DNA from: Flammeovirgaceae bacterium
GTDB lineage: Bacteria > Bacteroidota > Bacteroidia > Cytophagales > Cyclobacteriaceae
Length of the DNA stretch: 64,000 nt
Direction of reading: 5' to 3'
NCBI GenBank assembly: GCA_021298015.1
Contig: JAJTGY010000015.1
Span: 1 to 64,000, forward strand
Under the pieces are notes generated by a model, which was given only the letters and a program-made list of their open reading frames with translations, had not been told where the DNA came from and ran no database searches. Of this stretch, positions 1-64,000 are shown piece by piece. The first letter of the stretch is position 1. Every line of letters starts with the position of its first letter. Both the position numbers and the translations under genes were made by a program.

Positions 1-1
1 C

Positions 2-271
2 AAAGATGAACGCTACGCGCTATTCGAGCAACGCGCAGATTATTTTTCCTCAGAGCTCCGTAAGCGCGGTGTCACGCGTCAACTTCTTTGGAAAGAATAC
101 CGGAAAGAAAATCCGGGTGGCTATTCATACTCTCAGTTTTGCGAGCACCTGTCCAAATACACCGAACCAGCCAAAGCAGTCATGCGTTTTACGCATCGGC
201 CCGCGGAACAACTACAGGTTGATTTTACAGGTGATAAACTTGGTTACGTTGATCGCTCTACGGGTGAATGG
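2..271 (+). pseudogene. IS21-family transposase IstA fragment
   Basis: Frame 2 reads without a start through an IstA-like stretch: a segment like LLWKEYRKENPGGYSYSQFC, then a domain starting VMRFTHRPAEQLQVDFTGD and ending near VDRSTGEW. This matches the region of IS21 transposases leading into the DDE catalytic core. The 5' part lies outside the window and similarity stops around base 266-275, where sequence of an opposite-strand ABC permease begins. The catalytic core and the partner ATPase IstB are absent, so it cannot be active. It is the left member of a three-part scar reaching to 1520. Confidence 0.75.
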
Positions 272-1107
272 CCACGCGCTGTTCAGCAGCATATTGCCGC
301 GCATATTCCACATCCTGAAACTTATAGTCGAACGTGAAGCCGGGGTTGAACTCTTTGTAGAATTTTTCCAGCGCAGTTAACGCTTCTTTTTCACGATTCG
401 CGTCCAACCGGATCATGCCCGTCCACGTGTTATCCGGACTAAGGCGGAAGAAAAGCGGATTCACGGCATCGTGCAGGGATTGAAAGTGAAAGTCTTTGAC
501 CACGCCAATGATCTGCATATCGTATTCATCCCAAAGGTGGATGGTTTTACCAATCGGCTCATCCAGCCCCATTACGCGAATGGCGGCTTCGTTGAAAATA
601 ATTTTGGTGGAGTCCGCCCCGAACTCTTCGGAGAAGAATCGGCCCTCGGCCATTTCCAGCCCCAGCGTTGCCAGTACTCCGTAGTCCGCAGAAATGTTTT
701 CGAACAGGATGCGCGCTTCGGGGTCTTTGCCGTCTCAGTTGAGCCCGCTGGTGTTGTCGTTTCGCCCCAGCAGATTACGACCCATGGTGGTGGCCTGGAG
801 CACACCCGGCACCTGCCGCACTTGCTGCAGAAACGTTTCGCGTTTTTCGCGCACACGCCCCTCCAACGGAAAATAAATGAGGTGTTCTTTGTTGTAGCCC
901 AGGTTCTGCGGCTGCACAAATTCAATCTGGCGGTAAATCACCAGCACCGAAACAATGAGCACCACCGACAGCGCAAATTGAAAGACAACCAGCCCCTTGC
1001 GGGCCCACAGTTCGCCCCAGGAACCTTTTACCTCGCCCCTGAGCACGGCAGCCGGCTGGAATCCCGCCAGGTAGAGGGCCGGATAGCTGCCGACCACCAG
1101 CCCGTTG
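272..1107 (-). pseudogene. MacB/FtsX-type ABC permease fragment with in-frame stop
   Basis: The minus strand encodes the central part of a large MacB-like permease of the Bacteroidota type: a GLVVGSYPALYLAGFQPA segment, a membrane helix (LVVFQFALSVVLIVSVLVIY), then a periplasmic core ending in YARQYAAEQRVA. The normal N-terminal part and the last three membrane helices are missing. A TGA at 735-737 interrupts the frame at NTSGLN-stop-DGKDPEARILFE, where a Trp codon would be expected; the same frame then continues to base 272. Both ends join transposase fragments (IS5-like at about 1095-1107, IS21-like at about 266-275). It is a dead gene fragment. Confidence 0.75.
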
Positions 1108-1520
1108 AGCTTTATCTGCGATACGATGCTGCTGAATATCCTGTCCATCAGTTTATTTTTTACAAGTGCCTCCTTGAAGTTCCACAGGGTGGTGAAGTAG
1201 GGGATTTCCTCCTCATAGCTACGACCCACGAACTGTTGGAAACTCAGCCGGTAGATGAGCTGGTGCTCCAGTTGTTCATCGCTCAGGCCAAAGGTGTGCC
1301 GGAGGAACAGCATCTTGAGTTTGATCTCGAAACTGATCGGGGGGCGGCCGCCTTTTCCGCCCTAGGTCTTGTCGATGCCTTTCGCCAAGCCGACCAGCGC
1401 TTGCCAGTTGACGAGTTTGTTTATCTCTGAAAGGGTGGCCAACGCCTTACTTGTTTTTCTCCTGCGGCTGTAACTGAGAACCGCATCCATCAAGCTGAGT
1501 TGTCTGTTCATTTTCTCCAT
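1108..1520 (-). pseudogene. IS5-family transposase N-terminal fragment
   Basis: From ATG at 1520 the minus strand reads MEKMNRQLSLMDAVLSY, then an IS5-type N-terminal domain: GGRPPISFEIKLKMLFLRH, GLSDEQLEHQLIYRLSFQQF and TTLWNFKEALVKNKLMDRIF. An amber codon (1362-1364) interrupts it just before GGKGGRPP. Similarity ends near residues GLVV at about 1095-1107, where the permease sequence takes over in the same frame. The DDE catalytic domain is missing. Bases 1521-1708 upstream carry no gene; they may hold the outer end of the element, but I could not identify a terminal repeat. Confidence 0.7.
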
Positions 1521-1708
1521 GAACAAATTTAACAACCCGCTGGCTTTTGTCTGGTTGTACTCATGGGTTTTTCAAAGATCTCTTAATGTCAAAAACAACT
1601 ATGTACCACCCCAGTATCTAAACGACTGCCTCCGCTTCAACTCACAGGACACTTACACCTGTTAGCCTCAACTTGAAAAAATTCCGGATAACAATTCTCC
1701 CAAAGCCG

Positions 1709-1716
1709 TATCTTTG
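1709..1716 (+). promoter_or_regulatory. Bacteroidota -7 promoter box (TATCTTTG)
   Basis: A perfect match to the TAnnTTTG -7 element of the primary sigma factor in Bacteroidota, ending 9 bases before the ATG of the sigma-factor gene. No convincing -33 TTTG was found at the usual distance. The transcript would have a leader of only a few bases. Confidence 0.5.
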
Positions 1717-1725
1717 GGTTTGGTT

Positions 1726-2334
1726 ATGAATCACGCACAAACCATTGCTCTGTATCAGCCGATGTTGCAAACCATCGCCTACAACCTCGTGCGGTGCAAG
1801 GAGGATGCCGAGGACATTGTGCAAGACACGTTTGTCAAATGGCTAAGCATTGACCTCGCGAAGGTTGAGAATGTGAAGGCGTACCTGACTGCTGCCGTAA
1901 CCAATGCCTGCCTGAATCATCTCAACAGCCTGCGCAAGAAGAAAGAGACCTACCTCGATAACTTGCACGTAAGCGACCTGCTGAAGAAGTTCAAAGAAAC
2001 CAACCTGGGTCATCTGGATTTAGACGTTAAGCTTTCAGCCGCGTTTGCCGTGCTTCAACACAAGCTGGAGCCGCTGGAGCGTGCCGCCTATCTGCTCAAA
2101 GAAGTTTTTGATTACGAGTACGATGAGTTGCAGCATGCGGTGGAAAAGAAAAAAGAACATTGCCGTCAACTCGTGTGCCGGGCCAAGAAGAAACTGGCGG
2201 ACGAAACCTCAAAAATACATCTTGATCTGCCGGACGCGGGCGAACTGATGAGGAGCTTTCGGGAGGCTTGCACGGTGGGGAATGCCAGCCAGTTGATCGA
2301 AACGCTCAAAAAGGACATTGCCACAGCCTGGTAA
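1726..2334 (+). CDS. ECF-type RNA polymerase sigma factor
   Basis: A sigma-70 region 2 is evident: LYQPMLQTIAYNLVRCKEDA followed by EDIVQDTFVKW, the usual core-polymerase binding and -10 recognition helix, and YLTAAVTNACLNHL. A region 4-like helix-turn-helix follows (LEPLERAAYLLKEVFDYEYDEL, then QLVCRAKKKL). About 202 residues, as expected for an ECF factor with a short C-terminal extension; the resemblance is to SigJ/ECF41-like groups without the usual SnoaL domain. I chose ATG 1726 over an upstream TTG at 1714, because the TTG lies inside the promoter box. No anti-sigma factor is adjacent, so its signal is unknown. Confidence 0.85.
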   Translation: MNHAQTIALYQPMLQTIAYNLVRCKEDAEDIVQDTFVKWLSIDLAKVENVKAYLTAAVTNACLNHLNSLRKKKETYLDNLHVSDLLKKFKETNLGHLDLDVKLSAAFAVLQHKLEPLERAAYLLKEVFDYEYDELQHAVEKKKEHCRQLVCRAKKKLADETSKIHLDLPDAGELMRSFREACTVGNASQLIETLKKDIATAW

Positions 2335-2441
2335 AAATAAATCTGATTTTTTTCTGAGTTCTGTCACAAAACGCGGATTGGCCTGTCTTAGGTCTTGTGC
2401 AGGGTGATGTATGCCCTGTTGTACCCAAAAACATTATACCT

Positions 2442-3212
2442 ATGGCTGTTATCCTTAGCTTTTTTATTGCCCACTGGTACCTGTCGCTGTTTTTCCAGAC
2501 GTTTTTTCTGCACCGCTATGCGGCCCATAAGGCATTCACCATGAGCAAGTTCACCGAAAAGGTGTTTTTTGTACTCACCTGGATTTTTCAGGGTTCAAAC
2601 TACCTGAGCGCTTACGGGTACGGTATCATGCACCGTATGCACCACGCTTTTGCCGATACGGAAGATGATCCGCATTCTCCCAAATATGATGAGTCGATCT
2701 TCAAAATGATGTGGAAGACCAAAACCATTTACTCCGGCATTACAAACAAGACCATTGTGCCGGACAAGCGCTTTACCGAAGGCGCACCCGAGTGGGTTGC
2801 CTTTGACCGGTTTGCGCGCTCCTGGCCCTCACGCATCCTCTGGGGCGCGGTGTACACCTTGATTTACTGGCAGTTTGCTACCGCCTGGTGGCTTTGGCTG
2901 CTGTTACCCATCCAGTTTTTCATGAGCCCTATTCACGGAGCGATCATCAACTGGTTCGCACACAAGTATGGATATCGCAATTTTGAGGTAGGTGACACTT
3001 CGCGCAATTTCTTACCGGTTGATTTTTTGATGATGGGCGAAAGCTACCACAACAACCACCACAAGCATGGCTCGCGCGCCAACTTTGGTGGTGTGCGTTG
3101 GCACGAGTTTGACCCCACCTACCCGGTCATCCGCTTGCTGGATTTCATTGGGGTGATCAAGCTTAACCCGGCCCGCCAGGTGAGCCTCACTCCGGTGAAG
3201 AAGGCCGCCTGA
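2442..3212 (+). CDS. Delta-9-type fatty acyl-CoA desaturase
   Basis: A membrane di-iron desaturase of about 256 residues. The three diagnostic histidine boxes are present in order: HRYAAH, HRMHH and HNNHH. Hydrophobic segments flank them at the N terminus (AVILSFFIAHWYLSLFFQTFFL) and in the middle (TAWWLWLLLPIQFFM). The family inserts a cis double bond into saturated acyl chains using O2 and reductant, controlling membrane fluidity. ATG 2442 gives the usual N terminus; an upstream GTG at 2397 would add an unlikely Pro/Val-rich stretch. The gene is monocistronic, with a helicase gene following on the same strand. Confidence 0.88.
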   Translation: MAVILSFFIAHWYLSLFFQTFFLHRYAAHKAFTMSKFTEKVFFVLTWIFQGSNYLSAYGYGIMHRMHHAFADTEDDPHSPKYDESIFKMMWKTKTIYSGITNKTIVPDKRFTEGAPEWVAFDRFARSWPSRILWGAVYTLIYWQFATAWWLWLLLPIQFFMSPIHGAIINWFAHKYGYRNFEVGDTSRNFLPVDFLMMGESYHNNHHKHGSRANFGGVRWHEFDPTYPVIRLLDFIGVIKLNPARQVSLTPVKKAA

Positions 3213-3249
3213 GCCTGGTGAATCAAATAGACTGCTAACAAAGGGTTGT

Positions 3250-3257
3250 TATCTTTG
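3250..3257 (+). promoter_or_regulatory. -7 promoter box (TATCTTTG) of the DEAD-box helicase gene
   Basis: Exact TAnnTTTG match in the short gap after the desaturase. It lies inside the longest open frame of the next gene, which argues that translation begins downstream of it (TTG at 3279). Confidence 0.5.
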
Positions 3258-3278
3258 CCGCGCACTAACGCGGATACT

Positions 3279-4499
3279 TTGACTTTTACCGACTTCCAAT
3301 TTGATCCCAAACTCCAGGAAGGCCTGGATGCCATGGGCTTTACCAAACCAACGCCCATTCAGGAAAAGGCCATTCCGGTGATTATGGCTAACCGCGACCT
3401 GATCGGCTGCGCCCAGACGGGTACCGGAAAAACTGCCGCCTATGTGTTGCCGGTAATCAACAAGATGATTCGTAACGACCACCGGCATCTGAACACCCTC
3501 ATCATTGTGCCCACGCGCGAATTGGCCCAGCAGATCGATCAGCAAATCGAGGGTTTCGGCTATTTCACAGGCGTGAGTTCAATTCCCGTGTATGGCGGTG
3601 GCGATGGCGCCACGTGGGACCAGCAGAAACGGGCACTCGAACATGGGGCCGACATCATCATTGCCACGCCCGGACGTTTGATTGCCCTGCTGGCGGGCGA
3701 CAGTGTGGACCTGAGCCGGCTCCAGCATCTCATTTTAGATGAAGCGGATCGCATGCTTGACATGGGCTTCTTTGAGGATATTCTCAAGATCATCGGTTAT
3801 CTGCCGAAGCAACGGCAAACCCTGTTGTTTAGCGCCACCATGCCGCCAAAAATCCGGCAACTGGCTCAACGAATACTCCACGAACCGGAAGAGATTACCC
3901 TGGCGCTGGCCAAGCCTGCCGCAGGGGTACTGCAACAGGCGTTTGTGGTATACGACCGGCAAAAGCCGGAATTACTCAAGCACGTGCTGAAGACCTACCC
4001 CTGGAATAGCGCCATTCTCTTTGCCTCGCGCAAGGAAACCGTGAAACAACTCGACCGCGCTTTTGCGAAAAGTAATTTCCCTGCGCGGGCATTTCACAGT
4101 GATTTGGAGCAGGCCGAGCGCGAAGACCTCATGCGGGCATTCAAGAACAAGCAAATCAAATTGCTCATTGGCACGGATGTGCTCTCGCGGGGCATTGATG
4201 TCGAAGGCATCAGTCTGGTGATCAACTGGGACGTGCCGCCCGATCCCGAAGACTACGTACACCGCATTGGGCGCACCGCCCGCGCAGAAACAACGGGCAC
4301 CGCCATCACCTTCGTTAATGAAGAAGACCAACGCAAGTTCTCGTACATCGAAAAACTTATTGAACGGGAAGTACCCAAAGTTGCACTACCCGAAAGTCTG
4401 GGCGAAGGCCCGGCCTATCAACCCGAGTTAAAAAGGAAATCGGCCTTTAGAGGCGGTGGAAAAGGAAGGCGGAAGTTCTCCGGCAAACGAAGCCGATAA
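3279..4499 (+). CDS. DEAD-box ATP-dependent RNA helicase (RhlE-like)
   Basis: All superfamily-2 motifs are readable: a Q motif (GFTKPTPIQEKAIP), Walker A AQTGTGKT, PTRELA, TPGR, DEAD (LDEADRMLDMGF), SAT, ARAFHSDLEQAER, GTDVLSRGIDV and HRIGRTAR. The C terminus is a basic tail (KRKSAFRGGGKGRRKFSGK) typical of RhlE-type helicases that unwind structured RNA in ribosome assembly or mRNA decay. The frame could start at TTG 3246, but the promoter box at 3250 and family alignment (start at TFTDFQFDPKL) favour TTG 3279; no ATG is available near the N terminus. About 406 residues. Confidence 0.9.
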   Translation: MTFTDFQFDPKLQEGLDAMGFTKPTPIQEKAIPVIMANRDLIGCAQTGTGKTAAYVLPVINKMIRNDHRHLNTLIIVPTRELAQQIDQQIEGFGYFTGVSSIPVYGGGDGATWDQQKRALEHGADIIIATPGRLIALLAGDSVDLSRLQHLILDEADRMLDMGFFEDILKIIGYLPKQRQTLLFSATMPPKIRQLAQRILHEPEEITLALAKPAAGVLQQAFVVYDRQKPELLKHVLKTYPWNSAILFASRKETVKQLDRAFAKSNFPARAFHSDLEQAEREDLMRAFKNKQIKLLIGTDVLSRGIDVEGISLVINWDVPPDPEDYVHRIGRTARAETTGTAITFVNEEDQRKFSYIEKLIEREVPKVALPESLGEGPAYQPELKRKSAFRGGGKGRRKFSGKRSR

Positions 4500-4525
4500 T
4501 CCTTCCGGCCCTATGCCTAAATGAC

Positions 4526-5623
4526 TCAGCGTGGTATACGCACGCGGCCCACTTCGGCTATCCGGTTTTCGGCCATGCGAATAGCGGCCTCCTGACTACT
4601 GATTTTCTCACGACTGGCCAGATTAAGAATGTTCAGGCAGGTCGTGTAGATTTTTTCGGCTTGCTCGTAGGCCCGCTGCCGGTTGTAGTTGCCCACGTAT
4701 TCGTTGTAAACGTTGATCAACCCTCCGGCATTGATAAGAAAGTCCGGTGCATACGTAATGCCGCGTTCGATGAGCATATAGCCGTGCCGGGTTTCATCCT
4801 TTAACTGATTGTTTGCTGCTCCGGCCACCACAGCACACTTGAGTTGCGGAATGGTTTCATCGTTCAGCGTGGCACCCAATGCGCAGGGCGCATAGATATC
4901 CATATCCAGGCTGTAGATCTTTTCCATCGGCACGGGTATAGCTCCCGTTTTGGCCGCAACCGCATCTACCTTCTCGTCCGAGATATCGGTAATGAAAACC
5001 TTGGCGTTTTCCTTAATCAAATGATCGACCAGGTGCATGCCCACCTGCCCAACACCCTGCACTCCCACGCGCTTACCGGTAAGGGAATCTGAACCAAAAA
5101 TTTTTTTCGCGGTGGCTTTCATGCCGAGGTACGTGCCATACGCGGTTACGGGTGATGGATCTCCCCCGCCACCCATGGATTCGGGCAAGCCGGTGACATG
5201 CTTCGTCTCCATGGAAATGAACTCCATGTCAGCGGTTTTCATGTTCACATCTTCGGCCGTAATGTATTTGCCGCCCAGGCTGGTCACAAACTTGCCAAAC
5301 CTGCGCATGAATGCTTCCGTCTTCAGTTTGGACGCGTCACCCATGATTACCGCTTTGCCACCGCCCAGATTGAGACCACTGATGGCCGCTTTGAACGTCA
5401 TGCCACGCGAGAGGCGCAATACATCGGTCAGCGCTTCCTCCTCGGTGGCGTAGTTCCACATGCGGGTTCCGCCCAGGGCCGGGCCCAGCGTGGTATTGTG
5501 GATGGCAATCATGGCCCGCAGACCGGTATGCTCATCGTAACAAAATACTACCTGCTCGTGACCCATCTGCATCACTTTTCCCAAAACTCCCGTTTGCACA
5601 CGTTCCAGTTCTTTGATCTCCAT
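4526..5623 (-). CDS. Leucine-type (Glu/Leu/Phe/Val) dehydrogenase
   Basis: NAD-dependent amino-acid dehydrogenase of 365 residues, the usual LeuDH length. It shows GPALGGTRMW, two conserved lysines (FKAAISGLNLGGGKAV, residues about 78 and 90) corresponding to the catalytic and substrate-binding lysines of the family, the TAEDVN segment and a Rossmann motif GVQGVGQVGMH near residue 195. It reversibly deaminates branched-chain amino acids to 2-oxo acids, which in Bacteroidota also supply iso-branched fatty acid primers. Substrate choice between Leu, Val and Phe cannot be settled here. It converges with the helicase gene across a 26-base gap. Confidence 0.88.
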   Translation of the reverse strand: MEIKELERVQTGVLGKVMQMGHEQVVFCYDEHTGLRAMIAIHNTTLGPALGGTRMWNYATEEEALTDVLRLSRGMTFKAAISGLNLGGGKAVIMGDASKLKTEAFMRRFGKFVTSLGGKYITAEDVNMKTADMEFISMETKHVTGLPESMGGGGDPSPVTAYGTYLGMKATAKKIFGSDSLTGKRVGVQGVGQVGMHLVDHLIKENAKVFITDISDEKVDAVAAKTGAIPVPMEKIYSLDMDIYAPCALGATLNDETIPQLKCAVVAGAANNQLKDETRHGYMLIERGITYAPDFLINAGGLINVYNEYVGNYNRQRAYEQAEKIYTTCLNILNLASREKISSQEAAIRMAENRIAEVGRVRIPR

Positions 5624-5790
5624 TTGGTGATTGTTTTAAGGTTGTATTCTCTACTTTTACAGCCTGCTTCCGCACCCGGCTTTGATGGGCACAAAATTAC
5701 CAAAAAGGCCATTTTCAGTTTGTTAAATCGATTGCATTAATTTTTTAGAAGAATATTCCGCCCCACTAATTCAGCCCCCAATTATATTTC

Positions 5791-7587
5791 ATGAAGGAAC
5801 TGGCCTACCTCAATAAATACTTGAAAAAATACAAGTGGCATCTCGTGCTGGGGCTCGTGTTCGTCATCATTTCAAACTTGTTTCAGATCTATCCTGCACA
5901 GATGGTGCGGCACTCGATCGACCTGGTGGTGGACAATGCCACGACCTATCAATCGCTTCAGGGCACCGCCTCGCAAAAGGAGTTCTTTGATGTATTTGCC
6001 AACGGCATACTTGTATATGCCTTGTTGATCTTGCTCATGGCCTTGCTGCGCGGGGTGTTTCTGTACTTCGTGCGGCAAACCCTGATTGTGATGAGCCGCC
6101 TGATCGAATACGACCTGAAAAACGAAATCTTTGCACACTACCAGACATTGCCGATGAGTTTCTACAGGCGTAATAACACGGGCGACCTGATGAACCGGAT
6201 CAGCGAAGATGTGGGGCGTGTGCGCATGTACCTGGGGCCTTCTATTATGTACGGGCTGCAGTTGATAACGCTTTTTGTCATGCTCATTCCCCTGATGTTT
6301 ACCATCAGCCCAACCTTAACGTGGTATGCCCTCATCCCCTTACCTGTTCTGTCGATCAGTATTTTTTATGTCAACAACATTATTGACCAGCGGGCTGAGG
6401 AAATTCAAAAAAGCCAAAGCCGGCTGAGCACCTTTGTACAGGAAGCCTTCTCGGGTATACGTGTATTGAAGTCCTTCACGCGCGAAAATGAATCGCTGGA
6501 AAAATTCACCCAGGAGAGTGACATCTATAAGAAACAATCGCTGAAGTTAACGCGTGTGCAGGCGATGTTCTTCCCCATCATCATGGGGCTTATCGGCATC
6601 AGCACCATACTCACCATCTATGCCGGCAGCCGCGAAGTCATCAACGGCACACTCACGTTTGGAAACATTGCCGAATTTGTCATCTACGTGAACCTGCTTA
6701 CCTGGCCGGTAACCTCGCTGGGTTGGACAAGCAGCCTGGTGAAGCGTGCCGAGGTATCGCAAAAAAGGATCAATGAGTTTTTGATGACCCGATCCGATCT
6801 CGTATCCGAAAAAAATGAAATTCACCCGATTCAGGGCAAAATCGAGTTTGATCATGTGTCATTTACCTATCCCGACACCGGCATACAGGCCGTTCGCGAT
6901 GTGAGTTTTGCGCTCGAGCCAGGCGAGTCGCTGGCCATTGTGGGGGCCACGGGATCCGGAAAATCAACCATTGGCAGTCTGGTGGCCCGGTTATACGATG
7001 TCACCACAGGCGAAGTTCGCATTGACGGGCGATCGGTGAAAGACTACGATCTGGTGGCGCTGCGCAATCAAATGGGATATGTGCCACAGGATGTGTTTCT
7101 GTTTAGCGATACCCTTTACAACAACATTGCCTTCGGCCTTGACCAGCCGGTGGAAGAAAAAATCATACAAGCCGCCAAGGATGCAGATGTTTACCAGAAC
7201 ATCATGGGATTTCCGCAGGGATTCGGCACGCGTGTGGGCGAACGCGGCATCACGCTTTCGGGCGGGCAAAAACAGCGGGTGTCCATTGCGCGGGCGATGG
7301 TGCGTGAGCCGCGTATTTTGGTTCTGGACGATGCCCTTTCAGCCGTAGATACCAAAACAGAAAATGCGATCTTGTCCAGTCTGCGCACCATCATGAAGGG
7401 TCGCACAACGATTATCATCACCCACCGGGTGTCAGCCGCCCGTATGGCGGATAAGATTCTGGTGCTCGAGGATGGGCGCGTGGCGGAAGCCGGCAATCAC
7501 GAATCGCTGCTGGCCGCTAACGGCCTGTATACCGATTTATATGAGCGGCAGATGAAAGGTGAGCCGCAGGAAGAATCCTCGGAATAA
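5791..7587 (+). CDS. ABC exporter half-transporter with non-catalytic Walker B (heterodimer subunit A)
   Basis: 598 residues: an N-terminal six-helix type-1 exporter membrane domain (about 1-320), then a nucleotide-binding domain with Walker A GATGSGKST, Q-loop YVPQDVFLF, canonical signature LSGGQKQR and Walker B LVLDDALSAVDT. The second D of LVLDD stands where catalytic Glu normally lies. Asp here is the hallmark of the degenerate subunit of heterodimeric exporters such as TM287/288, BmrCD and TmrAB. The gene at 8371-10143 has the opposite pattern, so the two probably form one exporter of lipids or drugs in the inner membrane. It ends base-to-base against the stop of the convergent gene at 7588. 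Confidence 0.88.
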   Translation: MKELAYLNKYLKKYKWHLVLGLVFVIISNLFQIYPAQMVRHSIDLVVDNATTYQSLQGTASQKEFFDVFANGILVYALLILLMALLRGVFLYFVRQTLIVMSRLIEYDLKNEIFAHYQTLPMSFYRRNNTGDLMNRISEDVGRVRMYLGPSIMYGLQLITLFVMLIPLMFTISPTLTWYALIPLPVLSISIFYVNNIIDQRAEEIQKSQSRLSTFVQEAFSGIRVLKSFTRENESLEKFTQESDIYKKQSLKLTRVQAMFFPIIMGLIGISTILTIYAGSREVINGTLTFGNIAEFVIYVNLLTWPVTSLGWTSSLVKRAEVSQKRINEFLMTRSDLVSEKNEIHPIQGKIEFDHVSFTYPDTGIQAVRDVSFALEPGESLAIVGATGSGKSTIGSLVARLYDVTTGEVRIDGRSVKDYDLVALRNQMGYVPQDVFLFSDTLYNNIAFGLDQPVEEKIIQAAKDADVYQNIMGFPQGFGTRVGERGITLSGGQKQRVSIARAMVREPRILVLDDALSAVDTKTENAILSSLRTIMKGRTTIIITHRVSAARMADKILVLEDGRVAEAGNHESLLAANGLYTDLYERQMKGEPQEESSE

Positions 7588-8307
7588 TCAAAACACGTAG
7601 CGAAGCCCGATCCCGCCCTGGAAGCGACTGTACCCCGGGTCAACGAGCACATCGGTGAACCAGGCAATTTCAATAAAGGCGGAGGCTGGAATCGAGAAAT
7701 AGGAATATTCAAAACCCAACACGCCCACCGGGCCGTAGGTAAAACGTTTTTCGATGAGCGTACCCGAACGTGTTTCGGAAAAAGGATTATTGGGGTCTTG
7801 GGTATAGAGATAATCGTATTTCAACGTGGTGCTCCGCCATTGCCAACCCGCGCCAACATAAACTTGAAGGCCTTTGGAAATCGCTTCGGCATCCCATTGA
7901 CGCATGAACTTCGCTTCCAGGAGCCAATCTTGCGTTGCTCTGTGCGTCAGGTAGTCAATGGTTTCATCGCCAACCAAAGAAAAATTCTGGTCGATGTATT
8001 CGGGAAAAATCTCACGATAATACTTGTTGTACAGCCCGCTGGCGGCTTTGCCGCCATCCAGGGCAAACGCCAGCTTCGGGTTTGCATAGAACTTATACGT
8101 TACCGCAAAAGGGTCGCCCAACTTGAATCCAATACCCTGATACGGATATTGACTGTCGTGAAAAATCGGGCAAACAACCCGGGCTTTGTTGCGCGTCATC
8201 TTTGGAACGCGATAGCCGGTACTGACCGGGCTCTTGGTTTGAGCCACCAAATCAGGTGCCATGAGGATGAAAATGACACTGAAAACGGCCAGTTTCGAAA
8301 TGCGCAT
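7588..8307 (-). CDS. Putative outer-membrane beta-barrel protein
   Basis: 239 residues with a clear signal peptide (RISKLAVFSVIFILMAPDLVAQ). The mature part is rich in alternating aromatic/hydrophobic segments such as ALDGGKAASGLYNKYY, LQVYVGAGWQWRSTTLKYDYLY, GPVGVLGFEYSYF and a C-terminal FQGGIGLRYVF. Ending in an aromatic residue is typical of outer-membrane barrels. No named family is recognised. It lies between the two halves of the predicted heterodimeric ABC exporter and could be functionally linked, but nothing in the sequence proves it. A -7 box lies 5 bases upstream of the ATG. Confidence 0.65.
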   Translation of the reverse strand: MRISKLAVFSVIFILMAPDLVAQTKSPVSTGYRVPKMTRNKARVVCPIFHDSQYPYQGIGFKLGDPFAVTYKFYANPKLAFALDGGKAASGLYNKYYREIFPEYIDQNFSLVGDETIDYLTHRATQDWLLEAKFMRQWDAEAISKGLQVYVGAGWQWRSTTLKYDYLYTQDPNNPFSETRSGTLIEKRFTYGPVGVLGFEYSYFSIPASAFIEIAWFTDVLVDPGYSRFQGGIGLRYVF

Positions 8308-8312
8308 TAGAG

Positions 8313-8320
8313 CAAATATA
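8313..8320 (-). promoter_or_regulatory. -7 promoter box (TATATTTG) of the outer-membrane protein gene
   Basis: Exact TAnnTTTG on the minus strand, ending only 5 bases before the ATG at 8307, so the message would be almost leaderless. Confidence 0.45.
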
Positions 8321-8370
8321 GGCTTTTTTGCAGTCGCAAGGGATAGCCTGCTGAAATCAGCTGACGAACG

Positions 8371-10143
8371 TCACGCCAGCTCTTTAAACTGCATGCGGTG
8401 CAACTGCGCATAGGGGCCGTTGGCCTCCAATAACTCCTCATGGCGACCACGTTCGCGAATCTCGCCTTTTTCCATCACAATAATCTTGTCCGCCTTCCGG
8501 ATGGTCGACAGGCGATGCGCAATCACAATGGATGTACGGTGGCTCATCATTTTGTCAATGGCCTCCTGAATCATCGATTCGGTCTCGCTATCAACCGATG
8601 AGGTGGCTTCATCCAACACCAGAATCTTCGGATCGTACACCATTGCGCGGATAAATGAAATTAATTGCCGCTGCCCCACAGACAATGTGGCTCCGCGTTC
8701 CATCACGTTGTAATCGAGCCCGCCCGGCAAACGCTCAATAAACTTGCGCGCGCCCACCAGGTCAGCCGCGTGCCAGATCATCTCATCGGAAACATCAGGG
8801 CTGCCTAACGTAATGTTGTGGCGAATAGAGTCCGAAAACAAAAACACGTCTTGCAGCACCACACCGATGTGCTTGCGTAAACTGGCCAACGCATAGTCGC
8901 GCACATCAACGCCATCGACCCGAATGCTGCCGCGGTTGATGTCGTAAAACCGGTTTAACAAGTTAATGATAGACGACTTGCCGGCCCCCGTGGCTCCCAC
9001 CAATGCAACTTTTTCGCCCGGACGTATGTCCAGGTTTACATCGCGCAACACATCATTCCCCTCATTGTAGGCAAACCAGACATGCTCAAATTTCACTTCG
9101 CCCTGAATTGAAGCCGGTGCATGGGTGCCACTCTTGACCGCATACTCTTCATCGTCAAGCAGGTTGATGATGCGCGAGGTGCTGACTATACCCATCTGCA
9201 ACGTGTTGTAGCGGTCGGCAATCATGCGAATGGGGCGGAAGAACATCTGGATGTACATGATAAAGGCTGTAAGCGAGCCGATCGTAATACCGGTCTCCTC
9301 CGCATTGATGACCCCGCGCGCTCCGTACCACATCAGTAAACCGATGCCCATGGCGGCAATAATCTCGGCCACGGGGAAATACACTGAATAGTACAGAACC
9401 GACCGAAGATGGGCATCGCGGTGTTCCTTATTGATTTCCTGAAAGCGGGTGTACTCCCGTTTCTCCGACCCGAAGAGCTGAACCACGCTCATACCCGTGA
9501 TGTGTTCCTGCACAAATGCGTTCAGGTTCGATACTGCGTTTCGTACGTCATTAAACGCCACCTTGATCTTTTCTTTGAAGACGTAGGTGGCCAGCAGCAT
9601 GAAGGGGACAGTAGAAAGACTAACCAGGGACAGTCGCCAATCGGTATAGAACATAAAGGCAAGAATCACCACAATCTGCAGTAAATCTCCCGCCATAGCC
9701 GCCAATCCTTCGCTGAAGACATCGGCCAGCGTTTCTACATCCGAGACGGTGCGGGTCACCAGTCGGCCAATCGGTGTCTTGTCGAAAAATTTCAGCTTAA
9801 GATTAATGATGTGCTCATAAAGCTTGATGCGAATATCCCTAATGACATACTGCCCGATGCGCCCGGACAAATACGTGTGCACATACTGGGCAATGGCCTG
9901 AAAACCCAACAAAATGAAAAGCCATATGATAATTTCAACCATGCCGGCATAATCTCCGGAGGCGACATGATGATCCAATGTGTATTGCACCAGATAGGGA
10001 CGAACCGGTGTAAGAAAACCAATGAGCAGGGTGAGCGCAACAAGCAGATAGAAACGACCTTTATAGGGTTTAACAAACTGCATCAGGCGCCTGAGCACCG
10101 ACCAGTCGATGATATTACCGCTACTAACTTTCTCTTTCTCCAC
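8371..10143 (-). CDS. ABC exporter half-transporter with degenerate signature (heterodimer subunit B)
   Basis: 590 residues: exporter membrane domain (about 20-320, with LKFFDKTPIGRLVTRTVSD typical of coupling helix 1), then an ATPase domain with Walker A GATGAGKSS, Q-loop VLQDVFLF, Walker B LVLDEATSSVDS with an intact catalytic Glu, and an altered signature LSVGQRQL in place of LSGGQ. This complements the gene at 5791-7587, which has LSGGQ but lacks the Glu; pairing yields one consensus and one degenerate ATP site, as in TM287/288-type exporters. It starts with GTG (10141-10143) directly abutting the truA stop codon, so the two are translationally coupled. Confidence 0.88.
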   Translation of the reverse strand: MEKEKVSSGNIIDWSVLRRLMQFVKPYKGRFYLLVALTLLIGFLTPVRPYLVQYTLDHHVASGDYAGMVEIIIWLFILLGFQAIAQYVHTYLSGRIGQYVIRDIRIKLYEHIINLKLKFFDKTPIGRLVTRTVSDVETLADVFSEGLAAMAGDLLQIVVILAFMFYTDWRLSLVSLSTVPFMLLATYVFKEKIKVAFNDVRNAVSNLNAFVQEHITGMSVVQLFGSEKREYTRFQEINKEHRDAHLRSVLYYSVYFPVAEIIAAMGIGLLMWYGARGVINAEETGITIGSLTAFIMYIQMFFRPIRMIADRYNTLQMGIVSTSRIINLLDDEEYAVKSGTHAPASIQGEVKFEHVWFAYNEGNDVLRDVNLDIRPGEKVALVGATGAGKSSIINLLNRFYDINRGSIRVDGVDVRDYALASLRKHIGVVLQDVFLFSDSIRHNITLGSPDVSDEMIWHAADLVGARKFIERLPGGLDYNVMERGATLSVGQRQLISFIRAMVYDPKILVLDEATSSVDSETESMIQEAIDKMMSHRTSIVIAHRLSTIRKADKIIVMEKGEIRERGRHEELLEANGPYAQLHRMQFKELA

Positions 10144-10890
10144 CTACTTTAGAAATATCTCGTTAGGGTATTTGACGCTTACGAGGTAAAGGCCCTCGGC
10201 CGGAACATTCATGCCGGCAAGTTGGCGATCGCGCCCGTCAACAATTTGCTTGAATTGATTCACCGTAATTTTTCCCGATCCCACGTCCAGCAATGTTCCC
10301 ACGACAGCCCTCACCATGCCGCGTAAAAATCGGTTTGCGGTTATGGTAAAAACCCAAAGGTCGCCTTTTTGATTCCAGCGTGCTGACTTCAGGTCGCAAA
10401 TAAAGTGATTTACATCCGTTTTTACCTTGCTAAAGCTTTCAAAGTCGTGCTCGCCCAACAGCAACTCAGCGGCCTGATTCATGATTTGAAAATCGAGGGG
10501 TTTAATACAGTAGAAAGCCCGGCCCACCAGCAACGGATTTTTACGTGTGGTCAGATGGTACTCGTAGGTGCGTTCGCGGGCATCGTACCGTGCGTGGGCA
10601 TCGGGCTTTACCTGCCGTACTCCGCCAATGGCGATATCAGCCGGTAGAAAGGAGTTAAGTTGCTGAATCAATTTTTCGGGCTGAAATTCCTTTTCCAGAT
10701 CAACATGAAAAAATTGCTGGGCGCAATGCACGCCTGTGTCGGTACGACCACTGCCGGTAATGGCTACCTTTTCGCGAAACATCTTGCTCAACCCCTCCTC
10801 TACCAGTTGTTGCACGCCCACTGCGTTACGCTGGTTTTGCCAACCGTGGTACCGCGTGCCGTTGTAACTGATTTCGAAGAAGAAGCGCAT
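10144..10890 (-). CDS. truA: tRNA pseudouridine(38-40) synthase TruA
   Basis: 248 residues. The catalytic motif GSGRTDTGVHC gives the nucleophilic Asp at about residue 51. Other family marks are the N-terminal RFFFEISYNGTRYHGWQ, the central RTYEYHL, the ESFSKVKTDVNHFIC region and the C-terminal FLRGMVRAVVGTLLDVG. TruA isomerises uridines in the tRNA anticodon stem-loop. Its ATG touches the left repeat of the four-helix-bundle cassette (base 10891 on), so its native upstream region seems displaced. The stop codon abuts the GTG of the downstream ABC gene. Confidence 0.93.
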   Translation of the reverse strand: MRFFFEISYNGTRYHGWQNQRNAVGVQQLVEEGLSKMFREKVAITGSGRTDTGVHCAQQFFHVDLEKEFQPEKLIQQLNSFLPADIAIGGVRQVKPDAHARYDARERTYEYHLTTRKNPLLVGRAFYCIKPLDFQIMNQAAELLLGEHDFESFSKVKTDVNHFICDLKSARWNQKGDLWVFTITANRFLRGMVRAVVGTLLDVGSGKITVNQFKQIVDGRDRQLAGMNVPAEGLYLVSVKYPNEIFLK

Positions 10891-10891
10891 T

Positions 10892-10912
10892 TGAGAAGTT
10901 GGGAATTTGAGA
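10892..10912 (+). repeat. Left inverted repeat of the four-helix-bundle cassette
   Basis: 21-bp repeat with core GAGAAGTTGGGAATTTGAGA. It matches the reverse complement of 11344-11364 at 20 of 21 positions. Further TTGAGAA units follow to 10927. Confidence 0.8.
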
Positions 10913-10946
10913 ATTTGAGAAGCTGAGGGGTCTGGTGAATCGCAAA

Positions 10947-11309
10947 TCAGATGTTGGATATCTTAATGGCCCGTGTGTAGGAGTTAAGCAACTTACTCAC
11001 CTCCTCCAGAAGGGAACCCAAGGCGTCATCTGTCGTATACTTGAGATCCCTGGAGAGAATGAAGTAATATCGGCATTCCTCTACCGATCCCTGCGATATG
11101 TTCAAAAAACGGATCTTTTCTGGCTTTGTCCGTTTCACATAGCCTTCGGCAATGTTTGCCGCAATGGAAATGGCTGCACGTCTGAACTGAGAAGTTAATC
11201 CATAAAGTTCATCTTTCGGGAACCCAGCCGTATTACGGTAAACCAACAAAACGAATTGATGTGCCCGTTGCCAAACGATTAACTCCTCAAATTTCTGAGT
11301 AGCTGCCAT
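10947..11309 (-). CDS. Four-helix-bundle protein of the 23S rRNA intervening-sequence (S23/IVP) family
   Basis: 120 residues with the family landmarks: KFEELIVWQRAHQFVLLVY, FPKDELYGLTSQFRRAA, SIAANIAEGYVKRT, FLNISQGSVEEC and a final helix with LLEEVSKLLNSYTRAI. Members form small pentameric helical bundles related to the Avd accessory protein of diversity-generating retroelements, but most stand-alone copies have no known function. It is not inside a 23S gene here, and no reverse transcriptase or variable repeat was found nearby. Bracketing by inverted repeats suggests it travels as a cassette. Confidence 0.85.
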   Translation of the reverse strand: MAATQKFEELIVWQRAHQFVLLVYRNTAGFPKDELYGLTSQFRRAAISIAANIAEGYVKRTKPEKIRFLNISQGSVEECRYYFILSRDLKYTTDDALGSLLEEVSKLLNSYTRAIKISNI

Positions 11310-11343
11310 GCGACTTACTTCTCAATACCTCAATTTATCGAAA

Positions 11344-11388
11344 TCTCAATTTCCCAACTTCTCATATTCTCATATTCTCATATTCTCG
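11344..11388 (-). repeat. Right inverted repeat plus TATGAGAA tandem array
   Basis: Bases 11344-11364 are the inverted partner of 10892-10912. They run straight into three to four tandem TCTCATAT units (11358-11388). The array overlaps the thiolase 3' end, providing its last residues (ENMRI) and its stop codon. Confidence 0.75.
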
Positions 11389-12569
11389 TAAACCACTGCC
11401 GCTCCCTGCCCCACCCCGATACACATCGTAGCCACGCCATAGCGCACGTTTTGTTTCTGCATTTCGTGCAACAGGGTGGCTGAAATTCTCACCCCGCTGC
11501 AACCGAGCGGGTGGCCGAGCGCAATGGCCCCTCCGTTGACATTTACCTTTTCAGGATCTAACTCCAGATCACGAATACAGGCCAGGGCCTGCGAAGCGAA
11601 CGCCTCATTTAATTCCACCAGCCCAATATTCGCTACGCGAAGACCTGCGCGGGCAAGCGCCTTCTTCACAGCCGGCACCGGCCCCACACCCATAAAGGCC
11701 GGATCAACACCGGCCACCGTCATGCTCACCACGCGTGCCATGGGCTGTTTCTTCAATTTACCCGCCATGCTCTCGCTCACCAACAACGCGGCAGCCGCAC
11801 CATCATTAAGGCCCGAGGAATTGCCAGCCGTTACGCTGCCACCTTCGCGGAATGCCGGCTTGAGCGTAGCCAGTTTTTCCAACGATGTTTCACGGGGGTA
11901 TTCATCTTTCTCAAAAGCCACCACGTCTTTGCCCTTTTTCACCGGTACAGAAATGAGTTCACCGGCAAACCGATTGGCGGCATGGGCTTGGGCGTACCGC
12001 TGCTGCGATTGCAGGGCGAAAGCATCCTGGCTTTCACGCGTGATTTTCCATTTGTCGGCCACATTCTCGGCTGTTTCCCCCATGGTAAAAGGATGATACA
12101 TTTTCGCCAGCGCGGGATTGGTAAAGCGCCACCCCAATGTGGTATCATACATCTCCGTTTTTCGCGCAAAGGGTTCTTCCGCCTTCGCCATCACAAACGG
12201 TGCTCGGCTCATGCTCTCCACACCACCGGCCATGTACACATCACCCTCACCGGTCATTATGCCGCGCGATGCATCCATTATCGCCTGTAGCCCTGACGCA
12301 CACAACCGGTTGACGGTGACACCCCCGATGGACGTGGGTAACCCCGCCAGGAGCAAGGCCATGCGCGCCACATTGCGATTGTCTTCACCGCTTTGATTGG
12401 CCGCCCCGGCCACCACGTCTTCAATCCACTCCGGAGCAATTTCCGGGTTGCGTTTGATCAGTTCGCGCAGCGCGTGCGCCAGCAGGTCATCTGGCCGAAC
12501 GGAGGCCAGCGAACCCCCATAACGGCCGATGGGCGTTCGCAAAATGTCGAGAACCAAGGCAGAACTCAT
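11370..12569 (-). CDS. Acetyl-CoA C-acyltransferase (thiolase)
   Basis: 399 residues with the active-site cysteine in VNRLCASGLQAI, the ELNEAFASQALA motif, GGAIALGHPLGCSG and the second cysteine in ATMCIGVGQGAAVV. Thiolases cleave 3-oxoacyl-CoA in beta-oxidation or condense two acetyl-CoA units; sequence style is close to FadA/PcaF degradative enzymes. ATG 12569 gives MSSALVLDILRTPIG; a longer frame to 12692 runs into the divergent gene and is unlikely. The C terminus (YENMRI) is encoded by the adjacent repeat array, replacing a more usual ending after VVYE, though all catalytic parts are intact. Confidence 0.9.
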   Translation of the reverse strand: MSSALVLDILRTPIGRYGGSLASVRPDDLLAHALRELIKRNPEIAPEWIEDVVAGAANQSGEDNRNVARMALLLAGLPTSIGGVTVNRLCASGLQAIMDASRGIMTGEGDVYMAGGVESMSRAPFVMAKAEEPFARKTEMYDTTLGWRFTNPALAKMYHPFTMGETAENVADKWKITRESQDAFALQSQQRYAQAHAANRFAGELISVPVKKGKDVVAFEKDEYPRETSLEKLATLKPAFREGGSVTAGNSSGLNDGAAAALLVSESMAGKLKKQPMARVVSMTVAGVDPAFMGVGPVPAVKKALARAGLRVANIGLVELNEAFASQALACIRDLELDPEKVNVNGGAIALGHPLGCSGVRISATLLHEMQKQNVRYGVATMCIGVGQGAAVVYENMRI

Positions 12570-12592
12570 GGGCACAAACGGTGTTGTTTCGT

Positions 12593-12600
12593 TAGTTTTG
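12593..12600 (+). promoter_or_regulatory. -7 promoter box (TAGTTTTG) of the DUF4293 gene
   Basis: TAnnTTTG match 18 bases before the ATG at 12619. It sits beside an opposite-strand box at 12604-12611, so the two divergent promoters are only a few bases apart. Confidence 0.4.
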
Positions 12601-12603
12601 CAG

Positions 12604-12611
12604 CAAAAGTA
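12604..12611 (-). promoter_or_regulatory. -7 promoter box (TACTTTTG) of the thiolase gene
   Basis: TAnnTTTG on the minus strand, 34 bases upstream of the thiolase ATG at 12569. Together with 12593-12600 it forms a compact divergent promoter region. Confidence 0.4.
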
Positions 12612-12618
12612 ACCCATT

Positions 12619-13080
12619 ATGTGGCAACGTGTACAGACCGTTTTTCTGGTGCTTTGTGTGGCCTGCCTGCTGGTCAGTTTTTTCCTCCCCATCTGGGTGA
12701 GTGAAGACCCGACCGGGGTTTCGCGGCAACTTTACCCGCTACACTATACCGTGATTCAGGACGGTACACGCACGACTACATATTTTCCGTACGCCATCAT
12801 CGCTATGCTAATGGCTGCTGCCGCAACGGTGGCCATCCTGGAGATCAGACGTTTTGATAACCGCATGACACAGATCAAACTCGGCACGCTCAACTCGCTG
12901 TTGTTGGCGGGCATCATGATTTGCATGGTGGTATTCTTCAATCAACTGGTGAATCAGTTTGGCGGAAAAAATGGTATCAGTTTGTGGGTGATTTTTGGAG
13001 CGGTGGCCTTCAACTGGCTGGCCATTCGTTTCATTCGCAGAGATGAGCGTGTGGTACGCGACTCCGATCGTATCCGGTAA
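12619..13080 (+). CDS. DUF4293-type four-helix membrane protein
   Basis: 153 residues beginning MWQRVQTVFLVLCVACLLVS, the characteristic start of the Bacteroidota-specific DUF4293 family. Four membrane helices are visible: residues about 7-26, 53-75, 88-112 and 118-136, followed by a charged tail (RRDERVVRDSDRIR). The function is unknown. It is divergent from the thiolase, with 49 bases between the two start codons. Confidence 0.8.
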   Translation: MWQRVQTVFLVLCVACLLVSFFLPIWVSEDPTGVSRQLYPLHYTVIQDGTRTTTYFPYAIIAMLMAAAATVAILEIRRFDNRMTQIKLGTLNSLLLAGIMICMVVFFNQLVNQFGGKNGISLWVIFGAVAFNWLAIRFIRRDERVVRDSDRIR

Positions 13081-13127
13081 AAACTATTCCGGATAACTAT
13101 TGTTCTTAAATCAAAACGAGAAATATC

Positions 13128-13625
13128 ATGGCAAAAACAATGCTCGGCCCTAACCCGGTCAACACCAACGGAGAACTTCCGGCTGTAGGCTCCACAGCTC
13201 CCGACTTCAAGCTCGTCACCAGCGACATGAAGGAAATTTCCCTGAAAGACTTTTCGGGCAAAAATGTCGTCTTGAATATCTTTCCCAGTGTGGACACCAA
13301 TGTGTGCGCCACCTCCGTGCGCGAGTTCAACAAGCGGGCAGCCGGTTTGGCAAACACGGCCGTAGTCTGCGTTTCCAAAGATCTTCCGTTTGCCCTGAAG
13401 CGCTTCTGCGGAGCCGAAGGCATCGATAAAGTGACCACGGCAACCGACTTTCGAGGCGAAGGTTTTTCCCGAAACTATGGCGTTGAATTCATCGATGGCG
13501 GCTTCAAAGGGCTGTGTGCCCGCGCCATTGTGGTAGTCGATGGGCAGGGGAAAGTAAAGCATACCGAACTGGTTCCCCAGGTGGGTCAGGAGCCAAATTA
13601 TGATGCCGCGCTGAAGGCACTGTAA
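13128..13625 (+). CDS. tpx: Thiol peroxidase Tpx (atypical 2-Cys peroxiredoxin)
   Basis: 165 residues, the standard Tpx length. The peroxidatic cysteine is Cys60 in PSVDTNVCATSVREF and the resolving cysteine is Cys94 in LKRFCGAEGID, spacing as in E. coli Tpx (61/95). It reduces hydrogen peroxide and alkyl hydroperoxides in the cytoplasm using thioredoxin. The N terminus GNP-like segment (MLGPNPVNTNGELPAVG) and the GLCARAIVVVD strand also match the family. It is a single gene with a 41-base gap before the next start. Confidence 0.94.
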   Translation: MAKTMLGPNPVNTNGELPAVGSTAPDFKLVTSDMKEISLKDFSGKNVVLNIFPSVDTNVCATSVREFNKRAAGLANTAVVCVSKDLPFALKRFCGAEGIDKVTTATDFRGEGFSRNYGVEFIDGGFKGLCARAIVVVDGQGKVKHTELVPQVGQEPNYDAALKAL

Positions 13626-13666
13626 AAAGCCTTGGCAATCACGGGGCTATCCGGTACATTTCTCTC

Positions 13667-14932
13667 ATGAAAACCCGGATAGCCCTTCTGTTTTTTTGCG
13701 CGGGCCTACACGTCAGCTTCGCGCAGACTTCTTATCTGCTCCTGCCCGATCGCGTTTTTGACGGTGAAACGATGCACACGCGCTGGGCGGTGCTTGTGCA
13801 AGGGAACAAAATCATGGCAGCCGGTCCGCGCGAGAGCATCAAAGTTCCGAAAGAGGCCGTCACACTTACGTTTACCTATGCTACCCTCACACCGGGGCTG
13901 ATCGAAGGACACTCGCATCTGTTTCTGTATCCTTACAACATTACCGACTGGGAAACCCAGGTGCTGAAGGAATCGGATGCCTACCGCACCGCCCTGGCCA
14001 CCGTGCACGCCAAAAACACGTTGATGGCCGGCTTCACCACCGTGCGCGATCTGGGCACCGAAGGGGCCGGCTATGCCGATGTGGCGCTCAAGCGTGCGAT
14101 CAACGAAGGTATCATTCCCGGACCCCGCATGTGGGTAGCCGGCCGCGCCATCGTATCAACCGGATCGTACGGACCAAAAGGATACGACAACGATCAGACC
14201 ATCATGCTGGGGGCCGAACCGGCCGATGGCAATAGTTTGATCAAAGTCGTGCGCGATCAAATCGGCAATGGCGCAGATTTCGTAAAAGTGTATGCCGACT
14301 ACCGGTGGGGAATTTATGGCGAAGATCGCCCCTCGTTTACCCTCGATGAGCTCAAGCTGGTGAACGAAGTTACGCGCAGCAGCGGTCGCGTATTGGTCTG
14401 CCATGCCAAATCCAAAGAAGCCATGATCCGGGCCATAACGGCCGGTGCCGAAACCATTGAACATGGCGACTATCTGGATGAAGAAGTAGCTCAACTGATG
14501 AAAGCGAAAGGGGTAACCTTCATGCCGACCCTGGGAGCCGTGGAATCCATTCAGCGTTACCGCGGCTGGGACAAAGGCAAAACGCCAGAGCCCCGCCTGG
14601 TAACGCAGAAAAAAAAGAGTTTCAAAATTGCTTACGAAGCCGGAGTAAAAATTGGATTGGGTGGCGATGTAGGGGTGTATCCGCACGGAGAAAATGTGTA
14701 CGAGTTGGAACTGATGGTGGAGTGTGGCATGAAGCCGATTGAGGCGCTGAAAGCCGCTACTTCGGTGAACGCGCGCATCCTACACCTCGAAAATGAAATT
14801 GGTTTTGTTCGCGAAGGATTTCTGGCGGACCTGGTTGTGGTAGAGGGTGACCCCACACAAAACATCAGCCAACTGAGAAAAGTGAAGTGGGTAATGAAAG
14901 ACGGTAAAGTATACCGGGATGAAATGAAGTGA
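13667..14932 (+). CDS. Secreted amidohydrolase (Xaa-Pro dipeptidase / imidazolonepropionase-like)
   Basis: 421 residues with a signal peptide (KTRIALLFFCAGLHVSFAQ). The metal-dependent amidohydrolase fold is shown by GLIEGHSHLF (first HxH), FTTVRDLGTEG, FVKVYADYRWG containing the bridging Lys, VCHAKSKEA, ETIEHGDYL and GLGGDVGVYPHGEN with the late Asp. The C-terminal beta-sandwich resumes with GFVREGFLADLVVVEGDPT. Family members hydrolyse C-N bonds in cyclic amides or dipeptides in the periplasm. The exact substrate cannot be told. It is likely cotranscribed with the next gene (34 bases). Confidence 0.85.
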   Translation: MKTRIALLFFCAGLHVSFAQTSYLLLPDRVFDGETMHTRWAVLVQGNKIMAAGPRESIKVPKEAVTLTFTYATLTPGLIEGHSHLFLYPYNITDWETQVLKESDAYRTALATVHAKNTLMAGFTTVRDLGTEGAGYADVALKRAINEGIIPGPRMWVAGRAIVSTGSYGPKGYDNDQTIMLGAEPADGNSLIKVVRDQIGNGADFVKVYADYRWGIYGEDRPSFTLDELKLVNEVTRSSGRVLVCHAKSKEAMIRAITAGAETIEHGDYLDEEVAQLMKAKGVTFMPTLGAVESIQRYRGWDKGKTPEPRLVTQKKKSFKIAYEAGVKIGLGGDVGVYPHGENVYELELMVECGMKPIEALKAATSVNARILHLENEIGFVREGFLADLVVVEGDPTQNISQLRKVKWVMKDGKVYRDEMK

Positions 14933-14966
14933 AGATGCCTCTGTTCAGAATTGTTAATTTAGCCTT

Positions 14967-15830
14967 ATGAACCGAAAGCAAGCGTTGAAAACGATGGCTA
15001 CCGGTGTGGCCGGAGCCATGGCCCTTCCCACACTCGCCCGCGATCCACACCACGGCCCTGCATCTTTAAAAGGAAACATCCGCCACAGTGTTTGCCAATG
15101 GTGCTACAGCGATATGCCGCTGGAAAAACTGTGCGAGGAAGCCAAAGGGATGGGCATTACCTCCATCGATTTGCTCAATGCCAGCCAATGGAGCACGGCT
15201 GCCAAATATGGTTTGACCTGTGCCATGGCCTATGCCAACGATTGGGGGCTTGGACGTGGATTTAATAACCCGGCCGACCATGCCCAGTTGCTGAACGATT
15301 ACTCGGCCAACTTACCCAAAGCTGCCGATGCCGGCCTGACCAACGTCATTTGCTTCAGTGGAAATGCCAGGGGTTTATCGTCTGCCCAGGGCCTGGAAAA
15401 CTGCGCGCGGGGTTTAGAACCGGTGCTCAAGGTGGCTGCACGCTACAATATTACGGTCAGCATGGAGTTGCTGAACAGCAAGGTTGATCACAAGGATTAT
15501 CAGTGCGATCATACGGCATGGGGTGTTCAGTTGTGCGAGAAACTCGGCTCCGAAAACTTCAAGTTGCTGTACGACATCTACCACATGCAGATCATGGAAG
15601 GTGATGTCATCGCCACCATCACAAAAAACATTCGTTACATCTCGCACTTCCACACGGGCGGAGTACCCGGCCGTCACGAGATTGACGAAACGCAGGAGTT
15701 GCATTACCCTGCGATTATGCGGGCCATTGTGGCAACCGGATTCAAAGGCTTTGTGGCCCAGGAGTTCATTCCTTCGCGCGGGGATAACATGAAGTCGCTG
15801 CGCGAGTCGGTTCTGATTTGTGACGTTTAA
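14967..15830 (+). CDS. Hydroxypyruvate isomerase-like TIM-barrel protein, exported
   Basis: 287 residues. The N terminus (MNRKQALKTMATGVAGAMAL) looks like a Tat or Sec leader, though only RK rather than twin Arg is present. The rest is a sugar phosphate isomerase/epimerase (AP endonuclease family 2) barrel: FCQWCYSD-like start, LLNSKVDHKDY, LLYDIYHMQIMEGDV and HTGGVPGRHEIDETQELHY, GFKGFVAQEF, with the acidic and His residues that bind the divalent metal in Hyi-type enzymes. The natural substrate is unknown. Its last four bases overlap the convergent gene at 15827. Confidence 0.82.
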   Translation: MNRKQALKTMATGVAGAMALPTLARDPHHGPASLKGNIRHSVCQWCYSDMPLEKLCEEAKGMGITSIDLLNASQWSTAAKYGLTCAMAYANDWGLGRGFNNPADHAQLLNDYSANLPKAADAGLTNVICFSGNARGLSSAQGLENCARGLEPVLKVAARYNITVSMELLNSKVDHKDYQCDHTAWGVQLCEKLGSENFKLLYDIYHMQIMEGDVIATITKNIRYISHFHTGGVPGRHEIDETQELHYPAIMRAIVATGFKGFVAQEFIPSRGDNMKSLRESVLICDV

Positions 15831-16690
15831 ATACGAACCAGTTTTACGCGCGCATCATCGGCCTGAATACGCACTTCGGCCGAGCCGTTAGTCGTGGACA
15901 CTTCGGTGCGTGTTTCGGTTCGGTTTATCACGTTAAAGTTGCCTTCCGTTGTTACCCGGGCATCGTCATGACGAATATCAAAACGGCCACCTCCCGATGT
16001 AACGGTAAGCGAAACCAGTCCATCCTGCAGATTAATGGTATACCGGCCGGCATCCGCCAAAGAGGTCTCCACTACAAAGTCTCCGTCATCGATGTTGACA
16101 TCCATCGAAGCGAAGCGCGCGTTGCGAATGCGGATGTCGGCATCATCGCCATCCACCGTGAGTGAGCCGCGGCCTTCGTCCATCTGCACGTCTCCGTCAT
16201 CCAACCGGAACGAGAACGAATTACCCTGACATTTTTCCAGCAGTACATCGGCATCATCCAAATCGAGCCGAATGGCTCCGTGGAGTGATGAAATCTGATA
16301 ATTGCCATCATCACCATCCACGCTAAGCGACATCCCCAAGGGCAGCTCCAGCCGTATGGTGTAGCGCTCTTGATAAGAACCAAAGGCCATCGAAACGGAG
16401 CCATTGGCTCGCTCACGGATATCCAGGTTGCCGTCTTCATTGGAAATGTCGACTGAGAAAGTCTCGTCACTCCATACCCATCCCCGGGTAGTCACCAAAC
16501 GGTCAATTTTGACATGCGCGGTGCTGCGGCTGGAGCCCACCACCACCACATCGGCATCGGAGCAACGCAGGCGAACCTGGCCTCCGAGGTTCACATTGAA
16601 CTCTTTGTCCAAATGGAAATCCCGGTCTTTGTCATTTTGAGCCAAAACGAGAGTTGGTATCAACAGAAGGATCAGTACACACTGTTTCAT
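15827..16690 (-). CDS. DUF4097-like secreted beta-helix protein with acidic-turn repeats
   Basis: 287 residues with a signal peptide ending in LVLAQ. The mature part is a repeated strand pattern with acidic turns every 15-25 residues: SDADVVV, NEDGNLDI, GDDGNYQI, LDDADVLL, LDDGDVQM, GDDADIRI, IDDGDFVV, HDDARVTT, ADDARVKL. This matches the putative-adhesin/DUF4097 right-handed helix. Regular D-D-x-D turns could bind Ca2+, which is a guess from composition. The role is unknown; in Bacteroidota such proteins often sit near envelope stress systems, none of which is seen here. Confidence 0.75.
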   Translation of the reverse strand: MKQCVLILLLIPTLVLAQNDKDRDFHLDKEFNVNLGGQVRLRCSDADVVVVGSSRSTAHVKIDRLVTTRGWVWSDETFSVDISNEDGNLDIRERANGSVSMAFGSYQERYTIRLELPLGMSLSVDGDDGNYQISSLHGAIRLDLDDADVLLEKCQGNSFSFRLDDGDVQMDEGRGSLTVDGDDADIRIRNARFASMDVNIDDGDFVVETSLADAGRYTINLQDGLVSLTVTSGGGRFDIRHDDARVTTEGNFNVINRTETRTEVSTTNGSAEVRIQADDARVKLVRI

Positions 16691-16796
16691 GGGAAGGTTT
16701 TTTTGGTTAGACGCAAATCCGGCTGCGCAGGTTGCATGCCGTTTGATGATTTGGCTGGCGACTCTTAACTTTCGAATGGATTAATCCTAAATTATT

Positions 16797-16901
16797 ATGT
16801 CAAAAGGCAGAGATCAAAAAAAAGAGGAGAAGAAAAAGCCCCAGAAAACCCTGAAAGAAAAGCGTGCCGAAAAAAAGGCGAAACGCGGCAATCAGGGCTG
16901 A
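16797..16901 (+). CDS. Small Lys-rich protein (34 aa)
   Basis: An ATG-started frame of 34 codons, MSKGRDQKKEEKKKPQKTLK followed by a second basic stretch ending GNQG. More than a third of residues are Lys or Arg. A strong intrinsic terminator begins 28 bases after the stop codon, which supports a real transcript. Similar very short Lys-rich frames occur in Bacteroidota, possibly RNA- or ribosome-binding, but that is inference. Upstream, AACTTTCG resembles a weak -7 box. Confidence 0.6.
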   Translation: MSKGRDQKKEEKKKPQKTLKEKRAEKKAKRGNQG

Positions 16902-16929
16902 TCAACGTTAATCGGCTTACCTCGCACCG

Positions 16930-16961
16930 ATGGCTGCCTGCGGGCGGCCATTGGTTTTTTT
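16930..16961 (+). terminator. Intrinsic terminator after the small basic gene
   Basis: Stem ATGGCTGCC / GGCGGCCAT (9 pairs with one G-U), 4-base loop, then TGG and a run of seven T. It ends the plus-strand transcript of 16797-16901. Confidence 0.8.
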
Positions 16962-16964
16962 GGG

Positions 16965-17783
16965 CTACAACCGGGAGATCAATTCCACGTAAAGTGCGGT
17001 AAGGTCTTTTTCCGAACGACCGGCAATGGCAATGATTTCGTCAATGTTTACCGGTTTGAGATTATCCGGGTCGCAATCGTCTGTCAATACGGAAATGGCA
17101 CAACAGGGCAGCCCCATGTGATTAGCCACAATGACCTCCGGCACGGTGCTCATACCTACGGCATCTGCGCCAATGCGCTGAAGGAATCGGTACTCGGCCC
17201 GGGTTTCCAGATTAGGTCCCATCACGGCCACATATACCCCTTCGTTGAGTTTGATCCCGCGCTCGGCCGCAATACTTTTCAACAGGGTGTTTAACTGCTT
17301 TGCATACGGCTGGCTCATGTCGGGGAAACGCAAACCGAATAACTCATGATTGGGGCCGCGCAAGGGATTGTCTGGCAATAAATTGATATGGTCATCAATG
17401 ACCATGAGTTCCCCTTTGCGCCAATTGCGATTCATGTTTCCGGCCGCGTTGGAAATCAACAGATGTTCCACTCCCAGGAGATTCATCACGCGCACCGGCA
17501 AGGTGATTTGCTGAAGCGAGTAGCCTTCATAAAAATGAAATCGGCCTTGCATGGCCAACACCTTTTTACCCCGCACGTCCCCGTAAATCAACTGCCCTTT
17601 GTGGAACTCCACCGTTGAGATGGGAAAATGGGGAATCGAATTATAATTGATCGTGATCGGATTCTGAATTTCTTTCACAAACAAGTTACCCAGGCCGGTG
17701 CCGAGGATAACCCCCACCTGCGGCTCGGTGATGCCCCGCTTCCGAACAAATTCAGTAGCCTCATGGATTTGTTGTAATGTCAT
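16965..17783 (-). CDS. Purine nucleoside phosphorylase (PNP type I)
   Basis: 272 residues from ATG 17783. Family motifs are GVILGTGLGNL near the N terminus (phosphate loop), LAMQGRFHFYEGYS, LLISNAAGNMN, a DHINLLPDNPL segment, GPNLETRAEYRFL and DAVGMSTVPEVIVANH. It phosphorolyses inosine and guanosine to base plus ribose-1-phosphate for purine salvage. A TTG three codons upstream (17792) is possible but less likely. The gene is convergent with the small Lys-rich gene and its terminator. Confidence 0.92.
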   Translation of the reverse strand: MTLQQIHEATEFVRKRGITEPQVGVILGTGLGNLFVKEIQNPITINYNSIPHFPISTVEFHKGQLIYGDVRGKKVLAMQGRFHFYEGYSLQQITLPVRVMNLLGVEHLLISNAAGNMNRNWRKGELMVIDDHINLLPDNPLRGPNHELFGLRFPDMSQPYAKQLNTLLKSIAAERGIKLNEGVYVAVMGPNLETRAEYRFLQRIGADAVGMSTVPEVIVANHMGLPCCAISVLTDDCDPDNLKPVNIDEIIAIAGRSEKDLTALYVELISRL

Positions 17784-17829
17784 AGCCGGCAAATAACCGA
17801 TTTTAAGTTCCTTTTACACGAATAAAAGC

Positions 17830-18885
17830 TCACGCAGTTGCACCCTGGCAACTGGAACCTGCCCCGGCCGTGCAGGCAAAGCAGTGCTGACTCACGGCAA
17901 TCTTGCGCGACTTCAGTTCGGCAAAATCAAAATCGCGCACGTGGCCCTTCACGCGGGCATCAATACCAAGGCCGAGCATCTGATTAAAGTCGCAATCGTA
18001 CAGGTTTCCCAGCCAGTCGATGGAGATGGTGTTGCGGCACATGACACCCGGCACAGCCGCGGGGTTAAACGCGTTCACCAGTTTCTCCATGTAGTCGTCA
18101 TAGTTGCCGGATTCCAGGAGAAAATCCAAAAAACGACTGATTGGAATATTGGTGATGGTGAACAGGTTGTTAAAGTCGATACCAAAATGTGATTTCAATT
18201 CGAGTTTGAAATCCCGCTCCAGTTGCTTCTGATCGCCCGGCAGAAAAGCGCCCACCGGGTTGTACACCAGGTCGAGTACGAGTCCACTGCCCGGCCGTCC
18301 ATAGCCCACGTCATTTAACATATTCAGTGCCCGGATCGAATCAGCAAAAACGCCCTCACCACGTTGGCGGTCCGTTTTTCCCGCGTTATAAAACGGAAGG
18401 GATGAGCACACCCTAACACCATGCTTTTTGAAAAAGGCCGGTAAATCGTGATAACGCGGATTGGCCACAATAATGGTGAGGTTGGAGCGGACGATGATTT
18501 CCGACACACCGATTCGATGAGCCTCTTCCACAAACCAGCGGAAGTGCGGATTCATTTCCGGTGCACCCCCGGTGATGTCGAGCGTCCGGATTTTGTTCTT
18601 CGCCAGGGCATTCAGGCAAAGCTCCATCGTTTCCCGGCTCATGATCTCCTGCCGATCAGGCCCGGCATCGACATGGCAATGCTTGCACACCTGGTTGCAC
18701 ATGTAACCAACATTGACTTGAAATATTTCCAAATCACCCGGAGTGAGCGAATCGTGGCCTGCTTCCGCTATCTTTCGATGAAACTTTGGCAATCGGCCTT
18801 CGCGAAATATTCCATTTTCGAGAATCTCGCGCTGGCGCTGCTGATCAGCCAGTTGGTGATGACGGGCGTGAAGGCTTTTAATCAT
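17830..18885 (-). CDS. arsS: Arsenosugar biosynthesis radical SAM protein ArsS
   Basis: 351 residues. The radical SAM cluster motif is GYMCNQVCKHCHVDAGPDR, and the SAM-binding GGAPEMNPHF follows. A C-terminal SPASM-like, Cys-rich region (CRNTISIDWLGNLYDCDFNQ, HCFACTAGAGSSCQGATA) matches the radical SAM/Cys-rich family, in which some members carry selenocysteine near that last Cys; here it is an ordinary TGC. ArsS adds 5'-deoxyadenosyl to dimethylarsenite on the way to arsenosugars. The AhpD-like partner lies 19 bases upstream in the same operon. No arsenite methyltransferase (ArsM) is in the window. Confidence 0.85.
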   Translation of the reverse strand: MIKSLHARHHQLADQQRQREILENGIFREGRLPKFHRKIAEAGHDSLTPGDLEIFQVNVGYMCNQVCKHCHVDAGPDRQEIMSRETMELCLNALAKNKIRTLDITGGAPEMNPHFRWFVEEAHRIGVSEIIVRSNLTIIVANPRYHDLPAFFKKHGVRVCSSLPFYNAGKTDRQRGEGVFADSIRALNMLNDVGYGRPGSGLVLDLVYNPVGAFLPGDQKQLERDFKLELKSHFGIDFNNLFTITNIPISRFLDFLLESGNYDDYMEKLVNAFNPAAVPGVMCRNTISIDWLGNLYDCDFNQMLGLGIDARVKGHVRDFDFAELKSRKIAVSQHCFACTAGAGSSCQGATA

Positions 18886-18904
18886 GGAATACGCACGTGT
18901 GATC

Positions 18905-19249
18905 CTACATCGACAGCTTCTTCGCCTTGTTCATCATCATGACTCCGTGCACCAGCGATGCCCCTCCGCGGATGGCGGCTGCCACGTGAATGGCCTCCAT
19001 CATGGCCTTTTCAGTTGCTCCTTTTTCCAGCGAATCCTGCGTGTACGCATCAATGCAGTAGGGGCATTGCACAGTGTGCGCCACCGCCAAGGCAATCAAT
19101 GATTTCTCTCGGGCCGTTAAATCACCCCCTTTAAAAACATCGCCATACCAATCAAAGAACTTTTTCGCCAGGTTGCCCTCCCACTCGGCAATGGCGCCAA
19201 ACTTTTTCAGGTCTTCGGGAGCGTAGTAGTGATGTTCCATACTGATCAT
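18905..19249 (-). CDS. Arsenosugar biosynthesis-associated peroxidase-like (AhpD-fold) protein
   Basis: 114 residues of the carboxymuconolactone decarboxylase/AhpD fold: LTAREKSLIALAVAHTVQCP, then CPYCIDAY with the redox CxxC pair, and a helix with HVAAAIRGGASLVHGVMMMN. This short form is the one regularly paired with ArsS. It probably acts as a thiol-dependent reductant or peroxidase in the arsenic pathway, but its exact reaction is not established. Two ATGs four codons apart (MISMEHHYY) are possible starts. The genes run AhpD-like then arsS. Confidence 0.85.
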   Translation of the reverse strand: MISMEHHYYAPEDLKKFGAIAEWEGNLAKKFFDWYGDVFKGGDLTAREKSLIALAVAHTVQCPYCIDAYTQDSLEKGATEKAMMEAIHVAAAIRGGASLVHGVMMMNKAKKLSM

Positions 19250-19284
19250 TTTTAGTTTTGGAAGAAAAATCGTTTATACTAGCA

Positions 19285-20025
19285 TCAGAAGTTGGGCGAC
19301 AAAAGGTACTTCGAGTAGAAATCGTCAATCACCTTAACCGCATCTTCCGGCTTGTCTACTATTGTAAACAGGTCGAGGTCTTCGGGGCTGACCATTTTTT
19401 CGTTCACCAACACTTTCGTGATCCACCCAATCAGATCGGCCCAGAATTCCTTACCCACCAGCACAATGGGAAAGCGTCCGATCTTTTTCGTCTGGATCAG
19501 GGTCAGGGCCTCACTTAATTCATCCAACGTGCCAAACCCACCGGGCATCACAATAAAACCCTGGGAGTATTTGACAAACATCACCTTGCGAACAAAAAAG
19601 TAGTCGAACGTGATCAGCTTGTCGGGATCGATGTAGATGTTGCCTTTTTGTTCAAAGGGCAGAAAGATGTTAAGGCCAACGGATTTTCCGCCTGCCCGGT
19701 TGGCCCCTTTATTACCAGCCTCCATAATACCCGGTCCGCCACCGGTGATTACACCATACCCATGTTGTACCAACTGATACGCAATCTCCTCGGCCTGGAT
19801 GTAGTAGGGGTGATCGGGTTTTGTGCGGGCCGAACCAAATATGGTTACACAGGGGCCAATCTTCGCGAGTTTCTCAAAGCCTTCCACAAACTCGCTCATG
19901 ACTTTAAAAATCACCCAGGAATCTGCGCTCTTGATTTCGGCCCAATCCTTATCCTTAAACGCCTTGCGGATGCGGTGCTCCTCTTCCAGCGCTTCCTGCA
20001 AATTCTTTCCCTTGTTATTGTTCAT
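19285..20025 (-). CDS. LOG-family (TIGR00730) Rossmann-fold protein
   Basis: 246 residues from ATG 20025. It carries VTIFGSARTKPDHPYY, GGGPGIMEAGNKGA and VMPGGFGTLDEL, the nucleotide-binding and PGGxGTxxE active-site motifs of the lonely-guy/lysine-decarboxylase-like family. Plant and bacterial LOG enzymes release cytokinin bases from their ribotides; in bacteria without cytokinins they may act as AMP nucleosidases. The longer frame to 20199 would overlap the upstream gene and lacks family similarity. It lies 49 bases downstream of the TIGR01777 gene. Confidence 0.87.
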   Translation of the reverse strand: MNNNKGKNLQEALEEEHRIRKAFKDKDWAEIKSADSWVIFKVMSEFVEGFEKLAKIGPCVTIFGSARTKPDHPYYIQAEEIAYQLVQHGYGVITGGGPGIMEAGNKGANRAGGKSVGLNIFLPFEQKGNIYIDPDKLITFDYFFVRKVMFVKYSQGFIVMPGGFGTLDELSEALTLIQTKKIGRFPIVLVGKEFWADLIGWITKVLVNEKMVSPEDLDLFTIVDKPEDAVKVIDDFYSKYLLSPNF

Positions 20026-20074
20026 ACATGGCGATTGATCTGGCCAACAAACTTCGAAAGTAGTAAATCTAAAA

Positions 20075-20974
20075 TCATTTGCCGGCAAGCAACAGGTGAA
20101 GGGCACTCTCCAGCGTGGCAAACTGATAGGTAAAGCCCGTTTTGACGATCTTTTCATTTGAAACCCGGTTGCCGAAAACAACCATGTTAGCCATCTCACC
20201 CAGCATGGCTTTAAGTATAAAGGCTGGCACCGCGGGCAACCAAAGCGGCCGTTTCAATTCGCGGGCAATGGCGTGCGTCATTTGCCGATTGGTCACCGGG
20301 TTAGGACCCACAGCATTGTAGGCTCCTGTTAGCCGGTGCTCCAAGGCATGAATGAACATGGCGCAGAGATCATCGATATGAATCCAACTCATATACTGCT
20401 GGCCGGATGCCAGCGGTGCACCAACACCCCACTTCACCGGGCGCATCAATTGTGGTAGTGCACCTCCGTGCTTGCTTAATATGATTCCAATACGCAACCG
20501 CGACACAGGTTGGGCTATTTTTTGCACTTCGTCTTCCCAGGCGCGGGTCACATCGGCTAAAAAATCGGTTCCGGGCCCGCTCTCCTCGGTGAACCACTCA
20601 GCGCCCGGTGCGAAACCATAATACCCAACAGCCGAAGCACACGCCACGGCTTGCACGTTGTTGGGCACGTCAACAAGCGCCTTCGCCAGCAAGCGGGTGG
20701 AGAGTACACGACTATCCAGGATTTCCTTTTTTCGCGAGGGCGTCCATCGTTGGTCAGCTACTCCGGCTCCCGCGAGGTGAATGATAAAGTCAGTATGCGT
20801 AAAGGCATCCGGGTCGAAGGTGTTGCGCGCAAGGTCCCACGAGTAGGTTTTTACAGGCAACTCCCGTGCGGTACGGCCCAGGTGGCAAATCTGGTAGCCT
20901 TTTTGCTGAAGTAGTTCGGTGAGCCGTGAACCGACCAGTCCACTGCCACCGGTAATAAGCACTCGTTTTGCCAT
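20075..20974 (-). CDS. TIGR01777-family NAD-dependent epimerase
   Basis: 299 residues from ATG 20974, starting KRVLITGGSGLVGSRLTELL (NAD-binding glycine motif). Further family marks are HLAGAGVADQRWTPSRKKEI, ASAVGYYG with the Tyr of the SDR active site, LRIGIILSKHGGALPQLM and the C-terminal DUF1731-like LWLPAVPAFILKAMLGEMA. Members (YfcH/SULA-like) have no agreed substrate. The longer frame to 21094 would run through the divergent promoter and into the neighbouring gene. Confidence 0.85.
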   Translation of the reverse strand: MAKRVLITGGSGLVGSRLTELLQQKGYQICHLGRTARELPVKTYSWDLARNTFDPDAFTHTDFIIHLAGAGVADQRWTPSRKKEILDSRVLSTRLLAKALVDVPNNVQAVACASAVGYYGFAPGAEWFTEESGPGTDFLADVTRAWEDEVQKIAQPVSRLRIGIILSKHGGALPQLMRPVKWGVGAPLASGQQYMSWIHIDDLCAMFIHALEHRLTGAYNAVGPNPVTNRQMTHAIARELKRPLWLPAVPAFILKAMLGEMANMVVFGNRVSNEKIVKTGFTYQFATLESALHLLLAGK

Positions 20975-20981
20975 TAAGTCG

Positions 20982-20989
20982 TAGTTTTG
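20982..20989 (+). promoter_or_regulatory. -7 promoter box (TAGTTTTG) upstream of 21011
   Basis: TAnnTTTG match 21 bases before the ATG at 21011, inside the 36-base divergent gap with the epimerase gene. Confidence 0.4.
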
Positions 20990-21010
20990 AAGCACTAAAC
21001 TAACAAGACC

Positions 21011-21706
21011 ATGAGCCTGAAAGTTGGATTGCTCGTTGTAATTTTTTCCCGACTGCACGTGTGTGAGGCGCAGACCGTTACATCTACTGCCCAAACGATG
21101 CGGATCAAAGGTGAAGAAGCACGTGGTTTTGGTGTGACCCTCGAGGGCAAAAAAGATGACATTGCCTCAGCCTGGGGAAAATTTGTAAAGGAATTGGGGA
21201 AGAATCGCAGCGGAGCTGACTATACCAGCATCACCGAAGTGGTTATAAATGGTACTTCGTACACCAAGGGAACACTATACGTGAAAGCCGAGGGAAACGA
21301 CCAAAAAGCCACGGCCTGGATTGGCCTGAAGGATACCGAGTGGAACGAAAGCGATGTTAATGCCGTGTTGAAAGAGCTCGAAAAAGTGGCTTATCGATTT
21401 GGTGTTAAGTATTACCGCGACAAAATCCAGGTGCAAATTGACGAAGCCCAGCGCGCACTGGATGCCACGGGAAAACAACAGCAGCGACTGGTGGGGCAAA
21501 ACAAGGATCTTGCCCTACGCCTGAATAACAACGATCAGGAACGCCTGGCGCTGGAGAAATCGCTGGAGAACAACAAACTGGAGAATGCCGCTTTGAAAGT
21601 TCGCCTCGAAAACAACAAAAAGTCGCAGGACTCCGTGGCGCAGGCGTCTACACGCATCAAGGAAGTGCTCAACTCACACAAAGAGCGGCAGCGGAAGGTT
21701 AATTAG
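21011..21706 (+). CDS. Secreted coiled-coil protein of unknown function
   Basis: 231 residues with a short signal peptide (SLKVGLLVVIFSRLHVCEAQ). A compact domain (about 25-135: TMRIKGEEARGFGVTLEGKK, YTKGTLYVKAEGN, GVKYYRDKIQ) is followed by a long coiled coil (140-231) rich in Gln, Asn, Leu and Lys, with Asn-rich near repeats LRLNNNDQERLALEKSLENN, LENAALKVRLENNKKSQ. No family is recognised. It may be a periplasmic spacer or scaffold protein. The last 8 bases overlap the convergent lipoprotein gene. Confidence 0.7.
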   Translation: MSLKVGLLVVIFSRLHVCEAQTVTSTAQTMRIKGEEARGFGVTLEGKKDDIASAWGKFVKELGKNRSGADYTSITEVVINGTSYTKGTLYVKAEGNDQKATAWIGLKDTEWNESDVNAVLKELEKVAYRFGVKYYRDKIQVQIDEAQRALDATGKQQQRLVGQNKDLALRLNNNDQERLALEKSLENNKLENAALKVRLENNKKSQDSVAQASTRIKEVLNSHKERQRKVN

Positions 21707-22289
21707 TAATGTCAGGCTTCTGGTTCTTAACGTCCTCCAAAAATCGCCAAGAAGAGTTTGGCGTGTAATCCCACCGCATCAATTGCGTATTGTAGTAAAA
21801 ATCATCGTTTGGCACATCTACATAGTTCCGGTTCCCCAGGTACTTTTTTACATTTCCTTTGGTGGCCATCTGCTCAAACAACTGATGCGACCGGGTATTC
21901 ATTTCTTCGCGCGTTAGCCGTGGCGTGTGGTAAAGCAAATTAATAAACATCAGGCTGTCCTGTTCGTTGCACCGAAAATAACCACCAAGCCCCTGGTAAT
22001 GCTCGTAAAGTGAAGAGAGGTCGCGGTGCTCGAAGAAAAAAAAGTGGGCGGTATCGGTGCGTTGGTAAAACTTTAACGATGCGCTGGTCAGCTGAATAAA
22101 ATTCTCATAGAATGCCTTATTCTCAGGCTGGATGCGCTGTTCGTATTGGATGTGGTCAGGCTTTTTTATAACAAAGGGCGCCACTTGCATCAGGCGCTTT
22201 TCATATTCTGCCGATGTAAGCACCTCTTTTGCATCGAAATTTGAAGAGCAGGAAGCAAAAAAGAAGATCAAAAGGATTAGGCTACGCAT
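21699..22289 (-). CDS. Hypothetical lipoprotein
   Basis: 196 residues from ATG 22289. The leader RSLILLIFFFASCSS has a lipobox (FASC), and acidic SNFDAKE follows. The mature part is mostly helical with many aromatic residues (HFFFFEHRDLSSLYEHYQGL, FRCNEQDSLMFINLLYH). Members of the family are unknown to me. An intrinsic terminator at 22324 separates it from the upstream receptor operon, so it probably has its own promoter in the short gap, though no -7 box is evident. Confidence 0.7.
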   Translation of the reverse strand: MRSLILLIFFFASCSSNFDAKEVLTSAEYEKRLMQVAPFVIKKPDHIQYEQRIQPENKAFYENFIQLTSASLKFYQRTDTAHFFFFEHRDLSSLYEHYQGLGGYFRCNEQDSLMFINLLYHTPRLTREEMNTRSHQLFEQMATKGNVKKYLGNRNYVDVPNDDFYYNTQLMRWDYTPNSSWRFLEDVKNQKPDITN

Positions 22290-22323
22290 CGTAAGTTCTG
22301 TGACTTGAGATATTAAATTAATG

Positions 22324-22353
22324 AAAAAGCCTGCGATTACTCGCAGGCCTTTT
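22324..22353 (-). terminator. Intrinsic terminator of the TonB receptor/lipoprotein operon
   Basis: Stem GCCTGCG / CGCAGGC with a 6-base loop, flanked by A5 on one side and T4 on the other, so it can act in both directions. It begins 19 bases after the stop of 22372-23796 on the minus strand. Confidence 0.85.
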
Positions 22354-22371
22354 AGGTTTCCAAGAATCGAA

Positions 22372-23796
22372 TTAATACACTGCGTTAATTGGATCGTAGT
22401 TGATCCACCCAGCCGCATACGACCAACCTGCATCAGCAGCTGTGCCAAATGCACCGCGGTAGGCTACCGTTTCAAAACCACTTCCAGGACTAACAAAGCC
22501 AGTTAATCCCGGGCTGCTGGCAACCTGAAAAGGGTTAAAACCAAGTCCATTCAGTGTGTATACATTGTTTGATGCTACATCCGAAGGACTCTTGGCGGTG
22601 AAGGCGCCAAAAACATCGGTCAGCAATGCCGTGGTGTTATTGTCATTTGTGAAGCTACCGGGCACCGCGGAACCTCCGGACACAGCCGTCAGCGTACCGT
22701 GTCCGATGATGAGATTGTCGTCAACAAGGGCATTGGCGCCTGAAGCATTCCAACGTACACCGGTGGTAAATCCGGTGATTATTGAATTATACACCTTCGT
22801 GCTGGAAGACGTGTTAATTTCCAAAGCAGCTTGATAGAATCCATTAATCTGGTTCACGGCACGGAACAGGCGAGGGCCCAGAACGGTGATATTAGAGAAC
22901 TCCGGAGCCGAATGGCGCTTGGCGAAGCCACCGGGCACATCTGGCAATGCCGCAACATCCGTAGTGTTATTGCTAGAAGTCTCAAATGCACGGGAGCCTG
23001 AAAAGTCAGCCTGAAGGGGATCTCTTACGATCAGCCCGAACTGTACCTTACCAATGTAACCACGGTCCGTATCAAAGTCATCGTCAAGTGTATATTGAGC
23101 GATGAGGTACTTATGGTTAACGGTGCCGCCAAACCACTCGTAAGCATCATCGTTTGCGTAAGAAACCTGGATGTGCTCTATTTTAGTGCCAGAACCCACT
23201 GAACCCATAGTTAAGCTGTTCAATTCGTTATCCTGGGAAAGAGGAATACCGGCAAACTCAATCCGAACAAACTCCATGGTGCCTGAATTGTCATTCTCAA
23301 CTGGTGCATTGGTTCCATGACCGTAGGTGCCATTATCGTTCCCTGAAGCTGTGATACCCTCAATAGCAGAGTTTGCATTGCCGTTGGTGTACGCGCGGCC
23401 GCAAATGACCACGCCACCCCAGTCACCGCGATTACGGAAGCCTTGGTCTGCCGAAGAAGTCATGACAATCGGGTTGCTAGCAGTGCCCCGTGCGTCAATT
23501 TTACCCCCGCGGTTAATTACCAACGTGCCTTGTGTTGCTTTGTCACCGAATACTTTCGTGCCAGCCGGAATTGTAAGTGTTGCGCCACTCTGAACATACA
23601 CCTTTCCCTTAAGCAAATACCGCTTAGTCGCATCCAAGGTGGTATTCGCGGTGATGTTACCTTCAATCGTCAGATCAAATTTTGAATCATCCGTGGGAGG
23701 TTGCGGATCGTCACTGTTATCACAAGAAGACAGAGTCGTTACCAGCATAACGGACAACAGGAGACTGAATAGTCTGCCCAGCAGTTTAATGTTCAT
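22372..23796 (-). CDS. Surface lipoprotein with beta-helix repeats, partner of the TonB receptor
   Basis: 474 residues with lipobox TTLSSC after a leader of about 23 residues and a Pro/Asp linker (DNSDDPQPPTDDSK). The body is built of strand repeats typical of a right-handed parallel beta-helix: TLDATKRYLLKGKVYVQSGA, LTIPAGTKVFGDK, GTLVINRGGKIDARGT, NPIVMTSSADQG, WGGVVICGRAYTNG, then an EFVRIEFAG / HIQVSYANDDAYEWFGGTV core. It follows the TonB receptor with an 89-base gap and ends at a terminator. It is probably a surface substrate-binding component playing the part SusD plays elsewhere. Substrate unknown. Confidence 0.75.
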   Translation of the reverse strand: MNIKLLGRLFSLLLSVMLVTTLSSCDNSDDPQPPTDDSKFDLTIEGNITANTTLDATKRYLLKGKVYVQSGATLTIPAGTKVFGDKATQGTLVINRGGKIDARGTASNPIVMTSSADQGFRNRGDWGGVVICGRAYTNGNANSAIEGITASGNDNGTYGHGTNAPVENDNSGTMEFVRIEFAGIPLSQDNELNSLTMGSVGSGTKIEHIQVSYANDDAYEWFGGTVNHKYLIAQYTLDDDFDTDRGYIGKVQFGLIVRDPLQADFSGSRAFETSSNNTTDVAALPDVPGGFAKRHSAPEFSNITVLGPRLFRAVNQINGFYQAALEINTSSSTKVYNSIITGFTTGVRWNASGANALVDDNLIIGHGTLTAVSGGSAVPGSFTNDNNTTALLTDVFGAFTAKSPSDVASNNVYTLNGLGFNPFQVASSPGLTGFVSPGSGFETVAYRGAFGTAADAGWSYAAGWINYDPINAVY

Positions 23797-23819
23797 AGCG
23801 TAGTTGTTTTTTTACGCCC

Positions 23820-23827
23820 CAAAAGTA
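23820..23827 (-). promoter_or_regulatory. -7 box (TACTTTTG) upstream of the surface lipoprotein
   Basis: TAnnTTTG match on the minus strand, 23 bases upstream of ATG 23796, inside the 89-base gap after the TonB receptor. It could allow independent expression of the lipoprotein. Confidence 0.4.
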
Positions 23828-23885
23828 GGCGGACCGCTTCAGTGAAAGATTAATTCAGTGTTAGCAAATCGTTACGTTGGCAATT

Positions 23886-26681
23886 TTACAGCCGCAGGGC
23901 GATGCCTAAAGTAACATATTGTCCAAACCGCGTGCTCCTGATTGTGCGATCTGAGTCAGGACTAGTCACGCTGTTATCGAGGTTTGCATCCTCACGGAAA
24001 TAGGCTTCGGCATTGAGTAAGTCACTAATACCAAGGCGTAATTCAGTTTTCTCAGTCAAACGCTTTGCAATGGTGAGATCAATTACATGGCGGGGCATTT
24101 CCCACTGAGTCGGGAATTCGCGATCGCCCACGAAGGCGATGCGCTTACCAAAAACGTTGTATTGAGTGCTTACCTGCCATCCACTCTTGTCATTCTGGTA
24201 GTAAAGGCCTGCATTGATAATGTAAGGCGACTGTCCCTGCATCGGGCGCTTAGCCGCTTCAGTTAAGGTGACTTGATCGCCTAAATCAATTTCGCTCCAA
24301 ATGGCAGCGGCATTGAAAATTACTGACAAGTTGTTTAAAAAGGCTGAACTTGAGGTATAAGCCACTGCTTTTCGAACTTCAACCTCCACACCGGCTGTTT
24401 GGGCCATAGCCGCATTCTGGAAAAACTGGATGGGGTTGTTTGCTCCCGTTACAATTCGGGTCTCAATCGGATTGGTGAAATGTTTGTAGAAAACTCCGGC
24501 CGAAACAAAATCTGAAGGCGTGGGGTAGTATTCGTAGCGGAGGTCCACATTGTGAATATCGGCTACCTTCAAATCTGAATTGCCCACAATATCAGCTTGA
24601 GCATCGAAATCATAAAACGAAAAAGGCGCTAATTCGCGGAACTCGGGCCGGTTAACCGTTTTGCTGTAAGCCAAACGCACCAACTGTGTGGTATTGATGT
24701 TATACGATACGTTCAAAAAAGGTAAGATTGAGGTGAGCGGATAATCTACAGTTGCACCGCCAACACCGGGGGCTGTTTTGAGATTGATGTCGTTATACTC
24801 AACACGAACACCGGGTACAATTCTGAATTTTTCAGACACTGGAAGCGTGGCCATGGCATAACCGGCTACCAACAAATTATTGGCGTCATACGAATCGGTA
24901 ATGTTGGTGTTTTCGGCTACGGAGAAACCGTTATTAACATCAATGTTCTCCGGTACAAATACCTGATCGATGGACTGCTGGAAGACGGTGTTAGGAACAA
25001 ATCCGCGCTGTACAAATCCGATTTGCCTTGCAGCAAAGTTTCGATCCTTATATTCAGCCCAGTAGCCGGTCTTCAGTTCAAACGCCTCTCTATCATTAGC
25101 CTCCCCAAGCTTGATGCCGATATCAAGCCTATTGGTGATATTAAACTCAGTCAAGTCCTGGTAAAAGCGGGCGGCATTTGCTGGGTTGGCCGCATTAGTA
25201 GGCACAAACAACTCGAAGGGCGCTTCCGATCCTGTGTTTTTCCGGTAGCTGTAACGCTTCCAATCGGGTTCATTTCGGTTTGCGTTCGTGTATCCTGCCA
25301 GCCAGTTGACCGATACACGATCATCATTGAATTTATGTTCACCCTCCACTTGACCGGTGTAAATCGCACGGCCGATATACCGGAACGAACCGTTCTGCAC
25401 ATCCTGCCCTTTATCGATATCCTGGCCGGTTCGGAATGTAGTAATGTTTGAACCAATGCGGGTGTACATATTTCTGAATTCGATCTTACCGGATCCCACG
25501 CGCATCATCCAATTGCTAAGTAGTCCCAAGCGTACTTGGTTAGTATTGTTATCGTCTTCGAATGCAAAAAACGGGCGGCCAACGCCATTTGAGTAATTGC
25601 TATAGCGGTCAAAATCAACCGTATTACGCATCCAAACGTTGCTGTAACTGATTGAATTAATGGAGTTGATTTCCTTTCCAGCCACCCGAAACTTTCGGCC
25701 CAGATCAACGCTGAAACGGAGATCCGGTATGGCTGTACGGGTGGTTGACCCCCAAGAGTTCTTAAAGGCAAGGCTTTGCTGTTTAAGTGAGGCCGGATTG
25801 GATGACAGTTGGTTATAGTTTGAAGGTGCTCCAGCGGGTAGAGCGCGAAAACCGTTATCAAAGCCCAGGAATTCAGTGGGTGCAGTCTCCTGCGAATTAA
25901 AATCACGGAACGTAGTGTTGGCGCGAAAACCTGTCGAAAATGAAATGTTTGTGAAATTCTCATCCACGGTGCTACGGGTGTTTACGCGCACGATTGATCC
26001 CGCAAATTCTCCCGGCAATTCTGCGGAACCCGACTTATACACCAACATGCGATCGAGCAAGCCGCTGGGAATGATATCAAATGAAAAGGCGCGAGTGTCC
26101 GTTTCCGTGCTCGGGGCTAATACTCCGTTAAGAATGATCGAACTGTACCGGCTGCTGAGCCCTCGAACCACCACGAAACGATTGTCAACTAAAGTAACAC
26201 CGGGCACTCTTCGCACCACTTGAGCCGCATCCCGATCCTGCGATCTTGAGATCTGCTCGGCTGTTATTCCGGTGACCACGAGTTTACTTTCTTTAATCGC
26301 ATTCAGAAGCGATACGTCTGTGCTGATTTCGCGGCTGGCCTGCACCACCACTTCCGCCAGTTCGGCAATGTCCTCCACCAGCGAAATGGTAAGGGTTGTT
26401 TTCTTGCCGCTTTCGACCACTACATCCGGAACCACTTGCGTCTTGTACGTGACAAACGACACGACAATATTGTATACTCCCGGCTTAACGTTCAGGATAT
26501 CGAATTTACCATCGGGGTCAGTTGCTGAACCAACGGCTGTACCTTCAATCACCACGTTGGCGCCAACAATGGTCTCGTTGCTTTTGGCATCCACTACCGT
26601 ACCAGAAATGGTGCCGTTTTGCGCCCAACCGGTAACGGAGGTGACCAGAAGAATGGCAAAAAGCAGGAATTGACGAGTCAT
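23886..26681 (-). CDS. TonB-dependent outer-membrane receptor with CarboxypepD_reg-like domain
   Basis: 931 residues from ATG 26681. Order: signal peptide (TRQFLLFAILLVTSVTGWAQ), a carboxypeptidase-regulatory-like beta domain (about 22-110: GTVVDAKSNETIVGANVVIE, PDGKFDILNVKPGVYNIVVS), a plug with DAAQVVRRVPGVTLVDN and VVRGLSSRYSSIILNG, and a 22-strand barrel ending VTLGIALRL. It imports an unidentified substrate with energy from TonB-ExbBD; a TonB protein is at 43271. It is followed by a beta-helix lipoprotein that probably caps it. The upstream gap contains a perfect 16-bp palindrome. Confidence 0.9.
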   Translation of the reverse strand: MTRQFLLFAILLVTSVTGWAQNGTISGTVVDAKSNETIVGANVVIEGTAVGSATDPDGKFDILNVKPGVYNIVVSFVTYKTQVVPDVVVESGKKTTLTISLVEDIAELAEVVVQASREISTDVSLLNAIKESKLVVTGITAEQISRSQDRDAAQVVRRVPGVTLVDNRFVVVRGLSSRYSSIILNGVLAPSTETDTRAFSFDIIPSGLLDRMLVYKSGSAELPGEFAGSIVRVNTRSTVDENFTNISFSTGFRANTTFRDFNSQETAPTEFLGFDNGFRALPAGAPSNYNQLSSNPASLKQQSLAFKNSWGSTTRTAIPDLRFSVDLGRKFRVAGKEINSINSISYSNVWMRNTVDFDRYSNYSNGVGRPFFAFEDDNNTNQVRLGLLSNWMMRVGSGKIEFRNMYTRIGSNITTFRTGQDIDKGQDVQNGSFRYIGRAIYTGQVEGEHKFNDDRVSVNWLAGYTNANRNEPDWKRYSYRKNTGSEAPFELFVPTNAANPANAARFYQDLTEFNITNRLDIGIKLGEANDREAFELKTGYWAEYKDRNFAARQIGFVQRGFVPNTVFQQSIDQVFVPENIDVNNGFSVAENTNITDSYDANNLLVAGYAMATLPVSEKFRIVPGVRVEYNDINLKTAPGVGGATVDYPLTSILPFLNVSYNINTTQLVRLAYSKTVNRPEFRELAPFSFYDFDAQADIVGNSDLKVADIHNVDLRYEYYPTPSDFVSAGVFYKHFTNPIETRIVTGANNPIQFFQNAAMAQTAGVEVEVRKAVAYTSSSAFLNNLSVIFNAAAIWSEIDLGDQVTLTEAAKRPMQGQSPYIINAGLYYQNDKSGWQVSTQYNVFGKRIAFVGDREFPTQWEMPRHVIDLTIAKRLTEKTELRLGISDLLNAEAYFREDANLDNSVTSPDSDRTIRSTRFGQYVTLGIALRL

Positions 26682-26789
26682 GGGGTGTTTTCGTTTCGGG
26701 CGCAAAGGTGCCACCGCCATATTACCCCCGCGGGTCGGGTTTATTACGAAATTGTTAAGCGGTATGCCCTAACGGGCGTGTGCCCATTC

Positions 26790-26805
26790 ATCGTAATATT
26801 ACGAT
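26790..26805. promoter_or_regulatory. Perfect 16-bp palindrome, candidate operator of the TonB receptor operon
   Basis: ATCGTAATATTACGAT is an exact palindrome, 109 bases upstream of the receptor ATG and 95 bases from the stop of the moxR gene. Its length and AT-rich centre resemble binding sites of dimeric regulators such as Fur/Zur or MarR. Which protein binds it, if any, is not shown. Confidence 0.4.
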
Positions 26806-26899
26806 CAGCTAAAATAGCCGAAAAAATAAATTTCTTGGTTAAGCAAATGTTACTGCGATAAACTTCCGTTAATCGCATGATAACAGAACTTCCTTGCGT

Positions 26900-27883
26900 T
26901 TAGCGCGAGATGGGCACTTTCTGCAACAATACTTTGATGATGTCCGTGGTTTTCACATTGTCGGCTTCTGCCTCGTAGTTGAGCAAAATCCGGTGGTTCA
27001 TCACATCGGCCGCCACCTCTTTAATGTCCTCCGGCAGCACGTACTCACGGCCTTCGAGGAAGGCTTGCGCCTTGGCGGCCAGGTTCAGGTTAATGCTGGC
27101 GCGGGGCGAGGCGCCAAACTGAATATACTGCGCCTCCTTTTCCAACTTATATTCTAACGGTCTGCGAGTAGCCGTAACCAGCTCTATTATATACCGCTCC
27201 AGCGATTCCGAAATTTTGACCTGGTTAACGGCATCCCGGATAGCAAAGATATCCTGCTTGGTGAGCACGGGCTTTACTTCATAGCTGAACTGCATGTTGG
27301 AAATCCTGCGCATAATCTCAAGCTCCTGCTCTTTGGTGGGGTAGCTGACCGAAACCTTCATCATAAAGCGGTCCACCTGCGCCTCGGGCAGCGGGTATGT
27401 TCCCTCTTGCTCAACCGGGTTTTGGGTAGCCAGCACCAAAAACGGCCGATCCAGTTGAAACGAAGTTTCACCAATGGTTACTTGCTTTTCCTGCATGGCC
27501 TCCAGCAAAGCCGACTGTACCTTGGCGGGAGACCGGTTGATTTCATCCGCCAGAATGATGTTGGCGAAAATAGGGCCCTTCTTCACTTCAAACTTGCCCT
27601 CTTTCTGATTGTAAATCATGGTGCCCACCAAATCGGCCGGCAGCAAATCGGGCGTGAACTGAATACGTTGAAAATCCAGGTGCAACACGCGCGCCACCGT
27701 GGAAATGGTAAGCGTTTTGGCCAAACCCGGCACACCTTCGAGCAGAATATGGCTATTGGTAAAAAGTCCGATCAGCAGGCGTTGTACCATATACTCCTGC
27801 CCCACCACCACTTTGCCCACCTCGCCAATGGCCTGCTGAATTTTCTGCTTGTACTCCTGATGAAGTTCGGTTGCCTCTGTCAT
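26900..27883 (-). CDS. MoxR-family AAA+ ATPase
   Basis: 327 residues from ATG 27883. Walker A is LLEGVPGLAKT, Walker B IILADEINRSP, sensor 1 LATQNPVEQEGTYPLPEAQV with the arginine finger VDRFMMKV, and the lid has GASPRASINLNLAAKAQAFL. MoxR proteins act as chaperones for activation of VWA-domain partner proteins or metalloenzymes. Normally DUF58 and VWA genes follow; here the only VWA sequence nearby is the decayed pseudogene at 27991-28710 on the other strand, so the partner set seems broken or located elsewhere. Confidence 0.9.
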   Translation of the reverse strand: MTEATELHQEYKQKIQQAIGEVGKVVVGQEYMVQRLLIGLFTNSHILLEGVPGLAKTLTISTVARVLHLDFQRIQFTPDLLPADLVGTMIYNQKEGKFEVKKGPIFANIILADEINRSPAKVQSALLEAMQEKQVTIGETSFQLDRPFLVLATQNPVEQEGTYPLPEAQVDRFMMKVSVSYPTKEQELEIMRRISNMQFSYEVKPVLTKQDIFAIRDAVNQVKISESLERYIIELVTATRRPLEYKLEKEAQYIQFGASPRASINLNLAAKAQAFLEGREYVLPEDIKEVAADVMNHRILLNYEAEADNVKTTDIIKVLLQKVPISR

Positions 27884-27898
27884 AATCCGGTCAATTGC

Positions 27899-27906
27899 CA
27901 AATGTA
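27899..27906 (-). promoter_or_regulatory. -7 promoter box (TACATTTG) of the MoxR gene
   Basis: TAnnTTTG on the minus strand, 15 bases upstream of ATG 27883. The longest frame would start inside it, supporting the later ATG. Confidence 0.45.
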
Positions 27907-27990
27907 AAGGGCAAACATAACGCTTTGGCTGTACATTTTTGACGGGCGGCCGGGTGGTGTAGCTCTCCTGCCGTTTTGTACGTTGGTCAA

Positions 27991-28710
27991 ATGATTCGGG
28001 TGGGTTCTATGATGCTCTTTCTGCTGGTGGCACAGGCAGCCTCTGGCCAGCTCAGCCGCTACGAATCGGTCAACCTGCCGGTGATCTACCTCAACGTGCT
28101 GGCCGAAAAGGTGAATGCCGTCAGTCACACGTCCATGCAGGTCAACGAATTCAACCAACGCTCCTCCGGCTATCGCTCCGATCGGCTGATGGTGCGCTAT
28201 ACCAGCGACTGATCCGCTCAGGACGAAGCCGACTACCAGGCTGCCTTGAAGGTAGCTGCTGCTCCGCTGAAGTAAAAGTTCACAGCGTTGACCGAGGCTT
28301 ATCAGCGCCCGGATGACCAAACACGCCAGTTGAAAATATATGCCGAGCTGGAAGAATTCCGAAAAATTCAAAATACTATTGAAAGCCAGAAGCCCGAGGG
28401 GAAAACGAATGGCGACCAGGGCATAGCCAAGGCCTATGAGGTTTGTAGGCAAAATTGGATCAAAGGCGGCAACAATCGCATCACCCTGGCTACCGATGGC
28501 GAATTTTCGGTAACGCCTCAGACACAGGCGCTCATCAAATCATCGGCCGAGCAAGAAATGTTTCTCAGCATTTTTTCCTTTGCCAAGAATTCCAATTCAC
28601 TTGATGGGCTCAAACGCCTGGCGCAAGCCGGGAAAGGAAATTTTGAAACCATTACGTACTCCAACATCGATGTGAAATTGATGAGTGAAGCGCAGGGCAA
28701 GAAAAATTAA
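27991..28710 (+). pseudogene. Decayed VWA-domain protein gene
   Basis: A single frame from ATG 27991 shows a signal peptide-like start (MLFLLVAQAASGQ), then SVNLPVIYLNVLAEKVNAVS and YRSDRLMVRYTSD, a TGA at 28210-28212, ADYQAALKVAAAP, a TAA at 28273-28275, and ALTEAYQRPDDQTRQLKIYA. It then jumps into the second half of a VWA domain: GKTNGDQGIAKAYEV, GGNNRITLATDGEFSV, EMFLSIFSFAKNSN, LAQAGKGNFETITY. The first half with the DxSxS metal site is missing, so a deletion lies near 28350-28400. Two stops plus a deletion make it nonfunctional. It adjoins the MoxR gene, the usual partner of VWA proteins. Confidence 0.8.
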
Positions 28711-28722
28711 AAGAAGTCCGTC

Positions 28723-28986
28723 TTACTTCGTAAACGTCATCTTGAAGTAGATCAGCAAAAGGCTGAGCAAGCCAATAATGGCATTGGCCACAATTACCGG
28801 CCACAACATCAGCGCTACGGCATACACCATCCACACCACCGTGCTCAACAACACAATCAGCAGCATGGTCATGCTCAGGTCACCCGCACTGCGCGTACGC
28901 CAGGTCTTATACACTTGCGGAATAAAGGTGATGCTGGTCAGGAAACTGCCGAAGTAGCCGATCAATTCAACGAGGTTGTTATCCAT
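28723..28986 (-). CDS. SemiSWEET-type sugar transporter
   Basis: 87 residues with three membrane helices, the single-bundle bacterial form of SWEET transporters, which works as a dimer. Family marks are the PQ-loop proline in FLTSITFIPQVYKTWRTRSA, GDLSMTMLLIVLLSTVVWMV, a central Tyr-Ala pair and VANAIIGLLSLLLIYFKM. It probably moves mono- or disaccharides by facilitated diffusion. It is separated by one base from the stop of the exonuclease gene upstream, so it is translated from the same message. Its C terminus (MTFTK) lies 12 bases from the end of the VWA pseudogene. Confidence 0.88.
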   Translation of the reverse strand: MDNNLVELIGYFGSFLTSITFIPQVYKTWRTRSAGDLSMTMLLIVLLSTVVWMVYAVALMLWPVIVANAIIGLLSLLLIYFKMTFTK

Positions 28987-28987
28987 A

Positions 28988-30361
28988 TCAATTAAATAAG
29001 ATGAGTTCGACTCCGCGCGGATTATTGAGATACGAGTTTACAACATTTTGCACGATGCGGTTTTCACGCGAAGGCCGCACCCATTGGCGGGCAGATTCCA
29101 CATCTTGAAGGGCAGTCTGCTCATCTACAAAACCAAAACCCACATAGCTGCCTTTCTCCACCAGCACCACCGACTTCTCGTTCGACTGGCGGCCCTTGCC
29201 GATCATGGCCACGGTGGGTCCCTCTTCCAGAAAAGAACTCACCGCACTTTCCAACCGCTTGTTGTACTTCTTCACACTCTCCACACCCTGGCAAGCTCCC
29301 TTGCAGGTGCCCGACTGATGACTGAAGCAAAGGCCTTTCGCCAGTTGCAACCCGGAAAGCTTCGGGCAGAGCTCGTACTCCTTTACCTTCTCCCACAAAA
29401 AACTCCATGCTTCGGCTTTGTTGGTAAAGGTGATCAGCGGTTGCGATCCCCGCACCACCTGATTCACCACAAAACGCTGATAGCCGTTGCGGTCTTCATA
29501 CCGGAAAACACCCCACTCCTCAGTCTTGTATTTCTGGGCCAGGTTATACTTGGGCCAGAGTCTCCGAATCTCCTGAGCCTCCAGGATGAGGGCAATCAAC
29601 TCACTGCCGGTTAACTCCCAGGTGATGCGGCAGATTTCATTGCGGATGTTGCTGCGGTTCCACTCCCGTGCTTCACCGGTAAAATGCCCGGCAATTCTTT
29701 TTTTGATGTTGATGGCCTTACCCACATAAATCACTTCGCCCCTTTGGTTATGAAAATAGTATACGCCAGCCTTGGCCGGCAGCCGGTCGAAATCACCTTT
29801 CGGCAGGTTGGGGGGCAAAATGGTCTCGCCCGAATTTCGTTTCAACGCCTGGGCAATCACACCGGTTTTGTCGCGCCTCAGCAACTCATGAAAAATCCGG
29901 GCTGTCGCTTGTGCATCCCCGCCCGCGCGGTGGCGGTTGATGATTCGAATGCCGAGGCTCTCGGCCAAACGCCCGAGACTATACGACTCCAGGCCGGGAA
30001 TGATTTTACGGCTAAGGCGGACGGTGCAAAGCTTTTTGGCCGCGAAAGGCAAACCGGCTTCTTCAAATTCCTTTTTAAGAAAGCTATAGTCGAAATGCGC
30101 ATTGTGCGCCACAAACACGCGGTCTTTAAGGCGGTCCAATACCTGTTGCGCTACCTGATCGAAGGCAGGGGCCTCTTCCACCATTTGCGTGGTAATGCCG
30201 GTGAGGCCCGTGATGTAATGGGGTATTTTACGTCCGGGGTTGATTAAGGTGTGAAACTCGCCCGTGATCTGGACACCATCGTGGTGATAAATGGCGATTT
30301 CCGTTACGCGGTGATGGTCGGCATAGCCGCCTGTAGTCTCAATATCAACGATGGCGTACAC
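28988..30361 (-). CDS. DnaQ-like exonuclease fused to a GIY-YIG (UvrC/Cho-like) nuclease
   Basis: 457 residues. Residues 1-165 are a DEDDh 3'-5' exonuclease: VDIETTGG (Exo I), VAHNAHFDYSFL (Exo II) and HRAGGDAQATARI (Exo III). Residues about 195-280 are a GIY-YIG nuclease: AGVYYFHNQRGEVIYVGKAI, KRIAGHFTG and the conserved Glu in a LILEAQEIRRLWPKYN segment. A UvrC-like Cys region follows (CFSHQSGTCKGACQG). This architecture (epsilon-like exonuclease plus Cho-like nuclease) occurs in several phyla and is thought to act in DNA repair. Translation starts at GTG 30361, 4 bases from a -7 box. It precedes the SemiSWEET gene by one base. Confidence 0.88.
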   Translation of the reverse strand: MYAIVDIETTGGYADHHRVTEIAIYHHDGVQITGEFHTLINPGRKIPHYITGLTGITTQMVEEAPAFDQVAQQVLDRLKDRVFVAHNAHFDYSFLKKEFEEAGLPFAAKKLCTVRLSRKIIPGLESYSLGRLAESLGIRIINRHRAGGDAQATARIFHELLRRDKTGVIAQALKRNSGETILPPNLPKGDFDRLPAKAGVYYFHNQRGEVIYVGKAINIKKRIAGHFTGEAREWNRSNIRNEICRITWELTGSELIALILEAQEIRRLWPKYNLAQKYKTEEWGVFRYEDRNGYQRFVVNQVVRGSQPLITFTNKAEAWSFLWEKVKEYELCPKLSGLQLAKGLCFSHQSGTCKGACQGVESVKKYNKRLESAVSSFLEEGPTVAMIGKGRQSNEKSVVLVEKGSYVGFGFVDEQTALQDVESARQWVRPSRENRIVQNVVNSYLNNPRGVELILFN

Positions 30362-30365
30362 GTGT

Positions 30366-30373
30366 CAAAAGTA
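30366..30373 (-). promoter_or_regulatory. -7 promoter box (TACTTTTG) of the exonuclease gene
   Basis: TAnnTTTG on the minus strand, 4 bases upstream of the GTG start, another near-leaderless arrangement. Confidence 0.45.
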
Positions 30374-30423
30374 GTTTATTCAAATGCAAAACCATCTCAA
30401 AAAGATTGCTTTACTTTAAAGCA

Positions 30424-30771
30424 ATGAACGGCATTATCCGATTTTTTCTCTCCGGTGTAGGGGTCATCCTGACAGCCTATCTGCTGCCGGGTGTGCATGT
30501 AACCGACTACTGGACGGCCTTACTGGCCGCGGTGTTGATCACCCTCGCCAATATTTTTGTGAAACCCATTCTGGTTGTTTTTACCATACCGATCACCGTG
30601 GTGACGCTCGGCCTTTTTCTGTTGGTGATCAACGCCCTCATGGTGCTGCTGGTAGACCATTTCGTAGACGGCTTTCAGGTTGATGGGTTTTGGTGGGCGC
30701 TGGCGTTCAGCGTCATCCTGTCGGTGTTCAACAGTTTGTTTACCGATTTGACCAAAAGCAAAAAAGACTAG
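30424..30771 (+). CDS. Phage-holin-like/YvlD-family membrane protein
   Basis: 115 residues with four membrane helices: GIIRFFLSGVGVILTAYLLP, WTALLAAVLITLANIFVKPI, LVVFTIPITVVTLGLFLLV and FWWALAFSVILSVFNSLF. The pattern ALVNxFVKPIL and the central IPITVVTLGLFLLVINA are those of the mycobacterial 4TM holin/YvlD family, which in most bacteria are not lytic and are linked to envelope stress or membrane organisation. I used ATG 30424; a TTG at 30406 is also in frame. There is no phage context. Confidence 0.82.
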   Translation: MNGIIRFFLSGVGVILTAYLLPGVHVTDYWTALLAAVLITLANIFVKPILVVFTIPITVVTLGLFLLVINALMVLLVDHFVDGFQVDGFWWALAFSVILSVFNSLFTDLTKSKKD

Positions 30772-30835
30772 CCTACCGTTGAGAATTCAGGTTGAATGTT
30801 TCACAAGACGAAATCATCAGCAAATCAAAAAAGTA

Positions 30836-30882
30836 AGGCGTCTGACGGCTCGTTCACTTCAGTCATGAGCCGTCTGACGCCT
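30836..30882. terminator. Long perfect inverted repeat, likely terminator
   Basis: Arms AGGCGTCTGACGGCTC and GAGCCGTCTGACGCCT pair perfectly over 16 bp around a 15-base loop, followed by GTTTTAG. It lies 64 bases after the holin-like gene and 18 bases before the transporter ATG. The short T tract is weaker than usual, so a role as an mRNA stabiliser or protein site is also possible. Confidence 0.6.
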
Positions 30883-30899
30883 GTTTTAGCTTCGACCTG

Positions 30900-31814
30900 A
30901 TGCACAACCTCGACTCCATTCGTCTCAACTTCAGTGCCGACAGCCTGTGGGGTCTTAACATCATTTTGGCGGTCATCATGTTCGGCATTGCGCTGGAACT
31001 TACCGTGGATGACTTTCGGAGATTAAAAGACAACCCGCGTGCTTCTGTGGTGGGTGTGTTGGCTCAGTTCCTATTGCTGCCGGCCTTCACCTTTCTGCTG
31101 GTGTACATCCTTCGCCCGCACCCGAGCCTTGCCTTGGGCATGTTTCTGGTAGCCGCCTGCCCGGGTGGCAACATCAGCAACTTCTTGACGCACCTCGCGC
31201 GCGGCAACACGGCCCTTAGTGTAAGCCTGACAGCCGTGGGCACGGTGCTGGCCATCTTCACTACTCCGCTCAACCTCAGCCTCTGGGCTTCACTTTATCC
31301 ACCCACGTCCGGGTTACTTAAGGAAATTTCGCTCGATGCGTGGAACATGATTGAAACGATCATCACACTGGCGGGCATTCCGCTGGTGCTGGGCATGCTC
31401 GTGCGACATTACCTGCCGCGTGCGGCCCAGGTGGTGGCAAAAGGCGTAAAGCCGGTATCCATCTTTGTGTTCATCGGCTTTGTGGTCGTAGCGTTTGGCA
31501 ACAATTACGGTCACTTCACCGAACACATCGGCAAGGTGGCCGTGTTGGTGCTGTTGCACAATGCGCTGGCACTGGCCACCGGGTTTTATGCTGCGCGGCT
31601 GGCCGGCCTACAGTTCGCTGATCAGAAAACCATCGCCATTGAAACCGGCATTCAAAACTCAGGCCTCGGGCTTATCCTCATTTTCCGCTTTTTCGATGGG
31701 CTGGGCGGCATGGCCATCGTGGCCGCATGGTGGGGCATCTGGCACATCATAGCAGGGCTCTCACTCGCATTGGTGTGGAGTCGCTGGAAAACGGCCACGT
31801 CCATCGCCCGATGA
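30900..31814 (+). CDS. Bile acid:sodium symporter (BASS) family transporter
   Basis: 304 residues with 9-10 membrane helices. Family features are AVIMFGIALELTVDDFRRL at the start of the first repeat, AACPGGNISNFLTHLARGN (sodium-site region of helix 4), and its repeat counterpart KTIAIETGIQNSGLGLILI (helix 9). BASS proteins import organic anions with sodium; substrates in bacteria range from pantoate to bile acids, and this one cannot be specified. The stop TGA overlaps the ATG of the next gene (ATGA at 31811), indicating a tightly coupled three-gene operon. Confidence 0.88.
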   Translation: MHNLDSIRLNFSADSLWGLNIILAVIMFGIALELTVDDFRRLKDNPRASVVGVLAQFLLLPAFTFLLVYILRPHPSLALGMFLVAACPGGNISNFLTHLARGNTALSVSLTAVGTVLAIFTTPLNLSLWASLYPPTSGLLKEISLDAWNMIETIITLAGIPLVLGMLVRHYLPRAAQVVAKGVKPVSIFVFIGFVVVAFGNNYGHFTEHIGKVAVLVLLHNALALATGFYAARLAGLQFADQKTIAIETGIQNSGLGLILIFRFFDGLGGMAIVAAWWGIWHIIAGLSLALVWSRWKTATSIAR

Positions 31815-32839
31815 TTCAGCGGATCTTTTATGTGGTGTTGCGTACCTATGTGTGGGTAGGGCTGCATTTCTACTTCCGTCAATTGCGCGTAACCGGAACG
31901 CAACATATTCCAAAAGGTGCAGTGCTGTTTGCTGCCAATCATCAAAATGCATTTCTGGATGCGCTGCTGATCGTGTGCAGCAGCAAACGATACACGCACT
32001 TTCTCACGCGGGCCGATATTTTCAGAAATAACTGGGTAAAAAAACTACTGGGCCTCATCAACCTCATTCCCATTTACCGCATCCGCGATGGCTGGCAATC
32101 CCTGGGCGAAAACCAAACAACCTTTGATCGTTGCACGGATATCTTGTTGCAAGGCGAGGCACTCGTCATTTTCCCGGAAGGCAACCACGGGTGGAAGCGT
32201 CAACTGCGGCCCTTGAGCAAAGGCTTTACGCGTGCCCTGCAGGGTGCGTTGGAGCAACAACCACAACAACCTGTACACGTGGTGCCGGTGGGCATTAACT
32301 ACACCGCCCATGAGCCGTTTCGCACGTCCGTACACGTGGTGTATGGCCCCAACTTTACAGCCAATGAGATTTACCGACCCAACGACCCGGCCAGTGCCCT
32401 GGCCTTGCGCGAACACCTGACCCAGCGGATGCAGCCGTTGATTACACACATACCCGAGCAACACTACGAACCGGTATATGCTGCGCTGGAGGCAACGCGA
32501 CCTGACTACCTCGACCCGATCGCTTTGAATGAGCAGGTCGCCCGGTTGATTGGCAGCCCAGCGCCAACCGCACGCCCGCAACCAACCCCAACGATACACC
32601 TCAGCTACCGGCTATGGCGGCTGGTTCACTTTGCTCCACTGCTCCTCTGGACGAACATTCGCAGCAAAATCAAAGATCCTGTCTTTGCTGCTTCCGTCAA
32701 GTTCGCCTTCGGCATTTTTGCCGTGCCCGCCTGGCAAGGTTCATTGTCAATCGTGTTAGCCGTTACGATCGGGCCATGGCCGGCCTTGCTCTTTTTCATT
32801 CTTCTTCTGGTCTGGACCTATTCACTCCCACGCGCATGA
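31811..32839 (+). CDS. PlsC-like 1-acyl-glycerol-3-phosphate acyltransferase
   Basis: 342 residues. The acyltransferase motifs are NHQNAFLDALL (HX4D catalytic pair), a ADIFRN segment, IPIYRIRDG and FPEGNHGWK (acceptor binding). Hydrophobic stretches near the C terminus (FAPLLLWTNI, AFGIFAVPAWQGSLSIVLAV, WPALLFFILLLVWTY) suggest membrane anchoring, longer than classic PlsC (about 240), as in the two-domain forms common in Bacteroidota. It probably acylates lysophosphatidate or a related lipid. It overlaps its upstream and downstream neighbours by four bases each. Confidence 0.88.
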   Translation: MIQRIFYVVLRTYVWVGLHFYFRQLRVTGTQHIPKGAVLFAANHQNAFLDALLIVCSSKRYTHFLTRADIFRNNWVKKLLGLINLIPIYRIRDGWQSLGENQTTFDRCTDILLQGEALVIFPEGNHGWKRQLRPLSKGFTRALQGALEQQPQQPVHVVPVGINYTAHEPFRTSVHVVYGPNFTANEIYRPNDPASALALREHLTQRMQPLITHIPEQHYEPVYAALEATRPDYLDPIALNEQVARLIGSPAPTARPQPTPTIHLSYRLWRLVHFAPLLLWTNIRSKIKDPVFAASVKFAFGIFAVPAWQGSLSIVLAVTIGPWPALLFFILLLVWTYSLPRA

Positions 32840-32997
32840 GTTCGAAGACCAAAGAATGCCCCGGTTGTGCCATGGATGTTGATGATGACGCCACCGCATG
32901 TCCCATTTGCGGCTACGAATTTCCCGAACGACCGCGGTGGATCATCTGGCTGGCTGTGGTCCTGCTGGTAGCGATTTTGTGGTTGTGGATTTTCTAA
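32836..32997 (+). CDS. Small zinc-ribbon membrane protein
   Basis: 53 residues beginning MSSKTKECPGCAMDVDDDA. Two CxxC pairs (CPGC, CPIC in ATACPICGYEF) form a zinc ribbon, followed by a single membrane helix (WIIWLAVVLLVAILWLWIF) ending at the C terminus. It starts inside the stop region of the acyltransferase (ATGA), so it belongs to the BASS/PlsC-like operon. The role is unknown; a scaffold or regulator of the membrane enzymes is a guess. Confidence 0.78.
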   Translation: MSSKTKECPGCAMDVDDDATACPICGYEFPERPRWIIWLAVVLLVAILWLWIF

Positions 32998-33028
32998 ATC
33001 AAGCGGGCTACCATAGCTATTCCTTTTT

Positions 33029-33036
33029 TATCTTTG
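33029..33036 (+). promoter_or_regulatory. -7 promoter box (TATCTTTG) of the restriction-modification operon
   Basis: Exact TAnnTTTG match preceded by a T run, 10 bases upstream of ATG 33047. It gives the restriction-modification genes their own promoter. Confidence 0.55.
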
Positions 33037-33046
33037 GCACCTGCCC

Positions 33047-36007
33047 ATGACGCGCCAAGAAGCCAAACTGCAAATCCAAAAACTGGTAGATCGCTACCAT
33101 GAACACCGAGAGCAATACTTGGCGGCAGATTACAACGAAGCCAAAACACGCCAGGATTTTATCAACCCGCTCTTTAAAGCCCTCGGCTGGGACATCGACA
33201 ACGAACGGGGAGATAGCGAAGCCTACCGCGAAGTAATCTACGAAGACAAAGTGCTGGTACGCGGCCAGCAAAAAGCCCCCGACTACGGCTTTCGCCTGCA
33301 AGGCAGTGGCAAAGCCCGCCTGTTTTATGTGGAAGCCAAAAAACCTTCCGTTAAACCACCTTTAAAACTCAATCGCGAAGCCGCCTATCAACTCAGGCGC
33401 TACGGCAGCAGCGCGCAGGTGCCACTGTCTATCCTCACCAACTTCGAAGATTTTATGGTGTACGACTGCACCCGCGTGCCCAACCAAAACGACAGCGCCA
33501 GCGTGGCCCGCATCAAACACCTGACGTACGACCGGTATGTAGCTGAGTTTGACTTTCTCTACGATACCTTCTCGCACGAGGCTGTTACCCGCGGCCGCTT
33601 CGACAAGTTTGTGCAGAGCGATGCTGTAAAAAAAGGCAAAGACACGCTGGACAAACGCTTTGTACAAAGTCTGGACGAGTGGCGATTATACCTGGCCAAA
33701 AGCATTGCCACCAGCAACAAAAAAATTGACGATGAGCAACTCAACTATGCCGTGCAACTGCTCATCGATCGGCTCATTTTCTTACGCTTCTGCGAAGACC
33801 GGGCCGTAGAACCTTACGGCCAGTTAAAACAAGAAACCACCAAAGGCGATCTGTACAAAAATCTGTTTGGCCTCTTCAAAAAGGCCGATGCCAAGTATAA
33901 CTCGGGCCTCTTCGATTTTAAGAAAGATACCATTACGCCCGCGCTCAAGGTAGATAACAAAGTCATCCGCAATATTGTGGAAGACTTGTATTACCCCAAC
34001 TGCAACTACGAGTTTTCGGTGATGCCCGTAGAAATTCTGGGCAATGCCTACGAACAGTTTCTCGGCAAAATTATTCGCATTACCCCCGCGCGCAGCGTAA
34101 AAATTGACGAAAAACCCGAGGTGCGCAAAGCCGGTGGCATGTACTATACGCCTCAGTACATCGTCAACTATATTGTAGAACAAACCGTAGGCAAGTTGAT
34201 TACGGGCAAAACGCCCAACCAAATCAGCGAGCTGAAAATTGTAGACCCTGCCTGCGGCAGCGGTTCGTTTTTGCTGGGCGCATTTGAATATCTGCTCAAC
34301 TATCACAGCCAATGGTATCACCAAAACCCAACCGCAACACGCAAAGGCGGTGAGGTGCTCACCCCGCAAGGCACACTCACCACCAGGGAGAAGAAACGCA
34401 TCTTGCTCAACAACATTTACGGAGTGGATATTGATGCCAACGCGGTGGAGGTAACCAAACTCAGTTTACTGCTTAAGTGCATGGAAGGCGAAACCGAAGC
34501 CAGCATACAACAGCAGCTTTCCATGTTTCACGAGCGCGTACTGCCCGACTTGGACAACAACATTAAAGACGGCAACAGTTTAGTTGATACAGACTTTTAC
34601 GACAACCAAATCGACTACGGTTTTGAGCGCAAGATCAAACCCTTTAGCTGGCAAAAAGGTTTTCCACCAGTATTTAAGCAAGGTGGTTTTGATGCCGTAA
34701 TTGGCAACCCGCCTTATGTGCGGCATGAATTGCTGATTGATTTTAAAGAGTACTTTGAAGGCCACTACCGCGTGTTTCATGGCATGGCCGATTTGTACAG
34801 TTACTTTTTTGAGCGCGGCATTCAGTTGCTCAATGACTCCGGTTTGTTCGGTATTATTGTAGCCAACAAATGGATGCGGGCCAACTATGGCGAGCCGCTG
34901 CGCAAGTGGTTGAAAGAGCAAAGCATTTACCAAATCATCGACTTTGGCGATTTGCCCGTGTTTCAATCAGCCACCACGTACCCGCTGATTTTAATTGCCG
35001 GAAAATCTAACAAGGCCAACTCGCATTTTGATTTTGTAAACGTAAACACGCTGGAGTTCTCTAACCTGGGCAGCTATCTGCAAGATCGGTTTACGCGGGC
35101 CGGCAAAGATTCACTAACGGCCGAAGGCTGGAACCTCGCCTCCGATGCAGAACAAAAACTGTTGAACAAGCTGGCCAAAACCGGTGTGCCACTGGGCGAG
35201 TATGTAAAAGGAAAAATTTACTACGGCATTAAGACTGGCTTGAACGAGGCCTTTGTGATTGACGAAGCCACACGCAAGGCGTTGATCAAAGAAGACAAAA
35301 GGAGCGCGGAGTTGATCAAACCCTTTTTAGCCGGGCGCGATATAAAACGATACCAGCAACCACATAGCGAGAGCTCGTTGATTTTAATTCCAAGCGGCTT
35401 TACAAACAAGGTTGGGAAAAATCCAAAGAGTTCTTGGTTGTGGTTCTCAGCCGCATATCCTGCAATAGCCAATCATCTAAAGAAATTTGATGTAAAAGCT
35501 AAAAAACGATATGACCAAGGCGATTATTGGTGGGAGCTCAGGCCTTGCGACTACTACACTGAATTCGAAAAACCAAAAATCATTATTCCGGCAATTGTTA
35601 AGAATGCTTCGTATGCTTGGGATGAAAATAAGATCTACTCGAATGATAAAACATCAATCATCCCAACTACAGAGAAGTATTTGCTGGCTATTCTCAATTC
35701 CAAAGCTTGCGACTATTTTCTGAAGTCGATTGCTTCTACAAAGCAAGGTGGATATTTTGAGTACAAGCCGATGTACATCGAAAAGCTGCCGATTCCCCAA
35801 CCAAAAGACAAATCCGCCATCAACGAACTTGTAACCACACTGCTTGCGTTGAACGCAGAGTCACTTGGTGAGAGCTTGCCAGCGAACCTCCAACAACTCC
35901 AAAACCGCATCGCGCACACCGAAGAAAAAATAGATGAGCTCGTGTACGAGTTGTATCAACTTACCCCGGAAGAAATTAAGCTGGTGGAGGCAGCCACGCA
36001 TGAGTAA
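33047..36007 (+). CDS. Type IIG restriction-modification enzyme (Eco57I-like, nuclease-methylase-specificity fusion)
   Basis: 986 residues. An N-terminal nuclease domain has PDYGFR (78-83) and FYVEAKKP with the EAK triad end at 96-98, a PD-(D/E)xK layout. A helical connector follows to about 355. The adenine methylase has motif X GMYYTPQYIV (364), motif I DPACGSGSF (400) and motif IV NPPYV (554-558), indicating N6-adenine methylation. The C-terminal third (about 660-960) is a TaqI-like target recognition domain: IYYGIKTGLNEAFVID, LIKPFLAGRDIKRY, KLPIPQPKD. One chain both methylates and cuts. The part at 35380-35770 is clearly more AT-rich than the rest. Its end overlaps the next gene by 8 bases. 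Confidence 0.88.
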   Translation: MTRQEAKLQIQKLVDRYHEHREQYLAADYNEAKTRQDFINPLFKALGWDIDNERGDSEAYREVIYEDKVLVRGQQKAPDYGFRLQGSGKARLFYVEAKKPSVKPPLKLNREAAYQLRRYGSSAQVPLSILTNFEDFMVYDCTRVPNQNDSASVARIKHLTYDRYVAEFDFLYDTFSHEAVTRGRFDKFVQSDAVKKGKDTLDKRFVQSLDEWRLYLAKSIATSNKKIDDEQLNYAVQLLIDRLIFLRFCEDRAVEPYGQLKQETTKGDLYKNLFGLFKKADAKYNSGLFDFKKDTITPALKVDNKVIRNIVEDLYYPNCNYEFSVMPVEILGNAYEQFLGKIIRITPARSVKIDEKPEVRKAGGMYYTPQYIVNYIVEQTVGKLITGKTPNQISELKIVDPACGSGSFLLGAFEYLLNYHSQWYHQNPTATRKGGEVLTPQGTLTTREKKRILLNNIYGVDIDANAVEVTKLSLLLKCMEGETEASIQQQLSMFHERVLPDLDNNIKDGNSLVDTDFYDNQIDYGFERKIKPFSWQKGFPPVFKQGGFDAVIGNPPYVRHELLIDFKEYFEGHYRVFHGMADLYSYFFERGIQLLNDSGLFGIIVANKWMRANYGEPLRKWLKEQSIYQIIDFGDLPVFQSATTYPLILIAGKSNKANSHFDFVNVNTLEFSNLGSYLQDRFTRAGKDSLTAEGWNLASDAEQKLLNKLAKTGVPLGEYVKGKIYYGIKTGLNEAFVIDEATRKALIKEDKRSAELIKPFLAGRDIKRYQQPHSESSLILIPSGFTNKVGKNPKSSWLWFSAAYPAIANHLKKFDVKAKKRYDQGDYWWELRPCDYYTEFEKPKIIIPAIVKNASYAWDENKIYSNDKTSIIPTTEKYLLAILNSKACDYFLKSIASTKQGGYFEYKPMYIEKLPIPQPKDKSAINELVTTLLALNAESLGESLPANLQQLQNRIAHTEEKIDELVYELYQLTPEEIKLVEAATHE

Positions 36008-36398
36008 GGCCACCCAACTGCAAGAAGCATTAGACCATGCCGAGGCCAACGTGCAACACATGGCCACCTGGAGCCAGCGGCAGTTGGCCGAGCGGCTGGA
36101 GGTAGTACACATTCAAAGTCAACTGGCCGAAGAAAAGAAAGACACCGCAGCGCTGGAGCTGCTGGAAGTATGGCGCAGCCAACTGATCGCTGCCCGCCTC
36201 TACAAAGCAGAACACCACGTGCCTGATACGCTCTCGGATATTAAACAGGCCATTGCGGAGATAGAAACAATTCAAAACCACGCAGACGACCGCCAGGAAG
36301 CACTCGGTGAAGAACCAGAAGTCTCCGAGCCCTCCCGGCCTTCGCAAAAGCAGCGACCTAAATCCGAACCAGCCGAAAGCCAATTGGGATTGTTTTAA
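36000..36398 (+). CDS. Small helical protein coupled to the type IIG enzyme, with C-terminal QLGLF
   Basis: 132 residues starting at ATG 36000, within the last codons of the restriction-modification gene (8-base overlap), so it is translationally coupled to it. Residues 1-100 are predicted helical and Gln/Glu/Ala-rich (LQEALDHAEANVQHMATWSQ, RQLAERLEVVHIQSQLAEEK). Residues 100-125 are a disordered Pro/Ser/Lys linker, and the chain ends with ESQLGLF. QLGLF fits the QL(S/D/G)LF pentapeptide by which bacterial proteins bind the DNA polymerase sliding clamp. No known family is recognised. It may tether the enzyme to replicating DNA; this is inference. Confidence 0.75.
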   Translation: MSKATQLQEALDHAEANVQHMATWSQRQLAERLEVVHIQSQLAEEKKDTAALELLEVWRSQLIAARLYKAEHHVPDTLSDIKQAIAEIETIQNHADDRQEALGEEPEVSEPSRPSQKQRPKSEPAESQLGLF

Positions 36399-36464
36399 GC
36401 GCATGAGCCGTTGGGGCTTTCAACTTTCATGTAACCTTTTCCACCTTAGAAAGTAATCCGGTGG

Positions 36465-36500
36465 AAACTCCCTTGGTCTTTCTCGTCCCAAGGGCGTTTT
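36465..36500 (+). terminator. Intrinsic terminator of the restriction-modification operon
   Basis: Stem AAACTCCCTTGG / CCAAGGGCGTTT (11 pairs with one mismatch) and an 11-base loop, then TCC. It lies 66 bases after the stop of 36000-36398. Confidence 0.65.
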
Positions 36501-36566
36501 CCTTTCTGATGGAAGAAACAAATAATCAACTACTTACTGAAATTTTTTTCTACTTTCTTGTATCTG

Positions 36567-36618
36567 ACAAAGTAAAGTTAACCTACATTCTTGATGCCGC
36601 TAAAACAGTAGCATTTTT
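36567..36618 (+). pseudogene. Remnant duplicate of the neighbouring epimerase gene
   Basis: Bases 36579-36618 match 37545-37584 inside the intact epimerase gene at 38 of 40 positions, in the same frame (LTYILDAAKTVAFF versus VTYIPDAAKAVAFL), with weaker similarity extending upstream to about 36550. The rest of the gene is gone and the frame ends at 36706. It shows that a second copy once lay here or that a piece was copied by local recombination. Confidence 0.65.
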
Positions 36619-36624
36619 CCGCCA

Positions 36625-36646
36625 TGTCAGGTGTTATCACCTGACA
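36625..36646. repeat. Short perfect hairpin next to the epimerase remnant
   Basis: TGTCAGGTG TTAT CACCTGACA forms 9 perfect pairs around a 4-base loop, only 7 bases after the duplicated epimerase segment ends. No T tract follows, so it does not look like a terminator; it may mark the recombination point. Confidence 0.5.
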
Positions 36647-36743
36647 GCGCCCAAAATAAATTCTTCTTACAAAAAATATTTATTGACTTTGGTCAACGAA
36701 AAATAAGTTGTCTAGCCTCAATCTTTGTGGGAGTATAAATTGA

Positions 36744-36883
36744 GGGCGTCTCTGAAAACCTCGACCTGTCATACCGGACTGGTTCAGGTATCTTCTTCGG
36801 TGTGATGAGAATGAGATTCCGGCATCCCGCAAATGCTGAACCGGAATGACTTTCAGTCTGTATGGAGGTTTTTTGAAATGCCC
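36744..36883. repeat. MITE-like element, 140 bp with imperfect terminal inverted repeats
   Basis: The left end GGGCGTCTCTGAAAACCTC and the reverse complement of the right end GGGCATTTCAAAAAACCTC agree at 15 of 19 positions. Inside are inverted GTCATACCGG and CCGGAATGAC blocks and no open frame. The size, ends and lack of coding fit a non-autonomous transposable element or a palindromic extragenic repeat. No target-site duplication was clear. Confidence 0.5.
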
Positions 36884-36967
36884 ATAATCTTAACCGCTGT
36901 AATTTATTCGAGGGCCATTCAATCAAATGGACAATAAAAGAAAAACAAACAAACAGACCAGATAAAA

Positions 36968-37900
36968 ATGAGTTTACAAACAATAATTGGCGGAAATGGA
37001 ACCATTGGCAAAGAAGTGGCCAAACAACTTCATGGCATGAATATCCAGGTCAGAATTGCTTCGCGAACTCCCAAGAAAGTTAACGCTACTGATCAGGTTA
37101 TTGAAATGGATGTATTTAACGAACAAAGTGTCTCAGAGGCAATCAAAGGTTCATCTGTGGTTTATTTGATCCTTGGTTTACCCTATAAGGACCAAGTTTG
37201 GCTTGACGGTTTTCCAAGAGCTGTTCGTTCTGTAATAAATGCTTGTAAAAAAGAAGGAGCTAAAATGGTTTATTTTGACAATGTCTATATGTATGGGCGT
37301 GTTGACGGAACCATGACAGAAGATCTTCCAGGTAAACCAGATTCGGTGAAGGGTACTGCTAGAATGATTGCAGCAGATCATATTTTAGAGGCGATAAAAA
37401 GTCAAAAACTACAGGCCATGATATGCAGGTCAGCCGATTTTTATGGAGACTACCCCTTCTTTGATGTAATAAAGCAAATTGCTGTTGCCTTGCAAAAAAA
37501 TAAAAAGGCGATACTTCTTTTCCGTGACGACAAAAAACATAGCGTAACCTACATTCCTGATGCCGCTAAAGCAGTAGCATTTTTGGCTCAGCAATCTGAT
37601 GCTTATCAACAAATATGGCACCTACCAACAGATCCCAATGCCCTAAGTGGCAAACAACTTGTTGAGCTCGTTGCTGAAATCATCAAAAAAGAACCGAGAT
37701 ACCAAGTGATTTCTAAAGGAATGATAAAATTCATTTCCTTCTTCAACGCACAGCTCAAAGAGCTAATAAAACTGTCCTATCAGTGGGAAAATGATTATTT
37801 ATTTAGCAGCCAAAAACTGGAAAAAAAATATAATTTAACAGCCTCATCTTATAGAGAAGGTATAACTGATCACCTTAAAAAGATTGGTATTCTTAAATAA
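36968..37900 (+). CDS. NAD(P)-dependent epimerase/SDR-like protein, horizontally acquired
   Basis: 310 residues of the extended-SDR type: TIIGGNGTIGKEVAKQL (nucleotide-binding glycines), VVYLILGLPYKD, YFDNVYMYG with the Tyr of the active-site region, ICRSADFYGDYPFF, and HSVTYIPDAAKAVAFLAQ near the substrate end. Relatives act on sugar nucleotides or flavonoid-like compounds; no substrate can be assigned. Base composition is strikingly AT-rich compared with genes on both sides, and codon choice differs, suggesting recent import. It lies downstream of a fragment duplicating its own residues 193-205 and next to repeat sequences. Confidence 0.8.
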   Translation: MSLQTIIGGNGTIGKEVAKQLHGMNIQVRIASRTPKKVNATDQVIEMDVFNEQSVSEAIKGSSVVYLILGLPYKDQVWLDGFPRAVRSVINACKKEGAKMVYFDNVYMYGRVDGTMTEDLPGKPDSVKGTARMIAADHILEAIKSQKLQAMICRSADFYGDYPFFDVIKQIAVALQKNKKAILLFRDDKKHSVTYIPDAAKAVAFLAQQSDAYQQIWHLPTDPNALSGKQLVELVAEIIKKEPRYQVISKGMIKFISFFNAQLKELIKLSYQWENDYLFSSQKLEKKYNLTASSYREGITDHLKKIGILK

Positions 37901-37907
37901 TTTGTGT

Positions 37908-37928
37908 GTGAGTTCAACTAGTAAGTGC
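37908..37928 (+). repeat. Direct repeat copy 1 (GTGAGTTCAAC type)
   Basis: 21-bp GTGAGTTCAACTAGTAAGTG(C), 19 of 21 positions identical to 37958-37978 and exactly 50 bases away. It probably marks the end of a lost insertion element; family not identified. Confidence 0.6.
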
Positions 37929-37957
37929 GTTTACACAAAAAATCCCGAAATTGAATT

Positions 37958-37978
37958 GTGAGTTCAACCAATAAGTGC
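37958..37978 (+). repeat. Direct repeat copy 2 (GTGAGTTCAAC type)
   Basis: Second copy of the 21-bp repeat at 37908-37928. The 160 bases that follow (to 38140) contain a short frame from ATG 38019 (MLVLKPYKRRQGFRFPLAGH, 44 codons) that I do not recognise and regard as remnant sequence. Confidence 0.6.
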
Positions 37979-38140
37979 AACTCTCTAAGGGTTTTCAGAA
38001 TAGGTGATTTTCCTCTCAAATGCTGGTTTTAAAGCCATATAAAAGACGTCAAGGGTTTCGATTTCCGCTTGCAGGCCACAGTGCGTGTAGGGAGCAACCG
38101 GAAAAACTGAACCATTTGCTGGAACAGTTCTTAGGCGAGG

Positions 38141-39175
38141 TTAATGGCGACTAATTTTGTCATTGAGCACCACAGTGAGTTCGCGAATGACTGAATCCAT
38201 TTTGGTGATTGTTTCCTTCAGATAGGCAATTAATTCATTCATGGATGCTGGTGAATGCACCTCGTGGCGCATGATATCGACCAGACCCAACATACTGGCA
38301 ACGGGTGCGCGCATTTCATGGGAGTTTCGGAAGGACAATTCGTGCAAAAATTTCAAGTTTTGCTCCAGTTTATCTCTCAATTCAAGGTATCGCGTGATAT
38401 CAACAGCTGAACAAAGCACTTCTTGTGGTTTGCCGTCCGGGTCGCGTGAAAAAACGGAGTCGCGCAACAGCAGATGATGATAAAGACCCTGTTTACTCCG
38501 CAAGCGAATGCGGCACTCCAGCATCTGACCGGGTTTTGATTCAACCAGTTGCTCCACATGTTGGGCCATTTTCAACTGATCGTCTGGATGAATCACCCCC
38601 CTATAAAAATCTGCTGACAAGCCCGGAAACTCCTGCTCTTCGTAACCGATTGACTTCATGATATGACCGGAAGTAAAACTTAACCTTCGGGCCATGAAAT
38701 CATACAGCGTGACTGACGAAAGAGATATTTTCAATATTCCCTGAATCAAGCGCTCTTGCGTTTGTAATTCCTCATAGAGGCGATGAAGCTGCTTTTGTGT
38801 GGTGATGTCAATGTGAAGGCCCCCGGCCAGCAGCGGCTTGCCATCGGCCGAGCGGTAAAGCACCCGCCCGCGGGACATTACCCACAGATAGTGGCCAGAG
38901 GCGTGTTGCATACGGTATTCCTGCTCCCAAGGCTCATCTTTCAAGATGCTGCGCTGTTGAACCTCCAAAACCCGGTTGCGGTCATCCGGATGAATGCGAG
39001 CACGCCATAGTTCCACCGAAGGTGTGGAATCGGCAGGCTCTAGCCCGAGCATGTCGTACCAGGCCGGACTGTAGTAGGTCGCGTTCGTTTCAATATTCCA
39101 CTCCCAAAAGCCCTCGGTAGTCGCATCTAAAATGCGTTGCAGGCGTACAAGGTGGTTATTATTCAGATGTGTCAC
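38141..39175 (-). CDS. PAS-PAS-HisKA signalling protein without an ATPase domain
   Basis: 344 residues. First PAS-PAC (about 10-130): ILDATTEGFWEWNIETNATY, HPDDRNRVLEVQQ, GHYLWVMSRGRVLYR, GGLHIDITTQKQL. Second PAS-PAC (about 145-270): IKSIGYEEQEFPGL-type core, IHPDDQLKMAQHVEQLV, LCSAVDITRYLEL. A coiled linker leads to a HisKA dimerisation helix with FRNSHEMRAPVASMLGLVDI, where His is the phosphate acceptor. The chain ends soon after (LNDKISRH) with no HATPase_c domain. Such short forms are frequent in Bacteroidota and would need another kinase to phosphorylate them or act as sensors only. No response regulator is adjacent. Confidence 0.82.
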   Translation of the reverse strand: MTHLNNNHLVRLQRILDATTEGFWEWNIETNATYYSPAWYDMLGLEPADSTPSVELWRARIHPDDRNRVLEVQQRSILKDEPWEQEYRMQHASGHYLWVMSRGRVLYRSADGKPLLAGGLHIDITTQKQLHRLYEELQTQERLIQGILKISLSSVTLYDFMARRLSFTSGHIMKSIGYEEQEFPGLSADFYRGVIHPDDQLKMAQHVEQLVESKPGQMLECRIRLRSKQGLYHHLLLRDSVFSRDPDGKPQEVLCSAVDITRYLELRDKLEQNLKFLHELSFRNSHEMRAPVASMLGLVDIMRHEVHSPASMNELIAYLKETITKMDSVIRELTVVLNDKISRH

Positions 39176-39190
39176 TGCGTGTTCGGGGGT

Positions 39191-40012
39191 CTAACGGCCT
39201 ATAAATTGACGAGCCTGCTCAATCCACCGCTCGCGTAAAACCCGACCGGGGAAGCGGATATGGGCATCGATTCGATCAATCTGCCGCTCGTTGAAGTCGG
39301 CAATTTGCTGGAAGGTATAGATACCCAAATCGTTTAACTGTTTTTCCAACACAGGCCCGATGCCTCGAATGCGAGAGAGATCGTCCTTTAGGTGCCTCAA
39401 CTGGTGATGCAGATTTTGCACATGATCACGAGACTCCGGATCAGGTTGCTTCTTTGAAAACTCTTCAATCTGCTGTTTGAGTTGGCCTATTTGCTCTTCC
39501 GTCTCGGCCAGATGCTGCGTTAACTGCCTGTTTTTAAAGCGAAGTAAATCCAGCTCATGGCTGTCAACAGAAACCTGACTCCGCTGAAGCGTGCTCATCT
39601 CTTCCAACTGAGTTGCGTGTTGTCGTTGAAAATCTTCCAGAGATTTCTGCAGCCTGGTTTTTTCCTCGCGGTAGTGGTCGTGCACCTGAACCAACTGCGC
39701 CCGAAGTTGAGCTTGGGTGTGCAGCAGTTGAATACGCTCCTCATGTAGATGATTGTGCTCACGCGCCAAGTCGTTAACAACTTTTTGACGGTTTTGGTAG
39801 CGGGGTTCCTGCAACCACCAGCCTAGCGCCAGTCCCAGCAGAACGGCCAAAAGCAGGAAAAGCAGTAATTCAACAATGACAAAAACGCGGAAGGTGCCCG
39901 TCTCCCCGAAAAACGCTTGGCCTTTGATGTCATGGACATAAAACGCTACCAGGGCGATGGCTAACAGAACCAAGGCAAGCAAGACCGTATAAGGTACCCA
40001 CGTCTTATTCAC
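39191..40012 (-). CDS. Membrane-anchored coiled-coil protein with C-terminal helix-hairpin-helix domain
   Basis: About 273 residues from GTG 40012. Two membrane helices come first (YTVLLALVLLAIALVAFYV and FVIVELLLFLLLAVLLGLAL), then a long coiled coil (about 75-215), and a helix-hairpin-helix domain LSRIRGIGPVLEKQLNDLGI followed by FQQIADFNERQIDRIDAHI of the kind seen in NuoE and ribosomal fusion proteins. An ATG at 40039 is in frame but lies in the stem of the upstream terminator, so GTG 40012, preceded by TATCTTTC, is favoured. A membrane-tethered nucleic-acid or protein clamp is possible; the role is unknown. Confidence 0.7.
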   Translation of the reverse strand: MNKTWVPYTVLLALVLLAIALVAFYVHDIKGQAFFGETGTFRVFVIVELLLFLLLAVLLGLALGWWLQEPRYQNRQKVVNDLAREHNHLHEERIQLLHTQAQLRAQLVQVHDHYREEKTRLQKSLEDFQRQHATQLEEMSTLQRSQVSVDSHELDLLRFKNRQLTQHLAETEEQIGQLKQQIEEFSKKQPDPESRDHVQNLHHQLRHLKDDLSRIRGIGPVLEKQLNDLGIYTFQQIADFNERQIDRIDAHIRFPGRVLRERWIEQARQFIGR

Positions 40013-40023
40013 TTCTGAAAGAT

Positions 40024-40054
40024 AAAAAAAGGCAGCCATTTCTGTATGACTGCC
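40024..40054 (-). terminator. Intrinsic terminator after the DsrE-like gene
   Basis: On the minus strand GGCAGTCAT / ATGGCTGCC form an imperfect 8-pair stem followed by T7. It ends the sulfur operon 55 bases after the DsrE-like stop and overlaps the longest frame of the next gene. Confidence 0.7.
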
Positions 40055-40109
40055 CTGAAAAATGAGGGGCAAGGCCCCCGCCTTACCCCTCCCCAACCCC
40101 AAAAAATAC

Positions 40110-40631
40110 TCAGATAAAGATGATCTGAGTACGATCGCCAGCCGCTAGCGCGTACATATCACCGACTGTGATGATGTCTTTCACCTGCGGCAGCATATCT
40201 TCTTTCTTCAGATGGAACATGTCGGCTGCCAACTTGCACGCAAATATTTCGCCACCCCCGGCCTCAATCATCTCAAAAAATTCAGTGACGTGCGGCATGT
40301 CGAGCTTGTCCATTTCCTTCTTCATCATAAACGAAGCAAAAGCCTCGAAGCCCGGTAGCCCGGCCAACATGGTGGGTATGGCCGGCATAAATGCCGGGTT
40401 GCCCACCGTGGCTGTATGCAGGTGGTCAGCTCCCTTTTTGGTGATGGCCTCCAGGCCGAAGAACGTGAAGAACATTTTGGCTTCAATACCTTCCATCAAG
40501 GCTCCGTTAGCCATGACCAGCGCTGCGTATACGTCTTCCAGTTTGCCTTTCGAGCAAATGATGAGAACGCGTTTCAACTGTTTTTCTTCCTGTGTCAGTT
40601 GCACATCCGGTTTTTCAAGAGTATCAATCAT
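40110..40631 (-). CDS. DsrE/DsrF-like sulfur-relay protein
   Basis: 173 residues with the DsrE fold: a first strand KRVLIICSKGKLEDVYAALV with the nucleophile-region Cys (residue about 26) and GALMEGIEAKMFFTFFGLEAI, then GGGEIFACKLAADMFHL with a second Cys at a position used by DsrE-type proteins, and a final strand MYALAAGDRTQIIFI. Family members pass persulfide sulfur between proteins. It is the third gene of SQR-type flavoprotein, TusE-like, DsrE-like, spaced 20 and 27 bases apart, which supports a sulfur-trafficking role. A terminator follows. Confidence 0.83.
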   Translation of the reverse strand: MIDTLEKPDVQLTQEEKQLKRVLIICSKGKLEDVYAALVMANGALMEGIEAKMFFTFFGLEAITKKGADHLHTATVGNPAFMPAIPTMLAGLPGFEAFASFMMKKEMDKLDMPHVTEFFEMIEAGGGEIFACKLAADMFHLKKEDMLPQVKDIITVGDMYALAAGDRTQIIFI

Positions 40632-40658
40632 AAAAATATAATTTTGGGGTTTGACGAA

Positions 40659-40964
40659 TCAAATACAACTGGCCGGTTTCGGTATGCCGGCAATCTTGCT
40701 GGATACTTTCAAGGGTCCGCCCGGAAAGAGTTCATAGAACTTCTTGATATCTACAATGCCGGAGGCGCCCACCTTTCGAATAGTCAAGGGTACGCCCTCC
40801 GCGTGCTTGGCGCGAAGCCAGTTCAGTACGTCAAAATGTTTATCGGTCAGCACGATATTAGCCTTGGCGGCAAAGTCGCGCGCCAATTCAGGAGTCCACT
40901 GGGCCGGGTTTTTCAGATAACCCTCTTTATCCAGTTCTAATGTTGGTGTCAATAGCGTTTCCAT
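40659..40964 (-). CDS. TusE/DsrC-family sulfur carrier protein
   Basis: 101 residues, the size of TusE. It shows the DsrC/TusE body LDKEGYLKNPAQWTPELARD, LTDKHFDVLNWLRAKH and the flexible C-terminal arm ending GIPKPASCI with the conserved penultimate cysteine. The second cysteine of dissimilatory DsrC, ten residues upstream, is Ser here (LKVSSKIAG), so only single-cysteine persulfide chemistry is possible, as in TusE. It probably accepts sulfur made by the flavoprotein at 40985. No TusBCD or dsrAB is in the window. Confidence 0.85.
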   Translation of the reverse strand: METLLTPTLELDKEGYLKNPAQWTPELARDFAAKANIVLTDKHFDVLNWLRAKHAEGVPLTIRKVGASGIVDIKKFYELFPGGPLKVSSKIAGIPKPASCI

Positions 40965-40984
40965 ATTTATGTTTTTAAGGCTGG

Positions 40985-42232
40985 TTAAACAGTTTCTTCT
41001 TTAATTTTTCCTGACATGCTCATATGGGTGGGTACAGGTAACGTTTTGCCGGTGAGCAGCATGTGCCAATACACCCATTTGAATGCGAGTTTCCCAACGT
41101 GGTTGAGTCGGGTGGGTTTGAGTAAGTCCATCGGCCCGAGCAGCGGCCAGGGGAATTTTCCCGGCAGGGGTTCTGTCTCGTAATTAAAATCGATGAGTGC
41201 CGCTTTACCATGCCCGGTTTCAATAAAACAATTGCTGTGGCCATCGAAGCGTGCTTCCAAGGCTTCACCCTGAATGTAACTCAACACATTCTCCAGCAGA
41301 ATTTCGCCTTCAAAATGAGCGACCGAACCCGCTTTGCTGGCCGGGATGTTGGTGGCATCGCCAATGACAAACACATTGTCAAATTTTTTGGCTTGCAACG
41401 TGTACTTATCCGTGGGCATAAAATTGAGCCCATCCTCATCACCTAATCCGCTGCGCTCCACCATTTTCGATCCCTTGTTCACCGGCACGGTTACCAATAA
41501 ATCAAACGGAACCTCTTGCTCATCGTAGGACACCAGCACTTTGCGTTCGTTATCCACACGGGCGAGATAAAAGTCAGGCACGACTTTGATTTTCTTTTCG
41601 TCCAGCAGTGTACTGAGCATAGCCGTTGCCTTGGGCTTCGTGAAAGCCCCCGACAGTGGGGTAACATAGGTAATATTCACCTTGTCGCGAATTCCCTTGT
41701 CCTCAAAGAACGCATCAGCCAAAAAAGTAAACTCCAGCGGAGCTACCGGGCATTTGATCAACGTCTCTGCGAGGTTGATCACCAGGTTACCCCCTTGCCA
41801 GTTTTGCAGTTTTTTCGCCAGTTGGGTGCTGCCTTCAAAGGTGTAGAAATCGAAAATGTCCTTGTACCACAACTCCGCCTTCATCCCCTCGGTTTCCTCG
41901 GGCACCACTTCGGCACCGGTCGCCACAACCAGCACTTCGTAATGCAGCGTTTGCCCGTTGCTGAGAATTACCTGATCGTGATTGCCGTCAATCCGGTCTA
42001 CCTCTTGCGGAATGAACGTGACGCCTTTCGGAAGAAAATCCGTGCGGGGTCGAACAACATCTTCGGGCTGGTAGAGACCAAATGGAATAAAAAGAAATCC
42101 CGGCTGATAGTAGTGAACATTGTCGCGATCGACAATGGTAATTCTCCATTCTACCGGATTGAGGGCGTGATGGAGTTTGTTGGCCATCATGGTTCCGGCC
42201 GTGCCGGCACCGAGTATCACCAGGCTTTTCAT
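40985..42232 (-). CDS. Sulfide:quinone oxidoreductase-like FAD protein
   Basis: 415 residues with the FAD-binding start MKSLVILGAGTAGTMMANKL, VLVVATGAEVVPE, and FDNVFVIGDATNIPASKAGS. An active-site type cysteine is in LIKCPVAPLEFTFLADA; others occur in SNCFIETGHG. The long C-terminal KWVYWHMLLTG region can form a membrane-binding amphipathic helix as in SQR. Such proteins oxidise H2S to polysulfide and pass electrons to quinone. Coexpression with TusE- and DsrE-like sulfur carriers fits. A sulfide-binding role is inferred; flavocytochrome-like or other persulfide roles are not excluded. Confidence 0.8.
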   Translation of the reverse strand: MKSLVILGAGTAGTMMANKLHHALNPVEWRITIVDRDNVHYYQPGFLFIPFGLYQPEDVVRPRTDFLPKGVTFIPQEVDRIDGNHDQVILSNGQTLHYEVLVVATGAEVVPEETEGMKAELWYKDIFDFYTFEGSTQLAKKLQNWQGGNLVINLAETLIKCPVAPLEFTFLADAFFEDKGIRDKVNITYVTPLSGAFTKPKATAMLSTLLDEKKIKVVPDFYLARVDNERKVLVSYDEQEVPFDLLVTVPVNKGSKMVERSGLGDEDGLNFMPTDKYTLQAKKFDNVFVIGDATNIPASKAGSVAHFEGEILLENVLSYIQGEALEARFDGHSNCFIETGHGKAALIDFNYETEPLPGKFPWPLLGPMDLLKPTRLNHVGKLAFKWVYWHMLLTGKTLPVPTHMSMSGKIKEETV

Positions 42233-42306
42233 ACGGGGTTGGTTTTAGTGATTCAAAGGTGGGAGCCCGGGCACCATCTAAAGAATGACACGTCTCAAAA
42301 GCGAAT

Positions 42307-42320
42307 GTGACTTATATCAA
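42307..42320. promoter_or_regulatory. CRP/FNR-like dyad upstream of the sulfur operon
   Basis: GTGACTTATATCAA has the TGA-N6-TCA half-site spacing of CRP/FNR family sites (three of five positions match in the left half, all five in the right). It lies 75 bases upstream of the SQR-like ATG. Single-site evidence only. Confidence 0.3.
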
Positions 42321-42389
42321 ACGCTTATGGAACAAATACTCCCGATAGGCACTTTTCCTGCCAAAACCATCAAATTTTTGGCAGCTTCC

Positions 42390-42397
42390 TATATTTG
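42390..42397 (+). promoter_or_regulatory. -7 promoter box (TATATTTG) of 42418
   Basis: TAnnTTTG match 20 bases before ATG 42418. Confidence 0.5.
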
Positions 42398-42417
42398 CAT
42401 CGCTAAAAACGAACCTC

Positions 42418-43155
42418 ATGAGACTTGGCATGCTGGCCCGCAGAGTATCCAAAACCCCCGGTGAGGTGGTTGCTTTTCTGGCCAGCCGCCAGATTATGGT
42501 TGACGACAGCGCCAATGGGCGCCTTGAGGAAGCCTGCGTCCGCCTGGTGCTGGAGACATTTGCCCCACAGCGACTTGCCAACCCCGCTGTTCCGTTGGCG
42601 GAGCAACCCGGGCAAGTGCAAACCGAAACCCCGACCACGGGTGAGCCTCAACCGACAGGGTTGGCGGAGAAATCAGAGGAAGAACCCGGCACGTCTGTTG
42701 AGGAAATGCCCCCCTTGCCAGACGTAATCAAAGCACCGAAAGTCGAGTTGCCGGGTCTGAAAGTGATCGGCAAAATTGAGCTCCCCGAGCCGCGTAAGAA
42801 AGAAGCAGCCGGTAGCGAGGAGAAGCCAAGTGCAGAAAATGACGTGGCGGAGCGACCACGGCCACGTGTTGACCGAAGCCGCGCGCAACGACAAGACCGG
42901 GGTAGGCCACCCCGGAAAAATCCGGTAGCATTGCAGCGCGAGCGGGAGGCCCGGGAAGCCGAGGAGAGACGCCAACAGGAGCTGGAAGACCAGAAACGCA
43001 AAAAGACCGAGCACTACCTGAAACGGGTTAGCCAAAAAGTGAACCGCCCCACGAAAGCGGCACGGCTGGTGCAGGAGCCAACCGAAACACTGGCAGACAC
43101 CCGCCCCGCCCCTACCACCCTGCTGGGTCGATTTTGGCGTTGGCTAACCTCTTGA
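42418..43155 (+). CDS. Protein with IF-2 N-terminal-like domain and long charged tail
   Basis: 245 residues. Residues 1-50 (MRLGMLARRVSKTPGEVVAF, then LASRQIMVDD and LEEACVRLVLETF) resemble the small helical IF2_N domain found at the start of translation initiation factor 2. The rest is a low-complexity, Glu/Pro-rich then Arg/Lys-rich region (EERRQQELEDQKRKKTEH) and a C terminus ending LLGRFWRWLTS. No GTPase domain is present, so it is not IF-2. It may be ribosome-, RNA- or membrane-associated. It has its own promoter box and no operon partners. Confidence 0.65.
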   Translation: MRLGMLARRVSKTPGEVVAFLASRQIMVDDSANGRLEEACVRLVLETFAPQRLANPAVPLAEQPGQVQTETPTTGEPQPTGLAEKSEEEPGTSVEEMPPLPDVIKAPKVELPGLKVIGKIELPEPRKKEAAGSEEKPSAENDVAERPRPRVDRSRAQRQDRGRPPRKNPVALQREREAREAEERRQQELEDQKRKKTEHYLKRVSQKVNRPTKAARLVQEPTETLADTRPAPTTLLGRFWRWLTS

Positions 43156-43251
43156 AAACATCAGAAACAGCATGCTGAAATCAATCAGTTCGTTTCCTGA
43201 CGGCCGTCATAAAAATTTTTAGATATCGGTCGTAGCCTTACATAGCTAATC

Positions 43252-43264
43252 GTCCGCTGCGGAC
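43252..43264. promoter_or_regulatory. 13-bp dyad just before the TonB gene
   Basis: GTCCGC T GCGGAC is an exact inverted repeat ending 6 bases before ATG 43271. It overlaps where a ribosome would bind, so it could be a protein site or a small RNA hairpin; no other evidence. Confidence 0.3.
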
Positions 43265-43270
43265 TATGTT

Positions 43271-43969
43271 ATGGAAGCCAAAAAAACACCAAAAGCCGAT
43301 TTGATCAGCAAAGAAGGGCTGTATTTCAGCATCGGGCTGGTCATTAGTTTGTCCCTGGTTCAGCTTGCTTTCAGTTGGAAGCAATATGAGAAAAGTGAAG
43401 TTGAATTGATTACGCGTAACTCCAACACATTTGAGGAGATGATTGAAGTGCCGGCAACTGAAATGCCACCCACTCCGGAGATCACCGTGATACAACCTCA
43501 ACTCGTGGAAGTGCCCAACGAAGAGGAGATCAAAAACGAAATCAACATTGTGTTTGACGTAGAGGTGACTGAGGATACCAAGGTGGAAGAGTATGTTGCT
43601 CCGCCCGTTTCGGCCATCTCGGCCATCGAAGATGAGGAGAGTGAAAAAATCTTCACCATCGTGGAGCAGACAGCCGAACCAAAAGGTGGTTTAGCTGCCT
43701 TTTACCAATATGTGAGTGAAAACATCAAATATCCCACGAGGGCCCGCAGGATCGGGGTTGAGGGCAAAGTGTATGTTGAATTCATCGTGGGAAAAGATGG
43801 AAAGATTTATGATGTAAAGACCGTTAACGAACTCGGAGCTGGGTGCGATGAGGAAGCCGTTCGCATTATTCAAAATGCGCCACCCTGGAACCCCGGTAAG
43901 CAGCGCGGCAAACCGGTCAAACAAAAAATGGTTGTGCCGATCATATTCAGACTGGCCGACCAAAAATAG
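43271..43969 (+). CDS. TonB-type energy transducer
   Basis: 232 residues. An N-terminal anchor helix (YFSIGLVISLSLVQLAFSW, about 18-36) is followed by a Pro/Glu/Val-rich periplasmic spacer (TEMPPTPEITVIQPQLVEVP) and the C-terminal TonB domain: AFYQYVSENIKYPTRARR, GVEGKVYVEFIVGKDG, GAGCDEEAVRIIQNAPPWNP, KMVVPIIFRL. This is the short, single-helix form common in Bacteroidota. It transfers proton-motive energy to receptors such as the one at 23886. ExbB/ExbD are not adjacent, so it uses proteins coded elsewhere. Confidence 0.92.
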   Translation: MEAKKTPKADLISKEGLYFSIGLVISLSLVQLAFSWKQYEKSEVELITRNSNTFEEMIEVPATEMPPTPEITVIQPQLVEVPNEEEIKNEINIVFDVEVTEDTKVEEYVAPPVSAISAIEDEESEKIFTIVEQTAEPKGGLAAFYQYVSENIKYPTRARRIGVEGKVYVEFIVGKDGKIYDVKTVNELGAGCDEEAVRIIQNAPPWNPGKQRGKPVKQKMVVPIIFRLADQK

Positions 43970-44033
43970 CAGGCTTCCAGGTCGACTTTTCTGATAAGAA
44001 ACTCATTACTTTGGACACTAACTTGTCCAGGTA

Positions 44034-45572
44034 ATGAGTCTTCTTTTCAGGGCTTTCATTATTTTATTTTTATTCGCCACCTGCTCACCGGCCTCCCCTG
44101 AAGAAGTTCGGTCAAACTCCCTCATTCCCCTTCCGGCTGACCTAGCGGTTCAGCGGGGATTCTTCGAGGTGAATCATCAAACAACTGTTGTTTGCCTCAG
44201 CGAAGATTCCGCTGCCCACCAGGTGGTTTCCCGGTTCCGTCAATTGCTGAAAAAAGTCACCGGTTTTCCCATCGCATGGCGGCCAGAGGCGGCCGACAAC
44301 GCCATTGTATTTTCCCTTGATGCCAAAACAGGTGTGCCGGATGAAAGCTACCACCTGGTGATCAACGATCAACAGGTTAAGATTACTGCGTCATCGGCTG
44401 TCGGACTTTATTACGCTACACAAACCCTTCGGCAATTGTGGCCCGAGGAATTCGATTCCGAAAACCCACCCCGTCAAAGCTTCCGGTGGCAAGCCCTTGA
44501 AATCCACGATGCTCCCCGTTATCGGTGGCGTGGCGCCATGCTGGACGTGGCTCGTCATTTTTTTACAATAGACGAAGTGAAGCGTTACATTGACTACCTC
44601 GCGTTTTACAAAATGAATGTGCTGCACCTCCACCTGTCAGACGACCAGGGTTGGCGCATTGAAATGAAAAAATGGCCGAGGCTTACCACCTTTGGTGCAC
44701 AGCGAGAAGTAGGCGGCACAACCGGTGGCTTCTACACGCAGGAGCAATATCTCGAACTGGTACAATACGCAGCCGATCGCTTTGTGCTGGTGGTGCCCGA
44801 GATTGACCTGCCGGGGCATACTCATGCGGCTATGGCCAGTTATCCCGAACTCAGTTGCGATGGCCGGTCGAGGGAACTCTACACAGGTATTGACGTGGGA
44901 TTTAGCTCTCTCTGCTATCAAAAGGAGTCCACGTTTGCATTTATTGCCGATGTTGTGGATGAACTGGCCGCCATGACACCCGGCCCATTTCTTCACATTG
45001 GGGGAGATGAAGCGCTGAGCACACCCCGCGAAGAATATGTCGGCTTTATCACCCGCATTCAGCAAATTGTTCGTGCTCGCGGCAAGCGCATGATTGGCTG
45101 GGAGGAAATTGCGCAAGCTCGACTTGACTCGACATCCGTGGCTCAATACTGGAGTAATCCACAACACGCGAAAGATGCGGCAGCGCAGGGGGCAAAAATT
45201 ATCTTGTCGCCTGCTTCACGTATCTATCTTGATATGAAGTATGATTCCACCTCAGCCTATGGCTTGAACTGGGCCGGCTTCACCAGTGTGGAAAAAAGTT
45301 ACCGGTGGGAACCCGACACGGTGGGGAGTGGAACATGGCATCATGTTGTAATGGGCATTGAAGCACCTTTGTGGAGTGAAACCATTACCAATCTCGATGA
45401 AGCCGAATACCTGGCGTTCCCGCGCCTGCCCGGTGTTGCCGAACTGGCGTGGACCAGCTCAAACAGACGGACGTGGGGCGATTACCGGCAACGCCTCGGG
45501 TGCCACGCCAAACGATTTGATATGTGGGGCATCAACTATTTCCCTTCCCCGGAAATCAAATGGCAGAATTAG
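44034..45572 (+). CDS. GH20 beta-N-acetylhexosaminidase (lipoprotein)
   Basis: 512 residues. The leader SLLFRAFIILFLFATCSPAS has a lipobox (FATC), so it is anchored in the outer or inner membrane. A GH20b domain (about 30-150) is followed by the catalytic barrel: HDAPRYRWRGAMLDVARHFF, HLHLSDDQGWRIEM, LVVPEIDLPGHTHAA, and the acid-base pair FLHIGGDEALS (Asp-Glu). It removes terminal GlcNAc/GalNAc from glycans or peptidoglycan fragments. Plus-strand gene after tonB; it converges with the AI-2E family gene with 5 bases between stops. Confidence 0.93.
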   Translation: MSLLFRAFIILFLFATCSPASPEEVRSNSLIPLPADLAVQRGFFEVNHQTTVVCLSEDSAAHQVVSRFRQLLKKVTGFPIAWRPEAADNAIVFSLDAKTGVPDESYHLVINDQQVKITASSAVGLYYATQTLRQLWPEEFDSENPPRQSFRWQALEIHDAPRYRWRGAMLDVARHFFTIDEVKRYIDYLAFYKMNVLHLHLSDDQGWRIEMKKWPRLTTFGAQREVGGTTGGFYTQEQYLELVQYAADRFVLVVPEIDLPGHTHAAMASYPELSCDGRSRELYTGIDVGFSSLCYQKESTFAFIADVVDELAAMTPGPFLHIGGDEALSTPREEYVGFITRIQQIVRARGKRMIGWEEIAQARLDSTSVAQYWSNPQHAKDAAAQGAKIILSPASRIYLDMKYDSTSAYGLNWAGFTSVEKSYRWEPDTVGSGTWHHVVMGIEAPLWSETITNLDEAEYLAFPRLPGVAELAWTSSNRRTWGDYRQRLGCHAKRFDMWGINYFPSPEIKWQN

Positions 45573-45577
45573 TGACC

Positions 45578-46621
45578 TTACGGGTCGTCAACGCCAAGTA
45601 AGATTGATAGCGTTTTCAATGACGCAGTTCGGTCCGCGATCAGTTTAAGAATCGATAAAAAGGGAATAAACAAGATCATTCCGGCAGCACCCCAAATGAT
45701 GCCTCCGGCAATGATGACCACGACCGTTGCCAGCATATTTATTTTTAAGCGACTGCTAACCGCCCATGGAAAAATGATATTGGCTTCGAGGTATTGAACT
45801 GAAGCAAAAATGGCAAGGACACCGAGGGGGTACCACATGGATTGGAAGGTAATCCAGGCGATGGCCACTGGCAGCAAAGAAGCGATTAAAATTCCAATGT
45901 ATGGGATGATTGTCAGGATGGATGCAACAAATCCGAACAGAACCGGTGACGGAATACCCAGCAGCCAAAGCCCGAGGCTGTTCAGAACGCCAACGATGAG
46001 GTAAACGACCAACATCCCCTTGACGAAGTTGTAGTAGGAACGGATCGACAGGTTCAGAATTTCGCGAATATTATCACTGCCCTGTGCCGGAAAGATGCGA
46101 ACCAGAACATCCACCAGGCGATGGCGGTAGAGAAGAATCAGGAATACATAAACGGGGACCAAAATCACCAGCACAATGGACACGGCCGAAACGGAGATCA
46201 GATCGGCAATCCAAGGCCCCGCACTGTCGCCTGCCGTGTTCAGAATGCGGCCCATAATGATGCGTTGCTGCTCCAGGCCTATACCCTCATCAAGCAACCA
46301 CGCACTTAAGGCGTTGTGAACTTCAAGCAAGTTGGTGCGGAGAGCCGGCCATTCATCAATAAATGAGTAGGCCTGGCTCACAAACAAACCGACTAGGGCG
46401 CCCGCCACCACACACAACAAAATAATCCCCACGATTATCGCACCTACCCGGGACATGCCCTTTCCTTCCAGCCATTGACAGACGGGGTAAACCAGAAAAC
46501 TGATGAGAAGCGCAAAGCTTAGGGGAATAAACAGAGTTTGGCCCAAGTAAAGCAATAGGGATCCAAACAAGAAAAACCGGATCCACCCCAACCACGGAAA
46601 AGATGATCGCCACGGCTGCAT
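45578..46621 (-). CDS. AI-2E family transporter (PerM/YhhT-like)
   Basis: 347 residues with 7-8 membrane helices: FFLFGSLLLYLGQTLFIPLS, FALLISFLVYPVCQWLEG, VGAIIVGIILLCVVAGALVG, then a soluble stretch (about 90-140), VSAVSIVLVILVPVYVFLIL, LVVYLIVGVLNSLGLWLLGI and IASLLPVAIAWITFQSMWYP. The conserved end AGGIIWGAAGMILFIPFLSI is diagnostic. The family exports small molecules (AI-2 in some, Na+/H+ exchange or unknown in others). The role here is not deducible. Confidence 0.88.
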   Translation of the reverse strand: MQPWRSSFPWLGWIRFFLFGSLLLYLGQTLFIPLSFALLISFLVYPVCQWLEGKGMSRVGAIIVGIILLCVVAGALVGLFVSQAYSFIDEWPALRTNLLEVHNALSAWLLDEGIGLEQQRIIMGRILNTAGDSAGPWIADLISVSAVSIVLVILVPVYVFLILLYRHRLVDVLVRIFPAQGSDNIREILNLSIRSYYNFVKGMLVVYLIVGVLNSLGLWLLGIPSPVLFGFVASILTIIPYIGILIASLLPVAIAWITFQSMWYPLGVLAIFASVQYLEANIIFPWAVSSRLKINMLATVVVIIAGGIIWGAAGMILFIPFLSILKLIADRTASLKTLSILLGVDDP

Positions 46622-46753
46622 GGCGGAAAGATACTTCAGAAAACGATATAAATACCATGCTTTTGGTCATGTTTCCGCGTCCGTCAGTGACTGCAATCAC
46701 CATTTTATGCGCCAGGCCCTTGACCCGAAGTGAGTTGGTACATCCTAAAAAAG

Positions 46754-46782
46754 AAAGCCCGCAACCGTGGTCGCGGGCTTTT
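46754..46782 (-). terminator. Intrinsic terminator of the FKBP gene
   Basis: Perfect stem AAAGCCCGC / GCGGGCTTT with a 10-base loop; on the minus strand it is followed by CTTTTTTAGG. It starts 19 bases after the FKBP stop. Confidence 0.85.
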
Positions 46783-46800
46783 CGCATTTTTAACAGGCAA

Positions 46801-47535
46801 TCAATTCACTTTGATCAACTCAACATCAAACACAAGCACCGCATGAGGAGGAATGTCACCCCCAGCGCCACGTGCCCCGTATCCCAGCTCAGAGGGGATA
46901 TACAAAATCCACTTTGATCCTTCGCTCATCAGTTGCAAGGCTTCGGTCCATCCCGCAATCACTTGATTTACGCCAAAAGTTGCCGGTTGCCCGCGCTCGA
47001 CTGAACTGTCGAACATGGTGCCATCGATGAGACGACCCGTATAGTGCACCGTCACGCGGTCGGTGGGGCTGGGCTTCTTGCCGGTTCCTTCTGTCACCAC
47101 CTGATATTGCAAGCCGCTGGCCGTGGTTCGTATACCCGCTTTAGCCGCATTTGCAGGGAGAAAAGCCTTGCCCTCCTCAATGCGTTTTGTATTTCTCAAC
47201 TCCATAGTCTTCGTCATATACGTTTGGGCAATGCCGGAGCATTCTTCACGCTTCACTTTTAATTCCTTGCCGTACAACACATCCTGAATGGCCGCCTCAA
47301 TGAGGCGAACATTCAACGAATCGCCTCCCTGCGATTTCAACGATGTGCCCATCAACACCCCGATGGCGTAACTCGCCCGATCTACTTCCGTTTCCACGTT
47401 CACCGGCTTTGGCTTTTTCAAATCCTCCAACTCTTGCTTCAGTCGGGTTATTTCATCCATCAACTCCTTCTTTGACTGTGCTGGTGATGCCGTTGTTGCG
47501 AAAAGTGCCACACAAACCCATATGAATCGTTTCAT
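46801..47535 (-). CDS. FKBP-type peptidyl-prolyl isomerase, periplasmic
   Basis: 244 residues with signal peptide (KRFIWVCVALFATTASPAQ), a short coiled helix (LMDEITRLKQELEDLKK), an FkpA-like N-terminal dimerisation domain (DRASYAIGVLMGTSLKSQGG to LPANAAKAG), and the FKBP domain: VTVHYTGRLIDGTMFDSSVE, GQVIAGWTEALQLM-type helix, GSKWILYIPSELGYGARGAG and IPPHAVLVFDVELI. The order is that of FkpA/Mip chaperones, which help fold envelope proteins. Complete and followed by a terminator. Confidence 0.92.
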   Translation of the reverse strand: MKRFIWVCVALFATTASPAQSKKELMDEITRLKQELEDLKKPKPVNVETEVDRASYAIGVLMGTSLKSQGGDSLNVRLIEAAIQDVLYGKELKVKREECSGIAQTYMTKTMELRNTKRIEEGKAFLPANAAKAGIRTTASGLQYQVVTEGTGKKPSPTDRVTVHYTGRLIDGTMFDSSVERGQPATFGVNQVIAGWTEALQLMSEGSKWILYIPSELGYGARGAGGDIPPHAVLVFDVELIKVN

Positions 47536-47597
47536 ACCCGTTCAATTAGGTGGCAAAGAAAACAAATGCTTACCACATTCATTTCGTATTTTTCGCT

Positions 47598-47849
47598 ATG
47601 ATATCGTGCTCTACAGGGAAGAGAAGATTTCCGACCGAAATGCTGGCTTTGGACGCGTTACTGGAGGCCCACGCACTTTATTACTATAAAGCCGGCCAGG
47701 GACCTCAAACCGTTTACACCTGCGAAATCTGTGGCGACTTTCATTTTACCTCGCGTGGCCCCATGCATCCCAAATTGCGGGAGGCAATGGCGTCCGGTGA
47801 ACTGGCCCGTTTGCAACGCGCCAATCAATGGAAATCCAAACTGAAGTAA
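47598..47849 (+). CDS. Small Cys-containing protein of unknown function
   Basis: 83 residues from ATG 47598. A helical N-terminal half (FPTEMLALDALLEAHALYYY) leads to a knuckle TVYTCEICGDFHFTSRG with a CxxC pair and nearby His, suggesting one zinc ion with other ligands, and a basic tail (LQRANQWKSKLK). The pattern resembles short Bacteroidota proteins with a CGxxHxTS motif seen also in RNA-binding contexts. Its TAA overlaps the ATG of the next gene (TAATG at 47847), so the two are coupled. Confidence 0.7.
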   Translation: MISCSTGKRRFPTEMLALDALLEAHALYYYKAGQGPQTVYTCEICGDFHFTSRGPMHPKLREAMASGELARLQRANQWKSKLK

Positions 47850-48362
47850 TGGCCAAAAGCGAAGCAATACTGCGCACAACGCGCACAACGTTTCGGTTCT
47901 CCGGAAAAATTGATCGAGTTGAAGGGAGCTTTCACTTATTGCTGTGTGCTCGTGCCGGAACAGGTACTGAAGCAACTGCCGACAGGGCGGCTTCGCTTGA
48001 AGGGGTTTCTCAATCAGGCGCCCATCGACCTGGCCATTCAGTATCGAAAGGGTGGGCCAGGGTTCATCATGGTCAGCAAAGTGCTGGCGCGACAAGCCAA
48101 AGTAAAGGCAGGCGATGTCGTTACCGTGGAGTTCCAACTCGCAGACCCGAACAAGATCGAATTGCCCGAGGAGTTGAAGGCCGTGCTCGCGCAGGATGAA
48201 CAGGCGATGGAGGAGTGGAAAAAGCTGACACCGGGCTTGCAGCGAAGCCTGAGTTACTACGTCAAGTCAGTGAAGAATGTGGATAGCCGCATTAAACGCG
48301 CACTCGAGATGATGGAAAAAATCAAGCTGGGCAAACTCTACATCCAGCGCAAAAAGAGCTAA
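47849..48362 (+). CDS. DUF1905 / YdeI-OmdA-like protein with apparent frameshift
   Basis: The coupled ATG at 47849 starts MAKSEAILRTTRTTFRFSGK, then the family sequence continues one frame over: LIELKGAFTYCCVLVPEQVL, LPTGRLRLKGFLNQAP, GGPGFIMVSKVLARQAKVKA. Removing one A from the A5 run at 47905-47909 joins both frames without a break. DUF1905 covers the first half; the second half (LDPELKAVLAQD-like EELKAVLAQDEQAMEEWKKL, then SLSYYVKSVKNVDSRIKRAL) is the bacteriocin-resistance-type OmdA helical domain. Either the gene is a recent pseudogene or the base is an assembly error. Role uncertain. Confidence 0.65.
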
Positions 48363-48449
48363 AAAACGCATTTTTCGGGCAGCTGACATTTTTCATGTTG
48401 TCTTTTAATTATCAAGCTGTTACTACAAAAATTTTGTGCGCATTACCGT

Positions 48450-48457
48450 TATCTTTG
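48450..48457 (+). promoter_or_regulatory. -7 promoter box (TATCTTTG) of the 66-aa gene
   Basis: Exact TAnnTTTG match 19 bases before ATG 48477. Confidence 0.5.
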
Positions 48458-48476
48458 TATAACCACTACGAAAATC

Positions 48477-48677
48477 ATGAAACATTCACCCAAACTGGCC
48501 ATCGTCCAGAGTTTGGATGCGATGGACCAGATGCAAATGGAAGAAGTTTTGCAGTACATCAAAAGGCTGCTGAACCAACCTGTGCGCAACCCGGACTATC
48601 AATCCTTCAAACGCGAGGCGATGAAGGAAATCCGCCAGGCCCTGCAAGATAAACGGGGCCTTCAGTTAACCACGTAA
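48477..48677 (+). CDS. Small helical protein (66 aa)
   Basis: MKHSPKLAIVQSLDAMDQMQ begins an all-helical chain with MEEVLQYIKRLLNQ and FKREAMKEIRQALQDKRG. Length and composition resemble short antitoxin or DUF2281-like proteins that bind DNA or a toxin, but no toxin gene follows. A good promoter box precedes it, which is the main support for it being expressed. Bases 48678-48774 after it carry no feature. Confidence 0.6.
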   Translation: MKHSPKLAIVQSLDAMDQMQMEEVLQYIKRLLNQPVRNPDYQSFKREAMKEIRQALQDKRGLQLTT

Positions 48678-48774
48678 CACACGGGTTACACTGCGGTAAA
48701 ACAAGTGTCACACACGGCACTTGAATGGTGAGTTCACCCCAAATTTTTTTTCAAGAACATCCTTTCGGTTACCC

Positions 48775-49830
48775 TCAGGTGTACTTCACATAATTCTCCC
48801 ACTTCGCCAGCACGTCCTGCATGTCCTGCGGCAACTCGGAATCAAACTGCATCCATTCCTTCGTAGCCGGGTGAACGAAGCCCAGCGTTTTGGCATGGAG
48901 CGCCTGACGGGGAATAATCTTGAAACAGTTTTCGACAAACTGTTTGTACTTCGTAAATACGGTACCCTTCACCACATCGCTGCCACCATACATCTCATCA
49001 TTGAACAACGGATGGCCAAGGTGTTTCATATGTGCCCGAATCTGATGCGTGCGCCCGGTTTCCAACTTGCATTCCACCAGCGATACATAGCGCAAATCGT
49101 TCAGGAGTTTGTAGTGGGTCACGGCATGACGCCCAAAGTCACCGTTCGGAAAAGCGACCGTAACCCTTCGGTCCTTCAGGCTGCGGCCCACCGGCACATT
49201 GATTGTTCCGGCTGGTGGATCCGGAACGCCCCAAACGAGGGCCTGATAGGTTCGCTCGATCGAATGATCAAAAAACTGCCGGGCAAGCGCAGTCATGGCC
49301 GCTTCCGTTTTCGCGATGACCAGCAGCCCGCTGGTGTCTTTATCGATTCGGTGCACCAAACCCGGACGGCCTTCGTTGCCCGGCATGTGCGGCAAACGTT
49401 GAAAATGATGCAGCAGCGCATTTACCACGGTGCCACTCCAGTTTTGGTAGGCCGGGTGTACCACCATGCCAGCCGGCTTGTTGATCACCAACAAATGGTC
49501 GTCCTCAAAAACGATATTGAGGGGAATATTCTCAGGCTTGACATCGGTATCGCGAGGCGGCTCGGGCAAGGCCACGACAATCACATCATTCGGATGCACC
49601 TTGTAATTGGGCTTTATGGCTTTTTCGTTCACCCGGACAAAACCCTCGTGAATACCCGCCTGAATTTTCGTGCGTGTTACGTTTGGCAGGCGGTCCATCA
49701 GGAACTTGTCGATGCGCACCAGGCTTTGACCCGGGTCAGCTACAATGCGGTGATGTTCGAACAACTCATCATCCACTTCCAGGTCTTCATCGGGTTCAGC
49801 CATACGCACAAAGGTAACGGGCTTCGGCAT
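48775..49830 (-). CDS. RluD-like 23S rRNA pseudouridine synthase
   Basis: 351 residues. An N-terminal S4 RNA-binding domain (RIDKFLMDRLPNVTRTKIQA, FVRVNEKAIKPNYKVHPND) precedes the catalytic domain with VINKPAGMVVHPAYQNW and LVHRIDKDTSGLLVIAKT, whose Asp is the nucleophile; GRTHQIRAHMKHLGHPLFND follows. RluD modifies helix 69 of 23S rRNA; RluA/C subtypes are not excluded. ATG 49830 opens MPKPVTFVRMAEPDED; M10 at 49803 is a possible later start. Confidence 0.9.
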   Translation of the reverse strand: MPKPVTFVRMAEPDEDLEVDDELFEHHRIVADPGQSLVRIDKFLMDRLPNVTRTKIQAGIHEGFVRVNEKAIKPNYKVHPNDVIVVALPEPPRDTDVKPENIPLNIVFEDDHLLVINKPAGMVVHPAYQNWSGTVVNALLHHFQRLPHMPGNEGRPGLVHRIDKDTSGLLVIAKTEAAMTALARQFFDHSIERTYQALVWGVPDPPAGTINVPVGRSLKDRRVTVAFPNGDFGRHAVTHYKLLNDLRYVSLVECKLETGRTHQIRAHMKHLGHPLFNDEMYGGSDVVKGTVFTKYKQFVENCFKIIPRQALHAKTLGFVHPATKEWMQFDSELPQDMQDVLAKWENYVKYT

Positions 49831-49890
49831 TCCGGCTTTTTTCCTTCATGAAATTTGCCAACTTGCGGCCCTCTTTTATTGACCAAACGA

Positions 49891-50754
49891 ATGCGTTTAA
49901 TCCTTTGGACCGCCCTGGCAGCCAGTTTACTATCCTGCCAAAAAAAAACGGGAACGAGCAATATTTTTGAACCAGGTGTGCAGCAGGGCCAGCCGGTGCC
50001 CAGCGAACTTGCCGAAGCTTCAGGTTTAGTGGCCAGTGCCAGCAATCCCGGCCTGCTGTGGACGCACAATGACAGCGGCAACCCCGCTGAGGTCTACCTC
50101 ATTTCGGCCGAAGGGGAGATCAAGATGACATGCCGCCTGAAGGGCATCACGAACCGCGACTGGGAAGACATTGCGCTCGGCACCGGGCCCGACTCCACCA
50201 AAACGTATGTGTATGTAGCCGACATTGGCGACAACCTGGCCCAGTATCCGGTAAAGATTTTGTACCGGTTTGAAGAACCCGTTTTTGACGCCCCTCAAAA
50301 AGACATTTCCAATTTTGACACCCTGTACATCAAACTGGATGATGGCGTGCGCGACACGGAGGCCTTGATGATAGACCCCATCGCCCACGGCATGTACATC
50401 CTCTCCAAACGCGAGGATAGCATTCACTTTTACAAGATTGATTATCCCTACGCGGCCGATACGCTCACGGGTCGCTTCCGCGTTAAGCTGCCGTTCAAAA
50501 ACATTTGCGCAGCCGACATCTCGGCTGATGGCAAAGAGGTGATCATCAAAGATTACGACAACATCTATTATTGGCAGCGCCCCGATGGCGGCCCCATCAG
50601 CAAGTTGTTACAAACGCCACCCACTCAGTTGGCCTATGTGCGCGAGCGCCAGGGCGAAGCCATTACGTTTGCCCGCGATGGCAGTGGATTTTATACGCTG
50701 AGCGAGAGTGTACCTGAGGAGCGGGCGTGGGTAGTGTTTTATAAGCGCAAGTAA
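49891..50754 (+). CDS. Lipoprotein with predicted beta-propeller-like fold
   Basis: 287 residues from ATG 49891. The leader RLILWTALAASLLSCQKK has a lipobox (SLLSC). The body has repeated strands typical of propeller domains: LWTHNDSGNPAEVYLISAEG, DWEDIALGTGPDSTKTYVYV, IGDNLAQYPVKILYRFEE, MYILSKREDSIHFYKI, DISADGKEVIIKDYDNIYYW, EAITFARDGSGFYTLSES. Proteins of this kind are annotated in Bacteroidota as hypothetical or PE-PGRS-like; no catalytic residue set is clear. It shares the short region upstream of the RluD-like gene. Confidence 0.75.
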   Translation: MRLILWTALAASLLSCQKKTGTSNIFEPGVQQGQPVPSELAEASGLVASASNPGLLWTHNDSGNPAEVYLISAEGEIKMTCRLKGITNRDWEDIALGTGPDSTKTYVYVADIGDNLAQYPVKILYRFEEPVFDAPQKDISNFDTLYIKLDDGVRDTEALMIDPIAHGMYILSKREDSIHFYKIDYPYAADTLTGRFRVKLPFKNICAADISADGKEVIIKDYDNIYYWQRPDGGPISKLLQTPPTQLAYVRERQGEAITFARDGSGFYTLSESVPEERAWVVFYKRK

Positions 50755-50766
50755 CAGCAACAAGAC

Positions 50767-51732
50767 CTACTTCTGCCGGGCCGAAACCTCGTCCGCATAC
50801 GCCTTCAAAGCATCCGCCTTTACGCTCAAAGCATTCAAGGAAGCAAACGCTTGCGTAAAGTAGCTGTCGATCTTCGCCTGCGTGAGTTCCCGTATTCCCA
50901 GTGATTCGTAGATGCCGGTCACCGCTTTGACCTTTTTCCGCTTATCGAACTTTTTGGCGGCCAGCCACTTCTGCAATTCCGCCTTCGGCTTGCCTTTGGC
51001 TAACGCCAGCGCCTTAATGAGTAAATACGTTTTTTTGTTGGCGATGATATCGCCACCCACCTGCTTGCCAAACTTTTTCTGATCGGCAAACACATCGAGC
51101 AGATCATCTTTCAATTGGAAGCCGATACCCATGTTGATGCCAAAATCATACAAGGCCTTTCGATCATCTTCGGGAGCATCGGCCAGCAGCGCACCTAACT
51201 CAAGACTGAAGCCCAACAACACTGCGGTCTTCAAGCGAATCATTTCCAGGTACTGCGGTTCCGAAACCCGCGCTTTGGTTTCAAACTCCATATCCCATTG
51301 CTGGCCTTCACACACTTCGGCAGCGGTGCGGTTAAACAGAGGCAGCACTTCGGTAAGCTGGTTTATGGGGATGTGCAACAACTGATCGTACACGCGCACG
51401 AGCATTACATCCCCGGAAAGAATGGCCGTGTTCACATTCCATTTCTCGTGCACCGTTGCTTTACCCCTGCGCAACGGGGCCTGGTCCATGATGTCATCGT
51501 GCATCAGGGTGAAATTATGAAAGGCCTCCACCGCAGCCGCTATCGGAATTACACGGCTGACATCTGTTTTATACAACGAGTAAGCAGCACACACCAACAT
51601 CGGCCGCATGCGCTTGCCGCCCAATTTCATGATGTACCGGATGGGCTCATAAAGGGAAGCCGGTGATTTGCCCCAGCTTTGCTTTGCCAGGTGCTGCTCC
51701 AACGAAATCAACCAGGAGTGGAATTGCGACAT
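50767..51732 (-). CDS. Polyprenyl (farnesyl/geranylgeranyl) diphosphate synthase
   Basis: 321 residues with the first aspartate-rich motif in FTLMHDDIMDQAPLRRGK, the second in GFQLKDDLLDVFAD, LGGKRMRPMLV near the N terminus and TAILSGDVMLVRVYDQLL. These condense isopentenyl diphosphate with allylic diphosphates. Residues before the first Asp motif set chain length: the FHNFTLMHDD pattern permits farnesyl to longer products, so exact product is open. Used for quinones and cell-wall carriers. Confidence 0.92.
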   Translation of the reverse strand: MSQFHSWLISLEQHLAKQSWGKSPASLYEPIRYIMKLGGKRMRPMLVCAAYSLYKTDVSRVIPIAAAVEAFHNFTLMHDDIMDQAPLRRGKATVHEKWNVNTAILSGDVMLVRVYDQLLHIPINQLTEVLPLFNRTAAEVCEGQQWDMEFETKARVSEPQYLEMIRLKTAVLLGFSLELGALLADAPEDDRKALYDFGINMGIGFQLKDDLLDVFADQKKFGKQVGGDIIANKKTYLLIKALALAKGKPKAELQKWLAAKKFDKRKKVKAVTGIYESLGIRELTQAKIDSYFTQAFASLNALSVKADALKAYADEVSARQK

Positions 51733-51790
51733 GAATAAAGTTTAATCGATGGCAAAATGGGGGATGTGCGTCAGGTACGCAACGGTACGA

Positions 51791-51937
51791 TTAACCACAG
51801 CCCAGATTTTTCTTTAAGTCACGCACAGGCAAACCGCCAAAGTCCCAGGTGTTGTCGTCCGCAACGGGAGGTTGAATGGGCTGCCCTTTTGCCGGTTTGA
51901 CTGGGCGAGGTTTCTTTTTTACGAACTTCTTTTTCAA
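51791..51937 (-). CDS. Small conserved protein (48 aa, NTWDFGGLP-type)
   Basis: A frame from TTG 51937 to TAA 51791, too short for usual thresholds, reads KKKFVKKKPRPVKPAKGQPI, then VADDNTWDFGGLPVRDLKKN and ends LGCG. Basic N-terminal half, then a WDFGGLP patch and a C-terminal Cys. Similar endings recur in short Bacteroidota proteins. There is no ATG, and the start is limited by a TGA four codons upstream. Bases 51733-51790 and 51938-52038 hold nothing else visible. Confidence 0.55.
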   Translation of the reverse strand: MKKKFVKKKPRPVKPAKGQPIQPPVADDNTWDFGGLPVRDLKKNLGCG

Positions 51938-52038
51938 AAGGAAAAATCAAAAAACAAGAATACAACAAATGACCGAAGTCTTTGGTTAGCACTGGCCGCC
52001 CGTCTATCTTGCGCTGTTTAAAATCGGTCTAAATAAGC

Positions 52039-52269
52039 TTGCAAAAACTTAAAAATGTGGCAGAAATGGCCCCCGGGGAAACCGCGGTGATTGCCGGGTT
52101 CCACGATGAGGAGCTATCGGTTAAACTGCTGGAAATGGGCTTTCTTCCCGGGTCATCGGTGCGCTTTAACTACGCGGCCCCCCTGGGCGATCCGGTTTGT
52201 GTCACCATTTCAGGCTTTGATCTTTCGCTGCGCGTGAGCGAGGCGGCCACCATTGCAATCCTCCGGTAA
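52039..52269 (+). CDS. feoA: FeoA ferrous iron transport SH3-like protein
   Basis: 76 residues from TTG 52039, the only start giving the family length. It is a small SH3-like barrel: MAPGETAVIAGFHDEEL, KLLEMGFLPGSSVRFNY, APLGDPVCVTISGFDLSL and a final hydrophobic RVSEAATIAIL. FeoA supports FeoB in Fe2+ uptake, probably by direct contact. The feoB ATG is one base after its stop. Confidence 0.85.
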   Translation: MQKLKNVAEMAPGETAVIAGFHDEELSVKLLEMGFLPGSSVRFNYAAPLGDPVCVTISGFDLSLRVSEAATIAILR

Positions 52270-52270
52270 C

Positions 52271-54385
52271 ATGGCGCAGTCACCCCACCTTCGCATCGCG
52301 CTGGCCGGCAAACCCAATTCCGGTAAATCGTCACTGTTCAATCAACTCACGGGACTCAACCAAAAGACCGGCAACTTCCCCGGAGTTACAGTAGATAAGC
52401 ACATTGGCTATTGCCAACTCAACGCCACTACCCGCGCGCAAATTATTGACCTGCCGGGCACGTTCAGTATTTATCCGCGCACACTGGATGAAAAAATTGT
52501 ATCGGAAATACTGGTGGATGCTACAGGCGAAAACTACCCGGACCGCGTAGTGTTGGTAGCCGATGCAACCAATCTCAAAAACTGTTTTCTCCTGCTTACG
52601 CAGATGGTGGATTTACAAATCCCCACGATACTGGCGCTCAACATGGTGGATCTGGCGGCCCAGGCGGGCATGGAGTTCGACATCGCCCAGTTGCAAAAGC
52701 AACTGGATGTGCCGGTGGTGATGATTAACGCGCGCACCGGTTCCGGCTTGGATGAACTGAAAGAAAAAATGGCGGCTCCGCTGCCGAAATCCTCGCTTCA
52801 TGTATATGAGCCGGATGCCGAATTGGTCCCCATTTTGGACAAGATCCAGGCAGAATTACACTTGAAGTCGCGCCACGCAGCGTTTATCGTGCTGCAGCAG
52901 TGGAATCAAATGAATTTTCTTCCGGACCCGAAGAAAAAAGAACTGCAACAACTGGCTCACGATATCCGGTTTTTTCCGGCCAAGTATCAAGGGGCCGAAA
53001 CCGTGCAGCGCTATGGTTTCATTCAGGGTGTGCTTAACGCGGTTACGAGCAAAGTGGCCGACAAGGAGTGGAAGGAAAACACCTACCTGCTTGATCGCAT
53101 CCTCACGCACAAGATCTGGGGCTATTTGATCTTCCTGTTCATACTGTTCAGCATTTTTCAATCCATCTTCCTTATTGCCCAGGTCCCTATGGATTGGATC
53201 GACCAAGGCTTTGCTAATCTGAGTAGCTACCTCTCCGGTGTTTTTCCGGACGGGCCATTTTTTGATCTGATCACGCAGGGCATTGTACCCGGCATTGGCG
53301 GCATTGTCATCTTCATTCCGCAAATTGCCATTCTGTTTGCGTTCATTTCCATCCTCGAAGAAACCGGCTACATGGCGCGTGTGGTTTTTCTCATGGACAA
53401 AATCATGCGCAAGTTCGGGCTCAACGGAAAGAGTGTGGTGCCGTTGATTTCCGGCTGGGCCTGCGCCATTCCCGCCATCATGGCCACCCGCACCATCGAT
53501 AACTGGAAGGACCGGCTGATCACCATTTTTGTAACCCCCTTCATGAGTTGCTCCGCCCGCCTGCCGGTGTTTGCCATCATGGTAGGGCTTGTCGTGCCTG
53601 CCAATAATTTACTTTGGTTCATCAATCTTCAAGGCATTGCCCTGATGGGTCTCTACTTGCTCGGTTTTGTGGCCGCCATTGGAACGGCCCTGGTCATGAA
53701 AATGTGGGTAAAGACAACCGAAAAAAGCTATCTGCTGATGGAAATGCCCACCTACCGAACCCCCAAGTGGAGCAATGTTGGCTACACGATTCTGGAGAAA
53801 ACGAACGCGTTTGTGTTCGAGGCGGGTAAAGTCATTCTGGCCATCTCGATTGTGCTGTGGGTGTTGGCGAGTTACGGCCCCGGTGATGCCATGCAACAAG
53901 CCGAACAGCGTGTGACCGCACAAGCTCAGCAAAACAATTGGAGTGCTGAAGATACTGAGCGGGTGCTCGCGGCTGAGCAACTCGAAAATTCCTATGCCGG
54001 CAAGCTGGGCAAGTTCATCGAGCCCGCCATTCGCCCGTTGGGTTACGATTGGAAAATCGGCATCGCCCTGATCACCTCCTTTGCAGCGCGCGAAGTATTC
54101 GTTGGTACGGTATCAACTATCTACAGCATCGGCAGCACGGACGATACGGCAACGGTGAAAGGTCGTTTAAAAGCCGAAGTAAATCCCGAGACGGGCGGAC
54201 CACGTTTTACTCCCGCTGTGGGCTTTTCATTACTGATCTTTTATACCTTCGCCATGCAGTGCATGAGTACGCTGGCCATCGTCAGGCGCGAGACCAAAGG
54301 CTGGAAATGGCCCGCGATTCAGCTCGCGTATATGACCGGCCTCGCTTATCTGTCGGCTTTGGCTGTTTATCAACTGATGGCCTGA
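52271..54385 (+). CDS. feoB: Ferrous iron transporter FeoB
   Basis: 704 residues from ATG 52271. An N-terminal G domain has G1 AGKPNSGKSS, G3 DLPGTFS and G4 LNMVD; G2 is the NFPGVTVDKHIG region. A helical spacer leads to the membrane domain with repeated halves: FIPQIAILFAFISILEETGYMA region (with Gly-Tyr-Met-Ala), SGWACAIPAIMATRTI containing the conserved Cys, and FVTPFMSCSARLPVFAIMVG, again with Cys. These are features of FeoB that bind Fe2+. It imports ferrous iron using GTP. No FeoC follows. Confidence 0.93.
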   Translation: MAQSPHLRIALAGKPNSGKSSLFNQLTGLNQKTGNFPGVTVDKHIGYCQLNATTRAQIIDLPGTFSIYPRTLDEKIVSEILVDATGENYPDRVVLVADATNLKNCFLLLTQMVDLQIPTILALNMVDLAAQAGMEFDIAQLQKQLDVPVVMINARTGSGLDELKEKMAAPLPKSSLHVYEPDAELVPILDKIQAELHLKSRHAAFIVLQQWNQMNFLPDPKKKELQQLAHDIRFFPAKYQGAETVQRYGFIQGVLNAVTSKVADKEWKENTYLLDRILTHKIWGYLIFLFILFSIFQSIFLIAQVPMDWIDQGFANLSSYLSGVFPDGPFFDLITQGIVPGIGGIVIFIPQIAILFAFISILEETGYMARVVFLMDKIMRKFGLNGKSVVPLISGWACAIPAIMATRTIDNWKDRLITIFVTPFMSCSARLPVFAIMVGLVVPANNLLWFINLQGIALMGLYLLGFVAAIGTALVMKMWVKTTEKSYLLMEMPTYRTPKWSNVGYTILEKTNAFVFEAGKVILAISIVLWVLASYGPGDAMQQAEQRVTAQAQQNNWSAEDTERVLAAEQLENSYAGKLGKFIEPAIRPLGYDWKIGIALITSFAAREVFVGTVSTIYSIGSTDDTATVKGRLKAEVNPETGGPRFTPAVGFSLLIFYTFAMQCMSTLAIVRRETKGWKWPAIQLAYMTGLAYLSALAVYQLMA

Positions 54386-54396
54386 GGCAAAATCCG

Positions 54397-54404
54397 TATT
54401 TTTG
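54397..54404 (+). promoter_or_regulatory. -7 promoter box (TATTTTTG) of purK
   Basis: TAnnTTTG match 9 bases before ATG 54414, just after the feoB stop. Confidence 0.45.
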
Positions 54405-54413
54405 CCGCTCTAC

Positions 54414-55544
54414 ATGGGCATTCAGCAACAGAAGCTAGGCGTTTTGGGTGGCGGGCAGTTGGGCCGCATGCTCCTTCAGGCGGGTCTCGATCTCAATATT
54501 CAATTTTCAGTACTTGACCCAGATGCCCAGGCCCCGTGCCATACCCTCGCCCCATTTACGCAGGGTAAACTCACCGACTTTGACACCGTGATGGCATTTG
54601 GCCACGGTTGCGATATCATCACCATTGAGATTGAAAACGTAAACACCCGGGCGTTGCGCGAACTTGAGAAGATAGGCAAAAAGGTTTTTCCGCAACCCCA
54701 TCTGATTGAACTCATCCAGGACAAGCGCACACAAAAAGAATTTTACCGCACCCACCACATTCCAACTGCCGAATTTGTGCTCGTGGAAAATCGCGCGGAC
54801 GTGCAACGGCATAGCGCCTTTTTGCCAGCCGTGAACAAGCTCGGCAAAGAAGGCTATGACGGTCGTGGCGTGCAGATGTTGCGCACAGCGGCCGACCTTG
54901 ACAAAGCCTTTGACAAGCCCGGCCTGCTGGAAAGACTCATCGACTTTGACCAAGAGATTGCCGTAATAGCCGCGCGAAACGAAAAGGGCGAAGTCGCCAC
55001 CTTTCCGGCCGTAGAAATGGTTTTTCACCCGGAGCACAACCTGGTCGAATATCTCTATTCACCGGCATCCAGTTCGTTAGCCATCGCGCAGCAGGCCGAT
55101 CAGGTTGCACGCAGGCTGGTGGAGCAATTGCAGTTGGTGGGGTTATTAGCCGTAGAGATGTTCGTAACCAAAGGCGGACAAGTGCTGGTGAACGAAGTGG
55201 CTCCGCGCCCGCACAACAGCGGGCATCACACCATCGAGGCTAACGTGACCTCCCAATACGAGCAGCATCTGCGTGCCCTTTTCAACCTGCCGCTGGGCGA
55301 TACGCGTATCGTGCAACCCAGTGCTATGGTTAACCTGTTGGGTGAGGCTGGCTTCGAAGGGCCGGCCAAATATGAAGGTTTAGAGGCGGTGATGAAAGAA
55401 TCCGGTGTGCATGTGCATCTCTACGGAAAGAAGAATACCAAACCCTTACGCAAGATGGGCCACGTAACCCTTACGGGGCAGCATGTGGAAGAGTTGAAAA
55501 CAAAAGTTGAGTTTGTCAAACGAACATTAAAAGTGGTAGCATGA
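54414..55544 (+). CDS. purK: 5-(carboxyamino)imidazole ribonucleotide synthase PurK
   Basis: 376 residues from ATG 54414. ATP-grasp fold: KLGVLGGGQLGRMLLQAGLD, EIENVNTRALRELEKIGKKV, VNKLGKEGYDGRGVQML (biotin-carboxylase-like glycine-rich loop), FDQEIAVIAARNEKGEVATF and NEVAPRPHNSGHHTIEA (metal and AIR site). It carboxylates AIR with bicarbonate and ATP in purine synthesis. It overlaps purE by four bases (ATGA), so both enzymes are made from one message. Confidence 0.94.
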   Translation: MGIQQQKLGVLGGGQLGRMLLQAGLDLNIQFSVLDPDAQAPCHTLAPFTQGKLTDFDTVMAFGHGCDIITIEIENVNTRALRELEKIGKKVFPQPHLIELIQDKRTQKEFYRTHHIPTAEFVLVENRADVQRHSAFLPAVNKLGKEGYDGRGVQMLRTAADLDKAFDKPGLLERLIDFDQEIAVIAARNEKGEVATFPAVEMVFHPEHNLVEYLYSPASSSLAIAQQADQVARRLVEQLQLVGLLAVEMFVTKGGQVLVNEVAPRPHNSGHHTIEANVTSQYEQHLRALFNLPLGDTRIVQPSAMVNLLGEAGFEGPAKYEGLEAVMKESGVHVHLYGKKNTKPLRKMGHVTLTGQHVEELKTKVEFVKRTLKVVA

Positions 55545-56050
55545 GCAAACCCGTCATTGGCATTATCATGGGCAGCCAGTCCGACCTCGCGGTGATGCGC
55601 GAAGCAGCCGAGTTCCTCGAGGACATGAAAATTCCGTTTGAGTTGACGGTGGTATCGGCACACCGCACACCGCAACGGATGGTCGAGTACGCTACTTCGG
55701 CCCGCGCGCGCGGCCTGCGCGCTATTGTGGCGGGTGCCGGTGGTGCAGCTCACTTGCCCGGTATGGTAGCCTCGCTGACGTCACTGCCGATTATTGGTGT
55801 ACCCATCAAGTCATCCAACTCCATTGACGGTTGGGATTCCGTGTTGTCCATCCTCCAAATGCCCTCTGGTGTGCCGGTAGCCACCGTGGCGCTGAACGGA
55901 GCCCGAAATGCCGGCATCCTGGCAGCCCAAATTATTGGCGCCACCGACAAGAAAGTTGGCGCCAGGCTGGACGCCTTCAAAAACGAGTTAAAAACGAAAG
56001 TAGAGGCCTCGGTGGCCACCTTGCGCAAAAAGGGCTGGAAGTCAGCTTAA
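55541..56050 (+). CDS. purE: N5-CAIR mutase PurE
   Basis: 169 residues, class I PurE: GIIMGSQSDLAVMREAAEFL, LTVVSAHRTPQRMVEYATSA with the catalytic His, AIVAGAGGAAHLPGMVASL and GVPIKSSNSIDGWDSVLSIL. It moves the carboxyl group from N5-CAIR to C4. Its ATG is within the purK stop codon region. Confidence 0.95.
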   Translation: MSKPVIGIIMGSQSDLAVMREAAEFLEDMKIPFELTVVSAHRTPQRMVEYATSARARGLRAIVAGAGGAAHLPGMVASLTSLPIIGVPIKSSNSIDGWDSVLSILQMPSGVPVATVALNGARNAGILAAQIIGATDKKVGARLDAFKNELKTKVEASVATLRKKGWKSA

Positions 56051-56115
56051 CGTTGGCTTTGCTCCTGCCCTGATTATTCTGTACCTTCTCGGCCTATTAG
56101 ACGAGGAACATCACC

Positions 56116-57381
56116 ATGCTAAGGCCTGGGCAGAAAGGTTGGTTACAGGACTACCTTGAGTTTCGCAAGGAGCTTTTGCGCGACTTAACGGGTGCTACCC
56201 GGCACGCAGCCCATCCCGACCAGTCCCTCTATCGCATTATACAGCCCACCGGCCTCATGTACGGTCAGACGGTTGAAGTTGATCTGCCCGATGCCAAACA
56301 ATGGGATGAAAAGGACCGAATGAAAATTCTGTTGGCCGAGAGCCTGATCAGCGCCTCTCTGCTTTACCACGAGAAGCCCGTCAAAGACCCCGGAGAGCTC
56401 TCGCACGCGATCATGAAAAGCCTCGAACACGTAGGCAATTTTTACAATCATGTTTTTCCTGAGCTGGCCACCCCGACCAAGACACTTTTTGGCCGCAAGA
56501 AAACCCCGCTCGAGATTGCCGAGAAGATTCTCGACAAAAGGATTGAACACGCGAGCGAGTACAGCGGAAACTTCTGGACGCAGTTCTTCCACAACAGTCT
56601 GCTCTTTTTGGATATCTTCATCTTCGGTCAGTGGATTCATACCAATGCCGACCGCATTATGTCAGACTTTTTCAAATACGAGCGCGAGGAGTTACGCTTT
56701 TCAGTCGTTAAAGTGATTGCCGCTGCGGCTCACGCCAATAAATCCATCGAGTACGAGGAGCGTAAGCTTTTCGAATTGTTTCAGCAAAGTGCCGGGCTAC
56801 CGCCTGATCGGAAAAAAGAGGCATTAATGATCTTTGAGAAGGGGGTTAGCCTGGAAGATATCAACCTACCCACAAACAATTCCTGGATACTGAAGAAGTA
56901 TTTTCTGGAAATGGCCATCCTGACGGTTTGGGCCGATAAGAAAGTGGAGGCGCCCGAGCAAAATTTTTTGCAGGACTTCAGTCGCTATCTCGATTTTCAT
57001 GCCGATGACCTGGAAAACAGCCAGTTGGCCGTAGAGGGATTTGTACTGGAACACTGGGAGCAATTGAGCTCGTTACAGAACAAACTCGACTACGACACCA
57101 TGAGCCAGCACTTCCTCAAGCGGCTCGCACACGTGGCCGAGCAAAACAAATTGAAGTTGGTACGCGAAGTAAAAGGCAGCGAGGAACTGGTGGGATTACT
57201 CAAAAAAGCCCGATCGCAAGAACTTGATGAAGCGGAAAAAAATCGCCTGCATGAATTGCTCATGGTTGTACTCAAGGCCATTCCCACCTTCGTGCTCGTA
57301 TCCTTGCCGCAACATTTTTTAACACTGCCTATGCTGATGCAGATACTGCCGAAAAACTTCTTCCAGGAAGTAAACAGTTAA
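56116..57381 (+). CDS. LETM1-related protein with TerB-like segment
   Basis: 421 residues. The C-terminal KAIPTFVLVSLPQHFLTLPM, then MQILPKNFF resembles the ribosome-binding/LETM1 domain, in which Pro-rich helices follow a helical bundle. The middle (VIAAAAHANKSIEYEERKLFE, then ILTVWADKKVEAPEQNFL) is a TerB-like pair of helical repeats. The N-terminal half includes YSGNFWTQFFHNSLLFLDI. Such proteins in Bacteroidota have been called LETM1-related and associated with biofilm; no mechanism is known. It follows purE by 65 bases and may share its transcript. Confidence 0.7.
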   Translation: MLRPGQKGWLQDYLEFRKELLRDLTGATRHAAHPDQSLYRIIQPTGLMYGQTVEVDLPDAKQWDEKDRMKILLAESLISASLLYHEKPVKDPGELSHAIMKSLEHVGNFYNHVFPELATPTKTLFGRKKTPLEIAEKILDKRIEHASEYSGNFWTQFFHNSLLFLDIFIFGQWIHTNADRIMSDFFKYEREELRFSVVKVIAAAAHANKSIEYEERKLFELFQQSAGLPPDRKKEALMIFEKGVSLEDINLPTNNSWILKKYFLEMAILTVWADKKVEAPEQNFLQDFSRYLDFHADDLENSQLAVEGFVLEHWEQLSSLQNKLDYDTMSQHFLKRLAHVAEQNKLKLVREVKGSEELVGLLKKARSQELDEAEKNRLHELLMVVLKAIPTFVLVSLPQHFLTLPMLMQILPKNFFQEVNS

Positions 57382-57399
57382 CCCGCCTCAGCCGGCATG

Positions 57400-58869
57400 T
57401 CAATCGTGTAAACCGAATGACTCCAATACCTGACGACTGGCCGCTTTGCTCTCGGTAAGGACCAGCAGGTGGTCAAATGCACGCAGATCCGTTTCACCCG
57501 AGGGTGTCATGTAAGCATCTCCGCGGTGGATGAGCACAATGAGTGCAGACGGTGGTAATTGGATTTGAACAATTTGCTTTCCGATGAGTGGGGAGTCTTC
57601 GGGGATATCCAGTTCAACTAACTCTGATTTACTGTTATCGCCCAACTCGACATCCAACGGAAATCTTCTTTTGAGCTTGGTGGGTACGGAGACGTGAAGC
57701 CAACGGGCCATAAGGGGTAGCGTAGCGCCTTGCACCACCACGGAGGATACGGAGATGAAAAACACGAGATTAAAAATCGTTTCGGCATAGGCAACCCCGG
57801 CCAATAGCGGGTAGGTGGCAAATACAATGGGCGCGGCTCCCCGCAAGCCCACCCAGGAAATGAATAGCTTTTTCCGGTAGTTTAGATCGCGGGTACGCAA
57901 AAGCGAAATAAACACAGCAACCGGCCGGGCTACCAGAATCAGGAAAAAGGAAATCAGTACGCCTTCATCCGCCAGGGGCACCATACGTGACGGAAACACG
58001 AGCAGCCCCAGCGTAAGAAACATGACAATTTGCATCAACCACGCCTGCCCGTCAAAAAACTTGATAAGTGATTTTTTGTGAATGAAGTTGCTATTGCCCA
58101 GGATAATCGCTGACGTGTAGATGGCCAAAAACCCGTTTCCGCCAATGAAATCAGTTGACGAAAAAGTGAAGAACATGAGCGCGTAGATAAGCACCGGATA
58201 TAGTCCCTCCACATCTAACTTGATCCGGTTTAATGTGACCACCATTAACTTCCCCATGCCAAAGCCACAAGCCGCCCCCAATATCATTCCCTTCATAAAG
58301 CTTGGCACCAAAATCCATACAGACGTATCGGGCTCATTCACCAGTTGAATAAAGCTAATGGTCAGGAAGTAGGCCATCGGGTCGTTACTGCCGCTCTCAA
58401 ATTCCAATAGCGGCCTAAGGTTGCCCTTGAGCCCGATATTCCGCGTGCGCAAAACAGAAAAAACGGCAGCCGCGTCTGTGGAAGATACAATTGCCCCCAA
58501 CAGCATGCCTTCAGCCAATGAAACCCCGAGCAAAAAATGAGTAAACAAGCCGACCAAAAGTGCTGTCAGCAAAACGCCCAGCGTGGCAAGTGAGATACCA
58601 TCTTTAAGGACCGGCCGAATGCTGTCCAGCTTAGTGGTCATTCCGCCCGAAAACAAAATGAAGGTAAGGGCCACAATACCCAAAAACTGGGAGATCTTTG
58701 GATCGTCAAAGTGAATGCCCCCGATACCTTCAGAGCCGGCTAACATACCGATAGCCAAAAACAGCAACAGGGCCGGAACACCAAACTTGAACGATGTTTT
58801 GCTCGCCACAATGCTGATGAACAGCAGAATGGAACCGAGCAAAAGGAAGTTTTCTATTGTAAGTGTCAT
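57400..58869 (-). CDS. Potassium/proton antiporter (CPA1/NhaP2-type) with TrkA-C domain
   Basis: 489 residues. About 12 membrane helices: LLLFLAIGMLAGSEGIGGIH, LTFILFSGGMTTKLDSIRPV, AIVSSTDAAAVFSVLRTRNI with the STDAA motif, LEFESGSNDPMAYFLTISFI including the Asn-Asp pair that is the cation site of K+/H+ antiporters, and SWVGLRGAAPIVFATYPLL. A soluble TrkA_C domain at residues about 395-485 (LIGKQIVQIQLPPSALIVLI) may bind nucleotide or cation. Called cell volume regulation protein A-like in related genomes; it exports K+ at alkaline pH. It converges with the LETM1-related gene. Confidence 0.9.
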   Translation of the reverse strand: MTLTIENFLLLGSILLFISIVASKTSFKFGVPALLLFLAIGMLAGSEGIGGIHFDDPKISQFLGIVALTFILFSGGMTTKLDSIRPVLKDGISLATLGVLLTALLVGLFTHFLLGVSLAEGMLLGAIVSSTDAAAVFSVLRTRNIGLKGNLRPLLEFESGSNDPMAYFLTISFIQLVNEPDTSVWILVPSFMKGMILGAACGFGMGKLMVVTLNRIKLDVEGLYPVLIYALMFFTFSSTDFIGGNGFLAIYTSAIILGNSNFIHKKSLIKFFDGQAWLMQIVMFLTLGLLVFPSRMVPLADEGVLISFFLILVARPVAVFISLLRTRDLNYRKKLFISWVGLRGAAPIVFATYPLLAGVAYAETIFNLVFFISVSSVVVQGATLPLMARWLHVSVPTKLKRRFPLDVELGDNSKSELVELDIPEDSPLIGKQIVQIQLPPSALIVLIHRGDAYMTPSGETDLRAFDHLLVLTESKAASRQVLESFGLHD

Positions 58870-58958
58870 GAGCCTGTAGTCATTTCAAAATTATCCAAAA
58901 GATAGGCAACAGGCTGCGTGTTTGGCAGCTTGTTTAAAACGGCAACAGAACATTCAAC

Positions 58959-59942
58959 TTATTTCAGTTCTTCCGACTCCTTCACCTTTTTGGGCACCAG
59001 AATGGAGAATACAATCGCGAGCGTGAGCGTCAGGATGATTACGATAAAGGAATAGGTGGGCGGAATTTCGACATGAACAATTTCGAGGAGCATTTTTGCG
59101 CCAATAAAAAACAGAATAATCGAAAGACCTTTTTGCAGAAGATAGAACTTGTCAATTACACCGGACAGCAGAAAGAACATGGCCCGCAACCCTAATACAG
59201 CGAATATATTGGACGTATAAATCAGAAATTCGTTTTGTGTGATGGCGAAGGCGGCCGGTATGGAGTCCACCGCGAAGATCAAATCAGTCGTCTCAATCAG
59301 GACAATGACCAGAAACAACGGGGTAAACATTAATCTGGGTTTGGTGATCACAAACCGGCCCCCGTGGTCATCCGGGGAGATGGGCAGATATTTGCGGCAC
59401 AACCGCATGATCGGATTCTTCTCCGGATCAATTTTTTCATCACTGTCCTCAAAATAGATTTTGATACCCGAATAAATCAGGAATACCCCGAACACGTATA
59501 AAATCCAATGGAACTTGGCGATGAGCAGCGCACCAACGAAAATGAAAATACCCCGGAAAACCACCGCGCCCAGGATTCCCCAGAACAAGATGTTGTGGTA
59601 GTATTCTTCCTTAACCGCAAAATATTTCAAGATCAACAGGATAACGAAGATGTTGTCTACGGAGAGGGCATACTCGGTGAGGTAAGCACTGAAATACTCT
59701 ACCGCAGCATCCAAACCTCCTTTTCCCGCGTCATCGTACAAATAGATAAAAAAGCCAAACAGCGTGCTGATGAATACCCAAAAAATGGACTGATAAAGAG
59801 CCGATTTGGTGGTGATCTTATGGGCCTTTTTGTTGAACACGCCCAGGTCCAACAACAGGAAAATGATGATGATTACCGCAAAAACCCCAAACAAAATGGT
59901 TTCCGCCTGACTGTGACTGCTGAACAACGAGAAGAGAAGCAT
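58959..59942 (-). CDS. TerC/Alx-family membrane protein
   Basis: 327 residues, nine membrane helices. The conserved Asp-rich sites are in FLLLDLGVFNKKAHKITTKS, TEYALSVDNIFVILLILKYF, and FLVIVLIETTDLIFAVDSIP with the TDLIFAVDS motif. TerC/Alx proteins export Mn2+ or other metals, often coupled to exported enzyme loading. The central loop (EDSDEKIDPEKNPIMRLCRK) is cytoplasmic. In other bacteria the gene is controlled by an Mn riboswitch (yybP-ykoY); I see no such structure in the 150 bases upstream (59943-60092), which hold no gene. Confidence 0.9.
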   Translation of the reverse strand: MLLFSLFSSHSQAETILFGVFAVIIIIFLLLDLGVFNKKAHKITTKSALYQSIFWVFISTLFGFFIYLYDDAGKGGLDAAVEYFSAYLTEYALSVDNIFVILLILKYFAVKEEYYHNILFWGILGAVVFRGIFIFVGALLIAKFHWILYVFGVFLIYSGIKIYFEDSDEKIDPEKNPIMRLCRKYLPISPDDHGGRFVITKPRLMFTPLFLVIVLIETTDLIFAVDSIPAAFAITQNEFLIYTSNIFAVLGLRAMFFLLSGVIDKFYLLQKGLSIILFFIGAKMLLEIVHVEIPPTYSFIVIILTLTLAIVFSILVPKKVKESEELK

Positions 59943-60092
59943 CCCTGACGATTCTGTTTGGTGGGGGTTGATCAGTGCATTCTAGCGCTTAAAACAACAT
60001 TTGAAGCAGTAAATAAGCGCCAAAACTACAAATTATCCGTTTATGTAAAGTGTACCGGGTTTAAATACAGGTGGTAATGGAAAGGAAACCTG

Positions 60093-60512
60093 TTAAACAC
60101 CACATTTCCTGCAAATTCCCTGAATTAGGAGGTTCAACTCGTGGACTTTGTAACCCTGGGGCAGCTTAACCGGTGGTATGTGGACATGGTCAAGACAGGT
60201 GGTTTGCCCACATTTTATGCACTTAAAATGAACATGTTCGTGGTGATGCCCTTGATTGGTGCATTCCTGTTGGCAAAGGGCATATTTCAAGGTGCCCGTG
60301 TCGTCCAACACCTTATGGATAACGCCCCGATCCAGAAAGGTTTTCAATGTGCGATACACCGTAACCCGGTCGTACAACTCAGCGAACTCCTGCTCAATGT
60401 CGGAGTATGAAAGTGCGTAGCCTTTTCGCTGAAACAAGTCCAAGATAGCCTGCCGGCTGGAGGTTGTGCGAAGGTTGTGTGATTTTAACGGGGCCGTGAG
60501 TTCGTCCTTCAT
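60093..60512 (-). CDS. Fur-family transcriptional regulator
   Basis: 139 residues. The winged helix is LRTTSSRQAILDLFQRKGYA, DIEQEFAELYDRVTVYRTLK, FLDRGVIHKVLDDTGTLKYA. The metal region has HHHEHVHFKCIKCGQTTCLD (a histidine cluster and first CxxC) and ends with ICRKCGV (second CxxC), so the structural zinc site is intact. Fur, Zur and PerR subtypes cannot be separated by eye; the exact HHHEH cluster and C-terminal CxxC are also seen in Zur. It starts inside the last codon of the ABC gene (ATGA), hence is co-produced with it. Confidence 0.87.
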   Translation of the reverse strand: MKDELTAPLKSHNLRTTSSRQAILDLFQRKGYALSYSDIEQEFAELYDRVTVYRTLKTFLDRGVIHKVLDDTGTLKYALCQQECTNQGHHHEHVHFKCIKCGQTTCLDHVHIPPVKLPQGYKVHELNLLIQGICRKCGV

Positions 60513-62317
60513 ACAGGGGCAACGGATGAATTCTCTACCTGAAGCTTGAGCAAGTTACGATAAATCCCGTCATCGCGCAGCAGCAACTCCTCATGTTTGC
60601 CTGACTCGGCCACGCGACCATCTTTAATCACCAGAATGCGATCTGCGGTGCGGATGGTGCTGAGGCGATGGGCAATCACAAATGTTGTTCGGTTCAGCAT
60701 CAACTTCTCCAATGCATCCTGCACCAGCCGTTCGGACTGGGCATCAAGCGAACTCGTGGCCTCATCCAGCACCAGAATTGATGGATCTTTTAGAATAGCG
60801 CGCGCAATGGCAATCCGCTGGCGCTGCCCTCCGGAAAGCTTCACTCCACGGTCGCCCACAAGGGTGTTGAGTTTCTCCGGAAAGCCCTCAATAAACTCGA
60901 GAGCATTGGCCTGGCGGGCGGCCTGCCCGATTTCCTCCTCGGTAGCGTCCGGTTTCCCGTATGCAATGTTTTCGCGAATGGTGCCGCCAAACAAAATCAC
61001 TTCCTGAGGCACTAATCCAATGTTCTGGCGGTAAGACGTCAGGTTGTATTGTCGGATGTCCTCCCCATCGGCCCGAATGACCCCGTGACTCACCGGGTAC
61101 TTGCGCAGCAACAACGAAATGATGGTCGACTTCCCGGCTCCGCTTGGACCAACCAGGGCAATCCGCTCTCCAGGCCGAACCTGAAAATCAATCTCGCGCA
61201 GCACCGTAACGTCTTGTCGGGTGGGGTATTCAAATGAAACGTTTTCAAACGATAGCTGTCCCTTCAGTTTCAAATGCTGCGGGTTGGGCTCGCGCTCATC
61301 AGGCGTATGTATAATTTCGATCAACCGTTCGGATGCCCCAATCGATTTCTGCACCTGACTGTAGATGTCACCCAAACCCGCGATTGATCCCCCGATGAAG
61401 GATGTATAGATCACGAATGAAAAAAGGTCACCCACGGTCAGTTCACCCGCCTGTACCAAATTGGCACCGTACCAGCTAATCGCAACAATGCCCCCAAAAA
61501 ATGCAACGATGGAGAACGAGACGAATAAACCGCGATACTTACCTACCGTTACGGCTGTGTCAACGACTTCACGCAACGACTTCCGGTACCGACCGATTTC
61601 CAGCCATTCGTTAGTAAACGACTTCACCACGCTAATGGACTGGAGTGCCTCCTCCACCACAATGTTGGCGTTAGCCAACTGATCTTGTATTTTTTTTGAC
61701 TGTTTGCGAATGAACTTACCGAACGCCAGGGCTGCCAGAACCAACACGGGGAAGGTGATGAGCATAAACAAGGTAAGTTTGGGCGTTAAGACAAAGATGA
61801 TGGTGACGCCAAATACCAACACCAGGATTTGGCGCAGTAATTCAGCCAATGTGAATGTCAGCGTGTCTTGCAAGGTGGATACATCGGAGGTGATGCGGCT
61901 CATCAGTTCTCCTACTCTGCGCGAATCGTAGAAAGACATCGGCAGCCAGATCATTTTGTCAAACACGGCATGCCGCAAGTCGGCCAAGGCGTTTTCGCTC
62001 ACCTTGGTGAAGGTGAACATGCGGGTAAAGGAAAACACGCTTTGCACGGCCAATATACCCATGAGGATAAAAGCGATCTGGCTGATGGAGTCAATAAACA
62101 TCCAAGTTTTACCTTGGGCGACATCCAGCAGTTTACCGGCAAAGAATGGAAAAGCGAGTACCGTCACGCTGGACAGCGCCAGCGACAACAGGCCCAGGGC
62201 AAAAACCCAACGATAGGGCAGCACAAACCGAAAAATACCCAGAAACTTACGCAGCCCCTCGCGGGTCAACTTCGCTTTAGGTTGACCGTCATCTTCCGAA
62301 AATCGCCTTTTTGCCAT
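60509..62317 (-). CDS. ABC exporter half-transporter (MsbA-like)
   Basis: 602 residues. Membrane domain about 35-340 (RWVFALGLLSLALSSVTVLA, LRHAVFDKMIWLPMSFYDSR, VGELMSRITSDVSTLQDTLT), then an ATPase domain with Walker A GPSGAGKST, Q-loop GLVPQEVILFGGTI, LSGGQRQRIAIARAI and Walker B LVLDEATSSLD with catalytic Glu. Both ATP-site halves are canonical, so unlike the pair at 5791/8371 it should work as a homodimer. Substrate probably lipid or drug. The Fur-family gene begins inside its stop codon, so the exporter and regulator are coupled. Confidence 0.9.
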   Translation of the reverse strand: MAKRRFSEDDGQPKAKLTREGLRKFLGIFRFVLPYRWVFALGLLSLALSSVTVLAFPFFAGKLLDVAQGKTWMFIDSISQIAFILMGILAVQSVFSFTRMFTFTKVSENALADLRHAVFDKMIWLPMSFYDSRRVGELMSRITSDVSTLQDTLTFTLAELLRQILVLVFGVTIIFVLTPKLTLFMLITFPVLVLAALAFGKFIRKQSKKIQDQLANANIVVEEALQSISVVKSFTNEWLEIGRYRKSLREVVDTAVTVGKYRGLFVSFSIVAFFGGIVAISWYGANLVQAGELTVGDLFSFVIYTSFIGGSIAGLGDIYSQVQKSIGASERLIEIIHTPDEREPNPQHLKLKGQLSFENVSFEYPTRQDVTVLREIDFQVRPGERIALVGPSGAGKSTIISLLLRKYPVSHGVIRADGEDIRQYNLTSYRQNIGLVPQEVILFGGTIRENIAYGKPDATEEEIGQAARQANALEFIEGFPEKLNTLVGDRGVKLSGGQRQRIAIARAILKDPSILVLDEATSSLDAQSERLVQDALEKLMLNRTTFVIAHRLSTIRTADRILVIKDGRVAESGKHEELLLRDDGIYRNLLKLQVENSSVAPV

Positions 62318-62358
62318 CTTAAATTTACTCGTTGTCGTAGACGAAGCCTTCGCTCCTT

Positions 62359-62916
62359 TTATTGCATCCGAACCTGGATATCAAACAAGGTGGTGTCACC
62401 CCAAAAAACCTTTTGGCCGCCTTGTTGGCCAAAGCCTGACAGGCGTGCCGCTCCGGGCGACTCAAACTGCAGACGAAACTGACGCTCGGCCGAAAAGAAA
62501 AAACTCTTTTCGCGGTGAATGGCTTCAATCTTTTGAATGCGCTGAGGTCGGTCTAAAAAATACAGGCGCAAAATGCCAACCGGGGCGTGGCGGCCGTGGT
62601 ACTCACGCACCGTCAGGTTGCTGCGGGGGTCATCATACTCCCTCATCACATACTGATCGCGATAAGCGGAGCGGTTCACCGCCTGCAATTTTTTAAAAAC
62701 AGCCAGCTCCTTCTGCCAGTCCCCGGCAGTCAGGGTCAACACGACCGAATCCACCACTTGATTGACACGGGTAATCTTGGTTATGTAGCGTGGCTGCGTG
62801 CCTTGTGCCGCGAGCAGACTATCGAAGTTGTACAGCGGGCGTTGCCCACGCTTGTCGGCCACCGGCTGCTGACAACTGCTTGTCAGAGCCGCCAGCGCTA
62901 TCCAAAACCACTTCAT
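62359..62916 (-). CDS. Hypothetical lipoprotein
   Basis: 185 residues with leader MKWFWIALAALTSSCQQP (lipobox TSSC). The mature part has strands such as YITKITRVNQVVDSVVLTLT, VREYHGRHAPVGILRLYFLD, KSFFFSAERQFRLQFESPGA and ends GDTTLFDIQVRM. The family is unknown to me. It overlaps the gpmI stop codon by four bases (ATGA) and precedes the ABC exporter by 41 bases, so it belongs to one transcription unit running gpmI, lipoprotein, ABC, fur. Confidence 0.75.
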   Translation of the reverse strand: MKWFWIALAALTSSCQQPVADKRGQRPLYNFDSLLAAQGTQPRYITKITRVNQVVDSVVLTLTAGDWQKELAVFKKLQAVNRSAYRDQYVMREYDDPRSNLTVREYHGRHAPVGILRLYFLDRPQRIQKIEAIHREKSFFFSAERQFRLQFESPGAARLSGFGQQGGQKVFWGDTTLFDIQVRMQ

Positions 62917-64000
62917 GCGCGTGTCAACTGTTCGCCCGTCATTTCTTTTGGTACTGCAATGCCCATCAGGCCCAGGATGGTCGGGGCCAAATCACCCAGT
63001 TTACCATTTTTCCATGGCCCCTGGTATTGATCATCGACCAGTATGCACGGGACAAGATTAGTTGTGTGTGCCGTATTGGGTGTGCCGTCTTCGTTGATCA
63101 TAATGTCGGCATTGCCATGATCGGCAATGATGATCACCGAGTAGCCATTTTGGCGAGCGGCCTCGGTTACGGCTTCATTGCACTGATCAACAGTTTCGCA
63201 GGCTTTCACCGCTGCCGAAAACACACCGGTATGACCCACCATATCAGGATTGGCGAAGTTCAGGCAGATGAAATCCGCTTCCTTTTTTTCCAATTCTGGA
63301 ATAATCTTATCACGGATGTCACGTGCACTCATTTCGGGCTGTAAATCGTAGGTGGCCACTTTGGGCGAAGGGCATAAGATGCGCTGTTCGCCTTCAAAAG
63401 GAGTCTCGCGGCCACCCGAAAAGAAAAACGTTACGTGCGGATATTTCTCCGTCTCGGCAATACGAATTTGCTTTTTGCCGGCTTTGGCCAATACTTCACC
63501 CAACGTATTCTCCAGATTGTCTTTATCAAAAATCACCTCCACATTCTTGAACGTTTCATCATAGTTGGTGAGCGTAACATAATGCAGCGGTAATTTTTTC
63601 ATGCCCTGATCGGGGAAATCCTGCTGAGTCAGTACCTGTGTGATCTCGCGGCCACGGTCGGTGCGGAAATTAAAGCAGATGACCACATCGTGAGGTTGAA
63701 TGGTGGCCAATGGCTGTCCATCTTCACCGGTAACCAAAATGGGTTTGATAAATTCATCGGTAACGCCATCTTCGTAAGACTTTTCAACAGCCGCCAATAT
63801 ATCCCTAACCGGTGTGCCGGTGCCGTTTACCAGTAAATCATAGGCCAGTTTCACGCGCTCCCATCGCTTGTCGCGGTCCATGGCATAGTAGCGGCCAACC
63901 ACGCTGGCAATTTTTCCGCCCGTTTGATCAAGGTGACTTTTCAAGTCTGCGAGATACGCGCGCCCGCCTTTCGGATCGGTATCGCGGCCGTCTGTAAAGG
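62913..64000 (-). CDS. gpmI: 2,3-bisphosphoglycerate-independent phosphoglycerate mutase GpmI (3' part)
   Basis: The frame is open to the window end, beginning FTDGRDTDPKGGRAYLADL, so the N-terminal 130-150 residues are outside. Visible family features are SVVGRYYAMDRDKRWERVKL, VVICFNFRTDRGREITQVLT, RIAETEKYPHVTFFFSGGRE, ILCPSPKVATYDLQPEMSA, FICLNFANPDMVGHTGVFSA, IIIADHGNADIM with the metal ligands, and AHTTNLVPCILVDD. It is a cofactor-independent, Mn2+-using glycolytic enzyme of the alkaline phosphatase fold. Confidence 0.93.
   Translation of the reverse strand, partial: FTDGRDTDPKGGRAYLADLKSHLDQTGGKIASVVGRYYAMDRDKRWERVKLAYDLLVNGTGTPVRDILAAVEKSYEDGVTDEFIKPILVTGEDGQPLATIQPHDVVICFNFRTDRGREITQVLTQQDFPDQGMKKLPLHYVTLTNYDETFKNVEVIFDKDNLENTLGEVLAKAGKKQIRIAETEKYPHVTFFFSGGRETPFEGEQRILCPSPKVATYDLQPEMSARDIRDKIIPELEKKEADFICLNFANPDMVGHTGVFSAAVKACETVDQCNEAVTEAARQNGYSVIIIADHGNADIMINEDGTPNTAHTTNLVPCILVDDQYQGPWKNGKLGDLAPTILGLMGIAVPKEMTGEQLTRA

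Follow-up and report, generated by a model that had tools for sequence, protein, structure and literature searches.

A type IIG restriction-modification enzyme and a small partner protein with a predicted clamp-binding terminus in Bacteroidota

In the genome of a Flammeovirgaceae bacterium, the gene for a single-chain type IIG restriction-modification enzyme is overlapped by one for a small helical protein ending in a QxxLF pentapeptide of the kind through which proteins bind the DNA sliding clamp. The combination of this enzyme with a conserved clamp-type tag on its partner suggests a defence enzyme tied to DNA copying. Tentatively, and with a probability of about 0.46, we propose that the small protein is a dedicated adaptor tethering the type IIG enzyme to the clamp behind the replication fork. 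The window, i.e., the whole stretch of DNA analysed, comprises 64,000 nt (assembly GCA_021298015.1, contig JAJTGY010000015.1, positions 1–64,000, forward strand); its relevant features are collected in Table 1.

Table 1. Features of the enzyme and small-protein locus (positions in the window)
Feature	Position	Strand	Remarks
Type IIG restriction-modification enzyme ORF	33047..36007	+	986 aa, single chain; from profile searches and motifs
Small-protein ORF, candidate clamp adaptor	36000..36398	+	132 aa; four helices and a disordered tail
QLGLF, predicted clamp-binding pentapeptide	36381..36395	+	Extreme C-terminus of the small protein
Unit common to the window and genus mate G054 (enzyme and small gene)	33010..36398	.	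Flanks unrelated

The gene pair and its enzyme

The two ORFs overlap by 8 nt (ATGAGTAA), and the small protein terminates in ...AESQLGLF. The ORF coordinates and translation confirm the initial annotation, which had described an 8-base overlap and a 132-residue protein ending in QLGLF; its picture of a helical protein with a disordered tail was also right, as AlphaFold2 models of five sequences place helices at residues 3–21, 26–45, 49–72 and 79–102, with nearly all of the tail (101–132) at pLDDT <50. The small-gene frame is open farther 5′ (154 aa counted from 35934), and the ATG at 36000 is the start common to most homologs. Across the unit shared with the genus mate, 100-nt blocks are mostly 93–100% identical, falling to 0.88 in block 34810 and to 0.84 in block 35210, and the two enzymes are 98% identical. 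Identity in the last three blocks, which lie inside the small gene, is 0.83, 0.63 and 0.63; both small proteins end in QLGLF, written with different codons.

The enzyme is arranged as an HSDR_N-like PD-(D/E)xK nuclease followed by a helical linker, an N6-adenine methyltransferase (Eco57I/N6_Mtase) and a TaqI_C target-recognition domain, with a helical C-terminus ending in LVYELYQLTPEEIKLVE. Pfam-type matches were obtained to HSDR_N (7.4e-09), Eco57I (4.6e-48) and TaqI_C (6.9e-16), and the PADLOC model REase_MTase_IIG (PDLC03604) matches residues 2–977 (E 3.9e-213). By sequence criteria it is a type IIG enzyme, having three domains in one polypeptide and the motifs of both activities, namely PD...EAKK in the nuclease and DPACGSG and NPPY in the methylase. 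The methyltransferase belongs to the gamma class. Type IIG enzymes cut beside an asymmetric site in a reaction that requires AdoMet or is stimulated by it and, to our knowledge, are described as needing no partner. The alternative identity of a BREX PglX/BrxX methyltransferase was rejected, the best PglX-model score being 132.5 bits against a cut-off of 500, and a single-sequence AlphaFold2 model of the enzyme (mean pLDDT 34) was set aside. We also rejected a terminal clamp motif on the enzyme itself, as none of 57 enzymes has one in its last 60 residues.

The small-protein family and its terminal motif

We gathered 29 copies of the small protein from Bacteroidota (26 distinct copies, that of the window, L129 and L140), with a match in G641 (E 0.0095) kept outside this set. 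Searches of Pfam, NCBIfam and PADLOC returned no family with a convincing score for the window protein or for 22 members, and we regard it as a previously unclassified family. Weak Pfam matches to PDDEXK_2, present in 4 of 22 members (best E 0.0063), we attribute to helix noise. The PDB yielded no relative in sequence searches (best E 0.14 and 0.16) and none in fold comparison at E≤0.001 (best E 0.97 for the small-protein model); likewise, no relative was found in viral contigs, in phage records searched with the window copy, or in plasmid records searched with the L068 copy.

The initial annotation had let its clamp idea stand or fall with the presence of QLxLF in orthologues. QxxLF lies at the end, or at most 8 residues from it, in 22 of the 29 copies (at the very C-terminus in 20), and every unbroken copy scoring better than 1e-10 has it. 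It is absent from four weaker relatives: L085 (73 aa, body only), L086 (a 145-aa open frame), and L129 and L140, which sit in type IIG enzyme loci and have ends resembling the enzymes' own C-terminus (for L129 as judged by eye). Three further copies are broken: L077 by a frameshift near the end and L083 by an in-frame stop, QLSLF still being encoded farther on in both, and L081, with no motif in any frame. The 22-row alignment comprises the full-length copies with the motif in view, and excludes L077, L083, L081, L085, L086, L129 and L140. In it, motif positions 1, 4 and 5 are invariant in the face of synonymous change, their codons differing in 52%, 67% and 17% of sequence pairs, respectively; tail positions 101–127 are the most variable part of the protein, with the amino acid differing in 77% of pairs. 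The window and 64 fetched loci together contain 525 ORFs of at least 100 aa, of which 23 fit the family profile; of the other 502, two end exactly in QxxLF and six have it within the last 20 residues. Given this low background and the invariance in 22 copies, we rejected QLGLF as a chance ending.

The consensus for clamp binding is QL[S/D]LF or QxxLF, and in E. coli mutation of motif positions 1, 4 or 5 weakens binding the most (excerpts of PMC12309361). The host DnaN, encoded on contig C25, is a beta clamp of the ordinary type (best PDB match E 9.9e-93), and candidate clients of the same genome carry comparable strings: QMSLF 44 residues from the end of MutS and QIHLF in Pol IV; a second MutS_V protein of the host has no clamp motif. 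The small protein shows the sequence hallmark of a beta-clamp client, QxxLF in an exposed, usually terminal segment, and, going by what is known of QxxLF peptides as DnaN ligands, it very likely binds the clamp. A glycine at position 3 weakens binding in E. coli, according to the same excerpts; hence the glycine of QLGLF in the window counts against the adaptor reading.

Association of the small gene with the enzyme

Of the 22 motif-bearing copies, 16 (the window and 15 others) have an enzyme gene upstream, with direct overlap in eight (the window, L037, L039, L068, L070, L071, L075 and L084; the L071 enzyme is broken). In one enzyme clade 14 of 15 members have the partner, one of the 14 (L077) with a broken small gene. 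In class samples of 395 genomes, 20 had a small-protein match (own genome included), 27 the enzyme and 12 both (Fisher p about 6e-11, odds ratio 36). The reading in the initial annotation is thus partly supported: the association between enzyme and small protein is real, but motif-bearing small genes with no enzyme gene nearby and partnerless enzymes speak against strict pairing. In the class samples, 8 of the 20 small-protein genomes have no enzyme at E≤1e-150, and the small protein is missing from 15 of the 27 enzyme genomes. Of the eight, seven were searched a second time; nothing related came up at E≤1e-20 in five, while G375 and G632 have weaker relatives. The idea of a partner for all type IIG enzymes of this kind was rejected, many related enzymes being without the small gene. 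A phylum-wide sample of 395 genomes, searched with the 22-row profile, gave only the window's own copy. On the enzyme tree, the partner label changes five times if L129 and L140 are scored as without partner and six times if scored as with it; removing these two, L077, and the loci with <350 nt downstream (L135, L144, L148 and L149) gives five changes. A profile search of the tree's 15 order-level genomes found one small-protein match, the L140 copy.

These patterns bear on a first, rather unlikely alternative, namely that the small protein is a passenger, a clamp binder with a defence or anti-phage role of its own that often occupies an accessory slot after the type IIG 3′ end and does not act through the enzyme. 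At 15 of 40 unlinked enzyme loci (incomplete, weaker or, at about 1300 aa, longer matches having been set aside) another same-strand gene starts at most 16 nt from the enzyme stop, including one for a TIR protein (L122) and one with a weak SIR2-like match (L137). As the slot takes other genes, overlap alone is no proof of coupling. Consistent with a passenger, there is no enzyme gene in the 1.9–8.0 kb of sequence upstream of the motif-bearing copies L040, L072, L078 and L082 (for L067 and L080 only 0.32 and 0.67 kb were available). In L078, L085 and, with a weak match, L036 the small gene is directly preceded by an isolated enzyme-gene 3′ end, and such ends are repeated in L124; other, mostly unrelated genes intervene in 8 of the 16 linked cases. 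However, these intervening genes vary and the small gene stays; moreover, its presence in nearly the whole of one enzyme clade and its co-divergence with part of the enzyme speak against a mere passenger. Over 16 pairs, small-protein distances correlate (Spearman) with those of the nuclease at 0.77, linker at 0.74, C-terminus at 0.65, methylase at 0.43 and recognition domain at 0.28. The small protein has thus diverged more closely in step with the nuclease and linker than with the recognition domain, which is exchanged; this co-divergence may stem from linkage and shared descent.

The same correlation, together with the PD...ExK motif in the 16 linked enzymes that span the region (EAKS instead of EAKK in L084; the L077 enzyme lacks the region), would also fit a brake or sensor, in which the small protein inhibits the nuclease until host or phage clamps pull it away or switch it, restraining cutting at host forks or triggering it upon phage replication. 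We consider this improbable, since the nuclease motif is also found in many related enzymes that have no such partner. More doubtful still is a clamp poison, whose blocking of DnaN would bring about abortive infection or addict the cell to the restriction module. SocB binds the clamp via a usual clamp-binding motif (excerpts of PMC9690074), RipA acts on DnaN (abstract of PMC12795458), and solitary copies could act alone; against this, no antitoxin-like partner was recognised, the motif is an ordinary single one, and one enzyme clade has retained the protein almost throughout. Least credible is a non-DnaN purpose for the terminal QxxLF, such as docking on the enzyme: similar strings occur inside enzymes (11 of 17 linked, 13 of 40 unlinked), mostly near residue 490–530 where they are probably structural, and L140 and L129 join the family body to another tail, but the motif ends a disordered tail, keeps its three key residues invariant and is matched in MutS of the same genome.

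The adaptor reading and known systems

The adaptor reading is favoured by the conservation of the motif, the QMSLF of MutS, the ordinary DnaN, the upstream enzyme, the enzyme clade, the co-occurrence and the co-divergence; the four motif-less relatives, the solitary motif-bearing copies and the partnerless enzymes weigh against it. Under it, the helical body would dock on the enzyme, most likely on its nuclease/helical-linker part, and the hydrophobic cleft of the host DnaN would receive QLGLF from the disordered tail. Clamps remaining behind the fork could thereby keep the enzyme close to newly made DNA, such that sites stripped of their mark by replication would be methylated before cutting, a maintenance role. 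With one methylase and one recognition domain, the enzyme probably methylates a single strand of its asymmetric site. Replication would then leave one of the two daughters of each site fully unmarked, and it is for such an enzyme that an adaptor would matter most. The small-protein family can also serve as a probe for clamp-linked defence modules.

Our literature searches turned up no restriction system with a clamp-binding partner. Type IIG systems (PDLC03604; Eco57I/MmeI-like, TaqI_C) likewise unite nuclease, methylase and recognition domain in a single polypeptide; what the window adds is an overlapping second gene, whose conserved helical product bears a clamp motif. Clamp clients such as MutS, Pol IV, PolC and transposases have in common with the small protein a QLxLF-type pentapeptide, often C-terminal (excerpts of PMC4549789 and PMC12309361), but none of them is a restriction-modification accessory. 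SocB and RipA bind or act on DnaN, but belong to toxin-antitoxin systems rather than restriction modules. The plasmid methyltransferases M.EcoGIX and M.BceJIII also tie methylation to replication: they have Pol I as a partner, an intermediary host protein is suspected and the clamp is mentioned through Pol I; however, they are single-strand-specific, and the excerpted text of PMC7736820 mentions no clamp-motif partner protein. A eukaryotic parallel in maintenance methylation is Dnmt1, which PCNA is thought to aid on hemimethylated DNA (excerpts of PMC9690074), a sliding clamp in both cases bringing a methyltransferase to newly replicated DNA, in ours by proposal. Possibly, then, though we would put it short of even odds, this is a restriction-modification system with an adaptor of its own that links it to the replication clamp, a bacterial analogue of Dnmt1–PCNA in which a separate clamp-tagged subunit lets the single-chain type IIG enzyme re-mark or spare its sites behind the fork. 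The two differ in that Dnmt1 has its own clamp motif, whereas in the present pair a distinct small protein bears it and the enzyme contains a nuclease as well.

A recurrent unit of enzyme and small protein

The type IIG enzyme of the window, encoded in a host genome of 115 contigs and 3.6 Mb, combines an HSDR_N-type nuclease, an adenine methylase (matching Eco57I, N6_Mtase and MmeI_Mtase) and a TaqI_C recognition domain; its sequence contains both the nuclease and the methylase motifs, and the PADLOC model PDLC03604 (REase_MTase_IIG) covers residues 2-977. Its gene overlaps that of the small protein by eight bases (ATGAGTAA). The initial annotation had singled out this overlapping pair with its QLGLF-ending partner, a claim that is confirmed and strengthened by a family of 29 copies (the window's included) drawn from all searches and from scans of the fetched loci (L numbers). 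Neither Pfam, NCBIfam, PADLOC nor PDB offers a convincing match for the small protein; its AlphaFold2 model (67 residues at pLDDT of at least 90) bears out the predicted architecture, with four helices followed by a disordered tail ending in QLGLF.

Counting the window's own genome, the small protein was matched in 3 of 146 relatives; the order-level sample of 15 genomes gave one match, the phylum sample of 395 only the window's own, and a search of genome contigs four loci, two already known from the relatives. At class level, each search covered 395 genomes (assumed to be identical sets; enzyme cut-off E<=1e-150); the small protein has a match in 20 genomes, own included, as compared to 27 for the enzyme and 12 for both, corresponding to an odds ratio of 36 and a Fisher p of 6e-11 (6e-10 minus the own genome), which is a guide only as the sampled genomes are related. 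A renewed enzyme search in seven of the eight genomes with the small protein alone found no relative at E<=1e-20 in five (G434, G450, G482, G593 and G712), weaker relatives in G375 (best 1.5e-114) and an enzyme fragment in G632.

A homologous type IIG gene lies upstream on the same strand in 16 of the 22 motif-bearing copies (the window and 15 others), being broken in one (L071). The two genes overlap directly in eight of these and are separated by one to three genes in eight, for example by a DUF559 gene in L066 and, by eye, in L069 and L079. No enzyme gene was found upstream in L040 (6.0 kb), L072 (1.9 kb), L078 (8.0 kb) and L082 (8.0 kb); the upstream sequence covered for L067 and L080 is just 0.32 and 0.67 kb. 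In the copy from the genus mate G054, homology extends from window position 33010 through the whole small gene and the flanks are unrelated; hence, the enzyme and the small gene constitute a shared unit. A type IIG enzyme bearing both motifs and a helical protein whose disordered tail ends in a clamp-type motif form a recurrent two-gene unit.

Coordinates of the paired genes, their relatives and neighboring features
Feature	Position	Strand	Remark
Type IIG enzyme gene, 986 residues	window 33047-36007	+	
Small-protein gene, 132 residues	window 36000-36398	+	
Short ORF	window 36461-36706	+	weak local match (score 54) to epimerase-like gene
NAD-dependent epimerase-like gene	window 36968-37900		
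Small gene beside a nearly identical enzyme	L037:6001-6390		
Divergent small-protein relative, type IIG locus	L140:1124-1450	-	enzyme-like end clear
Divergent small-protein relative, type IIG locus	L129:4114-4491	-	enzyme-like end by eye
Second QxxLF-ending family	L126:3805-4632	-	second gene after type IIG gene
Second QxxLF-ending family	L086:11449-12261	+	1.7 kb past isolated enzyme 3' end
Schlafen-group-3 helicase, isolated type IIG 3' end and small-family gene	L078:7924-10814	-	helicase with GIY-YIG and S24-like matches

The short ORF directly after the restriction unit is perhaps a gene remnant.

The terminal motif and the beta clamp

The bacterial clamp-binding consensus is given as QL[S/D]LF, broadly QxxLF, and its positions 1, 4 and 5 as those of greatest sensitivity (PMC12309361, PMC13254535, PMC9690074). 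QxxLF is present in 22 of the 29 copies, including every unbroken one with E better than 1e-10, and forms the extreme C-terminus in 20 of the 22 (L040 and L084 extend 8 and 3 residues beyond it). At position 2, L occurs in 15 copies, M in five, F in one and T in one; at position 3, S occurs in 13, G and T in three each, N in two and D in one. Three further copies are broken (L077, L081, L083), two of which still encode QLSLF past the lesion. The suggested conservation of QLxLF accordingly held for the close family as QxxLF, and failed in four weaker relatives: L085 (73 residues; 2.7e-10), L086 (3.7e-9), L129 (3.8e-6) and L140 (5.4e-10). In L140 and L129 the family body is joined to an end resembling the C-terminus of the enzymes themselves (DLYGLTAEERELL), and these appear to be the same helical body with an alternative tail instead of QxxLF.

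Among the 22 copies, positions 1, 4 and 5 are invariant even as their codons differ in 52%, 67% and 17% of sequence pairs, and the amino acid differs in 77% of pairs across the tail (101-127) as against 52% across the core (1-100). Identity between the G054 and window copies is mostly 93-100% in 100-nt blocks (with dips to 0.88 and 0.84 in the enzyme gene) and 0.83, 0.63 and 0.63 in the last three, inside the small gene; both proteins nevertheless end in QLGLF, with different codons, and the motif thus outlasts the rest of the tail. Over about their first 110 nt the window and L037 small genes are almost identical, and identity is 0.63 across the final two blocks of 100 nt, resembling the outcome of a recombination break within the gene.

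The background comprised 525 ORFs of at least 100 residues, taken from the window together with 64 loci. QxxLF is the ending of 21, including 19 family members; of the 502 outside it by profile, two end so (74% identical to each other) and six have QxxLF within the last 20 residues. These two, of 270-275 residues, possibly represent another clamp-motif accessory. QxxLF-like strings also occur inside 11 of 17 linked and 13 of 40 unlinked enzymes, usually around residue 490-530, where they probably have a structural role; hence, a bare match means little and the clamp argument rests on the terminal position and invariance of the motif. By these comparisons, a clamp-type motif at the end of a disordered tail is retained by selection. 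The host DnaN is an ordinary beta clamp, the host MutS carries QMSLF 44 residues before its end and Pol IV a QIHLF; no clamp-type motif was found in the second MutS_V protein. From established knowledge, we predict that the tail binds DnaN. The window's QLGLF has glycine at position 3, which is reported to weaken E. coli clamp binding (PMC12309361).

Descent of the pair and the position following the enzyme gene

A quick tree was built from 57 enzymes, 17 with the partner and 40 without; its finer branches are unsure because the exchanged recognition domain is part of it. The partner label changes five times on this tree (six with L129 and L140 scored as partners; five with doubtful rows omitted), whereas shuffled labels need about 15 changes on average. 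Of the 15 enzymes in one clade, 14 have the partner (in L077 the small gene is broken); elsewhere in the tree L038, L075 and L084 carry it as single cases. Across 16 small proteins, distances correlate (Spearman) with those of the nuclease (0.77), helical linker (0.74), C-terminus (0.65), methylase (0.43) and, lowest, the recognition domain (0.28). Notably, the small protein follows the distant N-terminal part of the enzyme more closely than it follows the recognition domain, which lies nearer; common descent accounts for this pattern as well.

Other genes also occupy this position. In 15 of the 40 enzyme loci scored as lacking the small gene, a different gene on the same strand begins within 16 nt of the enzyme stop; those for a TIR-domain protein (L122) and a weakly SIR2-like protein (L137) begin within 3 bases, and the only others of the 15 scanned, in L117 and L119, gave no Pfam match. 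This suggests that the 3' slot of type IIG genes serves several defence genes as an accessory position. Detached copies of the final 40-50 codons of such genes are also found, ahead of the small gene in L078 and L085 (weakly in L036) and 1.8 kb past it in L086. The 3' end may thus be a recurrent point of exchange or integration, which backs the alternative that the small gene is an independent rider in the slot and does not act through the enzyme; we consider this less likely than the adaptor reading given below.

Enzyme 3'-end copies apart from an enzyme body were seen in L124 (G447 contig 18), L140, L033, L078, L085, L086 and L036, the isolated ends encoding LVYELYELTxEEIKIVE. In L124 they form direct repeats of 54-90 nt, in three or four copies including the enzyme's own, with other sequence between. 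In L078 the helicase gene and the isolated end are followed by an intact small-family gene; a search of this genome at E<=1e-20 detected no body of an enzyme gene.

A possible clamp adaptor and its nearest analogues

MmeI-type enzymes methylate only one of the two strands at their asymmetric site. The present enzyme, which has a single methylase and a single recognition domain, probably does likewise, whereby each replication round would give one daughter site without any mark. How cells solve this in vivo is described as mostly obscure in a recent review (PMC12707154). We tentatively propose that the small protein is an adaptor linking the enzyme to the clamp, with a probability of about 0.46, set slightly below one half because of the possible exchange at the 3' end. 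Its disordered tail would bind DnaN and its helical body the enzyme; clamps behind the fork would hold the enzyme there, and sites left unmarked by replication would then be methylated first. The functional coupling envisaged in the initial annotation is a plausible hypothesis.

Among the matches listed for a library of mostly open-access journal papers, none describes a clamp-binding partner for a restriction-modification system, which does not prove that such a system is absent. The closest parallels are the eukaryotic Dnmt1-PCNA pair, transposases whose C-terminal tails carry QLxLF (PMC4549789), plasmid methylases with a link to Pol I (PMC7736820) and two toxins directed at the clamp, SocB and RipA (PMC9690074; PMC12795458).
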